From the NCBI RefSeq assembly GCF_901686465.1, contig NZ_LR594487.1, positions 3,051,773 through 3,115,772 of the forward strand: 64,000 bases of DNA. The letters run 5' to 3'. The translations under genes were made by a program, and so were the position numbers. Of this stretch, positions 1-64,000 are shown in pieces (position 1 is the first letter of the stretch; every line of letters begins with the position of its first letter). This DNA comes from Halorubrum sp. DM2. GTDB lineage: Archaea > Halobacteriota > Halobacteria > Halobacteriales > Haloferacaceae. A model generated the notes under the pieces. That model searched no databases. It saw only the letters and a list, made by a program, of their open reading frames with translations, and was not told where the DNA came from.

Positions 1-182
1 CGAGTCTCGACGGGCGCAAGGAGATCCCGGTCGATCGACTCGCCGATCCGGACGCGGCGACCGAAGTATACGACTTGGTTCGCGCCCTCGAATTCCCGCC
101 GTTCGAGCCGGCCTACACGACGATCGGGGACGAACGGGTACACCTGACGACGGGGGAGTACGAACGGTTTCGAACGGAGTGA
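1..182 (+). CDS. C-terminal end of a formyltransferase-like protein (partial)
   Basis: Only the last 59 codons are present; the gene enters from the left edge and ends at TGA 180-182 (reading frame starts at base 3). The visible tail reads as an alternating basic/acidic segment followed by 'VRALEFPPFEPAYTTIGDERV'-type sequence. That pattern resembles the C-terminal subdomain of methionyl-tRNA/sugar formyltransferase family proteins, which carry an 'IRAL.FPP..GAY....G.K' signature. The location at the edge of a glycan cluster favours a sugar N-formyltransferase over the housekeeping tRNA enzyme, but this is inference from a tail only. The catalytic N-terminal domain is outside the window. Confidence 0.5.
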   Translation, partial: SLDGRKEIPVDRLADPDAATEVYDLVRALEFPPFEPAYTTIGDERVHLTTGEYERFRTE

Positions 183-241
183 CGGGCTCGGAAAGGGCGT
201 AGTCGGCCGCTACTTTTGCGTGTCCCCACGGACGCCGTCGT

Positions 242-1045
242 ATGGACTACCGCCGGCTCTCTCGGTTCGCACGGACGGCGAGCGACGCCGGGCGGGCCGG
301 CCTGTCGGAGCTCGGAACGCGACTCCGGGTCCGGACCCGCCACGCGGCGTTGCGGGCCCGATACGGCCCCGGAGCGCCAGAGCCGTACGCCACCGTTTCG
401 GTCGATCCGGCGGCCGTCGAGTACCTCCTCACGCCGCGGTTCTACGACGAGTGGCTCGGTCGGCGCGGGACGTACGTCGTCGGCGGCGACTGGGACCGGC
501 GGTATCGGTCGCCGTCGTCGACGTATCCGAGCACGACCGCCCTCGGGTTCGAAGCGCCGACGCTCGCGCGGTTCGAGAACTACACGCTCTTCCGCTCGAT
601 CCGGGCGCACTTCACCGAGGGGACGCCGTGGAGGGAGACGGACATCTATCGGTACCGCGCCGGGCGTCCGCGGTACGGCACCGGAGCGGAGGTGTTGGAG
701 GACCTGCGGGCGACGGACGACCTGTACGAGGCCGTCGAACGCGACGGGTACCGGCGGCAGTCGGCGCTCGGCGAGGACGGCCCGGGCGACGCGCCGCCGG
801 CGTTCGACGAGGTCAGGGTCGACATCGGTCGGGACGGGGCGGTGATCTTCGACGACGGTCGCCACCGGCTCTCGGTGGCAAAACTGCTCGATCTCCCGCA
901 GATTCCGGTCAGGGTCGTCGCGCGTCACCCGCGCTGGCAGCGTCTCCGGACCGAGGTGGCGAGGGCCGCCGACCCGTCGGCGCTGAGCGACGCCGCGCGT
1001 CGGCACCTCGATCACCCGGACCTCGCCGAGTTCCGTCCGCTCTGA
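242..1045 (+). CDS. ParB-like-fold protein of a surface-glycan cluster, unknown function (paralogue of 6834-7691)
   Basis: A 267-residue soluble protein with no signal peptide or membrane segment; ATG start at 242. Its C-terminal third (about residues 200-230) has a 'DDGRHRLSVAKLL..PQIPVRVVARHPRW' type block. The G-(R/K)-HRL core followed by an IPV strand resembles the ParB/sulfiredoxin-like fold, but this was judged by eye. Other blocks shared with the paralogue at 6834-7691 are GG-(D/N)-WDRR near residue 80, RS(I/L)R.HF....TPW.ET near 119-134 and DDLYE...RDGYR.Q near 158-172. The gene lies between the formyltransferase tail and three glycosyltransferases, suggesting a role in glycan assembly. 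The exact function is not recognised. Confidence 0.6.
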   Translation: MDYRRLSRFARTASDAGRAGLSELGTRLRVRTRHAALRARYGPGAPEPYATVSVDPAAVEYLLTPRFYDEWLGRRGTYVVGGDWDRRYRSPSSTYPSTTALGFEAPTLARFENYTLFRSIRAHFTEGTPWRETDIYRYRAGRPRYGTGAEVLEDLRATDDLYEAVERDGYRRQSALGEDGPGDAPPAFDEVRVDIGRDGAVIFDDGRHRLSVAKLLDLPQIPVRVVARHPRWQRLRTEVARAADPSALSDAARRHLDHPDLAEFRPL

Positions 1046-1094
1046 CCGGCCCGACGGCTCGGCAGCGCTGATCGACTCGACGAGTGGGTCGGCG

Positions 1095-2324
1095 TCACTC
1101 CGCCGACAGCACCTGCTCGTACGCGTCTCGCAGCCGGGCGGCGTCGCGCTCCCAGTTGTGCTCCACCTCGACGGCCCGGCGGCCGTTGGCACCGAGTCGC
1201 CCCCGCTCGTCCGGGTCGGCGCGGAGCGCCCGGTACGCCGCCGCGAACGCGCTCGGATCCCCGGCGGCGACGACGCGTCCGGCCTCGGTCTCGTCGACGA
1301 CCCGCTTCAGCGGAGCGACGTCCGAGACCACGACCGGTCTCGCCATCGCCATGTACTGGTAGAGCTTGTGCGGCAGGGTCGTCTCGGTGTGGGGCGTCCG
1401 GTCGTGCGGAACGAGACAGACGTCGCACGCGGCCATGTAAGCCGGCACGTCGTCGAAGGGAACGCGACCGGCGAAGGTCACGCGGTCCTCGACGCCGAGG
1501 TCCGCGGCGAGTTCGCGGAGCCGCCTCCCGACGGGACAGTCATGGTCGCCGACGAGGAGGAGACGCACTTCGGGGGGTCCCGACTCGACGGCCGCGATCC
1601 CCCGGAGCGCCGTTTCGAGGCCGCGGTGCGGGCCGAACGACCCGACGTAGCCGACGACGAACGAGTCCCCGTCGACGGCGGGTGCCGGGGGCGTCGCGGG
1701 GTCGAACGCCTCGACGGAGACCGTGTTGCCGACGACCGTCACGTCGGTCGGGGGGACGGCGCAGTCGCGGACGTAGTGCCGCTCGGCCTCGGCCGCCACG
1801 GTGAGCAGTCGGTCGGCCCCCTTCGTCCAGTGGCGTTCGAACCGCTTGTACCGCCACACCGGGAACGCGAGGCGTTCGAGGAAGTCGGGCGGCGACCGCC
1901 ACCACGCCGGGTCGGAACGTCGCCACTGACGGACCGCTTCCGGGTAGTTCTCGTGGCAGTCGACGACGACGGGAGCGTCGAGGTGGTCACCGACGCGGAG
2001 GGCCGTCCCCGCGAGCAGCAGGTCGTGAACGTGTATCACGTCGATCCAGTCGCCGTGTGCGGCGACCGCCGCCGCCCACTCCGGTCTGTACCCCGTCAGC
2101 GCGACCGAGAGGTTGCGCCGGAGTCGATCGAGGCCGGTCCGCTCGCCGGTTCGGACGCGCACCACGTCGATGCCGTCGATCGTTTCGCGGTCCGGCCGGT
2201 CCGGCTCGGTCGGACACAAAAGGCGCACGTCGTGACCGGACTCGCCGAGGGCGTGCGCCTCTTTGGTCACCCGGATGTCCGGGGGAAACGAGTCCGGAAG
2301 GATCATCGCGACGTTGGCGGTCAC
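1095..2324 (-). CDS. Glycosyltransferase family 4 (GT-B fold)
   Basis: A 409-residue cytoplasmic enzyme expected to transfer an activated sugar onto a lipid-linked or polysaccharide acceptor. The N-terminus has the GT4 'ILPDSFPPDIRVTKEA..L...GHDV' acceptor-side strand and glycine loop. The C-terminal half has the donor-binding region, with 'GYVGSFGPHRGLETAL' near residue 225 and the 'PHTETTLPHKLYQYMAMARPVVVSD' segment near 330 containing the retaining-GT4 E/K pattern. The assigned start is GTG 2324; an ATG six codons downstream would give nearly the same protein. It is transcribed opposite to the flanking genes. Acceptor and sugar cannot be read from sequence. Confidence 0.85.
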   Translation of the reverse strand: MTANVAMILPDSFPPDIRVTKEAHALGESGHDVRLLCPTEPDRPDRETIDGIDVVRVRTGERTGLDRLRRNLSVALTGYRPEWAAAVAAHGDWIDVIHVHDLLLAGTALRVGDHLDAPVVVDCHENYPEAVRQWRRSDPAWWRSPPDFLERLAFPVWRYKRFERHWTKGADRLLTVAAEAERHYVRDCAVPPTDVTVVGNTVSVEAFDPATPPAPAVDGDSFVVGYVGSFGPHRGLETALRGIAAVESGPPEVRLLLVGDHDCPVGRRLRELAADLGVEDRVTFAGRVPFDDVPAYMAACDVCLVPHDRTPHTETTLPHKLYQYMAMARPVVVSDVAPLKRVVDETEAGRVVAAGDPSAFAAAYRALRADPDERGRLGANGRRAVEVEHNWERDAARLRDAYEQVLSAE

Positions 2325-2540
2325 GGGGTCGCCTCCGCGAGGGTATGGACTGGCGGACCGCGCCGTCGGTCACGGCTCGGTCGAGCGCGAGCGACGGACC
2401 CCGGACCGGTTCTCGTCACGACGGCCTCGATGTGGTCGGGTATCGGGGTTTAGTATACACTCGTTAATCCCGCTGTGCGGACCGAACGCCGGGGTAGTCG
2501 CTGTGTACTTATCCGCTAATGCGGGGAACGGCCTCGCAGT

Positions 2541-3659
2541 GTGCCACAAGTCAGTGCGCTGATACCCACGTACAATAGGGCCGAGCACGTCGGCGGTGCG
2601 ATCCGGACCGTCCTCCGCCAGACGTACGACGACATCGAGGCGGTCGTCGTCGACGACGGCTCGACGGACGAGACGCCGAGCGTGCTCGACCGGTACGCGG
2701 ACGACCCCCGCGTAGTGGTCCGGACCAACGAGCGCAACCGCGGTATCGCGGGGAGTTTCAACCGCGCCGCGGCGGCCGCCGACGGCGATCTCCTGTGTAT
2801 CCTCGGCGACGACGACCGGTGGCATCCGGAGAAGGTCCGCAGACAGGTCGACCGGATGAACGCGCTCGACGACGAGTACGCCGTGGTGTACACCGGCGGC
2901 GTCGCCACCTCGGTCGAGAGCGGCGACATCGTCACCGAGTTCCGTCCCGACCGGCGCGGCGACATCTACCCCGGCGTTCTCCGGACCTTCTCGCTGAACC
3001 CGCACTCGAGTCACATGATCCGGCGGTCCTGTTTCGAGGCCGTCGGCGGCTTCGACACCGAGTTCCCGCACGGCGTCGACTGGGAGATGAACATCCGGCT
3101 GGCGCGCCGGTACAAGTTCGACTACGTCGCCGAGCCGCTCGTGAATCGGCGCATCCACGACACGAACGTCTCGCAGTCGGCCGAGTCACAGGCTCGGCTG
3201 TACGGGTGGATCTACGACAAGTTCGCCGAGCAGTACCGCCGACACCCCGAGGCCAGTCGGGAGATACGCACGAGACACCACCGGCTCAGCGCCCACGCCG
3301 CGATGCGACGCGGCGACAGAGCGGGAGCGGTCGTCCACTGTGCGAAGGCGCTCCGGCTCTCGCGGTCCTGGCTCGTGCTCGCGCTGCTCGTCACGATGCT
3401 GGCCGGCGCGCGGAGCTACCGAGCGCGAGAGCGGGCGTACGAACGACTCGCCGGACTCGCGGACCGGTTCGCGGGCGACGGGGACGCGTCCGGCGGGCGC
3501 AACGAGATCGATCCGACCGACGGCGACGGGATCGGTCCCGTGGGGGACGGCGGCACCGGCCACGATACGGACGAGTTCGACCGACTCGCGCGACGCTGGT
3601 GGGAGGGAGGACGCTCCGGCGTCGGGACGGGCGGCGCGGCGTACTCGCCGGGGCGGTGA
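2541..3659 (+). CDS. Glycosyltransferase family 2
   Basis: A 372-residue inverting GT-A enzyme. The start is GTG 2541 because the family motif begins at once (PQVSALIPTYNRAEHVGGAI). The diagnostic VVVDDGSTDETP nucleotide-sugar loop follows at about residues 36-47, a metal-binding region 'ILGDDDRWHPEK' near 92, and the HGVDWEMN acceptor-side motif near 178. The C-terminal ~100 residues (from about 255) have one hydrophobic segment (SWLVLALLVTML) and then a Gly/Asp-rich tail that the family does not require. A TATA-like acttatcc lies about 30 bases upstream. It converges with the second GT2 at 3760-4659. Part of the surface-glycan cluster. Confidence 0.88.
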   Translation: MPQVSALIPTYNRAEHVGGAIRTVLRQTYDDIEAVVVDDGSTDETPSVLDRYADDPRVVVRTNERNRGIAGSFNRAAAAADGDLLCILGDDDRWHPEKVRRQVDRMNALDDEYAVVYTGGVATSVESGDIVTEFRPDRRGDIYPGVLRTFSLNPHSSHMIRRSCFEAVGGFDTEFPHGVDWEMNIRLARRYKFDYVAEPLVNRRIHDTNVSQSAESQARLYGWIYDKFAEQYRRHPEASREIRTRHHRLSAHAAMRRGDRAGAVVHCAKALRLSRSWLVLALLVTMLAGARSYRARERAYERLAGLADRFAGDGDASGGRNEIDPTDGDGIGPVGDGGTGHDTDEFDRLARRWWEGGRSGVGTGGAAYSPGR

Positions 3660-3759
3660 CCCGCGGTCTCGTTCGCGGCCCGAGCACGGACGGCCGCTCG
3701 TCGAGTTCACGCCCGGAGGCCGGTCGGTACGCGGATATCATCGTCGCGGATGCCGCGTG

Positions 3760-4659
3760 TCAGGACAGTCGACCGTACGCGGCTCCGGCGAGTCGCAGCC
3801 CGGGACGGCCGAGCGAAGACGCGACCGCCCTGCCGCCGGTCGTCGCGTCCCGACCGTACCAGGCCGCGCGGGCGTACGAGGCGGTCGCGGCGGGCGACCA
3901 GACGGCGTCTTCGAGCAGCTTCTCCGCGCGGAACCGATGGGTCTTCGCGAGCGCCTCCTCCCTGAGCGACGGGTGCTCGTCGTAGAGGGCCTCGTACTCG
4001 CGGACGATCTCGAGGCGTCCGTGGAAGACGCCCATCGACTTGCCCCGCGAGTCCGGGATCACGCCGCGCACGACGAGCGGCTCGTCGAGGAACTCGAACT
4101 CGGTCAGGCGCGCCAGCTCGAGCATGCGCCCGAAGTCGTCGGCACCGGGGCGGTTCTTCCACGGGAGCGTGGCTTCGACGACCTCGCGGTCGGCCAGCAT
4201 CGTCGTCGTCTGACACGGGTAGAGGTCGAACGAGAGGGCCGCGTCGAGGACGTCGCCGCGGACGGCCGGGTCCGGTCGCACCGTGCCGCCGTCCTCGAAC
4301 TCCATCCCGCAGTAGGCGACGCCGGCGTCGGGGGCGTTCTCCAACAGCGCCACCTGCCGTTCGAGCTTCCGCGGGTGAAGTCGGTCGTCGTCGTCGAGGT
4401 ACTGGAGGTACGTCCCCGACGTTCGCCGGGTCCCGACGGTCCGTGCGACGTTCGAGCCGCGGTTCTCGTCGAATCCCAGATACGGGACGTCGTACGCCTC
4501 GGCGACCGGTTCGGCGTGTCGCTCGCCGGAGTCGTCGACGACCAACACCTCGATCGGTTCGTACGTCTGGGCGCGGACGCTCTCGATGGCCGCTGCGAGC
4601 CTGTCGTTCCGGTAGTGGGTCGGGATGACGACCGACACGAGCGGGGCGGGACGAGACAT
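3760..4659 (-). CDS. Glycosyltransferase family 2
   Basis: A 299-residue GT-A glycosyltransferase. It opens with PLVSVVIPTHYRNDRLAAAI and has the conserved EVLVVDDSGE loop near residue 37 and a 'YLQYLDDDDRLHPRKLERQ' segment near 88-105 containing the DxD metal site. An ATG at 4659 is followed directly by the family N-terminus, so the start is secure. It is convergent with the GT2 at 2541 and divergent from the ABC exporter at 4857, with about 200 intergenic bases between. Probably adds one sugar to the glycan whose lipid carrier is flipped by the neighbouring exporter (inference). Confidence 0.88.
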   Translation of the reverse strand: MSRPAPLVSVVIPTHYRNDRLAAAIESVRAQTYEPIEVLVVDDSGERHAEPVAEAYDVPYLGFDENRGSNVARTVGTRRTSGTYLQYLDDDDRLHPRKLERQVALLENAPDAGVAYCGMEFEDGGTVRPDPAVRGDVLDAALSFDLYPCQTTTMLADREVVEATLPWKNRPGADDFGRMLELARLTEFEFLDEPLVVRGVIPDSRGKSMGVFHGRLEIVREYEALYDEHPSLREEALAKTHRFRAEKLLEDAVWSPAATASYARAAWYGRDATTGGRAVASSLGRPGLRLAGAAYGRLS

Positions 4660-4829
4660 CGTAATCGTCCATCAGAAACCCGCCCGGACACATCAGTACC
4701 CGCTCCATACCGGGCGTCTCCCCGACCGTGACCGAGCGACCCCGGGCGTGGAGGCGACGGCCGCCCGCACGACGGTGATCGCGACCCGGCTCGCCGGAGG
4801 TCCCGACGCCCGAGCCCGCGGTAGCAGCT

Positions 4830-4837
4830 CTATAATA
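4830..4837 (+). promoter_or_regulatory. TATA box of the ABC exporter
   Basis: The sequence ctataata is centred about 24-27 bases before ATG 4857, matching the archaeal TATA spacing for a leaderless transcript and supporting that start. Confidence 0.6.
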
Positions 4838-4856
4838 ATGGGTCCCGCCTTAGTGG

Positions 4857-6794
4857 ATGGGTTCAATGAACGAGTCAGCGGAGCTCGGAATCGAGCTCTC
4901 GATACGGGAACGGCTCGCCGCGGTCAAGCGGGTGGCGGGGTTCAATCCGCCGCTTGCGGCCGCGATCATCGTACTCAGCGTCCTGACGGCCGCGCTCGAA
5001 GGCGTCGGGATCGCGTTTTTAGTTCCGATCATCGAGCAGGTACAGGGGTCGGGAGCCGGCGGCGTCCCCGACGGCGGCCTCATCGGCAGCGTGTTCGCCC
5101 GCGTCTACGGGGCAGTCGGTATCCCGTTGACGCTGGCGACGGCCGTCGGCGGCGTCGCGCTCGTGATCACGGTCAGGGTCCTGCTACGCATCGTCGTCGG
5201 CTGGCTCGAAGCGATCCTCCGCACGCATTACATGCGTGAGCTGAAGACGCAAGCGTTCGAACGCGCCGTCGGCGCGCAGGTGTCGTACTTCGACGCCCAC
5301 GGCTCCGACGAGGTGCTTAACGCCATCGTCACGCAGTCGAAGTACGCGAGCCGAGTGATCCGCGACATCACCGGCGGGTTCAAACAGCTCCTCTTGGCGG
5401 TGACGTACACGGCGATCGCGCTGTATCTCGCGCCGGTTCTGACGGTCGTCGGCGTCGGCGTGCTCGGCGTTCTGGTGTTCCTCATTCGGACGGTGTTCGA
5501 CTCGGCGCTGTCGATCGGCTCCCGCGTCGCCGACGCCAACGAACAACTCCAACGGGCGATCCAGACGGGGACACAGGGGATCAGGGACGTGAAGCTGTTC
5601 ACGATGACCGAGGAGGTTTTCGGCGATTTCCAGGGCGTGATCGACGAGCACACCCGGGCGAAGATCAAGCTCCGGCGGAACCGACTCGCGTTCAACCAGC
5701 TGTACGCGCTCGCGGCCTCGCTCGCCATCTTCGCGCTCATCTACTTCGCGGTGTCGTACGCGTCGCTCACGCTCAGCGCGCTCGGGATGTACCTGTTCAC
5801 GATGTTCCGTCTCGCCCCGCAGGTGAGTAGCCTGAACAAGACGTTCTACAAGATAGAGGAGAACCTCCCGCACCTCGTTCGGACCTGGCGGTTCATCGAT
5901 ACACTCGAAGACTACGAGGAGGTCGACGAGGGTGACGAGTCGGTTCCGGTGCCCGTCACCGAGTTCTCGTTCAGGGACGTCGACTTCCGCTACCGGACGC
6001 GGGCGACCGCGATCGGTGCCGACTCGGGGCAGACGCGCAGTGACGGCGGCAGCAGTGTGGGTGCCCACCAACCCGCACCCGCCGCCGACGCGCGGAGCGA
6101 ACCCGAACCGCCCGACCGGGGCGAGCGAGTCCTCGACGGCGTCTCCTTCGAGGTCGAGCGGGGCGATTTCGTCGCGTTCGTCGGTCCCTCCGGGGCCGGG
6201 AAGTCCACGATCGCCTCGCTGAGCGCCCGCCTCTACAACCCCGACGGGGGCGCTGTCGTCGCGAACGGTCGGTCGATCGATCGGTTCGATCTGACGGAGT
6301 GGCGGTCGAACGTCGCGGTCGTCCGCCAGAAGCCGTTCATCTTCGACGAGTCGTTGCGGTACAACGTGACCGTCGGCAACCGCGACGCGACCGAAGCGGA
6401 GATGGAGCGGGTCTGCGAGCTCGCGTCGGTGACCGAGTTCCTCGACGAACTCCCCGACGGGTACGACACCGTGCTCGGTGAGGACGGGGTCAAGCTGTCG
6501 GGGGGACAGCGACAGCGCGTCGCCATCGCTCGGGCCCTGTTGAAGGACGCGGAGATACTGGTGCTCGACGAGGCGACGAGCGACTTGGACACGAACCTCG
6601 AAGCCGCGGTCCACGCGGGCATCGAACGGGGGCAGGACGACCAGATGCTCGTTGTCATCGCACACCGCCTCTCAACGGTCGTCGACGCGGACCGGATCCA
6701 CTACGTCGAGAACGGCCGCATCCGCGAGTCGGGCGCACACGGGGAGCTCGTCGCGGGGGACGGCCCGTACGCGGACATGTACGAACGACAGTGA
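4857..6794 (+). CDS. ABC exporter, fused membrane and ATPase domains (MsbA/PglK type)
   Basis: A 645-residue half-transporter. Four to six membrane helices occupy about residues 35-330. The C-terminal ATPase has Walker A GPSGAGKST near 443, Q-loop VVRQKPF near 488, signature LSGGQRQRVAIARALL near 545, Walker B ILVLDEATSDLD near 567 and switch His in VIAHRLSTV near 600. It would act as a homodimer. Given the neighbouring glycosyltransferases, it probably flips a lipid-linked oligosaccharide or exports a glycan precursor. Unusual is a Gly/Ser/Pro-rich insert of about 40 residues (near 385-425) between the A-loop aromatic strand (DFRYRTR) and the strand before Walker A. A well-placed TATA box supports ATG 4857. 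Confidence 0.9.
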   Translation: MGSMNESAELGIELSIRERLAAVKRVAGFNPPLAAAIIVLSVLTAALEGVGIAFLVPIIEQVQGSGAGGVPDGGLIGSVFARVYGAVGIPLTLATAVGGVALVITVRVLLRIVVGWLEAILRTHYMRELKTQAFERAVGAQVSYFDAHGSDEVLNAIVTQSKYASRVIRDITGGFKQLLLAVTYTAIALYLAPVLTVVGVGVLGVLVFLIRTVFDSALSIGSRVADANEQLQRAIQTGTQGIRDVKLFTMTEEVFGDFQGVIDEHTRAKIKLRRNRLAFNQLYALAASLAIFALIYFAVSYASLTLSALGMYLFTMFRLAPQVSSLNKTFYKIEENLPHLVRTWRFIDTLEDYEEVDEGDESVPVPVTEFSFRDVDFRYRTRATAIGADSGQTRSDGGSSVGAHQPAPAADARSEPEPPDRGERVLDGVSFEVERGDFVAFVGPSGAGKSTIASLSARLYNPDGGAVVANGRSIDRFDLTEWRSNVAVVRQKPFIFDESLRYNVTVGNRDATEAEMERVCELASVTEFLDELPDGYDTVLGEDGVKLSGGQRQRVAIARALLKDAEILVLDEATSDLDTNLEAAVHAGIERGQDDQMLVVIAHRLSTVVDADRIHYVENGRIRESGAHGELVAGDGPYADMYERQ

Positions 6795-6833
6795 GCGGCG
6801 TCGGCCGCGCTCTCCTCAACGCCGCGACCCGAG

Positions 6834-7691
6834 TCAGAACCGCTCCGCGCCCGAATCGGAACGGCGTCCACGGCCCGATGCCTCGGTCCCGGCCGCGTCC
6901 CGCTTCGCCAGCCACTCCGGATGTCTGACGTAGACGACGGCGGGCACGGAGTCCACGCCGAGCAGGTCGGCGAGCATCAGCCGGTGTTTCCCCTCCACGA
7001 GCAGCGGCTCGCCGTCGCGGCTCACGTCGACCGCGATCTCGTGACGCATCACGCGCGGGAACGCGTCGGGGCCGGGAGCCACCTGATTCCGCCGGGCGAG
7101 TTCCAACTGGGACCGGTACCCGTCCCGGCGGAGCGTCTCGTACAGGTCGTCGAGGCGCTCACACCGGCGACGAACGGCCGCTTCCGTGTCGCAGTCGTGC
7201 CAGACCGCACGCCCGGCGTCAATCTCCTCCGTGAGTACGGCGAACAGGGCCGTCTCGTCCCACGGCGTGTCCGCCTCGAAGTGGTTCCGAAGCGACCGGT
7301 ATAGGACCGTCTCGCGCATCTCGTCTCCGCCGTAGAGCCGGACCGACGGGTGTCGCTCGGGGTCCGCGGAGAGCGGTCGGCGGTCCCAGTTACCGCCGCG
7401 GACGCGGCCCAGCGACTCGAACCGGTTCTCCCAAGGCGGGTAAGCGCGACCGGTGAGCCGGTCAACCGATTCCGGCCGCAGTTGGATCGGTCTATACGGC
7501 CGCACCACGCGAGCGTCGTCGCCCACGCGGACGGCGTACCGCTCGCGGTACTCCGCCGCGAGCGTCCAGTAGAGTGAGGTGGGGACCGAGCCGGCGAGTC
7601 GGCCCGTCAGGAACGCCCGCGCCGCACCGTGGAGGACTCTGTGGGAGACGCCCGCGGGCGTCCGGTCGGTCGACTCGTCTTCGCTGTCCAT
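6834..7691 (-). CDS. ParB-like-fold protein of a surface-glycan cluster, unknown function (paralogue of 242-1045)
   Basis: A 285-residue soluble protein, ATG 7691. It aligns by eye over most of its length with the protein at 242-1045: shared GGNWDRR (about residue 105), YRSLRNHF..DTPW.ET (near 135), DDLYETLRRDGYRSQ (near 185) and a final 'VEGKHRLMLADLLGVDSVPAVVYVRHPEW' type block. The K/R-HRL plus P(V/A)-strand resembles the ParB/sulfiredoxin-like fold. It is convergent with the ABC exporter, 39 bases away. The two paralogues bracket the glycosyltransferases, which suggests that both belong to the same glycan pathway. Function not recognised. Confidence 0.6.
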   Translation of the reverse strand: MDSEDESTDRTPAGVSHRVLHGAARAFLTGRLAGSVPTSLYWTLAAEYRERYAVRVGDDARVVRPYRPIQLRPESVDRLTGRAYPPWENRFESLGRVRGGNWDRRPLSADPERHPSVRLYGGDEMRETVLYRSLRNHFEADTPWDETALFAVLTEEIDAGRAVWHDCDTEAAVRRRCERLDDLYETLRRDGYRSQLELARRNQVAPGPDAFPRVMRHEIAVDVSRDGEPLLVEGKHRLMLADLLGVDSVPAVVYVRHPEWLAKRDAAGTEASGRGRRSDSGAERF

Positions 7692-7800
7692 GCGTCGGCG
7701 GCGCGTGCGGGGTAGTCAGCGACGACCGATCCGTCGCCGCCCCGCGGCCACTCTGGAGGTCGCGACACATCCATAAATAGCGATGGGTCGGGTTCCGCTC

Positions 7801-10389
7801 TCACCGCTCGTCCGCGGCGGCCGACTCCGGGCGGTCGACACCGACGAACTCGAAGCGCGCGCCGCCGTCGTCCCCCTCCGTGACGGCGACCTCCCAGCCG
7901 TGCGCCTCGGCGATGCGCTGGACGATGGCGAGTCCGAACCCGGTCCCCGTCTCGGAGGTGGTGTAGCCGCTCTCGAACACCGTCTCGCGCTCGTCCTCCG
8001 GGATTCCCGGCCCGTCGTCCGCGACGTAGAAGCCGTCGGTGAGGTCACCGACGACGACGCGCTCGCCGCCGTGTTCGTCGGCGTTCCGGAACAGGTTCCC
8101 GAGGAGCTGGCGGACCCGCCCGGGGTCGGCGAGGATCTCACCGTCGGTCTCGACTGCGACCTCAACCGGCGTTCCGTCCGCGTCGCCCGCGTCCTCCGCC
8201 GTCTCGAACGGACCGTCGCCGCCGGCCGACTCGAACGCCTCGTCGCTGTACGCGGCGGTCAGTTCCCCGAGGTAGACGCGCTCGAACGACCCGACCGTCT
8301 CGCCCTGCCTCGCGAGCGCGAGCACGTCGTCGATCAGCCGTTCCATCTCGTCGAGCGCGCGCTCGCAGTGATCGAAGTACGAGTCGGTCCCCGTCTCGCG
8401 GGCGAGTCTGAGGTACCCGGAAAGGACGTTGAGCGGGTTCCGAAGGTCGTGCGAGACGATCGAGGCGAACTCGTCGAGGCGCTCGTTCTCCCGTTCGATG
8501 CGCCGTTCGTACGCCTTGCGCTCGGAGATGTCGCGACTGCTCGCCAGAAATCGGTCCTCTCCCCGGACGTCGATCCGCCGGACGTTGACCTCGACGGGGA
8601 ACGTCGAGCCGTCGGCGCGCACGAACGACGTCTCCAACCGAACCGTCTCGTCCATCTCCAACCCGTTCCAGAGCCGCTTACCCTCCTCCGGGTCGAGTTC
8701 GTCGTCGACTTCCCACACGTCCATGCCGACGATCTCGTCGCGGTCGTACCCGAGCGCCGTCGTCATCGCCCGGTTGGCGTCAACGATCTCCCCCGCCTCG
8801 TCGTGGATGTCGATCATGTCCGGCGAGCGCTCGAACAGCGCCTCCAGCCGCGCGGACGTGTGTTCGAGCCGCCGCTGCCGCCGCCGCTGGTCGGTCACGT
8901 CCCGGGAGATGCCCAAGATTCCGTCGAACTCGCCGTCGATGACGAGCCGCGTCAGCGCGTAGTCGATGATCATGCCCGAATTGCTCGGAACGTCGAGTTC
9001 CGTGGTCCCCGCCAGCGACTTCCGATCGCCCTTGACGAGCGCGGCGAACGGGTCGCCGTCGCTCGTCTCTCTGATCCGCTCGACCAGCGTGCTCCGCTGC
9101 CCGACGAGCCCCTCCGGTGTGGTCTCGTACACCTCGGCCAGCCGGTCGTTGACGAGCGTGAACCGTCCCTCCGCGTCGTACACGCAGACGGGCTCAGGTA
9201 GCTCGTCGACGATCCGGCGGTACCGCCCGAGTTCGCGCTCGCGCGCCTTCTCCTCGGTGACGTCGATGTGGATGCCGACGGCTCGTCGAGGCTCGCCGTC
9301 GTCGGTCCGCTCGACGACGCGGCCGCGGTCGCGGATCCACCGCCACTCGCCGGACTTCGACCGCATCCGGTAATCGCACTGGTAGAGGTCGGTCTCGCCG
9401 GCGAAGTGTCGCTCGATGGCGTTCCACGCCGAGTCGAGGTCGTCCGGGTGGACGCGCTCCTCCCACGACGCGAGTTCGAACGCGATCTCTTCGGGCTCGT
9501 GTCCGAGCATCGCCGCCCACCGCTCGTCGAAGCGGACCTCGTCGGTCTGGACGTCCCAGTCCCAGACCCCGACGTCTGCCCCCTCGACGGCCAGCTGGAG
9601 GCGCTCGGAGAGCTCTCGGAGTTCGCGCTCGCGCTCCCGCCGTTCGGTGACGTCCCGGACGTACAGCGCCATCCCGTCGTCGGTCGGGTACGCGTTCACG
9701 ACGAGGTCGGCGTCGAGCCGGTCGACGTGCTGTTCGAACTGGACGGGATCGCCGGTCGCCGCGGCCTCGCGGAGCGTCGCCTCGGCGTCGGTATCGGTGG
9801 TCCTCGGGAACGCGTCCCAAAGCCGCTCGCCGAAAATCTCGTCCGCGTCGAGGTCGATCAGGTCCACCGCCCGGTCGTTGAGGTACGACACGCGCCAGTC
9901 GTCGTCGACCTCACAGAACGCGTCGGAGATCCGCTCGAAGTGGTCGACGGTCCGGCGGTCGCCCCGGGTCGGGGCGACGACCTCGTCGACGGCGGCCGCG
10001 AGCCGCTCGTACTGGTCACCAACCTCTCCCCTGCGGAGGTATTCGTCGACACCGGCCGAGATCGCCTCGCTGGCGACCGCCTCGGACCCCCCGCCGGCGA
10101 ACAGCACGAACGGGACGTCGCCGTGTCGGCTCCGAACGGTTTCGAGCAGTTCGACGCCGTCGGTCTCGGACGTCTCGTAGGCCGAGACGACGCAGTCGAA
10201 CCCCGTCGCTGACAGCGCGTCGAGCGCCGCGTCCGGGCCGTCGACCGCCGTCGCGTCGACCCGCTCGTCGCTGCGTTCCAGCGTCTCGGCCGCCGGCCCC
10301 GCGAACCCCGGTTCGCCGTCGACGAGGAGGACGCGGACGGACGGCGCAGCGCCGGTCGACGACCCCCGCGGCTCGCTCGGTTCGCTCAT
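7801..10389 (-). CDS. Multi-PAS sensor histidine kinase with degenerate N-terminal receiver
   Basis: An 862-residue cytoplasmic kinase. The ATG at 10389 is chosen because the receiver-like domain begins about 17 residues later. Order: receiver-like (about 18-130), PAS (about 165-275), PAS of the PAS_3 type with 'WDWDVQTDEVRFDERW' (about 285-400), PAS (about 405-520), PAS (about 530-640), HisKA with phosphoacceptor His647 in IVSHDLRNPLN, and HATPase with N-box NLFRNADEHGG, G1 VADDGPGIP and G2 GTGFGLAI. The receiver lacks the phosphoacceptor Asp: the position is Ala70 (VVSAYET), where the kinase at 23174 has VVSDYEM. It therefore probably cannot accept phosphate. No transmembrane segment is visible, so it senses an intracellular signal. 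No adjacent dedicated response regulator. Confidence 0.9.
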   Translation of the reverse strand: MSEPSEPRGSSTGAAPSVRVLLVDGEPGFAGPAAETLERSDERVDATAVDGPDAALDALSATGFDCVVSAYETSETDGVELLETVRSRHGDVPFVLFAGGGSEAVASEAISAGVDEYLRRGEVGDQYERLAAAVDEVVAPTRGDRRTVDHFERISDAFCEVDDDWRVSYLNDRAVDLIDLDADEIFGERLWDAFPRTTDTDAEATLREAAATGDPVQFEQHVDRLDADLVVNAYPTDDGMALYVRDVTERRERERELRELSERLQLAVEGADVGVWDWDVQTDEVRFDERWAAMLGHEPEEIAFELASWEERVHPDDLDSAWNAIERHFAGETDLYQCDYRMRSKSGEWRWIRDRGRVVERTDDGEPRRAVGIHIDVTEEKARERELGRYRRIVDELPEPVCVYDAEGRFTLVNDRLAEVYETTPEGLVGQRSTLVERIRETSDGDPFAALVKGDRKSLAGTTELDVPSNSGMIIDYALTRLVIDGEFDGILGISRDVTDQRRRQRRLEHTSARLEALFERSPDMIDIHDEAGEIVDANRAMTTALGYDRDEIVGMDVWEVDDELDPEEGKRLWNGLEMDETVRLETSFVRADGSTFPVEVNVRRIDVRGEDRFLASSRDISERKAYERRIERENERLDEFASIVSHDLRNPLNVLSGYLRLARETGTDSYFDHCERALDEMERLIDDVLALARQGETVGSFERVYLGELTAAYSDEAFESAGGDGPFETAEDAGDADGTPVEVAVETDGEILADPGRVRQLLGNLFRNADEHGGERVVVGDLTDGFYVADDGPGIPEDERETVFESGYTTSETGTGFGLAIVQRIAEAHGWEVAVTEGDDGGARFEFVGVDRPESAAADER

Positions 10390-10692
10390 CTGCTTAGGTG
10401 TTTTTAATCCGACATGATAACCGTTACGCTCGACGCGACGCGAACTCCGACGGACCGACAACCGATCCGATCGATCGGAGCGCCGACGCACTCCGTCGGT
10501 TTCGTCACAGGCGTTCGAGACAAGATACGCCGGGCGAGCGATCGAGGATTTATCAGAATTCCGAAATTAATTCGGGTCCCCGGAAACCCTCGGATCCCCG
10601 GTGGGTCCGTCGTGGTGGCCTCTCTGCGGCGTCGTTCACGTTTCCGTCGTATCGTCCCGTGTCCGTTTCGCTGCGTCGCTCCCACGACCGCC
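10390..10692. other. Gene-free interval between kinase and methyltransferase
   Basis: About 300 bases hold the minus-strand promoter region of the kinase (AT-rich tttttaatcc at 10401-10410) and an AT-rich patch around 10550-10575 with near-inverted gaattccgaaattaattc. No convincing short gene or RNA gene was found; open frames here are GC-driven. Confidence 0.4.
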
Positions 10693-11358
10693 TCACTTCA
10701 CCTTCGTCGAGACCGCGATCCCGGACCCGACCGGGAGTATCGCGGTCTCGACGGCGTCGTCCGAGCGAACGGTGCCGACGTACTCGCCGATACCGCGCGT
10801 CTCCTCGTCGACCGCGGCGTCCGGGAGCGGTTCGCCCGCCTCGAAGTGCGCGACGAGGTCGCCGAAGTCGATCGGTCCCCGAGCGATGTTGTCGGCGACG
10901 ACCACGCCCCCGGTCCGGACCTTCGGGAGGGCCGTCCGGTAGGCGTCGGCGTACCGTCCCTTCTGGTGGTCGATGAGGACGACGTCGAAGGGGCCGTCGT
11001 AGCGGTCGACCGTCTCCATCGCGTCGCCGACCTCGAAGGTGACGCGGTCGGCGTAGCCGTGGTCGCTCGCGAACGCCGCGCCGCGCTCGGCCTCGTCGGC
11101 GTCGAACTCGGTACAGACCACGCTCCCGACACCGCCGCGGAGGAACCACGTGGCGGAGTAGCCGAACCCGGACCCGAACTCGAACACGCGCTCCGCGTCC
11201 GTCAGCCGCGCCAACAACCGGAGGACCGCGCCCGCCTCGGGACCGATGATCGGGAACCCCCACTCGTCGGCGAGCTCGGCCATCTCCGCCTGAACCGCCG
11301 TGTGTTCCGGGGCCGTGGCGGTCAGGAACCGGCGCGCGGGATCTGTGAGCACGTCCAT
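10693..11358 (-). CDS. Class I SAM-dependent O-methyltransferase
   Basis: A 221-residue enzyme of the catechol/caffeoyl-CoA O-methyltransferase type. It has SAM-binding motif I VFEFGSGFGYSATWF (about residues 58-72), acidic motif II CTEFDADEAE near 84, 'VTFEVGDAMETV' near 110, and the metal-linked VVLIDHQKGRYADAY motif near 130. A later 'GGVVVADNIARGP' matches the family's metal-binding DN. The start is ATG 11358 because a TATA-like acttaaat lies about 27 bases upstream; an in-frame ATG eight codons earlier lacks such placement. Substrate unknown. It lies alone between the kinase and the mutase gene. Confidence 0.82.
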   Translation of the reverse strand: MDVLTDPARRFLTATAPEHTAVQAEMAELADEWGFPIIGPEAGAVLRLLARLTDAERVFEFGSGFGYSATWFLRGGVGSVVCTEFDADEAERGAAFASDHGYADRVTFEVGDAMETVDRYDGPFDVVLIDHQKGRYADAYRTALPKVRTGGVVVADNIARGPIDFGDLVAHFEAGEPLPDAAVDEETRGIGEYVGTVRSDDAVETAILPVGSGIAVSTKVK

Positions 11359-11381
11359 GCGGGCGGGTCGAACGCCCGACA

Positions 11382-11390
11382 CTTAAATCG
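11382..11390 (-). promoter_or_regulatory. TATA box of the O-methyltransferase
   Basis: Minus-strand atttaagtg (plus-strand cacttaaat) lies about 27 bases upstream of ATG 11358, the spacing of leaderless haloarchaeal promoters. Confidence 0.55.
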
Positions 11391-11444
11391 GGTCGGCGGG
11401 TCGAACCCGATCGGGCCGACGGCCGGACCGGCAGATCGGAGCCT

Positions 11445-11519
11445 CGCCCGCCGAACGGCTCGGTTCGCTGTCCGCCCGCCGAACGGCTCGGTTCGCTGTC
11501 CGCCCGCCGAACGGCCCGG
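11445..11519. repeat. 28-base tandem repeat, 2.7 copies
   Basis: Perfect units occupy 11445-11472 and 11473-11500 (each starts cgcccgccgaacggctcggt), and a partial third occupies 11501-11519 with one change (cggcccgg). The array ends about 40 bases before the start of the methylmalonyl-CoA mutase gene, just upstream of its TATA-like gttaag. Confidence 0.9.
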
Positions 11520-11560
11520 CCTGAAAACTGTTAAGTTCCGCTCGGCCGACCGATTCAGTA

Positions 11561-13234
11561 ATGTACGACCCTGAGGAACTCGAAGCGATCCGCGACGCCA
11601 AGTCGTCGTGGGAGGAGGGCACCTACGGGGAGACCGTCGACCGGTTCGGGGAGCGCGAGGAGACGTTCACCACCGACACCGGCGGACAGGAGGTCGACCC
11701 CCTCTACACCCCGGCTGACGCTGAGACCGACTACCGCGAGGACCTCGGCTATCCCGGCGAGGAGCCGTACACCCGCGGCGTCTACTCGACGATGCACCGG
11801 GGGCGGCTGTGGACGATGCGCCAGTACGCCGGGATGGGGACCGCCGCGGAGACGAACGAGCGCTTCCAGTACCTCATCGACGAGGGCTCGTCGGGGCTGT
11901 CGATGGCGTTCGACCTGCCGACGCAGATGGGGTACGACTCCGACGCCGCGATGGCCGAGGGGGAGGTGGGCCGGTCGGGCGTCGCCATCGACACCCTCGA
12001 CGACTTCGAGACCGTCTTCGGCGGCATCCCGCTCGACGAGGTGTCCACGTCGATGACGATCAACGCCCCCGCCGGCGTGCTGCTCGCGATGTACGTCGCG
12101 ATGGGGGACAAGCAGGGCGTCCCGCGCGAGGAGCTCCGCGGGACGATACAGAACGACATCATGAAAGAGTACATCGCGCGGAACCTCTACATCTACCCGC
12201 CGAAGCAGTCGATGCGGCTGATCACGGACATCTTCGAGTTCTGCGCGGCCGAGACGCCCGCGTTCAACACCATCTCCATCTCGGGGTACCACATCCGCGA
12301 GGCGGGGTCGACCGCGGCCCAGGAGATCGCCTTCACCCTCGGCGACGGCATCGAGTACGTCGAGGCCGCGCTCGACGCCGGGCTAGACGTCGACGAGTTC
12401 GCCCCGCAGCTCTCCTTCTTCTTCAACGCTCACAACAACATCTTCGAGGAGGCCGCGAAGTTCCGCGCCGCCCGCCGGATGTGGGCGAAGATCATGGACG
12501 AGCGGTTCGACGCCCAGAACCCCAAGTCGAAGCAGCTGAAGTTCCACACCCAGACCGGCGGCTCGACGCTCACCGCCCAGCAGATCGAGAACAACGTGGT
12601 CCGCGTCTCGTACCAGGCGCTCGCAGCCGTCCTCGGCGGCACGCAGAGCCTCCACACGAACGGAAAAGACGAGGCGCTCGCGCTCCCGACCGAGAAGTCC
12701 GTCCGCACCGCGCTCCGCACCCAGCAGATCCTCGCCCACGAGTCGGGGGCCGCGGACACGATCGACCCGCTCGCCGGCTCCTACTACGTCGAGGACCTCA
12801 CCGACGGGATCGAGGAGGAGGCGTTCGAGATCTTAGAGGAGGTCGACCGCCGCGGCGGCATGTTGGAGGCCGTCGAGAGCGGCTGGGTCCAACGGCAGAT
12901 CCAGGACGTCGCCTTCGAGCGCCAGCAGGAGATCGAGGAGGGCGAGCGGATCATCGTCGGCGTCAACGAGTTCGAGGTCGACGAGGAGCCGGAGATGGAC
13001 TTAGAAGAGGTCGACCCCGATCAAGAGCAGAACCAGCGCGAGCGCCTACAGGGAGTGAAGGCCGACCGCGACGGCGACGCGGTCGACGAGGCGCTCGCAT
13101 CGATTCGCGAGGCCGCACAGGGGACCGAGAACGTGATGCCGCACATCGTCGACGCCGTGAAGGCGTACGCGACGGTCCAAGAGATATCGGACGTGCTCCG
13201 CGACGAGTTCGGGGAGTACAAGCCGGGGCGGTGA
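11561..13234 (+). CDS. mcmA1: Methylmalonyl-CoA mutase, large (catalytic) subunit
   Basis: A 557-residue protein covering the substrate-binding TIM barrel of B12-dependent methylmalonyl-CoA mutase, which interconverts (R)-methylmalonyl-CoA and succinyl-CoA. Visible family blocks: [25 protein letters not shown] near 67-90, [17 protein letters not shown] near 110, [11 protein letters not shown] near 162, [16 protein letters not shown] near 242 and [15 protein letters not shown] near 326. It ends before the cobalamin-binding domain, as in archaeal two-subunit enzymes; the small B12 subunit is not in the window. The epimerase acting just before it is at 14952. TATA-like gttaag about 30 bases upstream supports ATG 11561. 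Confidence 0.95.
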
Positions 13235-13265
13235 TATTAATACGATCTACTAATTTTTGAGATGT

Positions 13266-14021
13266 ATGCCAAGCGGTTTATTCGGATTTAGCCTGAGAGA
13301 TATATATTCAAGAGTTATTCCGGGCGCAGTTGGTAGCATAATCGTTGCTGGACCATACATGCTGTACGGGTATTATGAGACGAACCGTAGCCTACCTCAA
13401 AATGTGGCATCGGATATAACAGTTATTGTGCCAGTACTGCTGTTAGTCTGGTTTGGCTTTGGGGAAGCAATACGATATTTTCGTAGGGCAAACGGGGGAG
13501 TTCCACGCGAATTTAGAGAGCAGTATCAGTACTACCATCCGCAAACAAATAATTCGTATCTGATAGAATCTCTCCTAATGAAATTAAAAATATCCTCGTG
13601 GGATACCCCGGATATGGTTTGGACTGATCAGTGTCAGTTCTTTTGGGATGATGTTGCCGAAAGGTTTGATCTTGATACGCGAAAATCGGGACACATTCAG
13701 GTATATAAGATATTACAAAAGGATCTCAGAGGTGACCTAAGCGTGGACACATTACGGCATAAGTCACTATACGAACTGAGTAGAAATATCAGAATGTCTA
13801 TAATTATTTCATATGTTTTATTAGCAATAATTATTATACAGCAGTACGCCTCAGGGAGTGCTGTTCTTAGTTATAGTATGTTGTGGATAGTTATTTCAAC
13901 CATAATAATTACAGCCGCATCACAGATATATAAGATTATTTTTGTTGGACTTGTCCATGAATATATCAATGACTTACTCACGGAGTACTACATTAAGTAC
14001 ATATCAAATGACGTGAGCTGA
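13266..14021 (+). CDS. AT-rich orphan membrane protein
   Basis: A 251-residue protein, unrecognised. Base composition is visibly AT-rich (runs such as ttattatacag, aaaaatatcc) against very GC-rich neighbours, with codons ending in A/T, which indicates recent acquisition. Four hydrophobic helices are predicted: about residues 14-33, 45-67, 175-195 and 202-230. Between helices 2 and 3 lies a cytoplasmic-type segment with many charged residues. ATG 13266 is preferred over the TTG three codons earlier; AT-rich tattaatacg around 13235-13245 could serve as promoter. It is inserted between the mutase and the channel/epimerase genes. The topology would suit a sensor or effector membrane protein, but nothing identifies a function. 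Confidence 0.75.
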   Translation: MPSGLFGFSLRDIYSRVIPGAVGSIIVAGPYMLYGYYETNRSLPQNVASDITVIVPVLLLVWFGFGEAIRYFRRANGGVPREFREQYQYYHPQTNNSYLIESLLMKLKISSWDTPDMVWTDQCQFFWDDVAERFDLDTRKSGHIQVYKILQKDLRGDLSVDTLRHKSLYELSRNIRMSIIISYVLLAIIIIQQYASGSAVLSYSMLWIVISTIIITAASQIYKIIFVGLVHEYINDLLTEYYIKYISNDVS

Positions 14022-14031
14022 ATCATTTCGA

Positions 14032-14835
14032 TTAGTTCGCGCCGCGAACGACGTGGCCGTACTTCAGTAGCGCGACGAACACCCCGCCGCCGAAGGCGTT
14101 GCCGATCGTCGCCAACACGAGGAACCCGGCGTAGTCGGTCAGCGTGATCGCGTCCGAGACGAACAGCCCGAACAGCACCTCGACGTTGCCCGCGATCGAG
14201 TGCGGGAGGTGGAGGAGGCCGATCGTCCCGGTGACGATCAACACGAGGAGGATCCGGGCGGTCGTGTCCTGCGCCGCCGTCACGAGCCACGCCAGCAGGC
14301 CCATCAGCCACCCGGCGAAGACGCCGCCGACGAACAGCCACGGGAGATCGTGGTCGACGAGCTTCAACGCGATCTTCTCGAAGGACGCGGGGTCGACGAC
14401 GCCGAGTTCCGGCATCAGCAGGATCACGAGAAGGGTGAAAAACAGCCCGCCGACGAGGTTTCCGACGTACACCAGTCCCCAGAGGCGGCCGAGCTGTTCG
14501 AACGACGCCTGCCCGTCGAGGACCGGGATCACCGCAAGCGTCGTGTGTTCGGTGAACAGCTCCGACCGCCCCAAGATCACGAACATGAAGCCGATGGAGT
14601 AGACGCTCGCCAACAGCAGCTCGGTCGGCAGGTCACCGAATCCCCCCGGGGACAGGGTCAAGATCACCGCCATCATCAGCGGGCCGAACCCGATGTCGAG
14701 CCCCGCCGACAGCCCCGAGAGCAGGAGGCCGGACCGCTCCCGCCGCATTTCGTGTAGCCCGGTTTCGAGCAGCGAGTCGAGGACGCTCCGGGACGACATC
14801 TGGTCCGTCGAACCGTCGTTCTGTGAATTGCTCAC
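14032..14835 (-). CDS. Formate/nitrite transporter (FNT) family channel
   Basis: A 267-residue membrane protein with six helices, the normal FNT size. Recognisable features: an N-terminal amphipathic segment LLETGLHEMRRERSGLLLSGLSAG, the first re-entrant region 'SIGFMFVILGRSELFTEHTT' near 80-100, 'WGLVYVGNLVGGLFF' near 123 and the second half 'LPWLFVGGVFAGWLMGLLAWLV' near 165. These pentameric channels pass small monovalent anions such as formate, nitrite or hydrosulfide; YfdC-like archaeal members have unassigned substrates. It is divergent from the epimerase at 14952 and convergent with the AT-rich orphan gene. Confidence 0.88.
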   Translation of the reverse strand: MSNSQNDGSTDQMSSRSVLDSLLETGLHEMRRERSGLLLSGLSAGLDIGFGPLMMAVILTLSPGGFGDLPTELLLASVYSIGFMFVILGRSELFTEHTTLAVIPVLDGQASFEQLGRLWGLVYVGNLVGGLFFTLLVILLMPELGVVDPASFEKIALKLVDHDLPWLFVGGVFAGWLMGLLAWLVTAAQDTTARILLVLIVTGTIGLLHLPHSIAGNVEVLFGLFVSDAITLTDYAGFLVLATIGNAFGGGVFVALLKYGHVVRGAN

Positions 14836-14921
14836 TGTTGGAACCGTTCGCCGTTACTCTCGGAACTCACCCAAAGCTTTGCGTTTTCTGAGCGAGGCGC
14901 GGACGCGGACCCCGCGCACCG

Positions 14922-14928
14922 TATAAGT
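14922..14928 (+). promoter_or_regulatory. TATA box of methylmalonyl-CoA epimerase
   Basis: Sequence tataagt is centred about 27 bases upstream of ATG 14952, supporting a leaderless transcript and that start. Confidence 0.65.
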
Positions 14929-14951
14929 CGGCGGCACTCGTCTTGGGACGT

Positions 14952-15338
14952 ATGCGCTTCGACCACGTCGGCGTCGCCACGCGCGACGCCACCGACTTAG
15001 CCGACCTGTTCGGCGGCCTGTGCGACGCGCCGGTCGCCCACGAGGAGACGTTCGACGACATGCGGATCGTCTTCCTCGAACTCGACGGCGGCGGCTACTT
15101 CGAACTGCTCGAACCGGACGCCGGCGGAACGATCGGGGATTACCTCGACCGCGAGGGGCCCGGCGTTCACCACGTCGCGCTCGCGGTCGACGACCTCCCG
15201 GCCGCGCTCGATGACGCGCGCGACCTCGGCATCGACCTCGTCGACGAGGAGCCGCGCCCCGGCGCGTGGGGCCACGAGGTGGCGTTCTGTCACCCCGGAT
15301 CGACCGGGGGCGTCCTCGTCGAGTTCGTCGAGCACTGA
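14952..15338 (+). CDS. mce: Methylmalonyl-CoA epimerase
   Basis: A 128-residue single-unit VOC-fold enzyme that racemises (S)- to (R)-methylmalonyl-CoA, feeding the mutase at 11561 in propionate/odd-chain metabolism. Family features: N-terminal FDHVGVATRDATDLADLF with a metal-binding His, 'VFLELDGGGYFELLEP' near 42 with a metal Glu, 'GPGVHHVALAVDDLPAAL' near 75 with a second His, and C-terminal GGVLVEFVEH with the last Glu. Length matches the family. The ATG is set by the TATA box. It is separated from the mutase gene by the AT-rich orphan gene and the FNT channel. Confidence 0.92.
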   Translation: MRFDHVGVATRDATDLADLFGGLCDAPVAHEETFDDMRIVFLELDGGGYFELLEPDAGGTIGDYLDREGPGVHHVALAVDDLPAALDDARDLGIDLVDEEPRPGAWGHEVAFCHPGSTGGVLVEFVEH

Positions 15339-15411
15339 GGTCGCGGCGACGCCCGCGGCGGCCGCGTCCGAAAACGTTGGACTTTCGTGAACGGGCTACG
15401 GAGACCGTGTA

Positions 15412-15972
15412 ATGCCCGAACGCTCCAGAGGGGTCACGTCGGTCGTCTCGACGGTTCTCCTCGTCGCGATCGTGGTGGTCCTCTCGGCGACCCTCTCGGT
15501 GTTCGCGCTGGGCGTTACGGACGAGCTTCAAGACCCGGGTCCCTACGTCTCGCAGTCCAGCGGACAGCTCGTGGTACAGGAGGGTTCCGACGGCGGGATC
15601 GTGCGCATCACGCACGTCGCCGGGGATCCGGTCCCGGTCGAGGAGACGGAGATAGCCATCGACGCCACCGACACCTGCGGGGAACGCGAACGGCTGATTA
15701 ATCTGCCTGAGGATCCCTCGAACAACGCCGGGCGATTCGCCGACTCGAACGTCGCATCCGGGCCGATCAACGAGAGCATCGTCTCCGGGCAGACCGGGCT
15801 TGACCTCGGAGTTCTCGACTCGCGCACGTCGAACACGCTCGGAGCCGGGTCGCATCTGGGCTTCCGGCTTACCGGGGGGGAGTGTCAGCTCACTGCTGGC
15901 GACCGAATCGTGGTCCGGGTAGTCCACGTCCCGTCGGGCTCCGTCACGATAAGTCAGGAATTCGCGGTCTGA
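15412..15972 (+). CDS. Archaeal type IV pilin-like protein
   Basis: A 186-residue secreted/surface protein. It has a class III signal sequence: short basic MPERSRG, predicted prepilin peptidase (PibD) cleavage after Gly7, then the hydrophobic stretch VTSVVSTVLLVAIVVVLSATLSVFALG that would form the pilus core helix. The rest is a beta-rich globular domain with two Cys (about 83 and 164) that may pair. This is the architecture of the haloarchaeal pilin N-terminal-domain family. A similar gene is at 31857-32450. It ends 5 bases before the convergent S9 peptidase gene. Pilin versus other PibD-processed surface protein cannot be decided. Confidence 0.82.
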   Translation: MPERSRGVTSVVSTVLLVAIVVVLSATLSVFALGVTDELQDPGPYVSQSSGQLVVQEGSDGGIVRITHVAGDPVPVEETEIAIDATDTCGERERLINLPEDPSNNAGRFADSNVASGPINESIVSGQTGLDLGVLDSRTSNTLGAGSHLGFRLTGGECQLTAGDRIVVRVVHVPSGSVTISQEFAV

Positions 15973-15977
15973 GCGAT

Positions 15978-18149
15978 CTACGCGCCGTCTGCTCCGTCCG
16001 CGTCGACCGCCGGATCGTGCGTCTCGTACCAGTCGAGGATCTTCTCTAACCGGTGGATCGCGCGGTCGGGGTCGCCGATGTTGTGGTGTTCCTCCGGGTA
16101 GACGACCAGCTCCGCGTCGATCCCCTGCTTCCGGGCGGCGACGTACAGCTGCTCCGACTGCGAGGAGGGACACCGCCAGTCCTCGCCGCCGGCCATCACG
16201 AGCAGCGGCGTCTCGATGTTGCCGGCGTCAAGGACTGCCGTCGACGCGTCGTACGCCGCGGGGTTCTCCCACGGGAGGCCGAACTCCGCCTCCAGCCAGA
16301 CGTGCGTGTCGTCCGTCCCGAACGCCGAGCGGAGGTCGTAGATGCCGTGTTCCGGCGCTGCCGCGGCGAACAGGTCCGGCTCCTGCGTGACCAGAAAGCC
16401 CTGCGCGATGCCGCCGTACGAGAAGCCGTAGCCGAACACGCGGTCCGGGTCGATCCAGCCGCGGTCCGCGAGCGACGCGACGCCCGCGGCGATGTCGTCG
16501 ACCTCGGCGGTTCCCCACGCGCCGGTCAGCTCCGCGGTGAACGCCCGGCCGCGGGAGGTGCCGCCGCGGTAGTTCGGCCGGAAGACGAGGTACCCCCGGC
16601 TCGTCAGCGCGGCGTGCGCGAAGCTGAACACCGGCTCGTCGTACGACATCGGCCCGCCGTGGATCGCCACCACCAGCGGGTGATCGCCCTCGTCGGGGTC
16701 GACCTCGGGGTCGTGGTAGCACACGCCGTCGAGCGTCCAGCCGTCGGACTCCCACTCGACGCGGCGGGCCGTCGGCATCGAGAAATCCTCCGTGAGCGAC
16801 TCGTTGACGCGGGTGAGCCGCCGGAGGGAGTCCGGCTCGGCGGCCGCGTCGAGGTCGTCGACGTCGACCGCGTACAGGTCGCTCCCGTCGGTCGGGTGCG
16901 AGAGGACCGTCACCGCCGTCGAGCCGTCGTCGTCGACGTCGAACGCGGCCATGGCGCGGTCGCGGCCCTGCGCCTCGAAGACGCGCTCCGCGGTGCCGCC
17001 GGCCCCCTCGTCGTCGACGTCGACTCGGACCAATCGAGTGCTGCTCTCGTCTGCGATCCGCGTGTATATCGCGCCGTCGACCCACGTCGGCTCGCCGCCG
17101 CGGGCGACCGTCCGGTCGAGGTCGGCGGTGAGCGAGACGGGATCTCCGCGGTCGCCCCCGTCGCCGGCGTCGACGAGGTACACCTCGGCCGGGGCGGGCG
17201 GGTCGTCCGGGTCGCTCGCGACGGTCGCGATCCCCTCGCCGTCGGGCCGCCACGCCGGCGCACCGTGGGCGAGGTCGCCGCCGGTGAGCCGCTCCGCGTC
17301 GCCGCCGTCGGGAGAGACGACGTAGAGGTCGCGGACGGTGGTGTCGTCCGGGCGGTCGAGGCGACAGGCGGTGAAGGCGATCCGGCCGTCCGGTCCCCAC
17401 GTCGGATCCATGCCGGCGAGGTCTTCGAACGCGCCGCCGCCGTACGCGTCGTCGAGGCGGCGGGCGTCGCTCTCGGGGTCGTCGAGGTCGACCACGAAGA
17501 GGTACCGCGTCACGTCGTCGGTCCACCCCGCGCCGTTCACCTTGTGCTGGAGCCGCGTCGTCTCGATCGGCCCGCCCTCCTCGCGCACCTGATCGAGGTA
17601 CGCCGACTCCTCGTCGGTCGGGTCGCGCGACTCGATCACCAGTCGGTCGCCGTCGGGCGAGAAGTCGAACCCGGCGACGCCCTCGTCGCGCTCGGTGACC
17701 TGCCGGGCGTCGCCCCCGAGCGCGAGGTCGAACAGCCACACCTGCGGTTTCGGCTCCTTGTCGCCGTTTCCGAGGGGTTCGTCCTCGTCCTCGGAGCCTC
17801 CGTGGTCGTCCGGTTCGTCGTCTTCGCCCTCCGAGTCGTCGCCCGCCGCGTCTTCGTCGTCTCGCTCGCGCCAGCCGACCCGTCGCTCGGCGTCGCGCTC
17901 CCGGGCGGCCACGAACGCGAGGCGGTCGCCGTCCGGTCCCCACGTCGGCGCGGAAGCGCCGGACGCGCTCGTCAGCCGGTGCAGCTCGCGGGAGCCGTCC
18001 GTCGGGACGACGAACAGCGAGGAGACCGCCTCGTCCGCGGCCTGGTCGTACTCGGTCGCGGTGAAGGCGACGCGGTCGCCGGTCGGGGAGACGGCGACCT
18101 CGCCGATCTGGGTCAGGTCGTAGTACGCGTCCAAGGGCAGTTCCGACAT
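15978..18149 (-). CDS. S9 family serine peptidase (acylaminoacyl-peptidase/dipeptidyl-peptidase type)
   Basis: A 723-residue cytoplasmic peptidase with an N-terminal beta-propeller (about residues 1-440, repeated 'SPTGDRVAF', 'GPDGDRLAF', 'SPDGDRLVI' blades) and a C-terminal alpha/beta hydrolase domain. The nucleophile Ser lies in GYGFSYGG (GxSxGG), the Asp in AGGEDWRCP and the His in PEEHHNIG. The propeller has a very acidic loop (DDEDAAGDDSEGEDDEPDD) near residue 80, typical of halophilic insertions. Start ATG 18149: the propeller begins within 15 residues, whereas upstream in-frame sequence is non-coding. Probably cleaves short or acylated peptides in the cytosol. Confidence 0.9.
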   Translation of the reverse strand: MSELPLDAYYDLTQIGEVAVSPTGDRVAFTATEYDQAADEAVSSLFVVPTDGSRELHRLTSASGASAPTWGPDGDRLAFVAARERDAERRVGWRERDDEDAAGDDSEGEDDEPDDHGGSEDEDEPLGNGDKEPKPQVWLFDLALGGDARQVTERDEGVAGFDFSPDGDRLVIESRDPTDEESAYLDQVREEGGPIETTRLQHKVNGAGWTDDVTRYLFVVDLDDPESDARRLDDAYGGGAFEDLAGMDPTWGPDGRIAFTACRLDRPDDTTVRDLYVVSPDGGDAERLTGGDLAHGAPAWRPDGEGIATVASDPDDPPAPAEVYLVDAGDGGDRGDPVSLTADLDRTVARGGEPTWVDGAIYTRIADESSTRLVRVDVDDEGAGGTAERVFEAQGRDRAMAAFDVDDDGSTAVTVLSHPTDGSDLYAVDVDDLDAAAEPDSLRRLTRVNESLTEDFSMPTARRVEWESDGWTLDGVCYHDPEVDPDEGDHPLVVAIHGGPMSYDEPVFSFAHAALTSRGYLVFRPNYRGGTSRGRAFTAELTGAWGTAEVDDIAAGVASLADRGWIDPDRVFGYGFSYGGIAQGFLVTQEPDLFAAAAPEHGIYDLRSAFGTDDTHVWLEAEFGLPWENPAAYDASTAVLDAGNIETPLLVMAGGEDWRCPSSQSEQLYVAARKQGIDAELVVYPEEHHNIGDPDRAIHRLEKILDWYETHDPAVDADGADGA

Positions 18150-18269
18150 GGAGGCACTCAGCGGCGGGCGGAGGATATACGTTCGGGCCGCGGAACCCGC
18201 GTGACGGCGACCGAGGTACACCCGGGGTGACGGCGACCGACTTAACCCCGACGCGGTCCGACGGCCGCC

Positions 18270-18947
18270 GTGTTCCGTGACCTCTCGCGACCGATCGAGA
18301 CTGGGATGCCGACCTACCCCGGCGACCCCGACGTGACGCTCGCGCCCGACGCGACCCACGAGGCCGACGGCTACGCGACGAGCGAACTCCGCACCGGGAC
18401 GCACGCGGGGACGCACGTCGACGCGCCGCGACACACCCTTTCAGACGGGCAGGCCATCGACGAGCGGGAGGTCGGCGCGTTCGCGTTCGACGCCCGCCTC
18501 GTCGACCTCCGGCCGCTGGATCCGCGAGAGGCCGTCGGTCCCGACGCGCTGCCCGAGCTGTGCGTGCTCGACGACAACGTCGACCTCCTCCTCGTTCGGA
18601 CCGGGTGGGCGTCACGCTGGGGGTCGGAACGGTACCGCGACCACCCGTACCTGACCGCGGCGGCGACCGAGCGCTGCCGGGAGGCGGGCGTCGGCGTCGG
18701 GCTCGACACGTTCGGGCCGGACCCGACCCCGACCGGCGGTGGAGACGGCGAATCGACCGAGATCGACAGCGACGAACCCGACGGCACTCCCGCACACGAT
18801 GTCCTGCTCGGCGGCTCGCTCCCGATAGTCGAGAACCTCTGTAGACTCGACGGGCTCCCCGAGCGGTTCCGCCTGTACGCCTTCCCGCTCCGGCTGCGCG
18901 GGGGCGACGGATCGCCGGTGCGCGCGGTCGCGGAGTGGGAGGAGTGA
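18270..18947 (+). CDS. Cyclase family protein (kynurenine formamidase-like metal hydrolase)
   Basis: A 225-residue enzyme with the signature HxGTHxDxPxH (GTHAGTHVDAPRH near residue 52), which binds the divalent metal in KynB-type arylformamidases and related cyclases. It begins FRDLSRPIETGMPTYPGDP, the normal family N-terminus, right after GTG 18270. A Gly/Asp-rich loop near 155-170 is an extra insertion. No kynurenine pathway genes are nearby, so the substrate is uncertain. Divergent from the S9 peptidase. Confidence 0.85.
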   Translation: MFRDLSRPIETGMPTYPGDPDVTLAPDATHEADGYATSELRTGTHAGTHVDAPRHTLSDGQAIDEREVGAFAFDARLVDLRPLDPREAVGPDALPELCVLDDNVDLLLVRTGWASRWGSERYRDHPYLTAAATERCREAGVGVGLDTFGPDPTPTGGGDGESTEIDSDEPDGTPAHDVLLGGSLPIVENLCRLDGLPERFRLYAFPLRLRGGDGSPVRAVAEWEE

Positions 18948-19025
18948 GGGACGGACGGCCTCGCGCGCGCCATACCAAACCCGTTTTAAGCGTCGGCGAC
19001 GAACCGCGCCTTAAGGTCGATATCC

Positions 19026-19307
19026 ATGGAAATGCCACGCCGCTTCAACACGTACTGCCCCCACTGTGACTCGCACCACGAGCACGAGGTGGAGAAGGTT
19101 CGATCGGGTCGCGCGACCGGAATGAAACGCGACGCTCGGCAGCGACGCCGCGCGCTCGCGACGATCGGCAACGCCGGCGGGTACTCGAAGGTGCCCGGTG
19201 GCGACAAGCCGACGAAGAAGACCCACCTGAAGTACCGCTGCGGCGACTGCGGGAAGGCCCACATGCGCGAGGGATGGCGCGCCGGCCGTCTCACGTTCCA
19301 GGAGTAA
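19026..19307 (+). CDS. rpl44e: Large-subunit ribosomal protein L44e
   Basis: 93 residues, full length. Zinc-ribbon cysteines are in YCPHC near residue 11 and YRCGDCGK near 73, with a long basic segment ([15 protein letters not shown]) between. Near-unchanged archaeal L44e sequence from [11 protein letters not shown]. First gene of a conserved archaeal operon: L44e, S27e (2 bases later), aIF2-alpha, Nop10, PAC2 protein. The TATA-like tttaag around 18981-18990 lies somewhat further upstream than in leaderless genes here, so a short leader is possible. Confidence 0.97.
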
Positions 19308-19309
19308 GC

Positions 19310-19483
19310 ATGGCGGGAAACTTCCACCGCGTCGCCTGCGGCGACTGCGAGAACGAACAGGTCGTCTTCGGCAAGGCCTCCTCCACGGTGTCGTGTGCGG
19401 TCTGCGGCACGACCCTCGCGACCCCCACCGGCGGAGAGGCCACGCTCCACGGCGAAATCGTCGAAACCGTTGAGGCGCGGTAA
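19310..19483 (+). CDS. rps27e: Small-subunit ribosomal protein S27e
   Basis: 57 residues. The four-cysteine zinc ribbon is formed by VACGDCENEQVVF near residue 8 and VSCAVCGTTLATP near 31. The ATG at 19310 follows the L44e stop by two bases, so translation is probably coupled; upstream in-frame codons overlap L44e and are not part of the family. Confidence 0.97.
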   Translation: MAGNFHRVACGDCENEQVVFGKASSTVSCAVCGTTLATPTGGEATLHGEIVETVEAR

Positions 19484-19501
19484 CAGCCTCACCGCTCCGT
19501 C

Positions 19502-20302
19502 ATGAAGTACAGCGGCTGGCCCGAACCCGGCGAGTTGGTGGTCGGCGACGTCGACGAGATCGCGGACTTCGGCGTGTTCGTCGACCTCGACGAGTACGAG
19601 GACAAGCGCGGCCTCTGTCACATCAGCGAGGTCGCCTCCGGCTGGATCAAGAACGTCCGCGACCACGTCCGCGAGGGACAGACGGTCGTCGCGAAGGTGC
19701 TGGAGGTCGACGAGTCGTCGAGCCAGATCGACCTGTCGATCAAAGACGTCAACGAGCACCAGCGCAAGGAGACGATCCAAGACTGGAAGAACTCGCAGAA
19801 GGCCGACAACTGGATGGAGATCGCGCTCGGCGAGGACGTCGACGACGACCGCTACACCGCGGTCGCCAACGCCCTCCTCGTCGAGTACGAGAGCCTCTAC
19901 GACGCCTTCGAGGCGGCCGCGATCAGCGGCGACGAGGCCCTCGAAGACGTCGACGTCGACGACGACACCGTCGACGCGATCGTCACGGCGGCCCGCGACA
20001 ACGTCTCCGTTCCGTACGTCGACGTGACGGGATACGTCGACCTCGAATCGGCGGCCCCCGACGGCGTCGACGATGTCCGCGACGCGCTCGCCGCCGCCGA
20101 GGGGAACGGCGAGATCCCGGACGGCGTCGAACTCGACGTCGGCTACGTGGGCTCGCCCGAGTACCGGATCAAGGTCCGCGCGCCGAACTACAAGACGGCG
20201 GAGTCACAGCTCGAAGCCGCCGCCGAGCGCGCCCGCGAGTCGATCGAAGCCGCCGGCGGCATCGGCGGGTTCCACCGCGAGCGACGCGAAGACGACGAGT
20301 AA
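19502..20302 (+). CDS. eif2a: Translation initiation factor aIF2, alpha subunit
   Basis: 266 residues, normal length. An N-terminal S1/OB domain (about 12-83: '[45 protein letters not shown]'), a helical domain (about 90-170) and the C-terminal alpha/beta domain with [16 protein letters not shown] are all present. With beta and gamma subunits it carries initiator Met-tRNA to the ribosome. Third gene of the L44e-S27e-aIF2a-Nop10-PAC2 operon, 18 bases after S27e. Confidence 0.97.
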
Positions 20303-20338
20303 CCGCGAGCGGCGCGACGCCGCGACGCCTTTTCACCC

Positions 20339-20521
20339 GTGAAATCAGATATCCGCGTCTGCGCGAACTGGGAGGCCGTTCACGACCGACCGGTGTACGC
20401 GCTCGGCAACCGCTGCCCGAAGTGCGACGGTCCGACCGAGAACAGCGCGCCGGCCCCGTTCGGACCGGAGGACCCGTACGGCGAGTACCGGCGGCGGGCG
20501 CGGCGACGCGGCTCGGAGTAG
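20339..20521 (+). CDS. nop10: H/ACA ribonucleoprotein component Nop10
   Basis: 60 residues, start GTG 20339. One zinc-binding Cys lies near residue 8 (RVCANWE) and a CPKC knuckle is near residue 28 (RCPKCDGPT). The family hallmark PFGPEDPYGEYRR follows near 40. Works with Cbf5, Gar1 and L7Ae in guide-directed pseudouridylation of rRNA. The place after aIF2-alpha is the conserved archaeal order. Confidence 0.95.
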   Translation: MKSDIRVCANWEAVHDRPVYALGNRCPKCDGPTENSAPAPFGPEDPYGEYRRRARRRGSE

Positions 20522-20603
20522 GACTCCCGCGCATCGGCTGTCGCGGACGGCGTCCGCGTGCGAATAGCCACGCTCTTGTGAGCGCCGCACGGACGGGTGC
20601 GGT

Positions 20604-21356
20604 ATGGAGGACATCGAGATCGACGAGGTCGCGACGCCGGAACTGGACGACCCGGTGTTGATCGAGGGACTACCGGGCGTCGGCCACGTGGGGAAACTCG
20701 CCGCCGAACACCTGTTAGAGGAATTCGACGGGGAGCTGGTCCGCCGGGTGTACGCCACGGAGTTCCCGCCGCAGGTGAGCGTCGACGACGAGGGGGTCGC
20801 GGAGCTGACCTGCGCCGAGTTCCACGCCGTCGAGACCGACGGTGCCGACCTGCTCGTGTTGACCGGCGACCACCAGGCCGGGTCGAACGCGGGTCACTAC
20901 CGGCTCACCTCGACGTTCCTCGACATCGCGGAGGAGTTCGGCTCCGAGCGGGCGTTCGCGCTCGGGGGCGTCCCCACCGGCGAACTCGTCGAGGAGTACA
21001 CGGTCCTCGGGGCGGTCTCGGACGCCGCCCTCGTCGACGACTTGGAGGACGCGGGCGTGGAGTTCCGCGCGGACGAGCCGGCCGGCGGCATTGTCGGCGT
21101 CTCTGGGCTCGTCTTAGGGCTCGGCGGCCGCCGCGGGTTCGACGCCGCCTGCCTGATGGGCGAGACGAGCGGCTACCTGGTCGACCCGAAGAGCGCGCGG
21201 GCCGTGCTGGAGACGCTGGAGGCCGTCCTCGACTTCTCGGTCGACTACGAGAGCCTGGAGGACCGCGCCGAGGAGATGGAGGAGGTCGTCGGAAAGATCC
21301 AGGAGATGCAGGAGGGCCCGGCGGTGCCGGACGACGACCTGCGGTACATCGGCTGA
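20604..21356 (+). CDS. PAC2 family proteasome-assembly-chaperone-like protein
   Basis: 250 residues. Family signatures: 'VLIEGLPGVGHVGKLAAEHL' near residue 19, a 'VLTGDHQAGSNAGHYRLTSTFLDIAEEFG' block near 88, 'GGVPTGELVEEYTVLGAVSD' near 120, 'GGIVGVSGLVLGLGGRRGFDAACLMGETSGY' near 155, and a C-terminal coiled coil (LEDRAEEMEEVVGKIQEMQ). Homologous to eukaryotic PAC2 and archaeal PbaA/PbaB. The gene is conserved after Nop10 in archaea. Chaperone role is known for relatives, not shown here. Confidence 0.92.
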   Translation: MEDIEIDEVATPELDDPVLIEGLPGVGHVGKLAAEHLLEEFDGELVRRVYATEFPPQVSVDDEGVAELTCAEFHAVETDGADLLVLTGDHQAGSNAGHYRLTSTFLDIAEEFGSERAFALGGVPTGELVEEYTVLGAVSDAALVDDLEDAGVEFRADEPAGGIVGVSGLVLGLGGRRGFDAACLMGETSGYLVDPKSARAVLETLEAVLDFSVDYESLEDRAEEMEEVVGKIQEMQEGPAVPDDDLRYIG

Positions 21357-21424
21357 ACGGGCTCGGTCGACGACTTCGTTCCGTTCTCTTCGCTCGTTCG
21401 CTCCCGCTCGGTGATCGGAACCTC

Positions 21425-21464
21425 GCTCGACGACCGGGACCCCCGCTCGACGACCGGAACCCCC
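21425..21464. repeat. 20-base direct repeat, two copies
   Basis: The unit gctcgacgaccgg(g/a)accccc occurs at 21425-21444 and 21445-21464 with one difference. It lies in the spacer between the PAC2 gene and the thiolase promoter; no function is evident. Confidence 0.7.
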
Positions 21465-21507
21465 GCTTCCGGCAGAGCTAAATCGGATCGTCGATCATCG
21501 TTCGTGT

Positions 21508-22674
21508 ATGACTGACGTACGCGTCGCCGGGGTCGGACTCACGCGCTTCGGAGAGCATCCCGACCGGAGCGGCCGCGACCTGTTCGGCGAGGCCGCGCTG
21601 CGGGCGTTCGAGGACGCAGATGTCGACAGGTCGGACGTCGAGGAGCTGAACTACGGGAACTTCATGGGCGCGCTCGCGGAGCATCAGGGCCATCAGGCAC
21701 CGCTGATGGCCGAGGCCGCGGGGGTCCGGTGTCCGGCGACGCGCTACGAGTCGGCGTGCGCGTCGGCCGGCGTCGCGGTTCGCGAGGCGGTGCGGACGGT
21801 GGCGGCGGGCGACGCCGACGTCGTCCTCGCGGGCGGGATGGAGCGCATGACGAACCTCCCGACCGACGAGGTGACGGAGGGGCTCGCCATCGCGGCCGAC
21901 GACCTCTTCGAGGTCCGGGCGGGCGTGACGTTTCCCGGCGCGTACGCGCTGATGGCGAACGCCTACTTCGAGGCGTACGGCGGGAGCCGCGAGGACCTCG
22001 CGCACGTCGCGGCGAAGAACCACGCGAACGCCGTGCCGAACGAGTACGCCCAGTACCGCGAGGAGATATCCGTCGACGAGGCGATGGACGCGCCGCCGGT
22101 CGCCGAGCCGCTCCACCTCTACGACGCCTGTCCGATCACCGACGGCGCGAGCGCGCTCGTGTTAGTCTCCGAGGAGTACGCGGCGGAACACGACCTCGAC
22201 GCGTCGGTCGCGGTGACGGGCACGGGACAGGGGACCGACCGGATGGCGCTCGGCGACCGGGAACACCTCGCGCGGACGCCCGCCGCCGACGACGCGGCCG
22301 ACGCGGCCTACGCCGACGCCGGAATCGACGCCGGCGCGGTCGACGTCGCGGAGGTCCACGACTGCTTCACGGTCGCCGAGGTGCTGGCGCTGGAGTCGCT
22401 CGGCCTCTTCGAGCCGGGCGAGGGGATCTCCGCCGCCCGCGAGGGGATCACGACCGCCGACGGCGACCTCCCGGTGAACCTCTCCGGCGGGCTGAAGGCG
22501 AAGGGCCACCCGGTCGGCGCGACCGGCGGCTCGCAGATCGCGGAGCTGACGCGGCTCCTCCGGGGCGACCACCCCAACAGCGGACACGTCCCCGACGCCG
22601 AGGTCGGCGTCGCGCACAACGCCGGCGGCACGGTCGCCAGCGCGGTCGTCCACGTGCTGGAGGTGGCGGAATGA
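21508..22674 (+). CDS. Thiolase family acetyl-CoA acyltransferase
   Basis: 388 residues. The nucleophile Cys is in RYESACASAGVAVREA near residue 85. The second-half catalytic region is present: EVHDCFTVAEVLALESLGL near 283 (the family's HDCFT), and LPVNLSGGLKAKGHPVGATG near 325 carries the GHPxGATG His motif. It belongs to the SCP2-type thiolases of archaea that need a DUF35 partner. That partner follows directly, overlapping by 4 bases (ATGA). TATA-like ctaaatc about 27 bases upstream supports ATG 21508. Likely condenses or cleaves acyl-CoA in fatty-acid or isoprenoid metabolism. Confidence 0.9.
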   Translation: MTDVRVAGVGLTRFGEHPDRSGRDLFGEAALRAFEDADVDRSDVEELNYGNFMGALAEHQGHQAPLMAEAAGVRCPATRYESACASAGVAVREAVRTVAAGDADVVLAGGMERMTNLPTDEVTEGLAIAADDLFEVRAGVTFPGAYALMANAYFEAYGGSREDLAHVAAKNHANAVPNEYAQYREEISVDEAMDAPPVAEPLHLYDACPITDGASALVLVSEEYAAEHDLDASVAVTGTGQGTDRMALGDREHLARTPAADDAADAAYADAGIDAGAVDVAEVHDCFTVAEVLALESLGLFEPGEGISAAREGITTADGDLPVNLSGGLKAKGHPVGATGGSQIAELTRLLRGDHPNSGHVPDAEVGVAHNAGGTVASAVVHVLEVAE

Positions 22675-23093
22675 GCGACGAGGACGGGTCGGCGGACGCG
22701 GCCTCGACGGACCGCGAGTACGCCGAGTGGCTCGACGCGCTGGCCGACGGCGACGGGTTCGCGCTCGCCTGTCCGGACGGCCACGGGTCGCTCCCGCCGC
22801 GGCGGGTGTGTCCCGAGTGCGGCACCGCCGACCTCTCTCGGGAGTCGCTCGACGGGACGGGGACCGTCGAGACGTACAGCGTCGTCCACGTCCCGTCGCC
22901 GCGCTTCGCCGACGACGCCCCGTACGCGACCGCCGTGGTCGACTTCGGTCCGACACGGCTGACGGGCGTCTACCGCGAGGGGGGCGACGCCGCCCCGGAC
23001 CCCGCGATCGGCGATCGGGTGACGGTCGACGTGGGCGAGCGCGTCACCGACGGCGAGCGGCTCGTCGTCTTCCGCCCCGCGAACGAGGAGTAA
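22671..23093 (+). CDS. DUF35 zinc-ribbon/OB-fold partner of thiolase
   Basis: 140 residues. An N-terminal helix (DREYAEWLDAL..GDGFAL) is followed by a rubredoxin-like zinc ribbon and the OB-fold starting GTVETYSVVHVPSPRFADDAPYATAVVDF. The first zinc half is atypical (ALACPDGHGSLPPRRVCPECG: one Cys plus His rather than CxxC). Such proteins bind CoA substrates and bridge archaeal thiolase to HMG-CoA synthase-like enzymes. Start ATG overlaps the thiolase stop (ATGA), so the two are co-translated. Confidence 0.9.
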   Translation: MSDEDGSADAASTDREYAEWLDALADGDGFALACPDGHGSLPPRRVCPECGTADLSRESLDGTGTVETYSVVHVPSPRFADDAPYATAVVDFGPTRLTGVYREGGDAAPDPAIGDRVTVDVGERVTDGERLVVFRPANEE

Positions 23094-23143
23094 CCGACAC
23101 GAGCGGTCGATCGAGAGGGACGGTCCGACACGCGACCAAACTG

Positions 23144-23150
23144 TTATAAT
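23144..23150 (+). promoter_or_regulatory. TATA box of the receiver-PAS-GAF kinase
   Basis: Sequence ttataat is centred 27 bases before ATG 23174, which decides that start over the upstream in-frame GTG at 23165. Confidence 0.65.
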
Positions 23151-23173
23151 ACCGTCATGGGTACGTGAGACGT

Positions 23174-25888
23174 ATGTCCGACCGCATCTCGGTCCTCCTC
23201 GTCGACGACGATCCGGACCTCCTCGCGGTCACGGCCTCGTACCTCGAACGCGAGGCCGACCGGATCGCGATCGAGACCGCGGGGAACGCGGCGACGGGGC
23301 TGGAGGCGCTCGACGAGTTCGACGTCGAGTGCGTGGTCTCCGACTACGAGATGCCCGGCCGAGACGGACTCGAGTTCCTCCAAGCGGTCCGCGAGCGCGA
23401 CCCCGAACTCCCCTTTATCCTCCACACGGGAAGGGGATCCGAGGAGATCGCGAGCGAGGCCATCTCCGCCGGCGTGACCGACTACATCCAGAAGCGCGGC
23501 GGGACCGAGCGGTACGAGCGACTGGCGAACCGGATCGTCGAGGCGGTCGAGAAGCGCCGCGCCGAGCGGGACGCCGACCGGATGCGACGGCAGTTGGCGG
23601 CGATCACCGACCACTCGCGGGACGCAATACTCACCGTCGACGACGACAGCACGGTGCGGTTCGCGAACCCGGCCGTCGAGCGGCTGCTCGGATACGCGCC
23701 CGAGGAGCTCGTCGGCGGACCGCTAACGAGGCTGATGCCGGATCGAATGCGCGACCTCCACGAGGAGGCGATGGCCCGGTACGTCGAGACCGGCGAGTCG
23801 ACGATGGACTGGACCGCGGTCGAGTTCCCGGGCCGACACCGAGACGGCCGCGAGGTTCCCCTCTCCATCTCGTTCGGAGAGTTCGAGCAGGACGGCGAAC
23901 ACAGGTTCGTGGGGATCCTCCGGGACGTGACCGAGCGCGAGCGACACCGCGCGTTCGTCGAGCACTCCAGCGACATCGTCGCGGCGTTAGATGCCAACGG
24001 AACGTTCCAGTACGTGAGCCCGTCCGTCGAGCGGATCTTGGGACACGACCCGGAGGAGATGATAGGCGAGAACGCGTTCTCGTACGTCCATTCCGACGAC
24101 CGGGAGGCCGTCTTCGGGCTGTTCGAAGAGACCCTGGACAGTGAGTCCCCGACGAGCCCGATCGAGTACCGGCTCCGGTGTGCCGACGGCGGCTATCGCT
24201 GGGTCGAGTCCGTCGGGAACAGCCGGCTCGATGACCGCGCCGTCGGGCGGTACGTGGTCAACACCCGCGACGTCTCCGATCGCAAGGAGCGCGAGCGGAC
24301 CCTGGCGCGGCTCCGCGAGTGGACGCGAGAGCTCAACTACGCCCGGACCGCGGAGGAGGCGGCGGAGCTAGCGGTCGACGCGGTCGACGACTTAGTCGAC
24401 GCCGGGCTGAGCGGGATCCACCTGCGCAGCGACGACGGTGACCGGCTCGAACCGGCCGCGCTCGGCGATTCGGTGCCCATGCTGTTCGACGAGCAGCCGA
24501 CCTACGAGCGGAACGCGCCCCCGGAGACGCGGGCCGCCCTCGCGTGGGAGGCGTTCCGCGGGGACGAGTCGGTCGTCATCGACGAGGTCTCGGCGTATGA
24601 GCCGTTATCGGAGGAGACGCCGGCCGAGAGCCTCGTGTTGCGGCCGATCGGCGACCACGGACTGTTCGTCATCTCCGCGCCGACGGCCGACGAGTTCACC
24701 GACACAGATGTCCTCGTCGCGGAGATCCTCTCGGAGCACTTGGAGGCCGCGCTCGACCGCGCGGAGCGGGAGCGGCGGCTGGAGCGGCTCCACGGCGCGA
24801 CCCGGAGGCTCATCCGCGCGGAGTCGCGCGAGGAGATCGCCGAGCGGGCGGTCGAGGCGGCCGAAGACGTGTTGGGATTCTCGGTCGTCACCGTCCGGGT
24901 CCACGACGCGGACGCCGGGGGGCTCGTTCCGGCGGCGGTCTCGACGGCCGCGGCGGAGCTGTTACCCGAACGCGAGACGTTCACGGCCGGCGGCGGGAGC
25001 CTCAACTGGGCGGCGTTCGAGGCGGACGAGGTGCGCGTGTACGACGACATCAGGGAGATGGACGCCCTCGACGCGGACACGCCCCTCCGAAGCCTCATGA
25101 TCCTGCCGATCGGCGAGTTCGGAACCCTCTCGATAGGTGAGACGGAGCCGGGCGTGTTCGACGGGACCGACGAGTTCCTCGCGCGGATCCTCGCGACCGC
25201 GGTGGAGACCGCGTTTCAGGCAGCGGAACGCACCCGCCGGCTACACGAGCGGAGCGCGGAGCTGGAGCGTCAGAACGACCGGTTAACGGAGTTCGCCAGC
25301 GTCGTCTCGCACGATCTTCGGAACCCGCTCAACGTCGCGCAGGGGCGGGTGGAGCTCGCGGCCGACGAGTGCGACTCCGAACACCTCACCGCGGCCGCCG
25401 CGGCTCACGAGCGAATGGAGGCGCTGATCTCCGACCTGCTCACCCTGGCCCGCGAGGGCGAGACGGTCAGCGAGACGGAGACCGTCCGACTCGCCGATGT
25501 CGCCGAAGGGTGTTGGGCGAACGTCGACACGTCGAACGCCGCCCTCGCCGTCGAGACCGAGCTGAGCGTCCGGGCCGACGAGAGCCGACTCAGACAGCTG
25601 TTGGAGAATCTGATGCGTAACGCCGTCGAACACGGGGGCGACGACGTGACCGTCACGGTCGGAACGCTTCCGGACGGATTCTACGTGGCGGATGACGGGC
25701 CGGGAATCCCGGAGGACGAGCGGGAGGCGGTGTTCGACGCCGGCTACTCGACCTCGGAGTCGGGGACCGGGTTCGGGCTCCGGATCGTCGAGCAGGTGGC
25801 CGACGCGCACGGGTGGTCGGTCCGCGTCGCCGAGAGCGAGGCGGGCGGCGCGCGGTTCGAGATCACCGGCGTCGAGTCCGCCGCGTGA
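23174..25888 (+). CDS. Hybrid sensor histidine kinase: receiver-PAS-PAS-GAF-GAF-HisKA-HATPase
   Basis: 904 residues, cytoplasmic. The N-terminal receiver (about 5-125) is intact: acidic pair DDD near 11, phosphoacceptor Asp57 in VVSDYEMPGRDG. Then two PAS domains (about 140-260 and 262-380), two GAF domains (about 395-530 and 540-690), HisKA with His713 in VVSHDLRNPLN, and HATPase with NLMRNAVEHGG, VADDGPGIP and GTGFGLRI. The haloarchaeal order with receiver first means phosphate would enter from another kinase. Sensor ligands unknown. The C-terminal kinase region closely resembles the one at 7801, so the two are paralogues. Confidence 0.92.
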   Translation: MSDRISVLLVDDDPDLLAVTASYLEREADRIAIETAGNAATGLEALDEFDVECVVSDYEMPGRDGLEFLQAVRERDPELPFILHTGRGSEEIASEAISAGVTDYIQKRGGTERYERLANRIVEAVEKRRAERDADRMRRQLAAITDHSRDAILTVDDDSTVRFANPAVERLLGYAPEELVGGPLTRLMPDRMRDLHEEAMARYVETGESTMDWTAVEFPGRHRDGREVPLSISFGEFEQDGEHRFVGILRDVTERERHRAFVEHSSDIVAALDANGTFQYVSPSVERILGHDPEEMIGENAFSYVHSDDREAVFGLFEETLDSESPTSPIEYRLRCADGGYRWVESVGNSRLDDRAVGRYVVNTRDVSDRKERERTLARLREWTRELNYARTAEEAAELAVDAVDDLVDAGLSGIHLRSDDGDRLEPAALGDSVPMLFDEQPTYERNAPPETRAALAWEAFRGDESVVIDEVSAYEPLSEETPAESLVLRPIGDHGLFVISAPTADEFTDTDVLVAEILSEHLEAALDRAERERRLERLHGATRRLIRAESREEIAERAVEAAEDVLGFSVVTVRVHDADAGGLVPAAVSTAAAELLPERETFTAGGGSLNWAAFEADEVRVYDDIREMDALDADTPLRSLMILPIGEFGTLSIGETEPGVFDGTDEFLARILATAVETAFQAAERTRRLHERSAELERQNDRLTEFASVVSHDLRNPLNVAQGRVELAADECDSEHLTAAAAAHERMEALISDLLTLAREGETVSETETVRLADVAEGCWANVDTSNAALAVETELSVRADESRLRQLLENLMRNAVEHGGDDVTVTVGTLPDGFYVADDGPGIPEDEREAVFDAGYSTSESGTGFGLRIVEQVADAHGWSVRVAESEAGGARFEITGVESAA

Positions 25889-25900
25889 ACGGAGAGTCGA

Positions 25901-26668
25901 TCAGTCCCGCGTGACCAGTTCGACCTCGTGGCCGTCCTGGTCCTTCGTGAACGCGTAGTTGTGGTCGCAGGACGCGGGGTCGCGGTAGTCGGGCGCTTCG
26001 CGGGTCAGCAGCGCGTCCCAGGCGTCGTCGAGGTCGTCGACGCGCACCGCGACGTGGCCCCAGCCGTCGCCCATCGTGTACTCGCGGCCGTCGTAGTTGT
26101 ACGTGAGTTCGAGCTTCATCGCCTCCTCCGGGGCGTCCTCGGGCGCGACGAAGTAGTTCGAGAAGGTGTCGGCCTCCCAGCGGCCCGGGACCTCGGTGTA
26201 CTCGAACTTGCGGGTCCAGTAGCCGAGCGCCTCGTCGGCGTCCTCGACGCGGACCATCGTGTGGTCGATACTCCACTTCGCGCCGTGGTCGCGCTTGACG
26301 ATCTCGATCTCGTGACCGTCGGGGTCCTTCACGAACGCGTAGCGGTTCCCGCAGGACTCGGGGTCGCGGTAGTCGTCGACGCCCTCCTCGATCAGCCCGT
26401 CGTACGACTCCTGAAGCGCGTCCTCGGGGACGCGGACCGCGATGTGGCCCCACGCGTCGCCGATCTCGTAGCTGCGGCCGTCGTGGTTGTACGTGAGCTC
26501 CAAGAGCGCGCCGTCCTCGTGGACGTCCTCGGGACCGAGGAAGACGTTGGTGAACGTGTCGGCCTCCCAGCGGCCCTTCTCCTCGTAGTTCAGGTGCGTC
26601 TGGTACCAGTCGAGGCTCTCCTCTAAGTCCTCGACGCGGATCATCACGTGGTCGAAGGTTCCGTCCAT
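25901..26668 (-). CDS. Two-domain VOC protein, glyoxalase I type
   Basis: 255 residues made of two similar VOC units (about 1-125 and 135-255). Each has an N-terminal His strand (FDHVMIRVEDLEESLDWY; IDHTMVRVEDADEALGYW), the glyoxalase I signature LELTYN.DGR.Y..GD.WGH.AVRV with Glu and His metal ligands, and a terminal GHE(I/V)E(I/L)V. All four expected ligands are visible in both halves, so both sites may be active. This is the fused form of lactoylglutathione lyase. Haloarchaea use gamma-glutamylcysteine instead of glutathione, so the thiol cofactor is uncertain. Start ATG 26668 immediately precedes the first domain. Convergent with the kinase at 23174. Confidence 0.85.
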   Translation of the reverse strand: MDGTFDHVMIRVEDLEESLDWYQTHLNYEEKGRWEADTFTNVFLGPEDVHEDGALLELTYNHDGRSYEIGDAWGHIAVRVPEDALQESYDGLIEEGVDDYRDPESCGNRYAFVKDPDGHEIEIVKRDHGAKWSIDHTMVRVEDADEALGYWTRKFEYTEVPGRWEADTFSNYFVAPEDAPEEAMKLELTYNYDGREYTMGDGWGHVAVRVDDLDDAWDALLTREAPDYRDPASCDHNYAFTKDQDGHEVELVTRD

Positions 26669-26851
26669 ACGCGACAGATTGGTCGCTCGAGTCAAAAGCG
26701 TACTGAAGCCCGAACCCGGCGCGGGACGTGGCGGCGGCTCGGCCGAGCAAATCACGGACTTCGTCGAGTTTTATTAACACTCCACGGCGTGGATAGATAC
26801 CGTTCGACGACTCATTCCTCGTGTTCGTCGCCGTCGGCGACGGACGCGTTC

Positions 26852-27808
26852 ATGCCAAACGAACCGACCAGCCCGTCGACGCCAGACGGCACGGCAGAGC
26901 AGCATCGTTCGGTACCGACCACCCGCGCGCTCCGCGGGGTCGCCGCGTTCGCGGCGGGCGCGCCGTTCACGGCGGTCGTCGCCGCCGTCGAGGTCGCCGT
27001 CGCGACGGCGGCGCTCGGCGTTCCACGGTCGACCGCGCCGGTCGCGGTGGGACTCGTCGCGTTCGCGGTGTACGCCGCGGACCACGTCGCCGACGCCGAG
27101 GGCGACGTGGGTTCGACGCCCTCGCGGGCGCGAATCGCCCTCCGCTACGGCGATCAACTGATGACGGCCGCCGCCGTGAGCTACGGGGTCGCGCTCGCGC
27201 TCGCGGTCCGCGCCGGCCCCGCGGCGCTCGCGCTCGTCTGCGTTCCGGGCGCGGTGTGGATCGGCTACGCCTCCGACTGGCTGCCGGCCCTCGGCGACCT
27301 GGCCGCGCCGCTCGGGGAGATATCCGTCCCGCGGCTGAAAGACGTCTTCCTCCTCAACTCCGCGGCGGTCGCGCTCGCGTGGGCGGTCGCCGTCGTCGCC
27401 GCCCCGCTCGCGTTTGGCGGCGTGGCGATCGAGGCCGTCGGAACGCCGACGGTCGCGCTACTCCTCGCCTACGTCGCGGTCCGGTCGTTCGTCGACGTCG
27501 AGATACCGAACGTGCGGGATATCGCCGCCGACGCCGACCGCGGCGTGTCGACGCTCCCCGTCGTCTGCGGCGTCGCGAGGACGCGTCACGTGCTGCTCGG
27601 CGTCGACGCGGTCGCCGCCGGACTGCTGGCGGCCCTCGCCGCGACCGGGACCGCGTCGCGGCCGGCCCTCGTCGCGCTCGCCGCGGGCCTCGCCGTCTCG
27701 GTGGCCGTCACCGCGCTGGCCGACCGACTTGACGGGGCGACGCTCGGCGTCGCGCCGGACAGTAGCTACCTCGTCGCGGGCACCGTTCTCCTCGTACTCG
27801 GCTGGTGA
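26852..27808 (+). CDS. UbiA-family prenyltransferase-like membrane protein
   Basis: 318 residues with about eight or nine hydrophobic helices. The two aspartate-rich motifs are recognisable: first YAADHVADAEGD (about residue 75; the usual NDxxDxxxD is altered), second VEIPNVRDIAADADRGVSTLPV near 220, which matches the DxRDxxxDxxxG motif binding prenyl diphosphate via Mg. Such enzymes attach isoprenoid chains to aromatic or glycerol acceptors; MenD is 34 kb away, so a quinone role is only a guess. ATG 26852 is chosen as the first ATG before the first helix, but the TATA-like ttattaac is ~75 bases upstream, so a leader or a slightly longer N-terminus is possible. Confidence 0.75.
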   Translation: MPNEPTSPSTPDGTAEQHRSVPTTRALRGVAAFAAGAPFTAVVAAVEVAVATAALGVPRSTAPVAVGLVAFAVYAADHVADAEGDVGSTPSRARIALRYGDQLMTAAAVSYGVALALAVRAGPAALALVCVPGAVWIGYASDWLPALGDLAAPLGEISVPRLKDVFLLNSAAVALAWAVAVVAAPLAFGGVAIEAVGTPTVALLLAYVAVRSFVDVEIPNVRDIAADADRGVSTLPVVCGVARTRHVLLGVDAVAAGLLAALAATGTASRPALVALAAGLAVSVAVTALADRLDGATLGVAPDSSYLVAGTVLLVLGW

Positions 27809-27850
27809 GCGCCGCGCACCCGGTTTCGCGGGCGCGTCACCCGATTTTTG

Positions 27851-27882
27851 GTCGAAATAATTCGACCCGATGAGTTATAAAT
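27851..27882 (+). promoter_or_regulatory. Promoter with perfect inverted repeat upstream of 7TM kinase
   Basis: GTCGAA-ATAA-TTCGAC at 27851-27866 is a perfect 6-base inverted repeat with a 4-base spacer, placed just before TATA ttataaat (27875-27882). The TATA lies about 26 bases before ATG 27904. The position suits an operator; alternatively the palindrome could serve the 3' end of the UbiA-type gene. Confidence 0.55.
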
Positions 27883-27903
27883 CCAATAACCGTGGGACAC
27901 GAC

Positions 27904-29679
27904 ATGACAGCGTTGAGCCCCCTCTCAATCGCGCTCCTCGTCGCCGTGACGGTCGGGCTGGCGGCGGCGATCCTCGCGTGGCGGGAGCGGCCGGAACCGG
28001 GCGCGACGTGGCTCGCCGTCCTCCTCGCGGGACAGGTCTGGTGGGCGACGTTCCTCGTCTTCGAACTCGAGGCGGCGACGCTCCCCGGGAAGGCGCTGTG
28101 GTACGACGTCCAGTGGGTCGGGGTCGTCGCGATTCCGGTCGGGTGGCTCTTCTTCGCGCTGGCGTACACCGGATACGACCGGTACGTGACACCCTTCTCC
28201 GTCTCGCTCGTGTCCGTCATCCCCGTCGCCACGGTCGCGGTCGCCGCCGCCGGCGATCCCGGGAACCTCCTCGCCGTCGACCGGGCCGTGCGCGAGACCG
28301 CCGTCGGGACGTTCCTCGACGTCGCCCCCGGACCGCTGTACTACGTCATCGCGGGCTACACCTACCTCCTCGGCGCGGTCGGGTCGGTCCCCCTGTTTCA
28401 GCTGATCCGCGACGACGCCCGGCCGTTCCGGGGACAGAGCGCGGCGCTTCTGATCGGCACCGCCGCGCCGTGGGCCGGCAGTGTCGCGTACCTCACCGGG
28501 GCGATCCCGATCCCGGGACTCGACCCCACGCCGATCGTGTTCGCGGTCTCGGGGGTGACGTACCTCTTCGCGCTGTCGCGGTTCCGCCTGCTGACGCTCG
28601 CGCCGGCCCCGCGCCGCCGCGCGCGCCAGCTCGTCTTCGAGCAGCTCCACGACCCCGTGTTCGTCGTCGGCACTGAGGACCTGCTGGTCGATCTGAACGA
28701 GAGCGCCTCCGAGACGTTCGGCATCGACCGCCAGGCGGCGATCGGCGAGCGAGCGGGCGCGGTCGTTCCCCGATACGACGCGGTGCGCGAACTCGACGAC
28801 GACCGGGGGTCGCCGCGACCGATATCGTTAGTCGGACGCGACGGGCAGCGGCCGTACGAGGTGACGGTCAGGGGCGTGGTCGACGACCACGACCGCACCA
28901 CCGCCAGAGTGATCGCCTTCCACGATGTCGGGGCGTACCTCGGTCAGCAGCAGCGGCTCAACGTCCTCAACCGAGTGTTCCGCCACGACGTGCGGACGGA
29001 GACCAACCTCATCTTGGGGTACGCCGAGCAGTTACGGGCGAACCCGACCGACGAGCGCGCACTCTCGATCATCGAGGAGAGCGCGGGGCGGATGCTCGAA
29101 CTCAGCGAGCGCACCCGGACCGCCGGGAAGCTGTTCGACCCGACCGAGGAGGGGAAGTCGGGGCCGCTTCCGGACGTCGTCGACGAAGTCGTCGCGGACG
29201 CGCGGAGCCTCGACCCCGACGCCCGGGTCGAGACCGGTCGGATCCCGGACGTCACCGTCCCATTGGTGTTGCGTGTCGTCTTGGAGAACCTCTGTTCGAA
29301 CGCGGTCCGACACAACGACGCGGAGACGCCGTGGGTGCGGATCGACGCGGCGGTCGCGGACGGGTGGGTCGAGGTCACCGTCGCCGACGACGGCCCCGGT
29401 ATCGACCCGGCCGAGTACGACGTGTTGGACCGCGGAACCGAGACGCCGCTCCGGCACGGCAGCGGGATCGGCCTGTGGATCGTCAAGTGGGGCGTCGACC
29501 ACCTCGGCGGCCGGATATCGTTCGCCGAGCGCGAGCCGCGGGGGACGACGGTGACGGTGTCTGTTCCAGTCGATCGGTCGGGAGCGGGCGGGAGCGACCG
29601 CGGGGAGCGAATCGCCGGATGCGACCGGACGGACGACGAATCGGGTGCGGCGGAATCGCCGTCGAACGAGGGTCGATAG
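27904..29679 (+). CDS. Membrane sensor histidine kinase with 7TM-type N-terminal domain
   Basis: 591 residues. About seven hydrophobic helices fill residues 8-235, the arrangement of the histidine-kinase N-terminal 7TM domain. A PAS domain follows (about 245-350), then a HisKA-like segment with His361 in VFRHDVRTE and HATPase with NLCSNAVRHND, VADDGPGID and GSGIGLWI. It probably senses a membrane or extracellular cue. ATG 27904 is preferred over GTG 27892 because of the TATA spacing. No response regulator is adjacent. A hydrophilic tail after residue 560 is of low complexity. Confidence 0.9.
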   Translation: MTALSPLSIALLVAVTVGLAAAILAWRERPEPGATWLAVLLAGQVWWATFLVFELEAATLPGKALWYDVQWVGVVAIPVGWLFFALAYTGYDRYVTPFSVSLVSVIPVATVAVAAAGDPGNLLAVDRAVRETAVGTFLDVAPGPLYYVIAGYTYLLGAVGSVPLFQLIRDDARPFRGQSAALLIGTAAPWAGSVAYLTGAIPIPGLDPTPIVFAVSGVTYLFALSRFRLLTLAPAPRRRARQLVFEQLHDPVFVVGTEDLLVDLNESASETFGIDRQAAIGERAGAVVPRYDAVRELDDDRGSPRPISLVGRDGQRPYEVTVRGVVDDHDRTTARVIAFHDVGAYLGQQQRLNVLNRVFRHDVRTETNLILGYAEQLRANPTDERALSIIEESAGRMLELSERTRTAGKLFDPTEEGKSGPLPDVVDEVVADARSLDPDARVETGRIPDVTVPLVLRVVLENLCSNAVRHNDAETPWVRIDAAVADGWVEVTVADDGPGIDPAEYDVLDRGTETPLRHGSGIGLWIVKWGVDHLGGRISFAEREPRGTTVTVSVPVDRSGAGGSDRGERIAGCDRTDDESGAAESPSNEGR

Positions 29680-29709
29680 GCACTTGCCGCCGGAAGGCGA
29701 CCTCGTCGT

Positions 29710-30150
29710 ATGGACGCTACGGCCACAACGTATCTCCCGTACGCGCTGCTCGCGATGGGCGCGTACGCGCTGGTCTCCCCGCTGATGCGCGTCGCCACCA
29801 CCGGACCGAACGCGATCCCGAGCGACGTCGCCGTCGTCGTCTCGAACTCGCTGCTGATCGTGATGGCCGTCGGCGTGATCGCCTACACCGGACAGGGGTT
29901 CACGACGCACCTCGCCTCGCCGAAGCTGCCGCACGTGCTCGCCGCGGGCTTTTTCCTCGGCGTCGGGATCCTCGCCTTGTACCGGTCGCTCTCCTTGGGT
30001 CCCGTGAGCGTCGTGACGCCCATCTTCGCGATGTTCCTCGTCTTCTCGTCGGTGATCGGCTTCCTCTTCTTGGGCGAGTCGTTCACCCTTCGGAAGGGGC
30101 TCGGCATCGTCTTCGCCGCCGCCTCCGTCTATCTGGTCTCCGGAGCATAG
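29710..30150 (+). CDS. EamA/DMT family transporter, single-repeat form
   Basis: 146 residues with five hydrophobic helices, i.e. one EamA repeat instead of two. Recognisable end: 'LYRSLSLGPVSVVTPIFAMFLVFSSVIGFLFLGESFTLRKGLGIVFAAASVYLV', the classic repeat with the GES motif. Short members act as dimers of drug/metabolite transporters; substrate unknown. Follows the 7TM kinase by 30 bases in the same direction. Confidence 0.85.
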   Translation: MDATATTYLPYALLAMGAYALVSPLMRVATTGPNAIPSDVAVVVSNSLLIVMAVGVIAYTGQGFTTHLASPKLPHVLAAGFFLGVGILALYRSLSLGPVSVVTPIFAMFLVFSSVIGFLFLGESFTLRKGLGIVFAAASVYLVSGA

Positions 30151-30246
30151 CAGCGACCCGACCGCGCCGCCCCCTTCCTCGATCCGGAACCGCCTGCCGC
30201 GTGACGAAACCCCTTTAGTTGCCAGCGGAAAAGGAGCGCACCCGCC

Positions 30247-31827
30247 GTGTCTCGCCTGTCGAACCTCCCGAACCCCTTCCGCGCGCTCATCCTCTACATC
30301 GGGTTCGCCCTCGCTCGGGTCGGCCTGATCGACCGCCACCGCGTGGTCCGGACCACGGACCTCGCGTGGCCGCGGATCGTCACGGGGATCGCGCGGATGT
30401 CGAAGAACGCGGTCGACGTCGCGATGGTCGGCGTCGCGGTCGGCACGAGCGCCGTCGCCGGCGTCGGGTTCGCGGGCCCCTACTGGGGGCTCGCGTTCGC
30501 GTTCGGCGGCGGCGTCGCCGGCGGCACCATCGCCTTAGTCTCCCAGCGGTTCAGCGCCGAGGCGTTCGTCGAACTCGGCGACGCCGTCCGGTCGAGCGTC
30601 CTCCTCGCGGTCGCGATCACCGTCCCGGTCAGCGCGGCGTTCTGGGCGTACGCCCCGGCGTTCATCGACGTGCTGAGCAGCAACGAGCGGGCGATCGCCT
30701 ACGGCGCGGACTACCTCCGGGTGGTCGGACTCGGCGTCCCGTTCGCCGCGCTCAACCTCGTCGGCAGCCGCGTGCTGGTCGGCTGCGACGACGCCTACAC
30801 CGCGATGCAGGTGCGGGCGGGCGGCGCGGTCGCCAACATCGTCCTCAGCGCGCTGTTCATCTTCGGCTTCGGCTGGGGCGTCGAGGGGGCCGCGATCGGT
30901 ACCGTCCTCTCGAACGTCCTCGCTGTCGGAGGGTTCACCGTCGGGCTCGTCCGCGGCAGCGCCCCGCTGATCGGGGAGTTCCCGGTCGCGATCGACCCGA
31001 CCGGCTCGTATCTGAACCCCGACATGCTCCGCGACCTCGTCGAGATCGGCGTCCCCGTCGGCGCGCGCAACCTCGTGTGGACGGCCGCGGAGTTCCCCAT
31101 GCTCGCCATCCTCGACGTGTTCGGCGAGAACACCGTGGCCGCGTTCGTCATCGCCCGCCGCATCTGGGGGATCATGAACACCCCCGGCTGGGGGTTCGGC
31201 CTCGCCTCCTCCAGTTTGGTCGGGCAGGAGCTCGGCGTCGAGCGCCCCGACGAGGCGGAGGCGTACGCCCGCGACATCATTCGCTTCTCGGTCGCGACGT
31301 ACGCCGTCTCCGCGGTGCTGATCGCCGTCTTCGCGACCCAAATCGTCTCGCTGTTCGCTCAATCGCCGAACAGCCCGGAGATACCGATCGCTGTGAACCT
31401 CGTGTACGCGGCCTGTGCCGCGGTGATCTTTCAGGGTGTCTCCGGCGGCGCGGCCGGCCCGCTCGACGCCGCCGGCGACACGAAGATACCGTTCGCCAGC
31501 CAGTTCCTCGGCATGTTCTGCGTGTCGATCCCGCTCGCGTACGTCGGCGCGCACGACGCGACGCCGGCGATAACGGTGCCCGAAACCCTCGCGATCCCGG
31601 CGGTGGAGGTCCCGCTCGTCGGGGTCACGATTCAGGCGGCCGAGGTCCCGTTCGTCGGGTTCACGATCCCGGAGGTCGCGCTCCCCGCGATCGGCCTGTG
31701 GGGCCTGTATCTCGCGTTCATGGCCGAGACGACGATCCCGGCGCTGATCAACTACCTGCGGTTCCGCTCGGGGAAGTGGAAGAAAATAAGCGAGGCGTAC
31801 CGCCCCGAGGCGACCGCGGACGACTGA
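30247..31827 (+). CDS. MATE family multi-antimicrobial/efflux transporter
   Basis: 526 residues, GTG start. The N-terminal half has 'IARMSKNAVDVAMVGVAVGTSAVAGVGFAG' near 48 and the pseudo-repeat starts near 255 ('LVEIGVPVGARNLVWTAAEFPMLAILD'), as in 12-helix MATE proteins that expel drugs using Na+ or H+. Odd: between the last helices (about residues 440-480) there is a loop of repeated hydrophobic-proline units (VPLVGVTI, VPFVGFTI, then VALPAIGL), which makes the protein longer than the usual ~450 residues. Confidence 0.88.
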   Translation: MSRLSNLPNPFRALILYIGFALARVGLIDRHRVVRTTDLAWPRIVTGIARMSKNAVDVAMVGVAVGTSAVAGVGFAGPYWGLAFAFGGGVAGGTIALVSQRFSAEAFVELGDAVRSSVLLAVAITVPVSAAFWAYAPAFIDVLSSNERAIAYGADYLRVVGLGVPFAALNLVGSRVLVGCDDAYTAMQVRAGGAVANIVLSALFIFGFGWGVEGAAIGTVLSNVLAVGGFTVGLVRGSAPLIGEFPVAIDPTGSYLNPDMLRDLVEIGVPVGARNLVWTAAEFPMLAILDVFGENTVAAFVIARRIWGIMNTPGWGFGLASSSLVGQELGVERPDEAEAYARDIIRFSVATYAVSAVLIAVFATQIVSLFAQSPNSPEIPIAVNLVYAACAAVIFQGVSGGAAGPLDAAGDTKIPFASQFLGMFCVSIPLAYVGAHDATPAITVPETLAIPAVEVPLVGVTIQAAEVPFVGFTIPEVALPAIGLWGLYLAFMAETTIPALINYLRFRSGKWKKISEAYRPEATADD

Positions 31828-31856
31828 GGCGAGGCGACCGATCGCGTCGCGGTGCG

Positions 31857-32450
31857 CTACGCAAACGTCAGCGTCTCGTCCGTGATCTCGATATCGCTGG
31901 GATCGCCGTTGAATATCCCGTACTCACCGGAGATTCCGATTCGTTCGCGGTAGAGGATCGACCCCGACGGCTCGTGTATCATCTGGAGTCGTATCCGGTC
32001 ATCATCAGGGTAGTTGCCGTCGTCGCCGGCCAGTCGACACGCCACGTTGATGTCGGAGCAGGCGACGTCGTCCGGGATCGTGTCGTTGTTCTGGTTGTTG
32101 TGAACGATCGTTAGTTCAACCCGTTCGCCCGGTCGGAGCGACCTGTCGAGCGTGCCGGTGACCCGCTGATCCCCGTGGTCGAGGTGGACCACGATCTCGT
32201 CGGCGTCCACGGTTTCGCCCCCCTCGTTTGTGAGCCCGAGTTCCCAGCGGAACTTGTTGTAGTCCGGCTTCGAGGCGGGTTCCTCATCGAAGGTCAACTC
32301 AAGAGCGGCGAAAGTCGGCTTCTCGCCGAGGTCGTTTGCGACGCTGAGCGCGAACGCACCGACAACTGCCGCGAGAATAACCGTGATTGCGACGATCAGA
32401 ACTACACCGACGGTCGGCGTAACGGCACGTTCGTCTTCCGGCACCTCCAT
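31857..32450 (-). CDS. Archaeal type IV pilin-like protein
   Basis: 197 residues with a class III signal: MEVPEDERA, predicted PibD cleavage after Ala9, then VTPTVGVVLIVAITVILAAVVGAFALS. The rest is a beta-rich extracellular domain with two Cys (about 137 and 143). A TATA box (tatttaaa on the minus strand, 32473-32480) lies 27 bases upstream of ATG 32450, favouring that start over the ATG three codons earlier. Similar in layout to the protein at 15412. Lies alone, convergent with the MATE gene. Confidence 0.85.
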   Translation of the reverse strand: MEVPEDERAVTPTVGVVLIVAITVILAAVVGAFALSVANDLGEKPTFAALELTFDEEPASKPDYNKFRWELGLTNEGGETVDADEIVVHLDHGDQRVTGTLDRSLRPGERVELTIVHNNQNNDTIPDDVACSDINVACRLAGDDGNYPDDDRIRLQMIHEPSGSILYRERIGISGEYGIFNGDPSDIEITDETLTFA

Positions 32451-32472
32451 TTGTAGCATGCTTATGTCACGG

Positions 32473-32480
32473 TTTAAATA
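32473..32480 (-). promoter_or_regulatory. TATA box of the pilin-like gene
   Basis: Plus-strand tttaaata, read on the minus strand as tatttaaa, centred 27 bases from ATG 32450. Confidence 0.6.
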
Positions 32481-32714
32481 ATAATTGTGTTTCAGATTTC
32501 AGCAACGATATTCGAGCGAGTTTAAGATAGTCGATCCGCGACCACGCTCCCCGTCGAACCCGGCTCATTCGGCGTGTAAAACCAAGGGTGGATGATTTGA
32601 GTAAGCCGACAGAGGGCTGTTTGAGACAAGTATTCCTGCCGACACTGCTGAGCGCTGTGGTCCGCGCGGCCGCTGCTCCCCGTCACCGGCAGCTGACCTC
32701 CGTGCGGTCTCTAG

Positions 32715-34547
32715 TCACTTCTCGTCGACGTGGCGGACTTGAACGGCGACGCCGCGGGTCGACCCCGCCATCTCCGGCCCGGACATCTCGGCGCGGCCGA
32801 CCGCGAACGCCTTCGGTCCCTCGATCACGACCTCGTCGCCGACGCGGATATCGTCGTCCGCGTCGACGACGCCCGGCGCGAGCACGGAGCCGTGCGGGAC
32901 GAACGCGTCGATCTCGACCCGTTTGGTCGACGCGTCGCTCTCGACCCACCGCCGCGCGCCGGCGAGGGTGAAAGAGAGGGTGCCGTACTGAGGGACCATC
33001 GTCGCCAGCTGCTCGCCCGGCTCGCCCTCGCGACCGGCGTCCGGGTCCGACCCCCACACCTGGAGCTTGGGGTAGCGGCCGGTAGTGCGGATGTCCGCGC
33101 CGCTCCCCGCCTCCGATCCGCCCGACTCGTCGCCCGCGCCGCCGAACAGGTCGTCGCCCGCGCCGTCGCCGAGCAGGTAGTCGGCGAGCGCCCGGACCGT
33201 GTTGTGTTCGCGCTCCCGCTTGCTGTACGCCGGCTCGCCCTGTAGGGCGGCGTTCAGCTCGCCGAGCGACTCGTCGGTCGTCGGGTGGTCGACGCAGGTG
33301 TACTCGAAGGGGACATCGATCTCGGGGTCGGCCTCGACGCGCTCGCAGATCTCCCTATAGCCGTCCTCGGGGACGTGCGCGACGACGCGGGAGTAGTCGT
33401 TGCGCGTCAGATATCGCCGCAACACCTCCGCGACGAACTCGATCTCGTCTTCGCTCCAGTCGCCGGTGACCACGGAGTCGTAGTGCTGTGCGGGGTAGGT
33501 CGTCTCCAGTTCCTGTGGGACCACGCCGATCGGCGAGGTCATCGAGACGGTGTGGCCGCGCCACTTGATCGCGTCGTGGAACTGGCGGTGGCTCTGGGAG
33601 TCGCTGTACGGTTTCGTCGCCGAGCAGGGAACCAGAACGAGCGGCTGGTCGTCAAAGCGGTTCCGGTAGCGGCTCGTGACGCGGTCGGCGAACCGGCGGA
33701 TCTCGACGCGGTCGAGCGTCTCGGCGCTCGCCGCGGTCACCTCGGCGTCGCGCATGAGCGGCGTCCGCTCCTCCAGATAGGCCCACTGGTCGTCGAACTC
33801 GCGGAACGCGGCCGTGAGCCACCCCTCGTGGCGGGCCTGCCCCTCGACGTAGTCCCGCAGGCGACCGCTCCGGATCCGCTCGCGGACCCGGCGGAGTTCG
33901 GCGCGGAGCGCGTTGACGTTGTGCTCGGCGCAGTCGGCGCGCGTGAACTCGCCTCGCGGTTTCGCGCAGGCCGGGCAGGCGCACGGCAGTTCGTCGAGGT
34001 CTTCGAGGAAATGTTCCGCGTCGGCGGTGAGGTACATCCCCTGCGTCCCCTTCGTCCGGGCGAGCGTCTCGTCGACGAGGTCGACGCCCGCGTACGCGAG
34101 GACGGCGACGTTCCGCGGCGTCGCGACGCCGGAGAGGCCGAGCGCCGTGTCCGGCGGCAGCGCCGCCTTCGCCCGAACGATCGCGTCGCGGAACGCCTCC
34201 CCGTGTCCGACGAACCCCTGCGCGTCGGAGAGGAGGTACGCGTCCGCGCCGAGGTCGCGCGCGACCTCGCTGTCGACGACCGCCGCGGTCGGGAACGCGG
34301 CGTCCGGGTGGTCGACCGCGAACGACTCGCGCACCTCGTCGCGCGTCCCGGCCGGGAACGACCGGTGGGGAAGCACCGTCAGCGCGCTCTCGTCGCCGTC
34401 GGGCGCCTCGCGGTCGCCGGCCCAGAGGCTCCCGGCGTCGTCGAGGATCGGGTCCGCGAGCGCCGGCGTGGTCACCGGTTCGGCGAGGCGGACCTCCCCG
34501 ATCCGGGCCGCGCCGTCGCGCTCGTGGACCTCGAAGTAGTCGGTCAT
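32715..34547 (-). CDS. arcS: Archaeosine synthase
   Basis: 610 residues. ArcS (TgtA2) acts on preQ0 at position 15 of tRNA, on the way to archaeosine. Visible: an N-terminal TGT-like barrel lacking the transglycosylase catalytic Asp motif, with a zinc-type cluster LPCACPACAKPRGEF near 187; the ArcS core motif VLVPCSATKPYSDSQSHRQF near 300; and a C-terminal PUA domain (about 530-605) that binds the tRNA end ('RVEIDAFVPHGSVLAPGVVDAD..IRVGDEVVI'). A Gly/Ser/Asp linker (about 455-490) separates catalytic and PUA parts. Single gene, not in an obvious operon. Confidence 0.93.
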   Translation of the reverse strand: MTDYFEVHERDGAARIGEVRLAEPVTTPALADPILDDAGSLWAGDREAPDGDESALTVLPHRSFPAGTRDEVRESFAVDHPDAAFPTAAVVDSEVARDLGADAYLLSDAQGFVGHGEAFRDAIVRAKAALPPDTALGLSGVATPRNVAVLAYAGVDLVDETLARTKGTQGMYLTADAEHFLEDLDELPCACPACAKPRGEFTRADCAEHNVNALRAELRRVRERIRSGRLRDYVEGQARHEGWLTAAFREFDDQWAYLEERTPLMRDAEVTAASAETLDRVEIRRFADRVTSRYRNRFDDQPLVLVPCSATKPYSDSQSHRQFHDAIKWRGHTVSMTSPIGVVPQELETTYPAQHYDSVVTGDWSEDEIEFVAEVLRRYLTRNDYSRVVAHVPEDGYREICERVEADPEIDVPFEYTCVDHPTTDESLGELNAALQGEPAYSKREREHNTVRALADYLLGDGAGDDLFGGAGDESGGSEAGSGADIRTTGRYPKLQVWGSDPDAGREGEPGEQLATMVPQYGTLSFTLAGARRWVESDASTKRVEIDAFVPHGSVLAPGVVDADDDIRVGDEVVIEGPKAFAVGRAEMSGPEMAGSTRGVAVQVRHVDEK

Positions 34548-34692
34548 ACCACCACTCGCGCGGGGACGGTCAATTCTCTTGTGTTCCGTCCGCGCCGGCC
34601 GGCGGTCGAGCCGATCCGGGCGACCGCCCCGATTCGCGAGAGCGATAGCCGCGGGCTAATCGTTTTATTTTGACCGACCATCCGCCCGGACA

Positions 34693-35868
34693 ATGAATCA
34701 GCGGTTCGACACACGGCAGGCGGACGGGAGTCGACTGCGGGAGCTGCTCGTGACGCTCGGCGTCACCGACCCGGACTACGGTGAGGAGCGCTCCAAGGGG
34801 GGAATCATCCGCACCGCCGCGGCGCTTTTCGTCTCGCTCACCGGCTTCGCGCTCCTCGTGCCGAACGTGACCCCGCTCGTCTCGGGCGGGGAGCCGCCGA
34901 TCGGCGTCGCGCTCTCGGTGCTCGGAACGGTCCTCTCGGTCGCACTCGTGGCGGTCGGGGGGATGCTGTTGCGGAGTTCGTTCACCACGCGGAACGCGGT
35001 CCGGATCGCGGTCTGGAACCTGTTCGGGGTCACCGTTCTCGGCGGGATCATGCTCGGGATCTTCCAGTACCAGGCCGCGATGGCCTCGCCGGTGACCGCG
35101 CCCGTGTTCACGATCGCGAAGGTGCTCGCGATCGGTGCCGTGGCGCACGTGATTATCGGGGTCTACGACGCCCGACGGGTTCGGGCACAGCAGCTGGCCA
35201 AAGAGCGGCGCAAGCTCTCGGTGCTCAACCGCGTGATCAGACACAACCTCCGCAACGAGACGACGGTGCTGGGCGGGCACGCCTCGCTCGTCGCCGAGGG
35301 CGTCGACGACCCCGACCTCCGCGAGTCTGCGGAGAAGGTCGCGCACAGCGCCGCGGTGATCGGCGGGTTGGCGGAGGACGCGAAGCGGCTTCAGGCCGCC
35401 TTCGAGCGTCGGCCCGGGGAGCGGACCCCGGTTGATGTCGATTCGGTCGTCGAGGACGCGGCCGACGCGGCCCGCGAGGCGGGCGCGGAGACGGTCGCGG
35501 TCGACGTCGACGCCGGTCCCGCGCTCGCGGACGACCGGCTGGCGACGGCGGTCGAGGAGCTGGCGACGAACGCGGTCGAACACGGGGCGAGCGAGGTCGC
35601 GCTGTCCGCCCGCGAGCGCGACGGCGACGTGGAAATCGCCGTCAGCGACGACGGGCCGGGGATCCACGAGTCGGAGAGCCGCGTGATAACCGGCCCGGAC
35701 CCCGAGACCCAACTGGAGCACGCGAGCGGGCTTGGCCTCTGGATCGTGCGCGCGACCGCCGACGCGTTCGGCGGGTGGCTCTCGATCGAGACGACCCGCG
35801 CCGACGACGAGGGCGCGAGCGCGGACGAGACCGGGACGACGATCACGCTCGGCGTGCCGGCCGCGTGA
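34693..35868 (+). CDS. Membrane sensor histidine kinase without PAS domain
   Basis: 391 residues. Four hydrophobic helices (about 42-60, 70-95, 105-125, 138-155), then a kinase core with His184 in VIRHNLRNE, a shortened dimerisation helix pair, and HATPase with ELATNAVEHGA, VSDDGPGIH and GLGLWIVR. TATA ttttattt (34663-34670) about 26 bases upstream supports ATG 34693. The input would come from the four-helix membrane domain. Divergent from arcS. Confidence 0.9.
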   Translation: MNQRFDTRQADGSRLRELLVTLGVTDPDYGEERSKGGIIRTAAALFVSLTGFALLVPNVTPLVSGGEPPIGVALSVLGTVLSVALVAVGGMLLRSSFTTRNAVRIAVWNLFGVTVLGGIMLGIFQYQAAMASPVTAPVFTIAKVLAIGAVAHVIIGVYDARRVRAQQLAKERRKLSVLNRVIRHNLRNETTVLGGHASLVAEGVDDPDLRESAEKVAHSAAVIGGLAEDAKRLQAAFERRPGERTPVDVDSVVEDAADAAREAGAETVAVDVDAGPALADDRLATAVEELATNAVEHGASEVALSARERDGDVEIAVSDDGPGIHESESRVITGPDPETQLEHASGLGLWIVRATADAFGGWLSIETTRADDEGASADETGTTITLGVPAA

Positions 35869-35963
35869 GCGAGGATGTGGCCGGCGACGCGTCGCCGTCT
35901 CCGCCGCGACCCTCCCGCGACGCCCGCCGCAACTGTTAGGCGGAACGCGGCCGAGGGATCCGT

Positions 35964-36461
35964 ATGGACCCGACCGGCCCGTGGGACCGTGGGCGCGTCG
36001 ACGAGTTCCTCGCCGACGCCCGCGTCCCGGTCCGACTCGGCTGTCGCACGCCGACCGACCGCCCGTGGATCGTCTCGCTGTGGTTCGCGTGGGATCCGGT
36101 GGCCGGACCTCGCGGCGACGACGCAGGCGACCCCGACCGCCCGAGCGGCGCGATCCGCTGTGCGACGAGCGCGACCGCCGACCTCGTCGAGTTCGTCGAA
36201 CACGACGACGAGGTCTCCTTCGACGTATCGACGAACGACCCGCCGTACAAGGGCGTCCGCGGCCGCGGCCGCGCGACGGTCGTCCCCGACGAGGACAAGC
36301 GGCTCCTGCGGTCGCTTCTGGAGAAGTACCTCGGCGGGGTCGACAACGCGACCGGCGAGCGGCTCCTGCGCCCCGAGCGCGAGGAGGTCGAGATCCGGAT
36401 CGAGCCCGAGCGGCTCCACACGTGGGACTACTCGGAGCGGATGGGACCGGCGGCGGAGTAA
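35964..36461 (+). CDS. Pyridoxamine 5'-phosphate oxidase-like flavin split-barrel protein
   Basis: 165 residues. The pattern 'VPVRLGCRTPTDRPWIVSLWFAWD' followed by 'VSFDVSTNDPPYKGVRGRGRATVV' is the split-barrel of the PNPOx-like family, which binds FMN, F420 or heme. Three N-terminal beta strands and the KGVRG strand are clear. Substrate and cofactor cannot be told. Short TATA-like gttagg about 27 bases upstream. Confidence 0.78.
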   Translation: MDPTGPWDRGRVDEFLADARVPVRLGCRTPTDRPWIVSLWFAWDPVAGPRGDDAGDPDRPSGAIRCATSATADLVEFVEHDDEVSFDVSTNDPPYKGVRGRGRATVVPDEDKRLLRSLLEKYLGGVDNATGERLLRPEREEVEIRIEPERLHTWDYSERMGPAAE

Positions 36462-36552
36462 GCCGGTCGCGGCCGCTCCGCGTCGGCCGCGTTCCGGCGG
36501 TCCCGCTCTCCGACAGGCGATCGTTTAAGCGGTCGCCGGGCCACCCACGGGT

Positions 36553-37833
36553 ATGAGCGTTCTCGACAACGACGAGTACCGCGCGTTTCGCCGCGACCTC
36601 CACCGCCACCCCGAGCCGGCGTGGCGCGAGTTCTACACCACCGCCCGCATCGTCGAGGCCCTCCGCGAGCGGGACCTGACGGCGCTTCACGTCGGCCGCG
36701 ACGCGCTGGCGACCGAGGAGCGCCTGAACGTCCCGGACGACGAGGAGCTAGCCGAGTGGGAGACGCAGGCCCGCGAGGCGGGTGCGGACCCCGAGATCGT
36801 CGACCGGCTCTCCGGCGGCTACACCGGCTGCGTCGCGGTCGTCGAGCGCGGCGACGGTCCCGTGGTCGGCCTGCGCGTCGACATCGACGGCCTCCCGATC
36901 ACCGAGTCGGAAGCGGGCGACCACGTCCCGGCCGGGGAGGGGTTCCGCTCCGAACACGAGGGGTTCATGCACGCCTGCGGCCACGACGCCCACGCGACGA
37001 TGGGGCTCGGCGCGCTCGACGCCGTCCTCGACTCCGACTTTTCCGGCACGCTGAAGGTGTTCTTCCAGCCGGGCGAAGAGCAGGTCGCGGGCGGCAAGCC
37101 GATGGCCGAGTCCGGCCACCTCGACGACGTCGACTACCTCTACGCGGTCCACGTCGGCTTGGACCACCCGTCCGGCGAGATCGTCTGCGGGGTCGAGGGG
37201 TTCCTCGCGGTGCGGCACCTCCTCGCGGAGTTCGAGGGCGAACCCGCCCACGCCGGCGCGCGGCCCGAGCAGGGCCGGAACGCGGTTCAGGCGATGGCGG
37301 CAGCGGTCCAGAACCTCTACGCCATCCCGCGGCACGCCGACGGCCCGACGCGGGTGAACGCGGGCCTCGTCGGCGGCGGCACCGCGACGAACATCATCCC
37401 CGAGGAGTCGCACATCGAGGGCGAGCTTCGGGGCCAGACGACCGAACTCGCCGAGTACATGTCCGACCACGCGGACCGGATCCTGAAATCGGCCGCGGAG
37501 ATGCACGACTGCGAGGTCGAGGTGTCGACGCTCGGCGAGGCCCCCAGCGCGACGAGCGACGACGCGCTCGCCGGGCTCGTCCGGGAGTCCGCGGGCGACG
37601 TCGCGGGCGTCACGAGTATCGTCGACAGCGACGACCTCGGCGGCTCCGAGGACGCGACGTACCTGATGAACCGCGTCCAAGAGCGCGGCGGACTCGCCTG
37701 CTACCTCGGCGTCGGCACCGACCACCCGGGCGGCCACCACACCAGCGACTTCGACGTCGTCGAGGACGACATCGCGATCGGCATCGACGTGATCGCCGGT
37801 GCGATCCGGCGCGTGGCCGAGACGCGGCCGTAA
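36553..37833 (+). CDS. M20 family amidohydrolase (AbgA/IAA-amino-acid hydrolase type)
   Basis: 426 residues. Metal-binding and catalytic motifs: RRDLHRHPEPAWREF at residue 14, 'VGLRVDIDGLPITE' near 111, HACGHDAHATMGLGA near 140, FQPGEEQVAGGKPM near 172 and a C-terminal GTDHPGGHHTSDFD near 395. A dimerisation lid domain lies about 215-330. Similar in layout to p-aminobenzoyl-glutamate hydrolase subunit A, with an N-terminal insertion of about 45 residues (about 40-85). Hydrolyses an N-acyl or amide bond in the cytosol; substrate uncertain. TATA tttaag at 36524 fits ATG 36553. Confidence 0.88.
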   Translation: MSVLDNDEYRAFRRDLHRHPEPAWREFYTTARIVEALRERDLTALHVGRDALATEERLNVPDDEELAEWETQAREAGADPEIVDRLSGGYTGCVAVVERGDGPVVGLRVDIDGLPITESEAGDHVPAGEGFRSEHEGFMHACGHDAHATMGLGALDAVLDSDFSGTLKVFFQPGEEQVAGGKPMAESGHLDDVDYLYAVHVGLDHPSGEIVCGVEGFLAVRHLLAEFEGEPAHAGARPEQGRNAVQAMAAAVQNLYAIPRHADGPTRVNAGLVGGGTATNIIPEESHIEGELRGQTTELAEYMSDHADRILKSAAEMHDCEVEVSTLGEAPSATSDDALAGLVRESAGDVAGVTSIVDSDDLGGSEDATYLMNRVQERGGLACYLGVGTDHPGGHHTSDFDVVEDDIAIGIDVIAGAIRRVAETRP

Positions 37834-38387
37834 CGGGACCGAGCGCCGATATCGTTATTTAACCTGGACCGGTCAGCGGCACCGATCGCTTATACCTGAA
37901 CATGGCGGTTGGCGCGCGCCTGCGAGCGGTCGCCTGTGGCGACCGCGAGACAGCGCCGCGCGAGGGAGTCGGCGGCGACCGGCGGGAGCCGCCGACGAGG
38001 CTGGGGAGGCGTGAGGTGCTGTGCGGAGCGGTGCGGGGTGGGACTCGAAGGGGCAGTCGCCGGCGGCGAAGCCGCCGGCTGCCCGAGGCGCGTAGCGCCT
38101 CGCTGCCGCGAGGACGGCGCACGCTCGCTGCGGTCCTCACTCGGTCGCTACCGCTCCCTCGTTGCGGTCCTTACTTCGCCTGCGCCGTCCTCGCGGCTGG
38201 GGCTTCGGTGGCGTCTGTGTCTGTCTGTGATTTATAAGCAGTGGCTCTGTTGAGATCCTATTCTTCAGGCAGTTTCTCGTCTGAAACAGCCGGGCGATGA
38301 GACTGCGTATTGAGCGATAAGCCACTAATGTGTGTCAAGAATCAGTGAGAGCGTGTATTTAATAGAATACGAGAATTGAGCCATCAC
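37834..38387. other. Long gene-free interval with structured repeat and element end
   Basis: These 550 bases hold a TATA-like cttatac (37888-37894), structured repeat copy 1 (37903-38213) and the left end of the 411-base mobile element with its target duplication (38235-38242 onward). Frames open in this region run through inverted repeats and are not believed to be genes. Confidence 0.7.
37903..38213 (+). repeat. Structured intergenic repeat, copy 1
   Basis: Related to 48655-48908. Perfect hairpins: GCGGTCGCC/GGCGACCGC at 37926-37934 and 37938-37946 (loop TGT); GTCGGCGGC/GCCGCCGAC at 37968-37976 and 37988-37996; GCCGGCGGC/GCCGCCGGC at 38059-38067 and 38071-38079; GAGGCGC/GCGCCTC at 38085-38091 and 38095-38101. 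A perfect 16-base long-range stem pairs 38106-38121 with 38181-38196. Conserved single-stranded blocks are gacgaggctggggagg, ggggtggga(c/t)tcgaaggggcag and ggctggggcttcgg. A TATA-like sequence lies just upstream (37888). Reads as a structured RNA or a structured mobile DNA; no coding capacity is convincing. Confidence 0.8.
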
Positions 38388-38653
38388 ATGGAATTAGTCA
38401 GTATATTAAAACGCTGGAAGGTGGCGGTTTCTCTCCTCGCAGTATGTATTGTCTGGATTTTTCTTGGGGTTAGTAATGGAGGATCCTCTATTCCAGACGC
38501 GCCTTACGAGGTCGCTCTCCTCGTGATGTTTCTCCTCACAGTTGGGATGCTGATTCACGAGGTACGACAGTCAACATCGGCCTGAGAAGCACTTCCTCTG
38601 TATTGACCGCAGGGGGACAGAACCTATCACCTTTTAAGAATTTCAACAGAGCC
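38243..38653. mobile_element. 411-base non-autonomous element with passenger gene
   Basis: Left end ggctctgttgagatcc (38243) and right end ending ttcaacagagcc (38653) form inverted terminal repeats. Flanks TAAGCAGT (38235-38242) and TAACCAGT (38654-38661) match at 7 of 8 bases, a near-perfect 8-base target duplication. There is no transposase; inside is one 65-codon membrane-protein gene with its own TATA box. The left end (A-type) is homologous to the ends at 59918, 60586 and 61184; the right end (B-type) to that at 59777. GG-starting terminal repeats and 8-base duplications fit IS6-like transposases, which would have to act in trans. Confidence 0.85.
38388..38585 (+). CDS. Small two-helix membrane protein, passenger of the mobile element
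   Basis: 65 residues: MELVSILKRWKVAVSLLAVC starts a first helix (about 10-28), a short GGSSIPDAPYE loop follows, then a second helix (about 40-57) and a charged tail. TATA tatttaat (38356-38363) sits 28 bases before ATG 38388, so it is probably expressed from a leaderless transcript. Codon use and composition are AT-richer than the neighbours. No known family recognised; small two-helix proteins of this kind are common in haloarchaeal accessory DNA. Confidence 0.65.
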   Translation: MELVSILKRWKVAVSLLAVCIVWIFLGVSNGGSSIPDAPYEVALLVMFLLTVGMLIHEVRQSTSA

Positions 38654-38724
38654 TAACCAGTCACTACGCCGTACAGCTGAGCACCCAGAATTTCGCCGAC
38701 GTTCACTGATCGCCCGCAGTCGAC

Positions 38725-39174
38725 TCAGAACGTCAGGTGCGAACTCGACGACGGTCCCTCGTCGTCGCCGTCGTCGTCCGGTAACCCCTCGTAGAGGTAC
38801 GTGAGGTCGTCGTCGGTGAGGAACACCGCGCCGTCGCGGACCGCCACGTCGATCTCCCGCAGCGTCGTCCCCGCGGCCTCGCCGTTGTCGCAGGAGCCGT
38901 CGCAGGCGTCGAACGCCGATCCGTGCTTCGGACAGACGACGGACCCGCCGCGGGTGACCGCGCCGACCGCCTCGCGGTGGAGCCGCTGGTCTTCGTGGGT
39001 ACAGCGGTTGATCCACGCCCGAACCGCTCGATCCAAACGCTCCGCCTCACCGCCCGGCTCGTCCGCGCAGGGCACGAGGAACACCTCGCGGTCGGCGTCG
39101 CCCTCGCGGGCCGTGAACGCCCACGATCCCTGCTCGCGAACGGTCTCGACGGTCGTGAGTCGGTAGTCGCTCAT
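38725..39174 (-). CDS. Rieske [2Fe-2S] domain protein
   Basis: 149 residues. Ligands are CTH (INRCTHEDQRLH, about residue 58) and CPKH (VVCPKHGSAFDACDG, about 80), the CxH...CxxH pattern, with the lower-potential 'GSAFD' loop typical of ferredoxin-type Rieske proteins. No signal peptide, so cytoplasmic. Asp/Ser-rich tail. Immediately upstream (50 bases) of the geranylgeranyl reductase gene and in the same direction, so it could donate electrons to that flavoenzyme (inference). Confidence 0.88.
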   Translation of the reverse strand: MSDYRLTTVETVREQGSWAFTAREGDADREVFLVPCADEPGGEAERLDRAVRAWINRCTHEDQRLHREAVGAVTRGGSVVCPKHGSAFDACDGSCDNGEAAGTTLREIDVAVRDGAVFLTDDDLTYLYEGLPDDDGDDEGPSSSSHLTF

Positions 39175-39223
39175 GCGGCGAGTCGGCGGTCACTCATGCG
39201 GTGAGTCGCGGTCGGTCGGCGTC

Positions 39224-40594
39224 TCAGTACTTCGCGTCCGCGCCGGTCGTCTCGTACACGCGGTCCATGATGCCGTCGCGCTCGCGGGTCCAGTTCGCCA
39301 TCGCGGCGGGGCTGGTCGGGTACTCGTCGTAGTGGCCAATCAGCTCGTCCGCCAGCGACTTCGTCTGGTAGAAGTTCCGGATCGTCCCCCAGTAGCCGAA
39401 GCTCTTGACCGCGGCCTTCACCTTCAGCCCGAAGGACATCGAGGTCGACCCCTCGTAGAGCGCCTCCGCGAGCTTCTCGCCCGGCAGCGACGCGAGCAGG
39501 CCCATCAGGTCGTCGACGTCGACCGCGGTCGAGAGGACGTTGTACACGTCGAGGCCGGCGTACCGGCCGCCGAAGTGGTCCATCACGCGGGTGTTGTACC
39601 GCCAGAGGTTCTCCTCGCTCACGTCGCCGTCGGAGACCGCCTTCACGGCCTGCTCGCCGGCGTACTTGCCCGCGTACGCCGCGCCCGCAATTCCGCCCCC
39701 GGTCGTCGGGTTCACGTGGCCCGCGGCGTCGCCAACCGCCATGTAGCCCGGCGCGACCGCCGAGTCGTAGGGGCGTCGGGTTGGCAGCGCGGCCCCGAGC
39801 TTGTCCGTGACCTCCGCGCCCTCGAACTCGGGGCGGTCCCGGAGGTCCTTCTTCAGCGACTCGACCAGCTGCATCGGCTCCTCGTTCATCTGGAAGCCGA
39901 GCCCGGCGTTGATCTCAGTCGCGGTCCGCGGGAAGTACCAGAGGTAGCCCGCGGCGCGGTCGGTCGCCTTGAAGACGAGGGCGTCGTCCCACTCGACCGG
40001 CTCCGGCACCTCGACGACCTCGCGGTACGCGGAACAGAACTGCGAGTAGCGAACGTTCGTGTCGAAGGTCGTCCCCTCGAAGTCGACCTTGTCCTGGAGC
40101 AGCGAGAGCGACCCCGCGCCGTCGATGACGACGTCGGCCGCGTATGTTACCGGGTCGCCCTTTCGCACCGCCCGCAGCCCCGTGACGCGGCCCGTCTCGT
40201 CTTGGACCACGTCGTTGATGACGGTGTCGTAGTGGAACTCTACCCCGGCTTCCTCGGCAGCGGCGATTATCTGGCGGCCGTACTCCCAGCGGTCGATGAC
40301 GGCGAGTTCGCCGGGGACGGGGATCTCCAGAACCGTGTCCTCTTGGGGGATCTCGAAGCGACCGTGGTCGACGCCGGTGTTCGTGAACGCCGGCTCCAGC
40401 CGGTCTTTCGGGATCGCCTCGGGGAACGCGTCCGCGCCCTTCAGGGCGTCGCCGCAGGCGATGTGGCCGGCCTCCTCCGCGTCCTTTCGCTCGACGATGA
40501 CGACGTCGAGCCCCTCGTTCGCGATCGTCGCGGCGGCGTAACAGCCGGCGGTCCCGGCCCCCGCCACGACGACGTCGTACTCGTCGATATCCAT
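39224..40594 (-). CDS. Geranylgeranyl reductase family FAD-dependent protein
   Basis: 456 residues. N-terminal FAD-binding VVVAGAGTAGCYAA (GxGxxG) right after ATG 40594; a second FAD motif GYMAVGDAAGHVNPTTGGGI near residue 285; substrate region YLWYFPRTATEINAGLG near 220. The family saturates geranylgeranyl chains of archaeal lipids or quinones. Upstream in-frame sequence lacks family similarity, and the FAD motif sets the start. Co-directional with the Rieske gene downstream. A 140-base spacer separates it from the ABC importer genes. Confidence 0.9.
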   Translation of the reverse strand: MDIDEYDVVVAGAGTAGCYAAATIANEGLDVVIVERKDAEEAGHIACGDALKGADAFPEAIPKDRLEPAFTNTGVDHGRFEIPQEDTVLEIPVPGELAVIDRWEYGRQIIAAAEEAGVEFHYDTVINDVVQDETGRVTGLRAVRKGDPVTYAADVVIDGAGSLSLLQDKVDFEGTTFDTNVRYSQFCSAYREVVEVPEPVEWDDALVFKATDRAAGYLWYFPRTATEINAGLGFQMNEEPMQLVESLKKDLRDRPEFEGAEVTDKLGAALPTRRPYDSAVAPGYMAVGDAAGHVNPTTGGGIAGAAYAGKYAGEQAVKAVSDGDVSEENLWRYNTRVMDHFGGRYAGLDVYNVLSTAVDVDDLMGLLASLPGEKLAEALYEGSTSMSFGLKVKAAVKSFGYWGTIRNFYQTKSLADELIGHYDEYPTSPAAMANWTRERDGIMDRVYETTGADAKY

Positions 40595-40734
40595 TACCGG
40601 AGCGTGTCGTGCGCCCGGCAAAACTCTTTGCTCCCATTTCGGTCGTATTCGAGAGAACGAATTTCGGATCCGGACGTGGTATCGTCGCTGACGAGTCCTG
40701 TTGAACGGGAGGACCACAACGCGGATCGGACGCC

Positions 40735-41781
40735 CTACTCTTCGGTCTCGTAGTGTTCCCCCGCGGCCTCGGGGATCTGGGTCCGGCCGACCAAGGCGAG
40801 CACGACGATCACGACGACGTACGGGATGGTCTGGACCAGCGTGTCCGGGACCGCGTAGCCGAGCTGTTGGAGCCGGATCTGCATCGCGTCGAGACCGGCG
40901 AACAGCGCGCCCGCGCCGAGCGTTCCGACCGGGTTGTAGTTGCCGAACAGATACGCGACGATGGCGATGAACCCCTTCCCTTGGACCATCGTCTCGCCGG
41001 AGCCGACGAACTGGCCGATCGACAGCGCCAGTGCCGACCCGCCGACGCCGGAGAGAACGCCCGAGAGCAGCACGCCCGCGTAGCGCACCTTCGAGACCGA
41101 GACGCCGACCGTGTCGAGCGCCTTCGGGTTCTCGCCGGCCGCACGGAGGTGTTTCCCGAAGGCGGTCCGGTTCAGCAGCCACCACGACCCCGCGGTCGCG
41201 AGCAGCACCAGCGTCGCGGAGTACGCCCAGCCGACGTTCGCGCCGAGGTTCGGCGTGTTGACGCCGCCGAAGAACACCGTCGACATGAACGGCGCGAGCC
41301 CTAAGGCGATGAGCCAGACGGCCAGTCCGGCGATGATCTGGTCCGCCTTGAACTCGATACAGACGACCGCGAACACCGCCGACAGCAGCGTCGACGCGGC
41401 GATGCCGGCGATAAAGCCGATCGCGAGCGCCGGAACGCCGAGGACCGCGTTGCCGATCCCGACGACCGACGCGGCGTACACGGAGACGAACGCCGAGATG
41501 ATTAACAGTCCCTCCAGCCCGATGTTGATGACGCCCGACTTCTCGGCGAAGATACCGCCGAGCCCGGCGAGCACGATGGGGGCCGCGAGCCGCGCCGTCG
41601 ACGTGGCGGTGCTCGTCGAGAAGACGATCCCGGCGAGGTCGCCCGCGATCGAGTCGGGGAACAAGAGCCCGAGAATTCCGACCAGCGCGAACGCGCCGAC
41701 CGTGCCGACGACGAGCGAGCGCACGTAGTCGGACTCGAACAACCCCTCCATGACTCGCGTCGACGACAGCGGGTTACGCAT
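40735..41781 (-). CDS. ABC importer permease, second subunit (BMP/nucleoside type)
   Basis: 348 residues with about nine or ten helices. Family blocks: 'PIVLAGLGGIFAEKSGVINIGLEGLLIISAF' near 67 (the EKSGVINIGLEG cytoplasmic loop that contacts the ATPase), 'GENPKALDTVGVSVSKVRYAGVLLSGVLSGVGGSALAL' near 210. Matches the NupQ/YufQ permease of nucleoside importers. ATG 41781 overlaps the end of the preceding permease by 8 bases. Last gene of the operon. Confidence 0.9.
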   Translation of the reverse strand: MRNPLSSTRVMEGLFESDYVRSLVVGTVGAFALVGILGLLFPDSIAGDLAGIVFSTSTATSTARLAAPIVLAGLGGIFAEKSGVINIGLEGLLIISAFVSVYAASVVGIGNAVLGVPALAIGFIAGIAASTLLSAVFAVVCIEFKADQIIAGLAVWLIALGLAPFMSTVFFGGVNTPNLGANVGWAYSATLVLLATAGSWWLLNRTAFGKHLRAAGENPKALDTVGVSVSKVRYAGVLLSGVLSGVGGSALALSIGQFVGSGETMVQGKGFIAIVAYLFGNYNPVGTLGAGALFAGLDAMQIRLQQLGYAVPDTLVQTIPYVVVIVVLALVGRTQIPEAAGEHYETEE

Positions 41782-43072
41782 CGGTCTCACCTCCCTCGCC
41801 GCCGGCGGTCTCGTCTGACTCCGTCGGCGCTGCGACGCCGCCTCCGCCGAGCCCGGCGTACCGACCGATCATCCGGAAGAACTCCGGCATCGCGACGAAG
41901 AGGATGATGAGCCCGCGCAACACCGCGACGAGCTGCGTGGGCACGTCCGTGCGGAACCCGATCTCCAAGGCCCCGCCCTTCAACACGCCGAAGAGGAACG
42001 CGGCCGGCAACACGCCGATCGGGTTGTTCCCGGCCAGAATCGAGACGGTGATGCCGTCGAAGCCGAGGTCCGGAATCGAGGCCAGCCACCGGCCCTCGGA
42101 CATCAGCACCCACACCGCGCCGCCGACGCCGCCGAGCGCGCCCGACAGCGTCATCGCCCGGACAGTCGTGAGCTTCGCGTTCACGCCGCCGTACTCGGCG
42201 GCCGCGGCCTGAACACCGCTCGTTCGGAGGTCGTAGCCGAGCGAGGTGTGTTCGACGAAGTAGTAGAGCGCGCCGATGAAGCCGACCCCGATCAGCAGCG
42301 CGACGAGCGCGAAGTCGCTGGAGGCGGGGAACAGCCACGGTCGGAGCTGCGCGTACTCGGGGACGTACTCGGTGGCGACCACCGAGGAGCCCTCGGCGCG
42401 GAACACCTCCAACACGAGCACGTACGCGACGTTCGCGGCGACGAAGTTGAGCATGATCGTCGTGATCACCTCGTTGGCGTCGGCGTACGCCTTGAGCGCG
42501 CCGGGGATCGCGCCCCACAGTCCGCCGCCGACCGCGCCGGCCGCGGTGCCGACCGCGATCAGCACGACCCCGGCGACGGGACCCGCCGGGAGCAGCGGCG
42601 CGAGCGCGAGGATCGCGAGCGCGGTCGCCAGCCCGCCGACGACGAGCTGCCCCTGCGTTCCGATGTTGAACAGTCCGGCGCGGAAGGCGACGGCGACGGA
42701 CAGCCCCGTGAAGATCAGTAGCGTCGTCTCGGAGAGCGTCAGGCCGAACGAGAGGTTGAGCGGGGTCCAGCCGGCGTTGAACAGCCCCGGCTCGCCGACG
42801 GCGAACGGGTAGCCGAGCGCCCCGTTGAACAGCACGACGTACACCTCGACGGGGTCGTAACAGAACCCGATCCCGGTGAGCGGCATCGTCCAGGCCGCGG
42901 TCGAGCACTCGGCGATCCGACCGGAAACGAGCACGATCGCGAACCCGACGGCGATCGACAGGAAGATCGCGGCGACGCTTATGACGAGCCGCTCCGCGAC
43001 GGTCCGGTCGACGAACGGCGCGACCAGCCGGGCGAGGACGGACGTCGTCCGGTCCGCGTCCGGGTCGCTCAC
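41774..43072 (-). CDS. ABC importer permease, first subunit (BMP/nucleoside type)
   Basis: 432 residues, about ten helices; NupP/YufP type. Signature loop 'GLSVAVAFRAGLFNIGTQGQLVVGG' near 122 and 'NEVITTIMLNFVAANVAYVLV' near 200. GTG 43072 overlaps the ATPase stop (GTGA), giving coupled translation. A long extracytoplasmic loop with three Cys-containing stretches precedes the core, and the C-terminal tail is Gly/Glu-rich. Confidence 0.9.
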   Translation of the reverse strand: MSDPDADRTTSVLARLVAPFVDRTVAERLVISVAAIFLSIAVGFAIVLVSGRIAECSTAAWTMPLTGIGFCYDPVEVYVVLFNGALGYPFAVGEPGLFNAGWTPLNLSFGLTLSETTLLIFTGLSVAVAFRAGLFNIGTQGQLVVGGLATALAILALAPLLPAGPVAGVVLIAVGTAAGAVGGGLWGAIPGALKAYADANEVITTIMLNFVAANVAYVLVLEVFRAEGSSVVATEYVPEYAQLRPWLFPASSDFALVALLIGVGFIGALYYFVEHTSLGYDLRTSGVQAAAAEYGGVNAKLTTVRAMTLSGALGGVGGAVWVLMSEGRWLASIPDLGFDGITVSILAGNNPIGVLPAAFLFGVLKGGALEIGFRTDVPTQLVAVLRGLIILFVAMPEFFRMIGRYAGLGGGGVAAPTESDETAGGEGGETDA

Positions 43073-44706
43073 GCGTCCACCCCCTCCTCACCGGCGGTCG
43101 TCCCGTCGATTTCGCCCCCTGAATCGTCGATTCCGCCGCCCGACTCGTCGGTCGCGTCCTCGTGGAGCGCGGCCCCCTCGACCGAGTCGTCGTCGAGCGG
43201 CTCACCGGCCATCAGCAGGCCGATCTCCTCCTCGGTCACCGTCGCGGGGTCGACGACGCCGGTGAACTCCCCCTCGTGCATCACCGCGAGCCGGTCCGAA
43301 AGCCCCTGTACCTCGTCGAGCTTCGAGGAGACCAAGAGGACGGCTTTCCCCTGTGACCGGAGTTCGAGCAGCCGGTCGTGGAGGAACTCCGTGGAGCCGA
43401 TGTCGACGCCGCGGGTCGGGTGGGTCGCGACGACGAGCTCCGGGTCGCGCTCGAACTCGCGGCCGACGATGAACTTCTGTTGGTTGCCGCCCGACAGCGA
43501 CTCCGCTTCCGCGTCCGCGTCCGGCGGCCGAACGTCGTACTGCTCGATGACGGACTCGGCGTGGTCGCGCGCGGCGCGCCAGTCGAGCCGGCCGCCGCGC
43601 GCGAACGGCGCGTCGTGTTGGCTCCCGAGGATGCCGTTCTCGGTGAGGTCGTACGACATCACCAGCCCGCGCTCCTGTCGGTCCTCCGGGATGAACGCCA
43701 TTCCGCTGTCGATGCGGTCGCGGCGGGTCTTTCCGACCATCGACTCGCCGCGGTAGCGGATCTCCCCGGCCGCCGACTCGCGCAGCCCCGTGATCGCCTC
43801 GACCAGCTGCGACTGGCCGTTGCCGTCGACGCCCGCGACGCCCAGAATCTCGCCGGCACGGAGCTCGAAGGAGAGGTCCGAGACCGCCTCGACGCCCCGG
43901 TCGTCGTCGACGCTCAAGCCGGTCACTTCGAGCACCCGGTCGCCCGGCTCCTGCGGCGTCGTCGCGGGGTCCATCAGCACCTCCCGGCCGACCATCATCT
44001 TCGCGAGCTCCTCGCGGGTCACGTCCGCGGACGCGACCGTGCCGACGTTGACGCCGTCGCGGAGGACGGTGATGTCGTCGGCCGCCGACAGCGCCTCGCC
44101 GAGCTTGTGCGAGATGAAGATGATCGTCTTGCCCTGTTCGGTGAGCTCCTCGAAGACGCCGTACAGCTCCTCGACCTCCTGCGGGGTCAACACGGCCGTC
44201 GGCTCGTCCATGATGAGCACGTCCGCCCCGCGGTACAGCGCCTTCAGGATCTCGACGCGCTGTTGTTCGCCCACCGAGATGTCGGCGATCGTCGCGTCGG
44301 GGTCGACGTCGAAGCCGTACCGCTCGCTCAGTTCGACGACGGCCTCGCGGGCCGCATCCCTGTCGACGCGGAGGCCGCCCCACGTGGTCGGCTCGTTGCC
44401 CAAGACGACGTTCTCCCACACCGTCATCGGGTCGACGAGCATGAAGTGCTGGTGGATCATGCCGACGCCCGCGTCGATCGCGTCCCGCGGCGAGTCGAAC
44501 GACTGTGGCTCCCCGTCGAGACGGACGGTCCCCTCGGTCGGCTGGTAGAGACCGTACAACACGTTCATCAGCGTGGTCTTGCCGGCCCCGTTCTCGCCGA
44601 GCAGGGCGTGGACGCTCCCGCGTTCCACCGCGAGATCAACGTCGTCGTTCGCGACGACCCCGGGGAATCGCTTCGTGATACCGTCCAAGTGGACCGCCGG
44701 GTTCAT
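43069..44706 (-). CDS. ABC importer ATPase with two nucleotide-binding domains
   Basis: 545 residues. First NBD: Walker A LLGENGAGKTTLMN near 33, signature ISVGEQQRVEILKALYRG near 142, Walker B LIMDEPTAVLTP near 163. Second NBD: degenerate Walker A GVAGVDGNGQSQLVEA near 282, signature LSGGNQQKFIVGREF near 397 and 'VVATHPTRGVDIGST' near 418. This asymmetric double-NBD layout is typical of the simple-sugar/nucleoside importers (RbsA, NupO). ATG 44706. The binding protein gene precedes it by 160 bases. Confidence 0.92.
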   Translation of the reverse strand: MNPAVHLDGITKRFPGVVANDDVDLAVERGSVHALLGENGAGKTTLMNVLYGLYQPTEGTVRLDGEPQSFDSPRDAIDAGVGMIHQHFMLVDPMTVWENVVLGNEPTTWGGLRVDRDAAREAVVELSERYGFDVDPDATIADISVGEQQRVEILKALYRGADVLIMDEPTAVLTPQEVEELYGVFEELTEQGKTIIFISHKLGEALSAADDITVLRDGVNVGTVASADVTREELAKMMVGREVLMDPATTPQEPGDRVLEVTGLSVDDDRGVEAVSDLSFELRAGEILGVAGVDGNGQSQLVEAITGLRESAAGEIRYRGESMVGKTRRDRIDSGMAFIPEDRQERGLVMSYDLTENGILGSQHDAPFARGGRLDWRAARDHAESVIEQYDVRPPDADAEAESLSGGNQQKFIVGREFERDPELVVATHPTRGVDIGSTEFLHDRLLELRSQGKAVLLVSSKLDEVQGLSDRLAVMHEGEFTGVVDPATVTEEEIGLLMAGEPLDDDSVEGAALHEDATDESGGGIDDSGGEIDGTTAGEEGVDA

Positions 44707-44806
44707 TCACCCGTAACTCCGCACCGGAGCCTAAAAACGCGCGGATTTCGGGCTGACGCTCGCGGTACTGTCGGATGACCGACCGGAGCGCGGAAAAATC
44801 GCGGAC

Positions 44807-44866
44807 GAAAAACCGACGCCGAACGCGTCGAACGAGTCGCGGTGGAAAACCGACGCCGAACGCGTC
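44807..44866. repeat. 23-base direct repeat after the BMP lipoprotein gene
   Basis: gaaaaaccgacgccgaacgcgtc at 44807-44829 recurs with one change at 44844-44866, directly after the binding-protein stop codon (44868). Spacing is 37 bases. The position between binding-protein and ATPase genes could influence relative expression, but nothing shows this. Confidence 0.7.
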
Positions 44867-44867
44867 C

Positions 44868-46019
44868 TCAGTTGCTCGTCGTGTCCGGCACGTCGATGTT
44901 GCCGGCGATGATCTCGTCGCGCGCGTCCGAGACCGCGGTCACGATCTCGTCGGGCACCTGGTCGCCGATCTCCTGTCCGTAGACGCACTCGACGCCGTTG
45001 GACTCCAGCCCGAGCGCCGTCGTCGAGCCGCCCTGGTGGTCGTCGTCGACGACGTTCGAGATCGACTCGTACACCGCGGTGTCGACGCGTTTCACCATCG
45101 AGGCTAAGATTACGTCGGCGAACGAGTCCTCGGTGACCGACTGGTCCTGATCGACGCCGAACGCGAACCGACCCTCGGACTGCGCGGCCTGAAAGACGCC
45201 GACGCCGGTCGCGCCCGCGGCGTGATAGACGATGTCGGCCCCGCTCTGGTACATCGACAGCGCCTGCTCCTGTCCGGCCGTGGGGTCGCTGTAGCTACCG
45301 ACGTAGCTCGTGGAGACGTCGACGTCGTCGGACGCGTAGTCGACGCCGGCCTCGAAGCCGGCCTGGAACCGCCGGATGACCGGGCTGTCGACCCCGCCGA
45401 TGAACCCGACGTTCGTCGAGTCGGGAGCGGTCGAGCCGCCGCCCGCGGAGAAGTCCGTCTCGGTCAGCCGGCCGGCGAGGACGCCCATCAGGAACGACCC
45501 CTCCTCCTCGCGGAACAGGTAGTTCGCGACGTTCGGCGAGTCGACCACGGTGTCGACGATCATGAAGTCCTGGTCGGGGAACTGCGACGCGGTCTCGGTG
45601 AGCGCGTCGCCCTGATTGAACCCGATACAGGAGACCAGGTCGTAGTTCGGGTCCGTCGAGCTCGCGTACCGCTGCTGGTACTGGCCGAACTCGCCGGTGC
45701 CGTCCGGCTCGGACTCGGCGTACTCGATGCCGAACTCCTCTTCGGCGTCGACGATGCCCTGCTTGGCCGCGTCGTTGAACGAGTTGTCGCCCAGCCCGCC
45801 GTCGGAGTAGACGATGCCGACCCTCGCCGGGGGCGAGTCGGAGCCGTCCCCGCCGTCGGACCCGTCCGAACCGTCCTCTCCGTCGGAGCCGTCCATGCCG
45901 TCGTCGCCGTCGGACCCGTCCCCGCCGTCGCTCGGGCCGCCACTACACCCGGCGAGGCCGATCAGGCCCGCTGCGCTTGCCGCCTTGATGAACCGCCGCC
46001 GCTCGAAGTCGGATGCCAT
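44868..46019 (-). CDS. BMP family substrate-binding lipoprotein
   Basis: 383 residues. Tat-lipoprotein signal: twin-Arg ERRRFIKAASAAGLIGLAGC with lipobox Cys about residue 28, followed by a Gly/Asp/Ser-rich tether (about 30-65) and the periplasmic-binding fold starting VGIVYSDGGLGDNSFNDAA. Motif 'VSCIGFNQGDALTETASQFPDQDFMIVDT' and C-terminal 'VPDEIVTAVSDARDEIIAGNI' match BMP/PnrA proteins that bind nucleosides. ATG 46019 is set by the Tat signal. First gene of the importer operon. Confidence 0.93.
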   Translation of the reverse strand: MASDFERRRFIKAASAAGLIGLAGCSGGPSDGGDGSDGDDGMDGSDGEDGSDGSDGGDGSDSPPARVGIVYSDGGLGDNSFNDAAKQGIVDAEEEFGIEYAESEPDGTGEFGQYQQRYASSTDPNYDLVSCIGFNQGDALTETASQFPDQDFMIVDTVVDSPNVANYLFREEEGSFLMGVLAGRLTETDFSAGGGSTAPDSTNVGFIGGVDSPVIRRFQAGFEAGVDYASDDVDVSTSYVGSYSDPTAGQEQALSMYQSGADIVYHAAGATGVGVFQAAQSEGRFAFGVDQDQSVTEDSFADVILASMVKRVDTAVYESISNVVDDDHQGGSTTALGLESNGVECVYGQEIGDQVPDEIVTAVSDARDEIIAGNIDVPDTTSN

Positions 46020-46202
46020 CTCGTTCGTACACCCGTCGGAACAGGGCATAAATTCACCGTTCCCCGGCCACCGAGGCGACACGTTCGTGAAAAGAAGCGG
46101 CGGTATTGCGCCGGGATCGAGGGAATATCCGCGTCGTTCGATCCACGAACCCGGATTCCTCACGGTCGTAGATGACTGACGGCGCTCGGAACGTGCGGGG
46201 GC

Positions 46203-47684
46203 TTACGCCGCCGCGACCGCGTCCTCGACCACGTCCTCCACGTCGGCGACGAGCGCGTCGACGTCGTCGCTCTCGGCGTACACCCGGACGTACGGCTCCG
46301 TTCCGGAGGGACGCACCAGCGTCCACGAGGCGTCGTCGAACTCCAGCCGGACGCCGTGGTCGGTGTCGACCGCGGCGTCGGGGAACGCCCCCGGCAGCGC
46401 CGTCTCCAGCCGGTCCATCACCGACTCCTTCGCGTCGTCGGGACAGGAGACGCTCACCTTGCGGTACGGGCGCTCGGTGACCGGCTCGCGGAGCGCGTCG
46501 AGCCCCTCGTCGGCGACGAGGCGGGCGATCACCGCCGCGGAGGTCACGCCGTCGATCCAGCCGCCGAAGCCGACGTGGATGTGCTTCCACGGCTCGGCCG
46601 CGAAGACGACGCGGGTGTCGTCGCCGCCCGCGCCGTCGGCGTCCGCCGCCGCCTCCCGCACCGCGGCGATCCCCTCGTGGAGCGCGCCGAGGCGCACGCG
46701 CTCGACGCGGCCGCCGGCGTCGCGGACGCGCTCGTCGATCCGGCCGGAGGCGTTCGGCGTCGTCACGACCACGGGGTCGGTGGCGGCGCTCTCGCGGGTG
46801 TACCGCTCCGCGAGGACCGCGAGGACCGTGTCCTCGTGGACGACCTCGCCGTCGGCGTCGACGATCACGATCCGGTCGGCGTCGCCGTCGTGGCCGATAC
46901 CGAACGCGAACCCCTCGGTCTCGCCGTCGGCGCTGGCGCTTCCGTCTTCGGCGGCGGGGCGGCCCGGCTCCGCGACGCCCTCGTTGGCGTCGGCGACGAA
47001 CGCGCGCAGGTCCGCGAGCGTCTCCGGGGTCGGCTTGCTCCCGCGGCCGGGGAAGTGACCGTCGACGTTCCCGTTGAGCGTGACCACGTCCGCGCCGAGC
47101 TCGCGGAGGACGGTCGGCGTCGCGGGCGCGCTCATCCCGTTGCCGCAGTCGACCGCGACCCGGAGGCCGTCGAGGGGCGCGCCGAACCGCTCGGCGTACT
47201 CGCGCACGTCGTCGAGGTAGCCGGTCAGCGGGTCGGCCCGGGTCGCCTCGGTCCACTCGTCCCACGGGGCGACCGACTCCTCGTCGGCGACCCGCGACTC
47301 GACGGCGCGCTCCGCCTCGCGGTCGAACTCGGTGCCGTCGCGGAACAGCTTAATCCCGTTGTCGGTCGGCGGGTTGTGCGAGGCGGTGAGCATCACGCCG
47401 TACCGACCCTGCGAGGCGTGCGCGAGCGCCGGCGTCGGGAGTTGACCGGCGCGGCGGACGGCCACCCCGCCCGCGGCCAGCCCGGCCTCCATCGCGGCCG
47501 CGAGCGCCGGCCCGGTCACCCGCCCGTCGCGGGCGAGGACGACGGTCGATTCGGGGGTCGACTCGCCGGCTCCCCCTCGCGATCGGATCTCGGCACCCAC
47601 TGCCCGCCCGACGGCGAGCGCGAGCGCCGGCGTGACGCGGTCCTCGACGCCGCCGCGGATCCCGGCGGTTCCGAACAGGTCCAT
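46203..47684 (-). CDS. Phosphohexomutase (phosphoglucomutase/phosphomannomutase/GlmM type)
   Basis: 493 residues. It begins MDLFGTAGIRG (substrate contact), with the phosphoserine loop VMLTASHNPPTDNGIK near 98, Mg loop GIGHDGDADR near 268, sugar-binding VFAAEPWKHIHVGFGGWIDG near 365 and C-terminal phosphate loop RPSGTEPYVRVYAE near 460. ATG 47684 is preferred over the GTG three codons earlier because the family starts with the FGTxGIRG motif. An acidic insert (about 240-260) is halophile-like. Supplies hexose-1-phosphates for surface glycans or glycolipids. Confidence 0.92.
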   Translation of the reverse strand: MDLFGTAGIRGGVEDRVTPALALAVGRAVGAEIRSRGGAGESTPESTVVLARDGRVTGPALAAAMEAGLAAGGVAVRRAGQLPTPALAHASQGRYGVMLTASHNPPTDNGIKLFRDGTEFDREAERAVESRVADEESVAPWDEWTEATRADPLTGYLDDVREYAERFGAPLDGLRVAVDCGNGMSAPATPTVLRELGADVVTLNGNVDGHFPGRGSKPTPETLADLRAFVADANEGVAEPGRPAAEDGSASADGETEGFAFGIGHDGDADRIVIVDADGEVVHEDTVLAVLAERYTRESAATDPVVVTTPNASGRIDERVRDAGGRVERVRLGALHEGIAAVREAAADADGAGGDDTRVVFAAEPWKHIHVGFGGWIDGVTSAAVIARLVADEGLDALREPVTERPYRKVSVSCPDDAKESVMDRLETALPGAFPDAAVDTDHGVRLEFDDASWTLVRPSGTEPYVRVYAESDDVDALVADVEDVVEDAVAAA

Positions 47685-47767
47685 GTCGACCACCTCGGTG
47701 CCCGGGAGTTAGTAGGCGTCGGTTGCGGACGGGGCGTTTAAGCGGGGCGCGGTCCCAACGTCTGCCG

Positions 47768-48046
47768 ATGACCGACCGCGTTCGCGCACACGTGTTCGTC
47801 TCGGGTCGGGTTCAGGGCGTCTACTACCGGGCCTCGACTCGCGATACGGCCCGCCAGAACGGCGTCGACGGCTGGGTTCGGAACCTCGACGACGGCCGCG
47901 TCGAGGCCGTCTTCGAGGGCTCCGAGGGCGACGTCCGCGACACCGTCGCGTGGTGCGAGACCGGAAGCGAGGCCGCCGAGGTCGACGACGTCGACGTCGA
48001 GTACGGCGAGCCGGAGGGCGAGGACGGGTTCGAGGTCAGGTGGTGA
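47768..48046 (+). CDS. acyP: Acylphosphatase
   Basis: 92 residues. Contains VFVSGRVQGVYYRASTRDTA near residue 8 (catalytic Arg in GRVQGVxYR) and GWVRNLDDGRVEAVFEGSE near 36 (catalytic Asn). Complete and of normal length. Hydrolyses carboxyl phosphates. Divergent from the phosphohexomutase, 83 bases apart. Confidence 0.95.
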   Translation: MTDRVRAHVFVSGRVQGVYYRASTRDTARQNGVDGWVRNLDDGRVEAVFEGSEGDVRDTVAWCETGSEAAEVDDVDVEYGEPEGEDGFEVRW

Positions 48047-48080
48047 CCGCGGGGGAGCGACCGCGGTCGCCGCGGGTGGT

Positions 48081-48566
48081 TCAGTCGTCGTCCGCGGCGG
48101 CCGGACCCGCGGCGTCCCCGGCGCTCGGAACTTCCCGTACGCCGAGTTCCTCCAGCGCTCGCAGGACGACGATCGCCTCGACCACGTCGCGCTCCTCGGT
48201 GTAGGGGTCGTCGACCGCGTCGAGCGTCGCCTCGGCCTCGCGAGCCAGCCGCGCCTCCAACTCCGTCTGGTCCGTCTCCGCCTTCGTCGCCGACAGCAGC
48301 GCCTCGTGGTCCTCGCGGAGGTCTAAGGAGACGTGCGCGGCGTTACACCGCGAGAGCGGATGCGTGTCCATCTCGATTGCGAGGTCGCTGACGAGGTCCC
48401 AGTCGTCGGCGCAGAAGCGGAGCGTCACCGTCCCGACCACGTCGCGCCACGCGATCGGGCCGCCGTTCTCCATGAGCCGGAGCGCCCGCGGCGGCACGGC
48501 GATCCGGGTGTGGGTGTCGTCGCGCCCACAGAGACAACAAGGGGTGTTCTTCAGTCCGGCGTACAC
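48081..48566 (-). CDS. Conserved haloarchaeal-type protein with cysteine pair, unknown
   Basis: 161 residues from GTG 48566 (N-terminus uncertain; a further in-frame GTG exists near 48641 close to structured repeat copy 2). It starts with a short cysteine motif TPCCLCGRDDTHTR and a later RFCADDW (about residue 45), which could bind zinc. The C-terminal half is a charged helix (about 80-130). No family recognised with certainty. Convergent with acyP. Confidence is moderate because coding character is clear but the start is not. Confidence 0.6.
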   Translation of the reverse strand: MYAGLKNTPCCLCGRDDTHTRIAVPPRALRLMENGGPIAWRDVVGTVTLRFCADDWDLVSDLAIEMDTHPLSRCNAAHVSLDLREDHEALLSATKAETDQTELEARLAREAEATLDAVDDPYTEERDVVEAIVVLRALEELGVREVPSAGDAAGPAAADDD

Positions 48567-49003
48567 ACGTTCGCTACGCGCCGGAGAAGGGAGTGCGTTT
48601 CGCCCGCGAGGACTCTCATGTGAGACGACAACGTCGATCACCCACAACCAAACGAGGCGGTGGCGCGTGCCTGCGAGCGGTCGCCACCGGCGACCGCGAA
48701 GCAGCACCGCGCGAGGGAGTCGCGACCGAAGGGAGCGACGAGGCTGGGGAGGTGTGAGGCGCGGTTGCGGTGCTGTGCGGGGTGGGATTCGAAGGGGCAG
48801 CCGCGAGGGCGAAGCACGACGACGTAAGCACCGCAAAGAGCGAACGGAGTGAGCGACTGAGGAGCGCAACGAGTCGCGCGAGTTCTCGCGGCTGGGGCTT
48901 CGGCGGTCTTCGTTGTGACCCGATATCGACCGCCGTCACCGTCGGGTTCTCCGCTCGTAGACGCCACAGCGCACAAAATAGCAGTTCTCGAACTATCCCG
49001 ACC
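48567..49003. other. Gene-free interval holding structured repeat copy 2
   Basis: About 440 bases between the hypothetical gene and the membrane-protein gene. Most is the structured repeat (48655-48908). The remainder is GC-rich spacer ending near an AT-richer patch (48971-49000), and no gene is convincing. Confidence 0.6.
48655..48908 (+). repeat. Structured intergenic repeat, copy 2
   Basis: Second copy of the repeat at 37903-38213. Hairpin GCGGTCGCC/GGCGACCGC at 48677-48685 and 48689-48697 keeps the same stem with a different loop (ACC). The second hairpin is shorter but still perfectly paired: GTCGC/GCGAC at 48719-48723 and 48735-48739, around a loop similar to copy 1. A long-range stem CAGCCGCGAG/CTCGCGGCTG pairs 48798-48807 with 48885-48894, and GCGACT/AGTCGC is nested inside. 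The interior between the long-range arms is unrelated in sequence to copy 1. No TATA box as clear as in copy 1. Confidence 0.8.
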
Positions 49004-49408
49004 TTAGCTTGTCAGGAACCGATCGCGACGCACCAACAGGAACGCGACGACGACCACCGGAATCGCCACGTAGACGAGCGGGACCAGACCGAACGTGAGA
49101 GTATCGAGCGCCGCTCGACAGAGGACGAGTACCGCAACCGTGAGCGTCCCGTACCACCCGACGGATCGCTGTTGGTAGACGCGAACCGCCAAGAAGAGGA
49201 ACACGGCTCCGAGAGCGACCCACGTCACCCCTGCGTATAGCTGATAGCTGAGTCCGCCATCAACGACCGGTCCCGAGAACTGAACCAACAACGCGTACCA
49301 GAACGAGACGAGCCCGAACACCACCAGCCCGGCCGCGAGGCCGAGAATATCTGCTGGCGGAGCGTTTTCGGTGGCCTTCTCTCGGAGGGTGGAAGCGGTC
49401 CGGCTCAT
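49004..49408 (-). CDS. Small four-helix membrane protein
   Basis: 134 residues from ATG 49408. Four hydrophobic helices: about 22-42, 56-76, 86-105 and 108-127, ending with basic RRDRF. No recognised domain; it resembles many haloarchaeal four-helix hypothetical proteins. Downstream of the HxlR gene in the same direction (55 bases), so possibly co-transcribed with it. Confidence 0.7.
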   Translation of the reverse strand: MSRTASTLREKATENAPPADILGLAAGLVVFGLVSFWYALLVQFSGPVVDGGLSYQLYAGVTWVALGAVFLFLAVRVYQQRSVGWYGTLTVAVLVLCRAALDTLTFGLVPLVYVAIPVVVVAFLLVRRDRFLTS

Positions 49409-49463
49409 ATGGGAGGGTGACGGCACGATCTCGGCGGAGACCGTTATTCCCCAGTCAGTACTC

Positions 49464-49940
49464 CTACGCCTGACACTCGGCGAGCCACTCGTGGGCCCAG
49501 TCGTCGATCTCCTCGAAGACGGGCGCGAGCGACTCGCCCTTATCGGTCAGACTGTAGTACGTCGCCACGGGCGAGTCCTCTTCGAGCCGTCGATGAACGA
49601 AGCCCGTCTCCTGGAGGTCGTCGAGCACGCGCGAGAGCGTCCGGGCGTTCGCGTCGGTCTCGCGTTTCAGCTCGTTGAACCGCGCCTCGCCGCTCAACAG
49701 CTCGTGGAGGACGACGAGCCGCCACTTCGAGCCGATCTGCTCGATCGAGTCGACGACCGGACAGGGGGTCTCGGGCGTGGTCGACGCGTCCGTCTCCGCC
49801 GACGCGCCCGTCCCCGCTGCCGCGTCCGCTCCCGCCGCCGGCGATTCGCTCGCGTCCGCCTCAGCCTCGCTCGCGGCCGCGTCGGCCTCTTCTGCCGCCG
49901 TGTCCGCCGTCTCCGTGCCGGCGAGTTCCTGCGATGACAT
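49464..49940 (-). CDS. HxlR/DUF24 family winged-helix regulator
   Basis: 158 residues. The N-terminal 55 residues are a low-complexity Ala/Glu/Asp tail. Then comes the HxlR domain: CPVVDSIEQIGSKWRLVVLHEL at residue 60, ARFNELKRETDANARTLSRVLDDL recognition region near 85, and wing RRLEEDSPVATYYSLTDKGE near 117. Cys60, just before the first helix, sits where the redox-sensing Cys lies in bacterial YodB/CatR/QorR (CP near the start). This suggests a thiol switch, by analogy. Divergent from the DoxX-VOC genes; a likely operator lies between. Confidence 0.85.
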   Translation of the reverse strand: MSSQELAGTETADTAAEEADAAASEAEADASESPAAGADAAAGTGASAETDASTTPETPCPVVDSIEQIGSKWRLVVLHELLSGEARFNELKRETDANARTLSRVLDDLQETGFVHRRLEEDSPVATYYSLTDKGESLAPVFEEIDDWAHEWLAECQA

Positions 49941-49944
49941 CGGT

Positions 49945-50006
49945 GTTACCTACTAACCGTGTTGTCCGGGAAGCGATATATAGGTTACGTCCGTATAGCA
50001 GGTTAC
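49945..50006. promoter_or_regulatory. Divergent promoter/operator region of the HxlR-DoxX pair
   Basis: The 69-base divergent spacer holds the inverted repeat GTTAcctacTAAC (49945-49957), the TATA-like gatatata (49974-49981), and two direct copies of AGGTTAC at 49982-49988 and 50000-50006, just before ATG 50010. Arrangement suits autoregulation and DoxX control by the HxlR protein; binding is not shown. Confidence 0.5.
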
Positions 50007-50009
50007 ACG

Positions 50010-50459
50010 ATGTTAGCTGAAATCACGACGCTACCGCTCCAGTTCGACACCCCCCTCGCGGGCGAGCTCTTCTTACTCGGCCGCCTCATCTTCGGCGTCA
50101 CGCTCGCGTTCATGGGGCTCAACCACTTCATGGACCTCGAAACGATGGCCGGCTACGCCGAGTTCAAGGGGCTTCCCGCGCCGAAGTTCTCCGTGATCGC
50201 GTCCGGTACGGTCCTCGTCCTCGGCGGGCTGGGCGTCGCGGCGGGCGCGTTCCCCGTTCTCGCGGCCGGCGCGCTCGCGTTCTTCCTCGTCGTCTCCGCC
50301 GTGACGATGCACGACTTCTGGTCGATGGACGACCCCGAGGAGAAGCAGAACGAGATGACGAGCTTCCTGAAGAACGTCTACGGCGCGGGCGCGGCGCTCG
50401 CGCTGCTCGCGGTCGGCGGCACCGCGTGGCCGTACGCGGTCGGTCTCGGCCTGTTCTGA
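50010..50459 (+). CDS. DoxX family membrane protein
   Basis: 149 residues with four hydrophobic helices. Motif 'LFLLGRLIFGVTLAFMGLNHFMDLETMAGYAEFKGLPAPKF' near 20-60 is the DoxX signature. In Bacillus the DoxX protein MhqP belongs to the mhqNOP quinone-stress operon. The VOC dioxygenase-like gene follows by 68 bases on the same strand. ATG 50010 follows two AGGTTAC repeats; upstream in-frame codons lie in the promoter. Confidence 0.85.
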   Translation: MLAEITTLPLQFDTPLAGELFLLGRLIFGVTLAFMGLNHFMDLETMAGYAEFKGLPAPKFSVIASGTVLVLGGLGVAAGAFPVLAAGALAFFLVVSAVTMHDFWSMDDPEEKQNEMTSFLKNVYGAGAALALLAVGGTAWPYAVGLGLF

Positions 50460-50527
50460 GGCGAGACCCTCGGTGAGCGGGTCCGACCGCCGGAACGGCT
50501 AACCGTCTCGCCGGCGAGGCCGGTGAC

Positions 50528-51010
50528 ATGAGCGACGCGCCGCCGACGACCGGACTCCACCACGTCACGAACATCTGTACGGACATCGAGGAGACCCAGT
50601 CGTTCTACGAGGACGTCCTCGGCTGGCACACGGTCAAGCGGACCCAGAACTACGACGACCCCGGTACGCCGCACTACTACTTCTCACCCACCCCGGAAGG
50701 CAAACCGGGAACCAACGTCACCTACTTCGAGTACCCCGACTCGCAGGGGACGCCCGGCCCGGGCGCGAGCCACCACTTCGCGTTCGGCGTCGAAGACGAG
50801 GCGACGCTCCGCGAGTGGCGGGACCACCTGCGCGAGAGCGACGTGCGCGTCTCCGAGGTGAAAGACCGCACCTACTTCAAGAGCATCTACTTCACCGACC
50901 CCGACGGCCTCGTCTTCGAGTTGGCGACGCAGGGACCGGGGTTCACCCGCGACGAGGACGACCCGGGGAGCGAGGTGATCGACCCGTTCGACGAGGGGTA
51001 CGAGAACTGA
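50528..51010 (+). CDS. VOC family dioxygenase-like protein (MhqO type)
   Basis: 160 residues. First unit starts GLHHVTNICTDIEETQSFYEDVLGW with metal His; second-half strand GASHHFAFGVEDEATLREW carries a second His; FTDPDGLVFELATQGPGF carries the Glu. This is the layout of one half of ring-cleaving extradiol dioxygenases such as MhqO/MhqA, here in a single-unit length (two-domain forms are near 310 residues). It probably acts on a hydroquinone or related compound, as suggested by its DoxX and HxlR neighbours. Confidence 0.8.
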   Translation: MSDAPPTTGLHHVTNICTDIEETQSFYEDVLGWHTVKRTQNYDDPGTPHYYFSPTPEGKPGTNVTYFEYPDSQGTPGPGASHHFAFGVEDEATLREWRDHLRESDVRVSEVKDRTYFKSIYFTDPDGLVFELATQGPGFTRDEDDPGSEVIDPFDEGYEN

Positions 51011-51052
51011 CCGGCCAGCCCTTGCGACCGAAGACCGCGGACTCCCACCGAC

Positions 51053-51484
51053 TCACCCCTCGCCTTCGACGAGGGCCGCGAACCGGTCGAGTGCGCGCCG
51101 ACAGACGGGGACGTACGCGGCCGCGACGAGCGGGACCTCGACGACGACTCGACACCGGTCCGAGCGCCCCGTATACCGGTCGACGCGGTGCCCGGTCGCG
51201 GGGACGCCGGCGACCCGCCAGTCCCAGCGGAGCCGCGTCGCGGCCGTCACCCGAAACGGGACCCAGACGCCTGCGATCCGGACTCGGCCGGTCGTTCCGG
51301 TCTCGACGTATCGGTCCGCGCTCTCGACGCCGCCGACGGACGGGCTCCACTCGGGCCACCGCCGGGTGTCCCGAAGCGCTCTCGCGGTCGACTCGGGCGG
51401 TGCGGCGACCTCGCGGCCGACCGCGAGCGTCGTCCCGTCTCTGACCACCGTCGATCGGTCGCGCGGCCCGGCGTTTCCGAACAC
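51053..51484 (-). CDS. SRPBCC/START-like protein
   Basis: 143 residues. Helix-grip pattern: VGREVAAPPESTARALRDTRRWPEWSPSVGGVESADRY, then GRVRIAGVWVPFRVTAATRLRWDWRVAGVPATGHRVDRY and a final long helix YVPVCRRALDRFAALVEG. Such proteins bind hydrophobic ligands. The GTG start at 51484 is a weak choice; an internal GTG about 12 codons later is possible. Convergent with the VOC gene and unrelated in direction. Confidence 0.75.
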   Translation of the reverse strand: MFGNAGPRDRSTVVRDGTTLAVGREVAAPPESTARALRDTRRWPEWSPSVGGVESADRYVETGTTGRVRIAGVWVPFRVTAATRLRWDWRVAGVPATGHRVDRYTGRSDRCRVVVEVPLVAAAYVPVCRRALDRFAALVEGEG

Positions 51485-51703
51485 GACTCACGCTTTGACG
51501 GCGGCGCGCTTCACCGTCGCGGTTCTCGGATCGGTTCCGTGCGTTCATCCGGTTTATCGGGGATAATACGGCGACAATTCGCGGTTCGTCCACCGATCGG
51601 ATCGCGCTCGCGCCAGAGAGTATTAATACCTTATATGGTATGAGGACTCATTATCTCTTTCCACGAAGGGTTAATACGGAGGTCCGGGGTATCGGGAGTC
51701 AAT

Positions 51704-51820
51704 ATGGCAGACGACCGCGACAGCATGAAAGACGTCTCGCACACAGCACCGAACGACACCTCCGCGGACGCCGTCTGGGAACGAGGACGGGGACCGGTCG
51801 AAGAAGAGGAAGAAGAATAA
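51704..51820 (+). CDS. Small acidic protein (38 residues) of haloarchaeal type
   Basis: A 38-residue protein: MADDRDSMKDVSHTAP, then a short WERG-containing segment and a poly-Glu tail. I recall haloarchaeal small proteins with the same 'SM(K/R)DVSHTxP...(V/W)(F/W)ERG' pattern, but could not search. ttaata at 51671-51676 is about 27-30 bases upstream, so a leaderless transcript is likely. The preceding region around 51631-51650 contains the palindromes gtattaatac and ataccttatatggtat. Role unknown. Confidence 0.6.
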   Translation: MADDRDSMKDVSHTAPNDTSADAVWERGRGPVEEEEEE

Positions 51821-51960
51821 CTACCGCAGCCCCTGCGTCCTGCCGGAACCGTCGCCTCGCTCCGCTCCGATCCGCACACTGACACGAGAGCGGCAGGTAC
51901 TCGCTCCGATCGCCGGCGTCCGGCCGACACCCTCTTTGACCTCGTCTTTATATACGACCC

Positions 51961-52476
51961 ATGGTCGGAGTCGCATTCGGACTGGCCGGGATCGGGGTGG
52001 TAACCGTGTTGTTGGCGCTCAGCGCGTTCTTTTCGAGTTCGGAGACGGCGATCTTCTCGCTGCCGGCGGAGTGGTTCGAGAAGCAGGCCGCCGCGGACGA
52101 CCCGCGGGGACACGTGTTGAAGGAGCTCTACGACGACCCCCACCGACTGCTGGTGACGCTGCTCGTCGGGAACAACGTCGTGAACATCGCGATTTCGAGT
52201 ATCGTGACCGTGTTGGTCGCCAGCTACCTCCCCACCGGCGCAGCGGTCGTGGTGACGACCGCCTGTACGAGCGTTCTCGTCCTCGTGTTCGGCGAGATCG
52301 TCCCCAAGGCGTTCGGGCTCGGGAACGCCGAGACGTGGTCGCTGCGGATCGCGTCGCCGGTGCGACTCGTCGAGCGCGTCCTCTCGCCGCTCATCACGCT
52401 GTTCGACGGGGTCACGCGTCGGATGAACGCGTACATCAGCGGCGACGCGAACATCGAGAAGCCGTACACGGACTGA
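51961..52476 (+). CDS. Stand-alone DUF21 (CNNM-type) membrane protein
   Basis: 171 residues: only the DUF21 transmembrane domain of the CNNM/CorC Mg-efflux family. Motifs: ALSAFFSSSETAIFSL near 20, 'LLVTLLVGNNVVNIAISSIVT' near 63, 'VFGEIVPKAFGLGNAE' near 103. It ends shortly after the third helix; the CBS pair and CorC_HlyC domains of full-length proteins are missing. No frameshifted CBS remains were noticed downstream. Mg transport is inferred from the family only. Confidence 0.85.
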   Translation: MVGVAFGLAGIGVVTVLLALSAFFSSSETAIFSLPAEWFEKQAAADDPRGHVLKELYDDPHRLLVTLLVGNNVVNIAISSIVTVLVASYLPTGAAVVVTTACTSVLVLVFGEIVPKAFGLGNAETWSLRIASPVRLVERVLSPLITLFDGVTRRMNAYISGDANIEKPYTD

Positions 52477-52514
52477 CCCCTTGCCGTCCCTTATCTGCCC
52501 GGTTTTGCCCGGAT

Positions 52515-53459
52515 TTATCGAGAGGGACCTTCGACGTCGCCGGCCCCTCCCTCGTCGACCTTCGGCTCCGTCGTCGCGACGCCGAGCTCCTCCGCCTCCG
52601 TGGGCGCTCGACCGAGCATCGCCCGCAGCGACGACCACGCCTGCCGTCTGTCCCCGCCCTTCGAGAGGGGGATCCCCGCGAACGACGCCGCCGGGTGCGT
52701 GGTCTCGGGACCGAGGTGGTCCATGTGGGCCGATATCCACGTGAACGCGGTCGAGAAGACGGTGAGAACGACGAATGAGACCCACGACTCGGTCGCGGAC
52801 AGACCCGCCGCACCCACGACGACGCCGGCGATCACGTAGACGAAGGCGACGAAGATCAGTAGCACCGTCACCGTCGCCAACAGGTCGTTGACCGCGGTGA
52901 CGCGGGCGTTGTAGTCGATCCACTCGGCGTAGCTCCGAAGCAGTCGCTCGTCGAACTCGGCGTCGCTCGTCGGCGTTTCGTCGCCTCCAAGCCACGAGCC
53001 CTCGCTCCGCTCGGCGGCGATGACGGCGTCGACGGCGCGGAGGTCCAACCCGCCGCGGAGGTCCGAGGCGGTGTAGGTGACCGCCGCCAGCCCGGTCGAC
53101 GCGAGCAGGAGGAGGCCGCCCGCAACGGTGAACGGATTGAGGAAGGCGGCCAGATCCACCGTCGTCTGGACGACGATCGAACCGCCGGTGACAACGATCC
53201 CGATGAGCAGCAGGTTCGCCTTCAGGATCTCGATCGCCTTGTTGTCGATCTCGCGGAGTCGCTCGACCTGATAGTCGAACGTGGTGCGAAGCTCTTCGCG
53301 GGTCGTCGCCGCGACGGCGGGATCGATCACCGCACCCCCGACCGCCCTCTCTGACACGGGACCCTCGGATCCCCCGTCAGGGTGATCGGCCGCCGCGACG
53401 CCGCCGGCGTCGTCCGGCGCGTCGTTGTGACCGCCCGCGGCTCCCCGTCGGTCGCTCAT
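52515..53459 (-). CDS. Four-helix membrane protein with disordered N-terminus
   Basis: 314 residues. A Gly/Asp/Ala-rich N-terminal 60 residues, then an amphipathic helix (about 53-72, TFDYQVERLREIDNKAIEIL) leading into two membrane helices (about 75-95 and 100-125). A cytoplasmic segment (about 130-190) follows, then two more helices (about 192-217 and 225-245) and a charged tail. Helix-plus-paired-TM topology resembles SLATT/Pycsar-type membrane effectors, but no catalytic or sensor domain is recognisable. No recognised family. Confidence 0.7.
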   Translation of the reverse strand: MSDRRGAAGGHNDAPDDAGGVAAADHPDGGSEGPVSERAVGGAVIDPAVAATTREELRTTFDYQVERLREIDNKAIEILKANLLLIGIVVTGGSIVVQTTVDLAAFLNPFTVAGGLLLLASTGLAAVTYTASDLRGGLDLRAVDAVIAAERSEGSWLGGDETPTSDAEFDERLLRSYAEWIDYNARVTAVNDLLATVTVLLIFVAFVYVIAGVVVGAAGLSATESWVSFVVLTVFSTAFTWISAHMDHLGPETTHPAASFAGIPLSKGGDRRQAWSSLRAMLGRAPTEAEELGVATTEPKVDEGGAGDVEGPSR

Positions 53460-53587
53460 GAAGGGTCCATTCTCGAAGCGCCGTGGTAAGGCTACCGGCG
53501 ACGGAAGGCGGCGTCGGCCGGCGCATCGTTCTCGCGGCTGATACCCGCGGGCGTGGGTTTAACCCGAGCGCCGGCGGAGGCGCACGC

Positions 53588-54601
53588 ATGATCGAGGTGT
53601 CGGGGCTGCGGAAGACCTACGGCGACTTCGCGGCCGTGGTCGACAGCGACTTCGCCGTCGAGGAGGGGGAGGTGTTCGGGATCGTCGGCCCGAACGGAGC
53701 GGGAAAGACGACGACGCTGAAGGTGCTCGCCGGGCTCGTCGAGCCGACCGACGGCGAGGTGACCGTCGCCGGGTTCGACGCCTCCGACCCCGAGATGCGC
53801 CGCCACCTCGGATTCCTGCCGGAGGAGTCGCCGCTGTACGAGGAGATGACCGCCCGGTCGTACCTCCGCTTCTTCGCCGACCTCTACGACGTGCCGCGAG
53901 ACGTCGCCGACGAACGGATCGAGGCCGCGCTCGACCGCCTCGAACTCGACCACCGCGAGCGCCGCCTCGGCGACGTCTCGAAGGGGATGAAACGGAAGGT
54001 CGCCATCGCGCGCTCGCTCGTCAACGACCCGGACGTGCTGGTGTACGACGAGCCGGCCTCCGGGCTCGATCCGGTGACGACGAACTCCGTCCTCGCCTTT
54101 ACCCGCGAGCTGCGCGAGACGGGCAAGACGGTCGTCTTCTCGGCGCACAACCTCTACCACGTCGAGTCGGTCTGCGACCGTGTCGTCGTCATGAACGAGG
54201 GCCGGATCGTCGCCCGCGGGAGCGTCGACGGGATCCGCGAGCAGCACGGCGAGACGACCTACCGCGTGTTCACCGACGTCGAGCCGACGGCGACGCCCGC
54301 GCTCGCCGACCTCGACGCGACCACCGAGGAGGTCGGCGACCGCTTCCGGACCGCGGTCCCGAGCATGGACGCGGTCGCCGCCGTCCGCGAGGCCGCCGCC
54401 GACGCCGGCGGCGAGGTCGTCGACATCCGGAGTCACGAGCCCAGCCTCGAAGACGTGTTCCTCGACATCGTCGGGCGGCCGATGCCCGGTCGGTACACCG
54501 GCGACCTCGGCGGTGAGTCCGACGAGTCGGCGGGAGGCGACGCGAGCGACGCCGACGGAGCTGAGGCGGAGACGGCGACCGCGACGGAGGCGACCGAGTG
54601 A
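53588..54601 (+). CDS. ABC-2 type transporter ATPase (NatA-like)
   Basis: 337 residues from ATG 53588, which directly precedes MIEVSGLRKTYGDFAAV. Walker A GPNGAGKTTTLK near 37, signature LGDVSKGMKRKVAIARSL near 130, Walker B VLVYDEPASGLDP near 155 and switch His SAHNLYHVE near 187. A DUF4162-like tail follows, then an acidic Asp/Ala/Glu end. Followed, with 4-base overlap, by the permease-PrsW fusion and then a second permease: a complete ABC-2 exporter operon. Confidence 0.92.
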   Translation: MIEVSGLRKTYGDFAAVVDSDFAVEEGEVFGIVGPNGAGKTTTLKVLAGLVEPTDGEVTVAGFDASDPEMRRHLGFLPEESPLYEEMTARSYLRFFADLYDVPRDVADERIEAALDRLELDHRERRLGDVSKGMKRKVAIARSLVNDPDVLVYDEPASGLDPVTTNSVLAFTRELRETGKTVVFSAHNLYHVESVCDRVVVMNEGRIVARGSVDGIREQHGETTYRVFTDVEPTATPALADLDATTEEVGDRFRTAVPSMDAVAAVREAAADAGGEVVDIRSHEPSLEDVFLDIVGRPMPGRYTGDLGGESDESAGGDASDADGAEAETATATEATE

Positions 54602-56658
54602 TCGACCGGCTGCGCCGCGTCGGCCGGCGGCTCGCGGTCGCCGTCCGCCGCGTCCTCCGGGTCGCCAAGTGGGAGTCCGCCCGCGCGTCCGGGGGCGTCG
54701 ACCGTCGGACGCTCGCGGCGGGGATCGCCCTACTGCTCGTCGCCGGCGGCGTCGTCGGCGTCGGCGTGGCGACGGGCGTCGCGGGTCTCGACGTCGACCG
54801 CGACGTCTACCGCGTCGGCGTCGACGCCGAGTCGCCGTACGCGGACGCGATCGACGAGGAGTCGTCGCTCCGACCCGTTTCGGCCGGCACGGCGTCGCTC
54901 GGCGACTCCGCCGACGCGGTCGTAGTGACGGTGGTGCGCCCCGGCGCGGGCGACGACGGGGAGATCGACTCGGCGGACGTCGAGGAGGTCGTCGTCCGCG
55001 CGAGCGACACGCGGAAGGGGAAGGCAGCGGCCGCGACGGTCCGCGAGGCGGTCGAGGCGCACAACGAGCGCCTGATGCGGGCCGAGCCGAACCGGACGGC
55101 CGCGTTCCCGGTCAGCGTCACGCTCCGGTACGTCGGGCGAACCACCGGGCTCGACGACGGCGCGACGCTCGGCGGGGGCGGCGGTGGCGACGGTGGCGAC
55201 GGTGGCGGATCGGGAGACGGCGCTGGCGGCGGCGGAGGCGACGGCGGAGGCGGCGGTGACAGCGGGGGCGACGCGACGGGCGACGACGGGAGCGGCGACG
55301 CGACGACCGGTGACGGTGGCGGAGACGCCGCGAGCGACACCGGTTCCGTCGACGGCGACGCGGGATCGGGCGACGGCCGGTTCGCGGTGCCGTCGATCGG
55401 CGGCGGTGCCTTCGGCGCGGACACGGTCGGGTCGCCCGGGTCGATCACGCCGCCGTTCCCGTTCACCTCGCTGCTCTTAGCGTTCGCCTTCCTCGTGCCG
55501 ATGAACTTCCTGATCCAGGCGTACGGCTCGTCGATCCTCGACGAGCGGACGAACCGGCGCGGGGAGCCGCTCTTGGTCACCCCGCTGTCACCGGCGGAGA
55601 TCGTCGCCGGTAAGACGCTGCCGTACGCCGCGGCCGCCGCGGTCGTCACGACCCTCATCGCGCTCGCCGTCGGCGGCGGACCGCTCTCCGTGCTCGCCGT
55701 GGCACCGGTCGCGGCGGCGTTCCTCGGGGCGACGTTCGTCGGCGCGATGTTCGCCCGCTCGTTCAAGGAACTGACCTTCGTCACGGTGGGCGTGAGCGTC
55801 CTGTTGACGACCTACGCGTTCGTCCCGGCCATCTTCACGAACGTGACGCCCGTGGCGCTCGTCTCGCCGCTGACGCTCGTCGTCTTCGACCTCCAGGGAG
55901 AGGCCGTCTCGGTCGGCGAGGCGCTCTTCTCGACGGTGCCGATGGCCGTCGGCGCGACGCTGCTGTTCGGGCTCGGCGTCGGCGTCTACCGCGAGGAGGA
56001 CATGTTCTCACAGAAGCCGGTCGGGCGGAAGTTCCTCGACGCGCTCGCCGTGCGACTGTCCCCGGTCCCGGTCGGCCGCGGAGTCCTCGACCGAGACCGG
56101 CTCCGCGCGCTCGGCTCCGTCGCGTTCCTCACCGCCTGTACGATCCCCTTCGTGTTCGTCGCGGAGCTGCTCGCCGTCGCGGTACTGTTCGCGTTGCCCG
56201 TCACGGTGTCGATTCCGGTGTTGCTCGTCGCCATCGCGTTCGTCGAGGAGGTCGCGAAGAGCGTCGGCCTCTACGCCGGCTTCGAGCGCGGCGTCTTCGA
56301 GCGGTCGGACGCCGTCGGCGGCGGGAGCGGCGACGGGACGCTCCGGGTCGCGCTCGCGGTCGGGATCGCCTCGGGGACCGGCTTCTTCCTCGCGGAGAAG
56401 GCCACCGCCGTCGTTCAGGCGGTCGGCCTCACCGACTTGTTCCTGGGCCGCGCCGCCTTCGGCGACGTGACCGGACTCTCCGGGCTGCCGCCGCTCGCGC
56501 TCGCGGCGCTCTTTTTCGCGCCGCTGGTCCTCCACGTCGTCACGACGGGCGTCGCCGCCGTCGGGGCGAGCCGCGGGCGGACCGCCTACGCGCTGGCGCT
56601 CACGGCCGCGACGCTGGGACACGCCGCGTACAACGTCGGGGTGGTGAGCCTTGGATAG
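54598..56658 (+). CDS. ABC-2 permease fused to PrsW-like intramembrane protease domain
   Basis: 686 residues. N-terminal part: one TM anchor (about 43-65), an extracellular domain, a Gly/Asp/Ser linker (about 190-270) and an ABC-2 permease core of about six helices (about 285-475) including the ILDERTNRRGEPLLVTPLSPAEIVAGK loop. C-terminal part (about 500-686): more helices with the PrsW signature: Glu550-Glu551...Lys554 (VEEVAKSVGLY), His646 (LVLHVVTTG) and His675..Asn679 (GHAAYNVG). All three motif positions of PrsW/Abi-type proteases are present. The GTG at 54598 overlaps the ATPase stop. The fusion suggests coupled export and membrane proteolysis (inference). Confidence 0.8.
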   Translation: MIDRLRRVGRRLAVAVRRVLRVAKWESARASGGVDRRTLAAGIALLLVAGGVVGVGVATGVAGLDVDRDVYRVGVDAESPYADAIDEESSLRPVSAGTASLGDSADAVVVTVVRPGAGDDGEIDSADVEEVVVRASDTRKGKAAAATVREAVEAHNERLMRAEPNRTAAFPVSVTLRYVGRTTGLDDGATLGGGGGGDGGDGGGSGDGAGGGGGDGGGGGDSGGDATGDDGSGDATTGDGGGDAASDTGSVDGDAGSGDGRFAVPSIGGGAFGADTVGSPGSITPPFPFTSLLLAFAFLVPMNFLIQAYGSSILDERTNRRGEPLLVTPLSPAEIVAGKTLPYAAAAAVVTTLIALAVGGGPLSVLAVAPVAAAFLGATFVGAMFARSFKELTFVTVGVSVLLTTYAFVPAIFTNVTPVALVSPLTLVVFDLQGEAVSVGEALFSTVPMAVGATLLFGLGVGVYREEDMFSQKPVGRKFLDALAVRLSPVPVGRGVLDRDRLRALGSVAFLTACTIPFVFVAELLAVAVLFALPVTVSIPVLLVAIAFVEEVAKSVGLYAGFERGVFERSDAVGGGSGDGTLRVALAVGIASGTGFFLAEKATAVVQAVGLTDLFLGRAAFGDVTGLSGLPPLALAALFFAPLVLHVVTTGVAAVGASRGRTAYALALTAATLGHAAYNVGVVSLG

Positions 56659-57697
56659 CCGCCTGACGATCGCCGGGCGGGAGCTCGCCGGGCTGCGCGC
56701 CGAGAAGACGATCCTGCTGGCGATCGGGATCCAGCTTTTCATCGCGATGTTCTCGTCGTTCCTCGTCGTCGGCCTCGTCTCGATGTACGACCCGGGCGCG
56801 CTCGACGGGGCGGAGATCGAGGTCGCCGCCGCGGGCGACGCGGTCGACGACTTGGAGCGCGCCGCCGCGGAGGTCCCCGGAGCCTCCGTCACGCCATACG
56901 CCGACGCGGACGCGGCGCGGAGCGCGTTCGAGCGGAACGCGGCCGACGCGGTGGTGGTCGCGACTCACACGGAGTCCGGACGAGTGTCGACCGCCGTCAC
57001 CGCGCCGGACGCCACGGTCGAGACGACGGTGATCGTGGTACAGCTGCGCGAGCTGTTGCGGACCTACGAGCTGGACGAGCGAGACCGCCGGGCCTCGTTC
57101 CTCGACGAGTCGCCGCTCCCGCTCCCCGACCGGGGGGAGACCAGCCCGTACTTCTCGTTCACCTACACCGTGTTGATCCCGGTGTTGGTGTTCCTCCCCG
57201 TCTTCATCTCGGGGTCGCTCGTCGTCGACTCGATCACCGAGGAGCTCGATCAGGGAACGATGGAGCTGCTCCGGGTCGCCCCCGTCACGCTCGCCGAGAT
57301 CGTCGACGGGAAGGCGGCGGCGGCGATCGGGATCGCCCCCGGACAGGCGCTGCTGTGGCTCCTCCTCTTGGAGGTGAACGGCACGTCCGTCGCGAACGTC
57401 GGCCCGATATTGGCGCTGATGACCGCGCTCACGACGCTCGTCGTCGCCGTCGCGGTCGGCATATCGGCGGTCGCGCCCGACCGCCGGGCGGCGCAGCTGC
57501 TCTACTCCGTCGCGGTCCTCGTGCTGTTCGGTGGCGCGACCGCGATGGCCGGCGGCCCCGCGAACGCGGTGGCGCGGCTGGCGATCGACAGCGCGGACGC
57601 GACGACCGGGCTCCTCGTTGTCGCGTACGCAGTCATCGCCGGGGGCGCGTACCTCGGCGTCCGCCGCGTCGTCGCAGTCGAGGGGTTCGGTCGCTAA
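56651..57697 (+). CDS. ABC-2 permease (NatB-like)
   Basis: 348 residues, TTG 56651, overlapping the previous gene by 8 bases. One N-terminal TM helix (about 18-45), an extracellular domain (about 55-170), then five to six helices; the ABC-2 loop 'DSITEELDQGTMELLRVAPVTLAEIVDGKAAAA' near 200 matches NatB/CcmB-like exporters. The extracellular domain resembles that of the fused permease. Exported substrate unknown. Confidence 0.88.
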   Translation: MDSRLTIAGRELAGLRAEKTILLAIGIQLFIAMFSSFLVVGLVSMYDPGALDGAEIEVAAAGDAVDDLERAAAEVPGASVTPYADADAARSAFERNAADAVVVATHTESGRVSTAVTAPDATVETTVIVVQLRELLRTYELDERDRRASFLDESPLPLPDRGETSPYFSFTYTVLIPVLVFLPVFISGSLVVDSITEELDQGTMELLRVAPVTLAEIVDGKAAAAIGIAPGQALLWLLLLEVNGTSVANVGPILALMTALTTLVVAVAVGISAVAPDRRAAQLLYSVAVLVLFGGATAMAGGPANAVARLAIDSADATTGLLVVAYAVIAGGAYLGVRRVVAVEGFGR

Positions 57698-57741
57698 GCG
57701 CCGGGGGGTTCGAGCGGTGGCGAGTCCGGTCGCTGAAGGAC

Positions 57742-58401
57742 TCAATCACCGATCCGCTCGTCGAGCTGTGTCGCCGTCGGGAGCCGCCAGCCGTACACCA
57801 CGGCGAGGAGCCGGACGCCGACGGTCACCGCCGCGCACGTCGCGGCCGCGACGCCCGAGGGCGCGCCGAGCGTCCCGACCAGCCAGTACGCGACACCGCC
57901 CAACACGGCACAGCTCGCGTAGAAGTCCTCGAAGAGGATGAACGGGGGTCGATCGAGGAGCACGTCGGCCAGCGCGCCGCCGCCGACGGCGTTGATCGTC
58001 GCGACCGCGACCACGCCGAACGCGGACACGCCGGCGTCGGTCGCGACGATCGCGCCGGTGGCCGCGAAGGCGGCGAGTCCGACGGCGTCGGCGACGACCG
58101 TCAGAGGGTGTTCGTCGGGGGAGGCGAGCCGCGCGCTCAGCGCCACTGCGAGCGCGACGCCGACCAGCCCGAGGAGGATCTCGACCGGCGAGCGCAGCGC
58201 GAGCGGGACGCGGGCGACGAGCAGATCGCGAGTGACGCCGCCGGCGAACGCCATCGCCAGCCCGACGACCGCGACGCCGAAGAGGTCGAACTCCTCGCGG
58301 ACTGCCTTGCTCGCGCCCACTAAGGCGAACGCGACCAGTCCGACCGTGTTCATCGCGGCGAACGGGTCGCCGAAGAGCGCCGTCAGGACGCCCCCCGTCA
58401 C
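57742..58401 (-). CDS. UPF0126/TRIC-type membrane channel protein
   Basis: 219 residues with seven helices arranged as two similar halves: 'MNTVGLVAFALVGASKAVREEFDLFGVAVVGLAMAFAGGVTRDLL' and 'DAVGLAAFAATGAIVATDAGVSAFGVVAVATINAVGGGALADVLL'. The repeat with GG-(V/A)-(T/L) signatures is UPF0126, which belongs to the TRIC cation-channel superfamily. The GTG 58401 start overlaps the upstream stop codon by GTGA. Substrate unknown. Confidence 0.85.
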   Translation of the reverse strand: MTGGVLTALFGDPFAAMNTVGLVAFALVGASKAVREEFDLFGVAVVGLAMAFAGGVTRDLLVARVPLALRSPVEILLGLVGVALAVALSARLASPDEHPLTVVADAVGLAAFAATGAIVATDAGVSAFGVVAVATINAVGGGALADVLLDRPPFILFEDFYASCAVLGGVAYWLVGTLGAPSGVAAATCAAVTVGVRLLAVVYGWRLPTATQLDERIGD

Positions 58402-59243
58402 CCGCCGAACGCGCCGAGGCTCGACTGTAGCTCCCGCTCCGGTACGGCGTCGGTCAGTTCGTGGCCGACGAGGTCTCGCGCGTCGACCGCGTACGTCGAT
58501 CCGCCGCGGTCGAGGACAAGCACCCGTCCCTTCCAGCCGCGGACGGTCCCCGCGGCCATCGTCTCGGCGACGGGGCGCTCGTCGAGGTCGAGCCCGTAGT
58601 CGAAGTCGAACCGCTCGATCGGGTCGAACCGGTCGAGCAGCGCCTCCCACGCGGCCTCGTCGACCGCGCGCCCGAACCCGTCGAGCTTCGTCGGGACGCG
58701 GACGCGGTCGACGAGGTCGTCGCCGGCGGCCAGCTCGGACTCCACCTCGCGGGCGATCCGACCGTTCGGGAACGTCCGAATATGTGCCGCGCGGTCGGCC
58801 CCCTGTTCGTGGAGACGCGTTCGCAGTCGCCACTCCCTAGTGACGCCCACTTTCAGCACGTCGGGCGCGAACGCGGCGAGGTACATCGCGTGCGTCTCGT
58901 GGCAGTCCATCTCGTCTTTCAGACACGTCCCGGTACACCGGGCGCACACCCAGACGTGACTGTGGTCGTCGCAGTGGGGCGCGTCGGGCGCGTCGCAGGC
59001 GATATGGTCGCCGTCGTGGACGGTCCCGGCGCAGCGCCGCTCACCGAGGCCGAACGCGAGTTCGGTCCCCGGGGCGGCCTCGACGTAGTCGACGCTCCCG
59101 CCGCTCGCGACGTAGAGTCCACCGCCGACGGGCCCGTCCGCATCCTCGGTCTCGTCGACCGGATCGTCGTCCGACGGCGACGAACTACCGTCCGACGCCG
59201 ACGGATCGCTTCCGACGCCCGTCTCGTAGCCGACGACCTGCAC
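58398..59243 (-). CDS. DUF2797 family protein
   Basis: 281 residues from GTG 59243. An N-terminal OB-like strand region, a Ser/Asp-rich segment (about 10-45), and a zinc-binding cluster: 'RRCAGTVHDGDHIACDAPDAPHCDDHSHVWVCARCTGTC'. Then comes 'HAMYLAAFAPDVLKVGVTREWRLRTRLHEQGA', a GIY-YIG-like strand pair with the Arg typical of DUF2797 (a divergent GIY-YIG relative, from memory). Function unknown; a nucleic-acid role is plausible. Overlaps the UPF0126 gene by 4 bases, so co-translated. Confidence 0.78.
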   Translation of the reverse strand: MQVVGYETGVGSDPSASDGSSSPSDDDPVDETEDADGPVGGGLYVASGGSVDYVEAAPGTELAFGLGERRCAGTVHDGDHIACDAPDAPHCDDHSHVWVCARCTGTCLKDEMDCHETHAMYLAAFAPDVLKVGVTREWRLRTRLHEQGADRAAHIRTFPNGRIAREVESELAAGDDLVDRVRVPTKLDGFGRAVDEAAWEALLDRFDPIERFDFDYGLDLDERPVAETMAAGTVRGWKGRVLVLDRGGSTYAVDARDLVGHELTDAVPERELQSSLGAFGG

Positions 59244-59373
59244 GCCCAGCGGTACGGGGAGCCGGGGCTTATAGCCGTCGTCGGGCGTCCGGGTCGCCGC
59301 GTCTTCCGAACGGGCGAGACGCGGCCGCGGCGCGCGACGAGGTATTTTGTTCAGGGACGACGCAGACGCTACC

Positions 59374-59772
59374 ATGCTCGACGCGGCGCTCGCGGCGACC
59401 GAGACCGACGACGGGGTGGCGCTCTCGCTGCGGATCAAAAACGGCGGGGCAGAGCCGGTCACGCTCCAGTTTCGGACCGGCCAGCGCGCGGAGTTCACCG
59501 CGTACCCGACGGGCGAGTCCGGTGACGGGACGAGAGACGGTCCGGCAAGGGGCGACTCGTCCGGCCGCGACCCGGTCGACTCGGTCTGGCGGTACGGCGC
59601 GGGCCGAATGTTCACGCAGGCGCTCGCCAGCGAGACGCTCACCCCGGGTGAGTCGGTCACCTACGAGGGAACGTGGCGGAACCCGCCCGCCGGAACCTAC
59701 CGGATCGTCGGCGAGGCGGCAGTGACGGACCGCGACGTGCGCGCCGACGCGGTCGTCGTCGTGGAGGCGTGA
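59374..59772 (+). CDS. BsuPI-type intracellular proteinase-inhibitor domain protein
   Basis: 132 residues, all beta: 'VALSLRIKNGGAEPVTLQFRTGQRAEFTAY' followed by 'VWRYGAGRMFTQALASETLTPGESVTYEGTWRN' is the BsuPI pattern with an internal Gly/Asp loop. The family binds proteases in Bacillus, but many members are of unknown role. ATG 59374. The stop (59770-59772) lies 4 bases before a mobile-element end (59777). Confidence 0.8.
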   Translation: MLDAALAATETDDGVALSLRIKNGGAEPVTLQFRTGQRAEFTAYPTGESGDGTRDGPARGDSSGRDPVDSVWRYGAGRMFTQALASETLTPGESVTYEGTWRNPPAGTYRIVGEAAVTDRDVRADAVVVVEA

Positions 59773-59776
59773 ATTT

Positions 59777-59918
59777 GGCTCTGTTGAAGTCCTCAGAAGG
59801 TAATCGGTTTCTTTTCTCGATCGCTCAGTACAGGGAACTCACATCGCTCAAAATACACTCCTCAGTGATCGGCTGCTTCAGGCGAGAATCTGTCTAAAGA
59901 AGGGATTTCAACAGAGCC
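59777..59918. mobile_element. 142-base MITE-like core (B-end to A-end) without a gene
   Basis: B-end ggctctgttgaagtcc on the plus strand (59777) and A-end on the minus strand (last ~65 bases to 59918) face each other, making a short complete inverted-repeat element lacking any gene. The A-end is related to 38243-38305 and to 60525-60586. The A-end has a one-base deletion in its shared coding-tail frame. Its right boundary lies on the stop codon of the 164-residue gene. Confidence 0.75.
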
Positions 59919-60412
59919 TATTCCTCTTCTTTGGATGTCTGGAACGATTCTTTGAGTGCGTTTCGAAGAATACTGTTATCTAACTCATTTTCTTCAATAC
60001 CAGTACTGGTTACTCGAAACCCGATTCCCTCATCATTTAGAAAAGCAACAATGAGCGGGTATAGTTCATGTGTATCCATTTCTAGGTCCTGAATCTCGTC
60101 CAACTCCTCTATCATATCATACGATACCTCACCGCTGTCGACTTTTTCAGGGTCTAGGCCGATCCACGTGGCTATCGCTCGGTTGTCCTCGTTAGTATAG
60201 TGGCGGATAACTTGATAGAAGTCAAATGGATCCTCCGAACGTATACCACGCTGAACGATGGGTTCTGTCCCTTCGTATCCTCGTTCGCGTATCTTTTTGT
60301 CGAGATCTGCGAACTTTGTGGTGTCGTAGACTCTCTCCAAGAGCATATCTCGTTTCTGCCCAACCACCTGCTGCCTCAGATTTTCACGACTGTTTTCGTT
60401 ATCTTTGCCCAT
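59918..60412 (-). CDS. Passenger gene: 164-residue unknown protein
   Basis: MGKDNENSREN start, ATG 60412, soluble and charged, no membrane segment. The sequence is not recognised. Its stop codon (TAG, 59918-59920) shares one base with the end of the neighbouring element end, so the very C-terminus (...QTSKEEE) may have been altered by insertion. The composition is AT-rich and unlike the neighbours, consistent with a transferred gene. Upstream sequence has the inverted repeat AGATAC...GTATCT (60444-60468), with an AT-rich stretch between the arms. Confidence 0.7.
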   Translation of the reverse strand: MGKDNENSRENLRQQVVGQKRDMLLERVYDTTKFADLDKKIRERGYEGTEPIVQRGIRSEDPFDFYQVIRHYTNEDNRAIATWIGLDPEKVDSGEVSYDMIEELDEIQDLEMDTHELYPLIVAFLNDEGIGFRVTSTGIEENELDNSILRNALKESFQTSKEEE

Positions 60413-60524
60413 TTTGTATCGCTATTCTAGAATCATGAGTGGCAGATACTAAATTAATCTCCGTATCTAGTACGCTCGCAGATTAGCATACAAATCTACC
60501 AGATGGACGTGCGGTCAGCACGCA

Positions 60525-60586
60525 GCTCTCATCGACCGGCTGTTTCAGGCGAGAATATATCTGAATAATAGGGTTTCAACAGAGCC
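60525..60586 (-). repeat. Internal A-type element end
   Basis: About 62 bases closely matching the ends at 59918 and 61184 and, reversed, at 38243. The terminal ggctctgttgaaaccc (minus strand) begins at 60586. Read on the plus strand it encodes RLFQARIYLNNRVSTEP, close to the tails in the other ends. It abuts the stop codon (60587-60589) of the 155-residue gene. Confidence 0.8.
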
Positions 60587-61054
60587 TCAGTCGTGGGTTT
60601 GTACCGAGTCTGGTCTGTTGTTTCCCTTTCTGAAGTGGCGAACTCCGTACTCCGCTCCACCCGCGACAAGAGCCAGTGCGACCACGACGACCCATCCAAT
60701 CAGATACCAACCAAATGGTGTGGGGCCAACAGGAGTTGGAGTCACAGGTGGGGCAACATACACAGACCACGTTCCATATGCCGAGACGGTGAGTGTCCCG
60801 GCGACGATGAACGACGGGGTAACGAGCTGCTTCGTAACCAGAAGCAGAGTCGGTATCGCTCCGAGCAACATAGCGCCAATACTGTTGTAGACGAGGAATA
60901 AGTCAACGCGCGTCGTGAAACCGAACCATATCCAAAGCATCCCTGCGATTAACAGATGGAGAATACCGCCGAACAAAGCGAAACCGAATGCTCGACGAGA
61001 CGGGAGAATAGCCGTAACTGGTGGGACCATGACGAACTGATAACAGACTGCCAT
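60587..61054 (-). CDS. Passenger gene: 155-residue membrane protein
   Basis: ATG 61054 (MAVCYQFVM). Four hydrophobic helices: about 22-46, 50-75, 80-100 and 117-137; basic tail RHFRKGNN. Not recognised. Stop TGA at 60587-60589 lies immediately next to the A-end, with no base between. Composition AT-richer than the neighbours. Confidence 0.7.
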   Translation of the reverse strand: MAVCYQFVMVPPVTAILPSRRAFGFALFGGILHLLIAGMLWIWFGFTTRVDLFLVYNSIGAMLLGAIPTLLLVTKQLVTPSFIVAGTLTVSAYGTWSVYVAPPVTPTPVGPTPFGWYLIGWVVVVALALVAGGAEYGVRHFRKGNNRPDSVQTHD

Positions 61055-61119
61055 GATAAGCCTTCTCCGTGGTATGAATGACTCACGCCGTGTATGAGAA
61101 GCAACAAATGTTCAATAGG

Positions 61120-61184
61120 CAGATCTCGTCGACCAGGCGTTTCAGGCAAGAACATACCTGAATAATAGCATTTCAACAGAGTCA
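61120..61184 (-). repeat. Outer A-type element end
   Basis: About 65 bases; minus strand starts gactctgttgaaatgc at 61184 (terminal ggc changed to gac). The plus-strand frame gives QAFQARTYLNNSISTES, the same tail as in the other A-ends. Followed directly by ATGAATTT, the right target duplication, and the TATA box tttataag (61190-61197) of the next gene. Confidence 0.75.
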
Positions 61185-61189
61185 TGAAT

Positions 61190-61197
61190 TTATAAGT
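61190..61197 (+). promoter_or_regulatory. TATA box of the membrane-protein gene at 61221
   Basis: tttataag centred 27 bases before ATG 61221. It overlaps the right target duplication of the composite element, so the promoter survived the insertion. Confidence 0.65.
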
Positions 61198-61220
61198 GCC
61201 GCGCAGTGCGACGCCTCGGC

Positions 61221-61670
61221 ATGCGCACCGCAGCCCTCCCACCGGTCGTCGCCGCGGTCGTCGCGCTCGCGGTGAGCGGAATCAGACGGCTCTCGGCGAT
61301 CCTCCTCGAATCGTCCGTCTCGATCCGGCCGGCCGAACGGCTCACGACGTACGTCATGAGCGGTCGGTTCGTCGGCTTCGCCCTGATTTACGGCCTGCTG
61401 TTCGGCGTCGCGTTCGCGGCCGGCCGGCGGGACTCGGATGTCTCCGCAACGTCGACCGCGCTGGCGACGGGCGCGAGCGCGACCGTCGCGTTCCTCGTCG
61501 GCTCGGCGGTCGTCCTCTCGTATCTCTCCGCGGACCGCAGCGTGGTCGTCACCGCCGTCTTCGCGCTCGGCGCAGGTCTCGGGATCGGGATCCAGTTCGC
61601 GGTCGTCACGTACGCGGGGATCTCGCTCGGCGACGCCCGCCGCGACGGATCGAATCCGACCGCCGCCTGA
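61221..61670 (+). CDS. Small four-helix membrane protein
   Basis: 149 residues from ATG 61221 (start set by the TATA spacing; GTG 61206 is upstream in frame). Hydrophobic helices: about 5-25, 45-65, 80-105 and 112-135. Gly/Ala-rich. No recognised family. GC-rich like the core genome, so an ancestral resident rather than a passenger. Convergent with menD by 4 bases. Confidence 0.7.
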   Translation: MRTAALPPVVAAVVALAVSGIRRLSAILLESSVSIRPAERLTTYVMSGRFVGFALIYGLLFGVAFAAGRRDSDVSATSTALATGASATVAFLVGSAVVLSYLSADRSVVVTAVFALGAGLGIGIQFAVVTYAGISLGDARRDGSNPTAA

Positions 61671-61674
61671 CCGC

Positions 61675-63576
61675 TTACTCTCCCGGTCCCTCGCCGTGAA
61701 CCGCGCGCTCGACCGCGGCCGCCAGCCGCTCGCGCGTCCGGTGGCTGGACTCGGCGTCGGTCTTGACCTCGATCAGGTGCGACCCCGCCGCCTCGTGGGC
61801 GCGGGAGACGGCGGTCGCAAGGTCGTCGGCCACCGCGGCCGCACGCTCTGCCGAGTCTTCGCCGCGGTCCGCGAGCGCCTCGGGACGCGCGTCGATCCGG
61901 GCGTATTCGAGCCCGTGAAGCTCCGAGAGCGGCTCGAACGCCAGCCCGTGCGGCGTCTTGAACGACTCGGTGAACGGGGGTTCGAACGCCTCGATCGGCA
62001 GTTCGTGGAAGATGCCGCCGCCGTCGTTGTTGATCGCCACGACCGTCGCGTCGACGTCGCAGCGGTCGATCGCGAGCAGACCGTTCGAATCGTGGTACAG
62101 GGCGAGGTCGCCGAGGACGAGCGTGAGGTCGTCGGTCGTCCCGGCTCCCGCGCCGAGCGCGCTGGAGACGATGCCGTCGATGCCGGAGACGCCGCGGTTA
62201 CCGAGCGCGGTGACGTTCGCGGTCGTCGGCCCGACGAACCGGTCGAGGTCGCGGACGGGCATCGAGTTGGAGACGAACAGCGTCGCGGGGTCGGGGAGCG
62301 CGCCCGCGACCGCGCGGAGCGCGTCGCCCTCGTGGAATCCGGCGACGGTGTCCGACTCACCGGCACCGCTCACGTCGGCCTCACGGGCGTGAACCGCCTC
62401 GGCGGTCCGGTCCGCCGCCTCCCACTGCGCGCGCCAGTCCGGGTTCCCGCCGCCGCCCGCGACGAGCCGCGAGAGGCGGGCACAGAGCCGGCTCGGCTCG
62501 CCGACGACGAGGTCGGTGGCGGCGAACTCCGCCTCGCGCCAGCGGCCGGCGGGGTCGACTTGGTACTGGTCGGCCCCCGTCTCGGCGAGGTACTTCCGGA
62601 GCCGCTTCGAGGTCGGCGACGCGCCGAGCCGGAGGACCGCGTCGGGGTCGGCCCAGTCGGCGCTCGGAGCGTCGCCGCCGTCGTCCGCGTCCGCTCCGTC
62701 GCCCGCGAGGTCGGCCGAGAGGTACGCGTCGTAGCCCCCGATCACGGGCGCGACGCGGGTGTGGCCCCCGTACCGGAGCCCGGAGAGCGGGTCGGCCAGC
62801 ACGGGGAACCCGGTGGCGTGCGCGAGCGCGGTGACCGACTCCGGGTCGATCCCCGGCGGGTCGGCGGGACCGGCGACGATCAGCCCGCGGTCGGCGTCCC
62901 CGAGGGCGTTCGCGAGCGCGCGCAGTTCGTCGTCACCCGGCTCGGGCGCGCCGGGCGTCACGTCGACGTAGGGGCCGTCGCGTCCGCGCTCGGCCGCCGC
63001 CGGGAGGTCGTCGGGCACGTCGCCCGGTATCGGCGTCGGCTCCAGCGGCTTCTCGAAGGGGACGTTGAGGTGGACCGGTCCCTGGTCGGCCCCCTCCGCG
63101 GCCGCGACGGCGCGGGCGACGGTGGTGCGAAGCGACCGGAGCGCCCGGTCGTCCGCGGCCGGCTCCGGGAGGTCCTTGTAGTACCGGACTGCGTCGCCGT
63201 ACAGCTTCTCCTGGTCCGCGGTCTGGTTCGCGCCCGAGTCGCGCAGCTCCGGGGGGCGGTCGGCGGTGAGCGCGAGCAGGGGGACGCGGGCGTTGCTCGC
63301 CTCCATCACGGCCGGGTGGTAGTTGGCGGCGGCGGTGCCCGAGGTACAGATCAGCGGCGTCACCCGGCCGGTCCGCCGAGCGCGGCCGAGCGCGAAGTAC
63401 GCGGCGGAGCGCTCGTCGAGCTGGGAGAACACGCGGAGCTCGTCGTGGCCCGCGGCGGCGACGGTCAGCGGCGTCGAGCGGCTGCCGGGCGAGGCGACGA
63501 CGGCGTCGACGCCCGCGGCGACGAGCTCGTCGACGAGCGCGGTCGCCCACAGGACGTTCCGGTTCGGCGCGGTCAT
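61675..63576 (-). CDS. menD: 2-succinyl-5-enolpyruvyl-6-hydroxy-3-cyclohexene-1-carboxylate synthase (MenD)
   Basis: 633 residues, a ThDP enzyme of menaquinone synthesis joining isochorismate and 2-oxoglutarate. Signatures: SPGSRSTPLTVAAAGH near 29, DERSAAYFALGRARRTG near 53 (ThDP-activating Glu), CTSGTAAANYHPAVMEA near 77, 'LTADRPPELRDSGANQTADQEKLYG' near 101, and the C-terminal ThDP region LGDLALYHDSNGLL...VAINNDGGGIFHELP near 490-520. Length is longer than bacterial MenD (~560) because of acidic inserts. ATG 63576. Menaquinone is the main haloarchaeal quinone, so this is core metabolism. Confidence 0.95.
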   Translation of the reverse strand: MTAPNRNVLWATALVDELVAAGVDAVVASPGSRSTPLTVAAAGHDELRVFSQLDERSAAYFALGRARRTGRVTPLICTSGTAAANYHPAVMEASNARVPLLALTADRPPELRDSGANQTADQEKLYGDAVRYYKDLPEPAADDRALRSLRTTVARAVAAAEGADQGPVHLNVPFEKPLEPTPIPGDVPDDLPAAAERGRDGPYVDVTPGAPEPGDDELRALANALGDADRGLIVAGPADPPGIDPESVTALAHATGFPVLADPLSGLRYGGHTRVAPVIGGYDAYLSADLAGDGADADDGGDAPSADWADPDAVLRLGASPTSKRLRKYLAETGADQYQVDPAGRWREAEFAATDLVVGEPSRLCARLSRLVAGGGGNPDWRAQWEAADRTAEAVHAREADVSGAGESDTVAGFHEGDALRAVAGALPDPATLFVSNSMPVRDLDRFVGPTTANVTALGNRGVSGIDGIVSSALGAGAGTTDDLTLVLGDLALYHDSNGLLAIDRCDVDATVVAINNDGGGIFHELPIEAFEPPFTESFKTPHGLAFEPLSELHGLEYARIDARPEALADRGEDSAERAAAVADDLATAVSRAHEAAGSHLIEVKTDAESSHRTRERLAAAVERAVHGEGPGE

Positions 63577-63648
63577 TACCGCCGCTTCGGTCTCCGGCGT
63601 AAATACTCCGGCGGGTTCGGTCGCGGTTGGGTTCGGTCTCTCTGAGTT

Positions 63649-64000
63649 CTACTCCGACTCGGTCTCTCTCCCGGTCACCTTTCGGATACACGAGGAGCCG
63701 AACGGCCCGAGTTCGCCGGCGTCAAGCTTGACGAAGTGGCCGGTCGAGATCGACGCGCCGCACCGGCGACACTCGAAGTCGCCCTCGCGGGCGACGACCT
63801 GACTGTCGTACTCCACGTACGTGCCGCCCCGGCGGATCCGGAGCCGAGCGCCGTCGCGGTCGATGACCCCCCGCTTCTCGGCGGCGTCGAGGATGTCCCG
63901 CGTGAGCGCGGGGCTGGTCGTGATCGTCTCGATCCGGTCGACGGCCGCGGCGAGGTCGAGCTCCTCGCGTTCGAGGTGCGCCAGCAGCTCGACGCCGAGT
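63649..64000 (-). CDS. Haloarchaeal zinc-knuckle protein (partial, C-terminal part)
   Basis: Gene enters from the right edge; about 117 residues visible, ending at TAG 63649-63651. An N-terminal helical segment 'LGVELLAHLEREELDLAAAVDRIETITTSPALTRDIL' looks like a winged-helix, and a C-terminal treble-clef type cluster FECRRCGASISTGHFVKLD...FGSSCIRKV holds two CxxC-like positions plus a late Cys. I recall a haloarchaeal DUF5830 family with this layout; this attribution is from memory and uncertain. The start lies beyond the window. Confidence 0.6.
   Translation of the reverse strand, partial: LGVELLAHLEREELDLAAAVDRIETITTSPALTRDILDAAEKRGVIDRDGARLRIRRGGTYVEYDSQVVAREGDFECRRCGASISTGHFVKLDAGELGPFGSSCIRKVTGRETESE

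Follow-up and report, generated by a model that had tools for sequence, protein, structure and literature searches.

A dispersed intergenic repeat family of Halorubrum with one composite fold kept by compensatory change

Between the genes of Halorubrum lies an old repeat family, with relatives elsewhere in the order, that keeps one fold (P1-P2, P3 and the P4 rod) by compensatory base change and whose P4 hairpin can flip within its arms and acquire twin-hairpin inserts. About 130 copies of ~245 nt each are dispersed between the genes of the Halorubrum chromosome studied here. The description of the family, of its fold, of selection on that fold and of an inversion in one copy is secure, whereas a cis-acting RNA function at the 3′ ends of genes is a tentative reading drawn from gene context.

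Results

Copy 2 and the repeat family

The window, the whole 64,000-nt stretch analyzed (positions 3,051,773–3,115,772 of a 3.45-Mb contig), contains two copies of the repeat as detected by blastn within it. A first-pass annotation had reported two copies with the same arms, which is correct; the arms of copy 2 lie near the interior that it delimited (48808–48884). Copy 2 is a canonical copy with the usual interior of the family, and the odd one is copy 1. The whole element of copy 2 (GCGG-TGGCGCG ... CTGGGGCTTCG) occupies 48657–48902 on the + strand, as defined by matches in its own genome and by the edge of conservation, which on the left rises at −5 (117 copies). A 3′ tail, starting with GCGGTCTTCG, follows at 48903–48913 (+ strand), where conservation extends ~11 nt past CTTCG in 113 copies. 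The own genome yields 40 further scored matches to copy 2 at 77–85% identity, plus shorter pieces, with 233 candidates at a first look. A covariance model of P4 recovers 130 matches at E ≤ 0.001 among 150 scored of 9,553 candidates in this genome and gives copy 2 a score of 123.1 bits on the + strand.

Fold and covariation

The first helix of the element is P1 (48663–48670 with 48704–48712; span 48663–48712, + strand), which closes P2 and was assigned from column counts in alignment A2 (37 copies). One P1 pair, 8–47, appears there as TA in 21 copies, CG in nine, TG in three, CA in three and a gap in one, and the remaining P1 pairs are mostly invariant. P2 is the hairpin GCGGTCGCC-ACC-GGCGACCGC at 48677–48697 (+ strand); across 90 copies its arms pair over at least 5 bp in 65, with 23 distinct arms, as counted by a crude script. 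By the same kind of count P3 (48719–48739, + strand) has arms of at least 6 bp in 80 of 90 copies, with 31 distinct 5′ arms; it is short in copy 2, which is among the 10 copies below 6 bp. A conserved GACGAGGCTGGGGAGG and a G/T-rich linker of variable length follow at 48737–48785 (+ strand, alignment A2).

P4 (48786–48902, + strand) is a long hairpin with tandem G-A mismatches, recognized from pair counts in alignment A1 and from RNA folding, and it contains the interior singled out in the first-pass annotation. Going inwards, a 5-bp outer stem is followed by a GGG/GGG internal loop, then by an 11–13-bp stem and by a rod in which 2-bp steps alternate with tandem G-A mismatches up to a tip of 3–4 nt. 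In copy 2 its arms pair 48790–48794 with 48898–48902 and 48798–48810 with 48882–48894. Where both arms were found, P4 is 114–118 nt long in 40 of 43 own copies, all 40 with an interior of the type of copy 2, and the other three carry inserts. Across copies the pairing inside P4, its tandem G-A mismatches and the types of its loops are conserved, down to the innermost G-A pairs (columns 58–69 and 59–68), which are unchanged in 40 of 40. In four copies (L210, L233, L244 and L254) the rod is lengthened on both strands together.

Compensatory base changes exceed controls in A1, in A3 and in ortholog pairs (see below), as in structured noncoding RNAs. Since RNAalifold on a MAFFT alignment gave a poor model, the P4 pairs were assigned manually from A1 before being tested on additional loci; the A1 counts are thus not independent of the structure, whereas the A3 counts mostly are. 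In A1 (40 own copies), 99.5% of the 1,110 cells at paired positions are standard pairs, with 106 double-sided changes against a shuffle mean of 27.3 and change on both sides in 14 of 28 pairs; slid structures are 29–45% paired. In A3 (86 model matches from 80 later-fetched loci, in an alignment that is fitted to the model, duplicates one A1 copy in one row and holds L238 and L244 on both strands), 97.6% of 2,330 cells are paired, with 240 double-sided changes (shuffle mean 57) that affect 21 of 28 pairs. The RNA fold of the whole element of copy 2 by itself is unremarkable (z −1.53), and the fold becomes visible only when copies are compared.

We assign the + strand as the folded strand because G-T cells exceed A-C cells on it (15:2 in A1 and 41:23 in A3). 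The tandem G-A pairs of P4 also lie on this strand. Stability alone cannot pick the strand, as the minus strand is about as stable for its composition (z −3.82). RNA parameters reproduce the comparative P4 for copy 2 (−53.4 kcal/mol, z −3.68), and with DNA parameters the tip folds differently; an RNA rather than a single-stranded DNA fold is favored by these predictions, not proven.

Copy 1: an inverted P4 core and an insert

Copy 1 (~37904–38207, + strand) matches the 5′ part of copy 2 at 83% in blastn and is rearranged beyond it. Compared on the same strand, the two interiors indeed share almost nothing, as the first-pass annotation had it, their identity of 0.576 lying below the mean for shuffled copy 2 (0.61). 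They are not unrelated, however: the reverse complement of the copy 1 interior is 0.747 identical to copy 2, and the maximum of 300 shuffles is 0.69. In blastn the copy 2 interior matches copy 1 at 38207–38105, on the minus strand only (77%, E 7e-14), and the covariance model places the P4 core (model positions 15–106) at 38105–38197 on the minus strand, flipped relative to its arms (38197–38105, 77.6 bits, E 1.3e-13). The 5′ arm of this P4 carries a type III twin-hairpin insert of ~48 bases with two hairpins (38057–38104, + strand), read directly from the sequence. At the orthologous site in another species (genome G043, L293), P4 has the normal orientation; its identity is 0.887 to the reverse complement of copy 1 and 0.629 to copy 1 read forward. 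Taken with the reverse-complement match, this ortholog identifies copy 1 as a copy whose P4 core was inverted in place and which gained a twin-hairpin insert.

Flips were sought in 19 weak or odd copies besides the window. At least three copies have a flipped P4 (copy 1, L238 and L244, the latter two also from the own genome) against 130 model matches, copy 1 with the insert in addition. Twin-hairpin inserts of ~50–70 nt with covarying stems occur in several further copies and are of four kinds: type I (L248, L251, L254, L255 and L178), type II (L035, L243, L245–L247, L250 and L251), type III (copy 1, L241, L253, L233, L248 and L249, and in other species L055, L073, L080 and L081) and type IV (L031, L252, L253 and L256). 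Types I and II face each other across a single internal loop of P4, and type III is found at many sites in both orientations, as if mobile itself. Several copies (L011, L013, L028, L030, L034 and copy 1) share MITE-like flanks, GGCTCTGTTGAAATCCTATTC ... GTCTGAAACAGCC and CAGTACAGG...CGATCTGCGGT.

The apparent change of interior between copies is thus due to inversion in copy 1, L238 and L244 and to inserted twin hairpins. The proposal, made from the sequence of the window, of a structured and RNA-like repeat in a conserved frame is borne out by the family-wide fold; the accompanying suggestion of a hypervariable cargo or recognition interior is contradicted by the narrow length range of P4 and its kept pairs and loops, and neutral decay, named as the outcome that would overturn it, by the double-sided changes in A1 and A3.

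Orthologous sites and sequence turnover

Between species, the location and orientation of copies are largely conserved while their sequence turns over. Sixty copies were taken from five relatives because they matched copy 2 or the model strongly. Of these, 35 are flanked on both sides by sequence that matches a copy-bearing locus of the own genome (flank identity 89%), with the same orientation in 33 and the opposite in two; the other 25 are not. At the site of copy 2, the element is present in 20 of 27 scored genomes, the own included, and absent in seven, with three further loci lacking an anchor. As it is missing from these seven orthologous gaps, the element is dispensable there. Filled and empty orthologous sites thus both occur, and the immediate flanks are too diverged to place a junction. 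An extra gene of ~300 codons lies beside the copy 2 site in some relatives (L059, L063, L067, L071, L074 and L078), with or without the element. One empty site (L076) has a single TATATAAAC and a filled one (L080) has TATATAAAC ... TTTATAAAC, as would be expected either from insertion beside a TTATAAAC repeat or from loss of the element through recombination between such repeats.

In 22 ortholog pairs, double-sided changes number 78 and one-sided changes 13, against 486 pair cells that stayed the same and 20 that broke; 10 of the broken cells fall in two pairs with lengthened rods that are probably misaligned; five of the 27 pairs were left out of this count, their P4 being not excisable or of unusual length. 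The 50 nt flanking the element on the left have an identity of 0.68 between orthologs against 0.62 in random pairing, and those on the right 0.60 against 0.60. Retention of the fold in ~130 dispersed copies, and at orthologous sites with such randomized surroundings, is unlike a dead repeat.

Between the 94 full-length own copies, nearest-neighbor identity ranges from 0.77 to 0.915 (median 0.86), and with no pair above 91.5% recent duplicates are absent. The ortholog is the best match in none of 20 pairs, with a median rank of 54 of 94 (20 of 27 pairs were ranked, the rest having no full-length copy on one side). Orthologous copies resemble one another no more closely than randomly chosen members do. 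Columns 6–120 hold G-C in 120 of 123 own copies and A-T in seven of nine copies from G048 and in seven of 11 from G022; in 11 of 32 scored orthologs both sides of this pair differ, as A-T. A species-specific pair of this kind suggests concerted change across copies, and the remaining loss of ortholog signal may reflect saturation under a fixed fold rather than conversion.

Distribution

The family is present in all 52 Halorubrum genomes tested. A DNA search of 293 genomes and 87 genera of the order found matches, many of them partial, in 191 and 60, respectively, and a model search of the phylum under strict filters found 58 of 392 genomes, the matches listed all lying within the order. Among 50,697 phage records there was no match, and viral carriage was rejected on this ground; 11 of 72,556 plasmid records matched in part, none covering 80%. 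Nor was any link to a retroelement, an anti-termination locus or a toxin-antitoxin locus, all named in the first-pass annotation, seen in an unsystematic look at the neighboring genes. Rfam 15 gave no match in the window at the gathering score (best over 48600–48960, E 2.5), and no description of the family was found in searches of open-license PMC papers. It resembles candidate structured noncoding RNA classes in its covarying fold without a reading frame and differs from them in standing outside Rfam 15 by the searches made and in its ~130 copies per genome. Noncoding RNAs in haloarchaeal vesicles are reported to have no common motif (PMC10927574).

Gene context and promoter-like boxes

Gene context was scored with a crude codon-usage gene caller trained on seven genes of the window, dropping low-scoring calls wholly inside the element and its tail. 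No copy lies inside a gene call (0 of 107). The 103 copies with neighbors on both sides sit between convergent genes in 39 cases, tandem in 49 and divergent in 15, compared with 5, 32 and 25 for 62 gaps (≥60 nt) that lack an element, drawn from the same loci and the window (convergent excess 39/103 vs 5/62, P = 2e-5). In the 58 copies whose left gene runs towards the element, the gene ends a median of 51 nt away (minimum 11 nt). Since insertions survive best between gene ends, this context is no proof of function, and at the 15 of 103 copies between diverging genes no gene 3′ end faces the element.

A TTATAA-like box is found within 40 nt upstream of 30 of 118 copies, mostly 13–25 nt before the element edge, and in 0 of 118 in each of two control windows. 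Copy 2 has no such box; most orthologs of its site do. These boxes fit independent transcription and were counted against a cis-acting 3′-end reading. The element has no T stretch, which PMC7237163 gives as the intergenic terminator motif of Haloferax volcanii; the same paper places hairpins upstream of 503 termination sites in Haloferax.

Discussion

Comparison with known mobile and repeat elements

REP/BIME elements are bacterial hairpin repeats scattered between genes, in many cases at 3′ ends and between convergent pairs; a unit of the GTAG/CGTC-tagged REPs is 20–40 bp long and comes with a RAYT transposase. The Halorubrum family is likewise a dispersed hairpin repeat outside genes in many copies; it differs in being several times longer (~245 nt), in its one composite fold with a tandem G-A rod and in being archaeal, and no RAYT-type transposase was seen linked to its copies. 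An IS605/TnpB origin was rejected, as no ends are shared with IS200/IS605 elements: nine TnpB and two Y1 transposase loci of the own genome were examined, and only stretches of 16–42 nt match the copies (best E 3.7e-6).

The nearest known elements, from what their published account describes, are the palindrome-associated transposable elements (PATEs) of Haloquadratum walsbyi and the SMRs of Haloquadratum (PMC3119063). As portrayed there, PATEs are, like the Halorubrum family, haloarchaeal, present in many copies, non-coding and bounded by palindromes near their ends, and they too have core-deleted short forms and are hit by small hairpin elements. The Halorubrum copies show palindromes near both ends (P1-P2 and P4) and no coding capacity. 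They stand apart, relative to that description of PATEs, in places shared between species and a far more conserved whole fold. The twin-hairpin inserts sit in hairpins of the element as SMR-As sit in PATE palindromes, but are ~50–70 nt long compared with the ~110 given for SMR-A (PMC3119063).

What the copies may do

Our preferred reading, held with somewhat less than even confidence, is that of an old, site-stable, recombining family of structured, cis-acting 3′-end RNA elements. A transcript running past its stop codon would enter the element at the 3′ end of the gene, and the folded element would mark or protect that end, or would stop or block transcripts between converging genes. The host cells are polyploid, and recombination or gene conversion between copies could spread species-specific variants through the family; inversion of P4 would be a by-product of its inverted-repeat arms and not a programmed switch. 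A role at 3′ ends, if it holds, would help explain what keeps convergent genes apart in such packed genomes, and the concerted change of the copies could be followed in ~50 sequenced Halorubrum species. That the whole order carries an undescribed class of such devices, with more than 100 per Halorubrum chromosome, fixed in place for the age of the genus, held in fold by selection and shuffled between sites by recombination until orthologs are no closer than random copies, is a larger claim that we regard as unlikely.

Mobility must once have been needed to spread the copies; recent movement has left no sign here. A non-autonomous mobile element like PATEs, served by a transposase in trans, requiring its fold for mobility and landing preferentially at gene ends, would account for the high copy number, for the sharp left edge with unrelated flanks, for the 20 filled and seven empty sites among 27 scored and for the core-deleted tail units (see below) and inserts, which resemble terminal-only PATEs and palindrome-targeting SMRs as PMC3119063 depicts them. 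We consider this reading somewhat unlikely, given that none of the pairs among 94 copies exceeds 91.5% identity, that 35 of 60 places are common to different species, that phage matches are nil and plasmid matches few and partial, and that TnpB/Y1 loci share only short stretches with the copies. The upstream boxes, absent from the controls and found in the majority of copy 2 orthologs, together with the RNA-like fold, would suit copies that each encode a small RNA under a promoter of its own, the RNA acting in trans, e.g. as a scaffold, and the copies being redundant with one another; with 88 of 118 own copies lacking a box, copy 2 included, and with a trans-acting RNA needing no fixed places beside gene ends, we judge it improbable.

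Against the preferred cis-acting 3′-end reading one might also set P4 as an invertible switch that turns the element on or off by flipping between its arms. At least three copies are flipped (copy 1, L238 and L244), one of them with an unflipped ortholog, yet three flips stand against 130 model matches, one flipped copy also carries an insert and no recombinase is linked to the family, which makes a switch very improbable. Hardly any credence attaches to the copy 2 interior as decayed neutral sequence or variable cargo: copies 1 and 2 seem unrelated when compared pairwise on one strand, but the interior is common to the family and covaries in A1 and A3.

Reading frames and tail units

A 112-aa frame on the minus strand (48638–48976) spans copy 2. 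A coding reading was rejected, as the three minus-strand frames are about equally open in 95 full copies, whose lengths fall in all three classes (37, 33 and 25). Antisense open frames across whole copies, of which this is an example, are probably spurious, and the annotations of related genomes probably list similar antisense frames as hypothetical proteins. Downstream of some copies (e.g. L020, L022 and L009) lie tail units that run from CTGGGGCTTCG to the next CTGGGGCTTCG and are 44–111 nt long. Among them, 45 of the 48 from the own genome and all 17 from other species have a length divisible by three; some units have stops in both aligned frames, so that plain coding is no explanation for the multiples of three.

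Follow-up and report, generated by a model that had tools for sequence, protein, structure and literature searches.

A cysteine-bearing HxlR regulator divergent to DoxX and VOC genes: a probable haloarchaeal counterpart of YodB/CatR-controlled quinone-detoxification operons

We propose, with moderate confidence, that an HxlR-type regulator gene divergent to a DoxX and a VOC gene in Halorubrum forms the haloarchaeal counterpart of the YodB/CatR-controlled quinone-detoxification operons, the regulator being a putative Cys-based, electrophile-responsive repressor. The strongest support for the quinone reading is that HxlR is linked to the same kinds of enzymes as the bacterial quinone regulons. 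Ring-cleavage dioxygenases are found alongside the phospholipase/carboxylesterase MhqD in the regulons of YodB, CatR, QsrR and MhqR in B. subtilis and S. aureus, and a conserved cysteine is the quinone sensor in YodB (Cys6) and in CatR (Cys7) (PMC6798810). The original prediction had taken the trio for a quinone- or electrophile-stress module. The partner enzymes and the conserved active site lend weight to this, whereas the quinone specificity drawn from the regulator's cysteine had been over-read. Two partner types that the prediction did not include, an MhqD-like PF02230 hydrolase and two-domain MhqO-like proteins, raise the case for quinone detoxification.

Gene order and the cysteines of the regulator

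The window, that is the whole 64,000-nucleotide stretch of DNA that was analysed, is part of a complete haloarchaeal chromosome (3051773-3115772). On its minus strand lies the gene of a 158-aa HxlR/DUF24 winged-helix regulator (49464-49940; PF01638, E 3.6e-22). A divergent spacer of 69 bp from ATG to ATG (49941-50009) separates it from the gene of a 149-aa small membrane protein of the DoxX family, which starts with the ATG at 50010 (50010-50459, plus strand; PF07681, E 2.4e-11), and after a gap of 68 bp follows the gene of a 160-aa single-domain VOC protein (50528-51010, plus strand; PF00903, E 1.6e-18). The gene coordinates and Pfam domains confirm the three genes and the divergent order as they had been predicted. 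A hairpin in the DoxX-VOC gap (50460-50512) was considered and rejected (z -1.2, without conservation).

The trio had also been likened to mhqNOP. A DoxX and a VOC gene are indeed present, but the MhqN nitroreductase is absent from the operon, none of the neighbouring genes being a nitroreductase gene, and the order of DoxX followed by VOC is closer to catDE than to mhqNOP. The catDE operon of B. subtilis encodes the DoxX protein CatD and the two-domain VOC dioxygenase CatE, and is controlled by DUF24 repressors. It shares with the haloarchaeal genes a DoxX followed by a VOC dioxygenase, and differs from them in that here the VOC protein is a single domain of 160 aa and the regulator adjoins. 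By analogy, the module would function as YodB/CatR-CatDE does; it falls outside the mhqNOP type, and its enzyme is no canonical two-domain MhqO.

In phmmer searches, the regulator matched YodB (5hs7, 2e-12) and YybR (4a5m, 2.9e-13). Its Cys60 lies within TPCPVVDSIEQIGSKW, as had been noted, and aligns with the first Cys of the YodB CPKMES motif. The prediction had been staked on the conservation of this residue, and Cys60 is invariant: it is found in 156 of 156 orthologous loci, at an identical distance from the IGSxW motif. Such conservation fits thiol sensing in general without pointing to a particular inducer. Many HxlR proteins have an N-terminal Cys, and the Cys residues of these regulators are reactive with many electrophiles. 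Since Cys60 fits several of them, it is the partner enzymes, rather than the cysteine, that carry the case for quinone specificity. The same broad reactivity would suit a Cys-based HxlR repressor whose signals are different electrophiles or oxidants (hypochlorite, reactive aldehydes or diamide-like disulfide stress) working with a glyoxalase- or thiol-transferase-like VOC protein, an explanation that we regard as unlikely and to which we return with the enzyme.

The haloarchaeal regulator resembles the MarR/DUF24-HxlR redox repressors YodB and CatR of B. subtilis and QsrR of S. aureus in its HxlR winged helix, in the N-terminal CPxxxS Cys, which aligns with Cys6 of YodB, and in the linked ring-cleavage dioxygenase genes. 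Unlike them, it carries a long variable N-terminal extension, which in Halorubrum is Ala- and acid-rich, comprises about 50 residues (49767-49940, minus strand) and is much longer than that of YodB. It also differs in being directly divergent to its presumed targets, with an archaeal TATA-type promoter and a candidate operator of its own. A further difference from YodB, whose C-terminal partner cysteines are Cys101/108, regards the C-terminal cysteine, which occurs in some genera only: Halorubrum species keep Cys156 in the tail of the protein and Haloarcula has it, while most other orthologues lack it, and in the alignment it falls about 3 residues off YodB Cys101. Therefore, a YodB-type Cys6-Cys101 disulfide cannot be the general mechanism. 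The chemistry at Cys60 may instead be S-alkylation, a mixed disulfide with a small thiol, or Cys60-Cys60' bonding. Formaldehyde sensing by an HxlR protein of B. subtilis relies on a Cys-x-Lys pair that is cross-linked by formaldehyde. We rejected this type of sensing for the haloarchaeal protein, which reads C60-P61-V62, the Lys at +2 being missing here and in the aligned orthologues.

A single-domain VOC protein with dioxygenase-type residues

The VOC protein is predicted to be an Fe(II) hydroquinone-type ring-cleaving dioxygenase. Its closest characterised structures by profile are MhqO (3oaj, 1e-38) and PcpA (4huz, 1.8e-18), together with a B. cereus relative (1zsw, 2e-38); FosB-type proteins (1e-8) and glyoxalases come far behind. 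Residues H11, H12, H83, Y121 and E131 align with PcpA H10, H11, H227, Y266 and E276, and none of the five varies among 29 VOC orthologues. Following the residue roles in PcpA, we take H12, H83 and E131 to be the metal ligands (2-His-1-Glu) and H11 and Y121 to be second-sphere residues. A C-terminal GPGFTxDE stretch is likewise shared. In favour of the other-electrophile explanation, FosB, GlxI and similar proteins have the same His/His/Glu layout, and weaker matches to them exist. Nonetheless, the matches to MhqO and PcpA stand far ahead of those to FosB and the glyoxalases, the PcpA-like Tyr and the GPGFTxDE stretch are held in common, and the partner swaps described below include relatives of MhqO and MhqD, all of which speaks against that explanation.

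MhqO and PcpA are fused two-domain chains with their ligands split over both domains, whereas the window protein has all of them at half the length: it is one domain of 160 aa and does not combine two VOC domains in one chain. A homodimer with complete sites is therefore to be expected. An AlphaFold model of moderate confidence (pLDDT 68) supports the fold only; its relatives are of the VOC type, and its best fold matches are 1zsw, MhqO (3oaj) and 9u42, a single-domain homogentisate dioxygenase. The single-domain enzyme could show the origin of the fused two-domain MhqO/PcpA enzymes. Elsewhere in the window, at about 25916-26656 on the minus strand, a single frame of 289 aa matches PF00903 twice in a row and encodes another two-domain VOC protein.

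A ring-cleaving enzyme might also belong to an aromatic catabolism module, in which HxlR would induce an enzyme that opens the ring of a growth substrate, for example gentisate or homogentisate. Indeed, 9u42 (a homogentisate 1,2-dioxygenase) is a relative in sequence as well as in fold. However, no further catabolic genes (hydratase, aldolase or CoA transferase) could be recognised beside the trio, and the nearby genes encode an acylphosphatase, a polyketide-cyclase-like protein and a CNNM protein. We consider a catabolic role very improbable.

Conservation of the trio and exchange of divergent partners

Among 59 related genomes, the three orthologues adjoin one another in nearly all congeners, with HxlR and DoxX divergent and VOC downstream of DoxX. 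The close named loci with the same trio are Halorubrum species, and across the genus the DoxX orthologues divergent to HxlR are 80-93% identical. The trio is not simply frozen together, since in one congener (L006) VOC stands opposite HxlR without a DoxX match and in another (L108) VOC is about 3 kb off. Beyond Halorubrum, the trio is found in Natronocalculus, Halopenitus, Haloparvum and further genomes of the same family. The HxlR orthologue itself is near-universal in haloarchaea (over 90%), occurring in 267 of the 293 genomes of the order.

We classed the divergent neighbour of HxlR by profiles in 80 named loci and 60 further whole-genome loci, the family names for part of the genomes being inferred from kinship with named loci. 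The partner varies by lineage yet stays within one functional set. It is DoxX in Haloarcula and Halapricum, DoxX-VOC or DoxX-VOC-flavin reductase in Natronocalculus and others, a two-domain MhqO-like VOC protein in Halobellus and Halorussus, an MhqO-like VOC protein with the MhqD-like PF02230 hydrolase in Halorussus- and Halobacterium-type genomes, the MhqD-like hydrolase alone in Halobacterium and Haloglomus, and a flavin reductase in Halorientalis. On a plasmid of Haladaptatus halobius, an annotated cluster has HxlR divergent to DoxX, a ring-cleaving dioxygenase and a dienelactone hydrolase. Co-occurrence in other haloarchaea, on which the prediction had also been made to depend, is thus found genus-wide for the trio and, outside Halorubrum, for a partner from the set in 31 of 60 loci and 16 of 36 genera. 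The partner families amount to about 21 genes in the window's genome, which gives a chance expectation of about 0.6% if 3,400 or so genes are assumed. Two of the classes, hydrolase and flavin reductase, are post hoc, as their profiles were seeded with neighbours seen in the initial loci. Without these two, DoxX and VOC, which had been named beforehand, still cover about 22 of the 60 loci.

HxlR opposite an MhqO-like and MhqD-like pair recalls the mhqED/MhqR regulon with its VOC dioxygenase and its phospholipase/carboxylesterase MhqD, although bacterial MhqR is a MarR repressor and not an HxlR protein, and the corresponding pair in the window's genome lies away from HxlR. This pair, a two-domain MhqO-like VOC gene followed by an MhqD-like hydrolase gene, is about 14 kb from the trio (chromosome about 3115974-3117724) and starts about 200 bp past the end of the window.

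In Haloferax and most Natrialbaceae, the neighbour classification found HxlR without any detoxification partner adjoining. This counts against our proposal, as the core job of HxlR may differ or be done in trans. A near-universal regulator fits a housekeeping stress better than an environmental one, as would be the case if the module kept the respiratory (menaquinone) or membrane redox state. HxlR would then sense an endogenous quinone or the thiol redox state, DoxX, a membrane protein, would be a membrane redox component and VOC would remove spent quinol head groups. The response of QsrR to the menaquinone precursor menadione points the same way (PMC6798810). However, the partner set is that of the exogenous-quinone regulons and most Natrialbaceae lack it beside HxlR; we therefore deem a role in redox upkeep quite unlikely.

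Downstream of the trio lie a polyketide-cyclase-like gene (51053-51484, minus strand) and an ABC ATPase gene (53483-54601, plus strand). In several Natrialbaceae the HxlR orthologue adjoins relatives of these genes without DoxX-VOC, which suggests that DoxX-VOC was inserted into, or lost from, an older synteny block.

The divergent promoter and a model of its regulation

Aligned across 32 congeners, the spacer has the consensus TCGgtGTTACCTaCT.ACcctaTTGTCCGGGAAGCGATAaATAGGTTaCGTcCGTAtA.gt.GTTACACgATG. The original prediction had pointed to the inverted repeat GTTACCTACTAAC (49945-49957; 4-bp arms, GTTA/TAAC) and to two AGGTTAC repeats (49982-49988 and 50000-50006). All of these are present in the window, but the inverted repeat is poorly kept: the TAA right arm of GTTAcctacTAAC occurs in only about 18 of 32 congeners, the others having TTAC, TGAC or TTGC. 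With its right arm lost in about half of the congeners, GTTA...TAAC is probably not the operator. Of the two AGGTTAC repeats, 27 of 32 congeners retain the first and 12 the second. The best-conserved element of the spacer, of which only a part had been noticed, is TTGTCCGGGAAGCGATAWATAGGTTACGTnCGTA (49962-49995). Its first part is the conserved TTGTCCGGGAA (49962-49972), which lies on the HxlR side of the TATA box and reaches 90% or more in the consensus of the 32 sequences. The same TTGTCCGGGAA is also seen in Haloarcula-type loci. Both its sequence and its conservation mark ATATATA (49976-49982) as a TATA-like box, probably common to both directions; at about 30 bp before the DoxX ATG, it suggests a leaderless DoxX transcript.

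Adjoining the TATA box is the candidate HxlR operator AGGTTACGTCCGTATAG (49982-49998), which aligns with a palindrome of other haloarchaea, GGTTCGNNNNCGAACC. This palindrome is perfect in 36 of 156 HxlR upstream regions and has one mismatch in 34 more. At 0-1 mismatch it is thus found in 70 of 156 (45%), against 12 of 2855 control windows (0.4%), although the loci are related by descent and the counts are not independent. As it is present whatever the partner, and even without one, the palindrome most likely belongs to HxlR itself. The window's AGGTTACGTCCGTATAG keeps the left arm and the TACGnnCGTA core in a degraded or remodelled form, and AGGTTACGTNCGTA has a single 0-mismatch site in the whole genome. 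The element at 49982-49998 is likely the HxlR operator, a remodelled GGTTCGNNNNCGAACC. As a regulon finder the palindrome was rejected as too unspecific (it gives 1-8 sites in a genome, and many of these have TCGA-type centres). Covariation of the recognition-helix residues (SS/NS/NA) with the operator type was also discarded; it is not clean, and NA-type Natrialbaceae retain the palindrome.

That Natrialbaceae have the regulator and its palindrome without any such partner would be in keeping with an HxlR that only regulates itself, with unrelated true targets and with DoxX and VOC adjacent through inherited synteny, free of regulation. Against this, functionally linked partners have been swapped repeatedly, in 16 of 36 genera, which is not inherited synteny, and in the divergent promoters the element lies between the TATA box and the DoxX start. 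Of the explanations weighed here, we give this one the smallest chance.

For the quinone-detoxification reading, we infer from these features a course of events that covers repression, DNA contact, Cys chemistry, inducer, substrate, homodimer and the role of DoxX. Without stress, an HxlR dimer would sit on the element beside the common TATA box and block TBP/TFB both ways, which would keep its own gene and doxX-voc repressed; such repression is suggested by the closeness of the genes and by the promoter element that they have in common. Modification of Cys60 by an electrophile or oxidant, most probably a quinone, would release the repressor, upon which the DoxX membrane protein and the VOC enzyme would be made. 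The latter, probably as a homodimer, would act on the hydroquinone that arises by reduction and open its ring.

A wider picture can be drawn, tentatively and with somewhat more doubt than belief. One nearly universal Cys-switch HxlR with the common operator GGTTCGNNNNCGAACC, remodelled in Halorubrum, might have had different quinone-detoxification genes attached to it by different lineages, among them a single-domain hydroquinone dioxygenase resembling the undivided ancestor of MhqO/PcpA, and this would be the first thiol-based quinone-stress regulon in Archaea. Thiol-based sensing is known from haloarchaea through the TrmB-family regulator OxsR (PMC9426492). Our literature search, in a limited text collection, found no quinone-specific archaeal regulon and nothing on HxlR with DoxX. 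If the picture is true, HxlR, whose orthologues occur in more than 90% of haloarchaeal genomes, can readily be targeted in genetic models, its operator becomes predictable, and its changing partners illustrate how a lineage puts together a stress regulon.

In Haloarcula and several other genera, a mini-ORF of about 22-33 codons, in many cases starting with MKP (e.g. MKPPIAVRQSRSETISAPEVSA; loci L095, L116-L126, L143, L183, L260 and L280), stands before DoxX. It begins about 30 bp past the TATA box and ends in a TGATG that overlaps the DoxX start; in Halorubrum it is absent and DoxX itself starts at that place. As its sequence is poorly conserved, the mini-ORF is possibly a leaderless translational-coupling leader.
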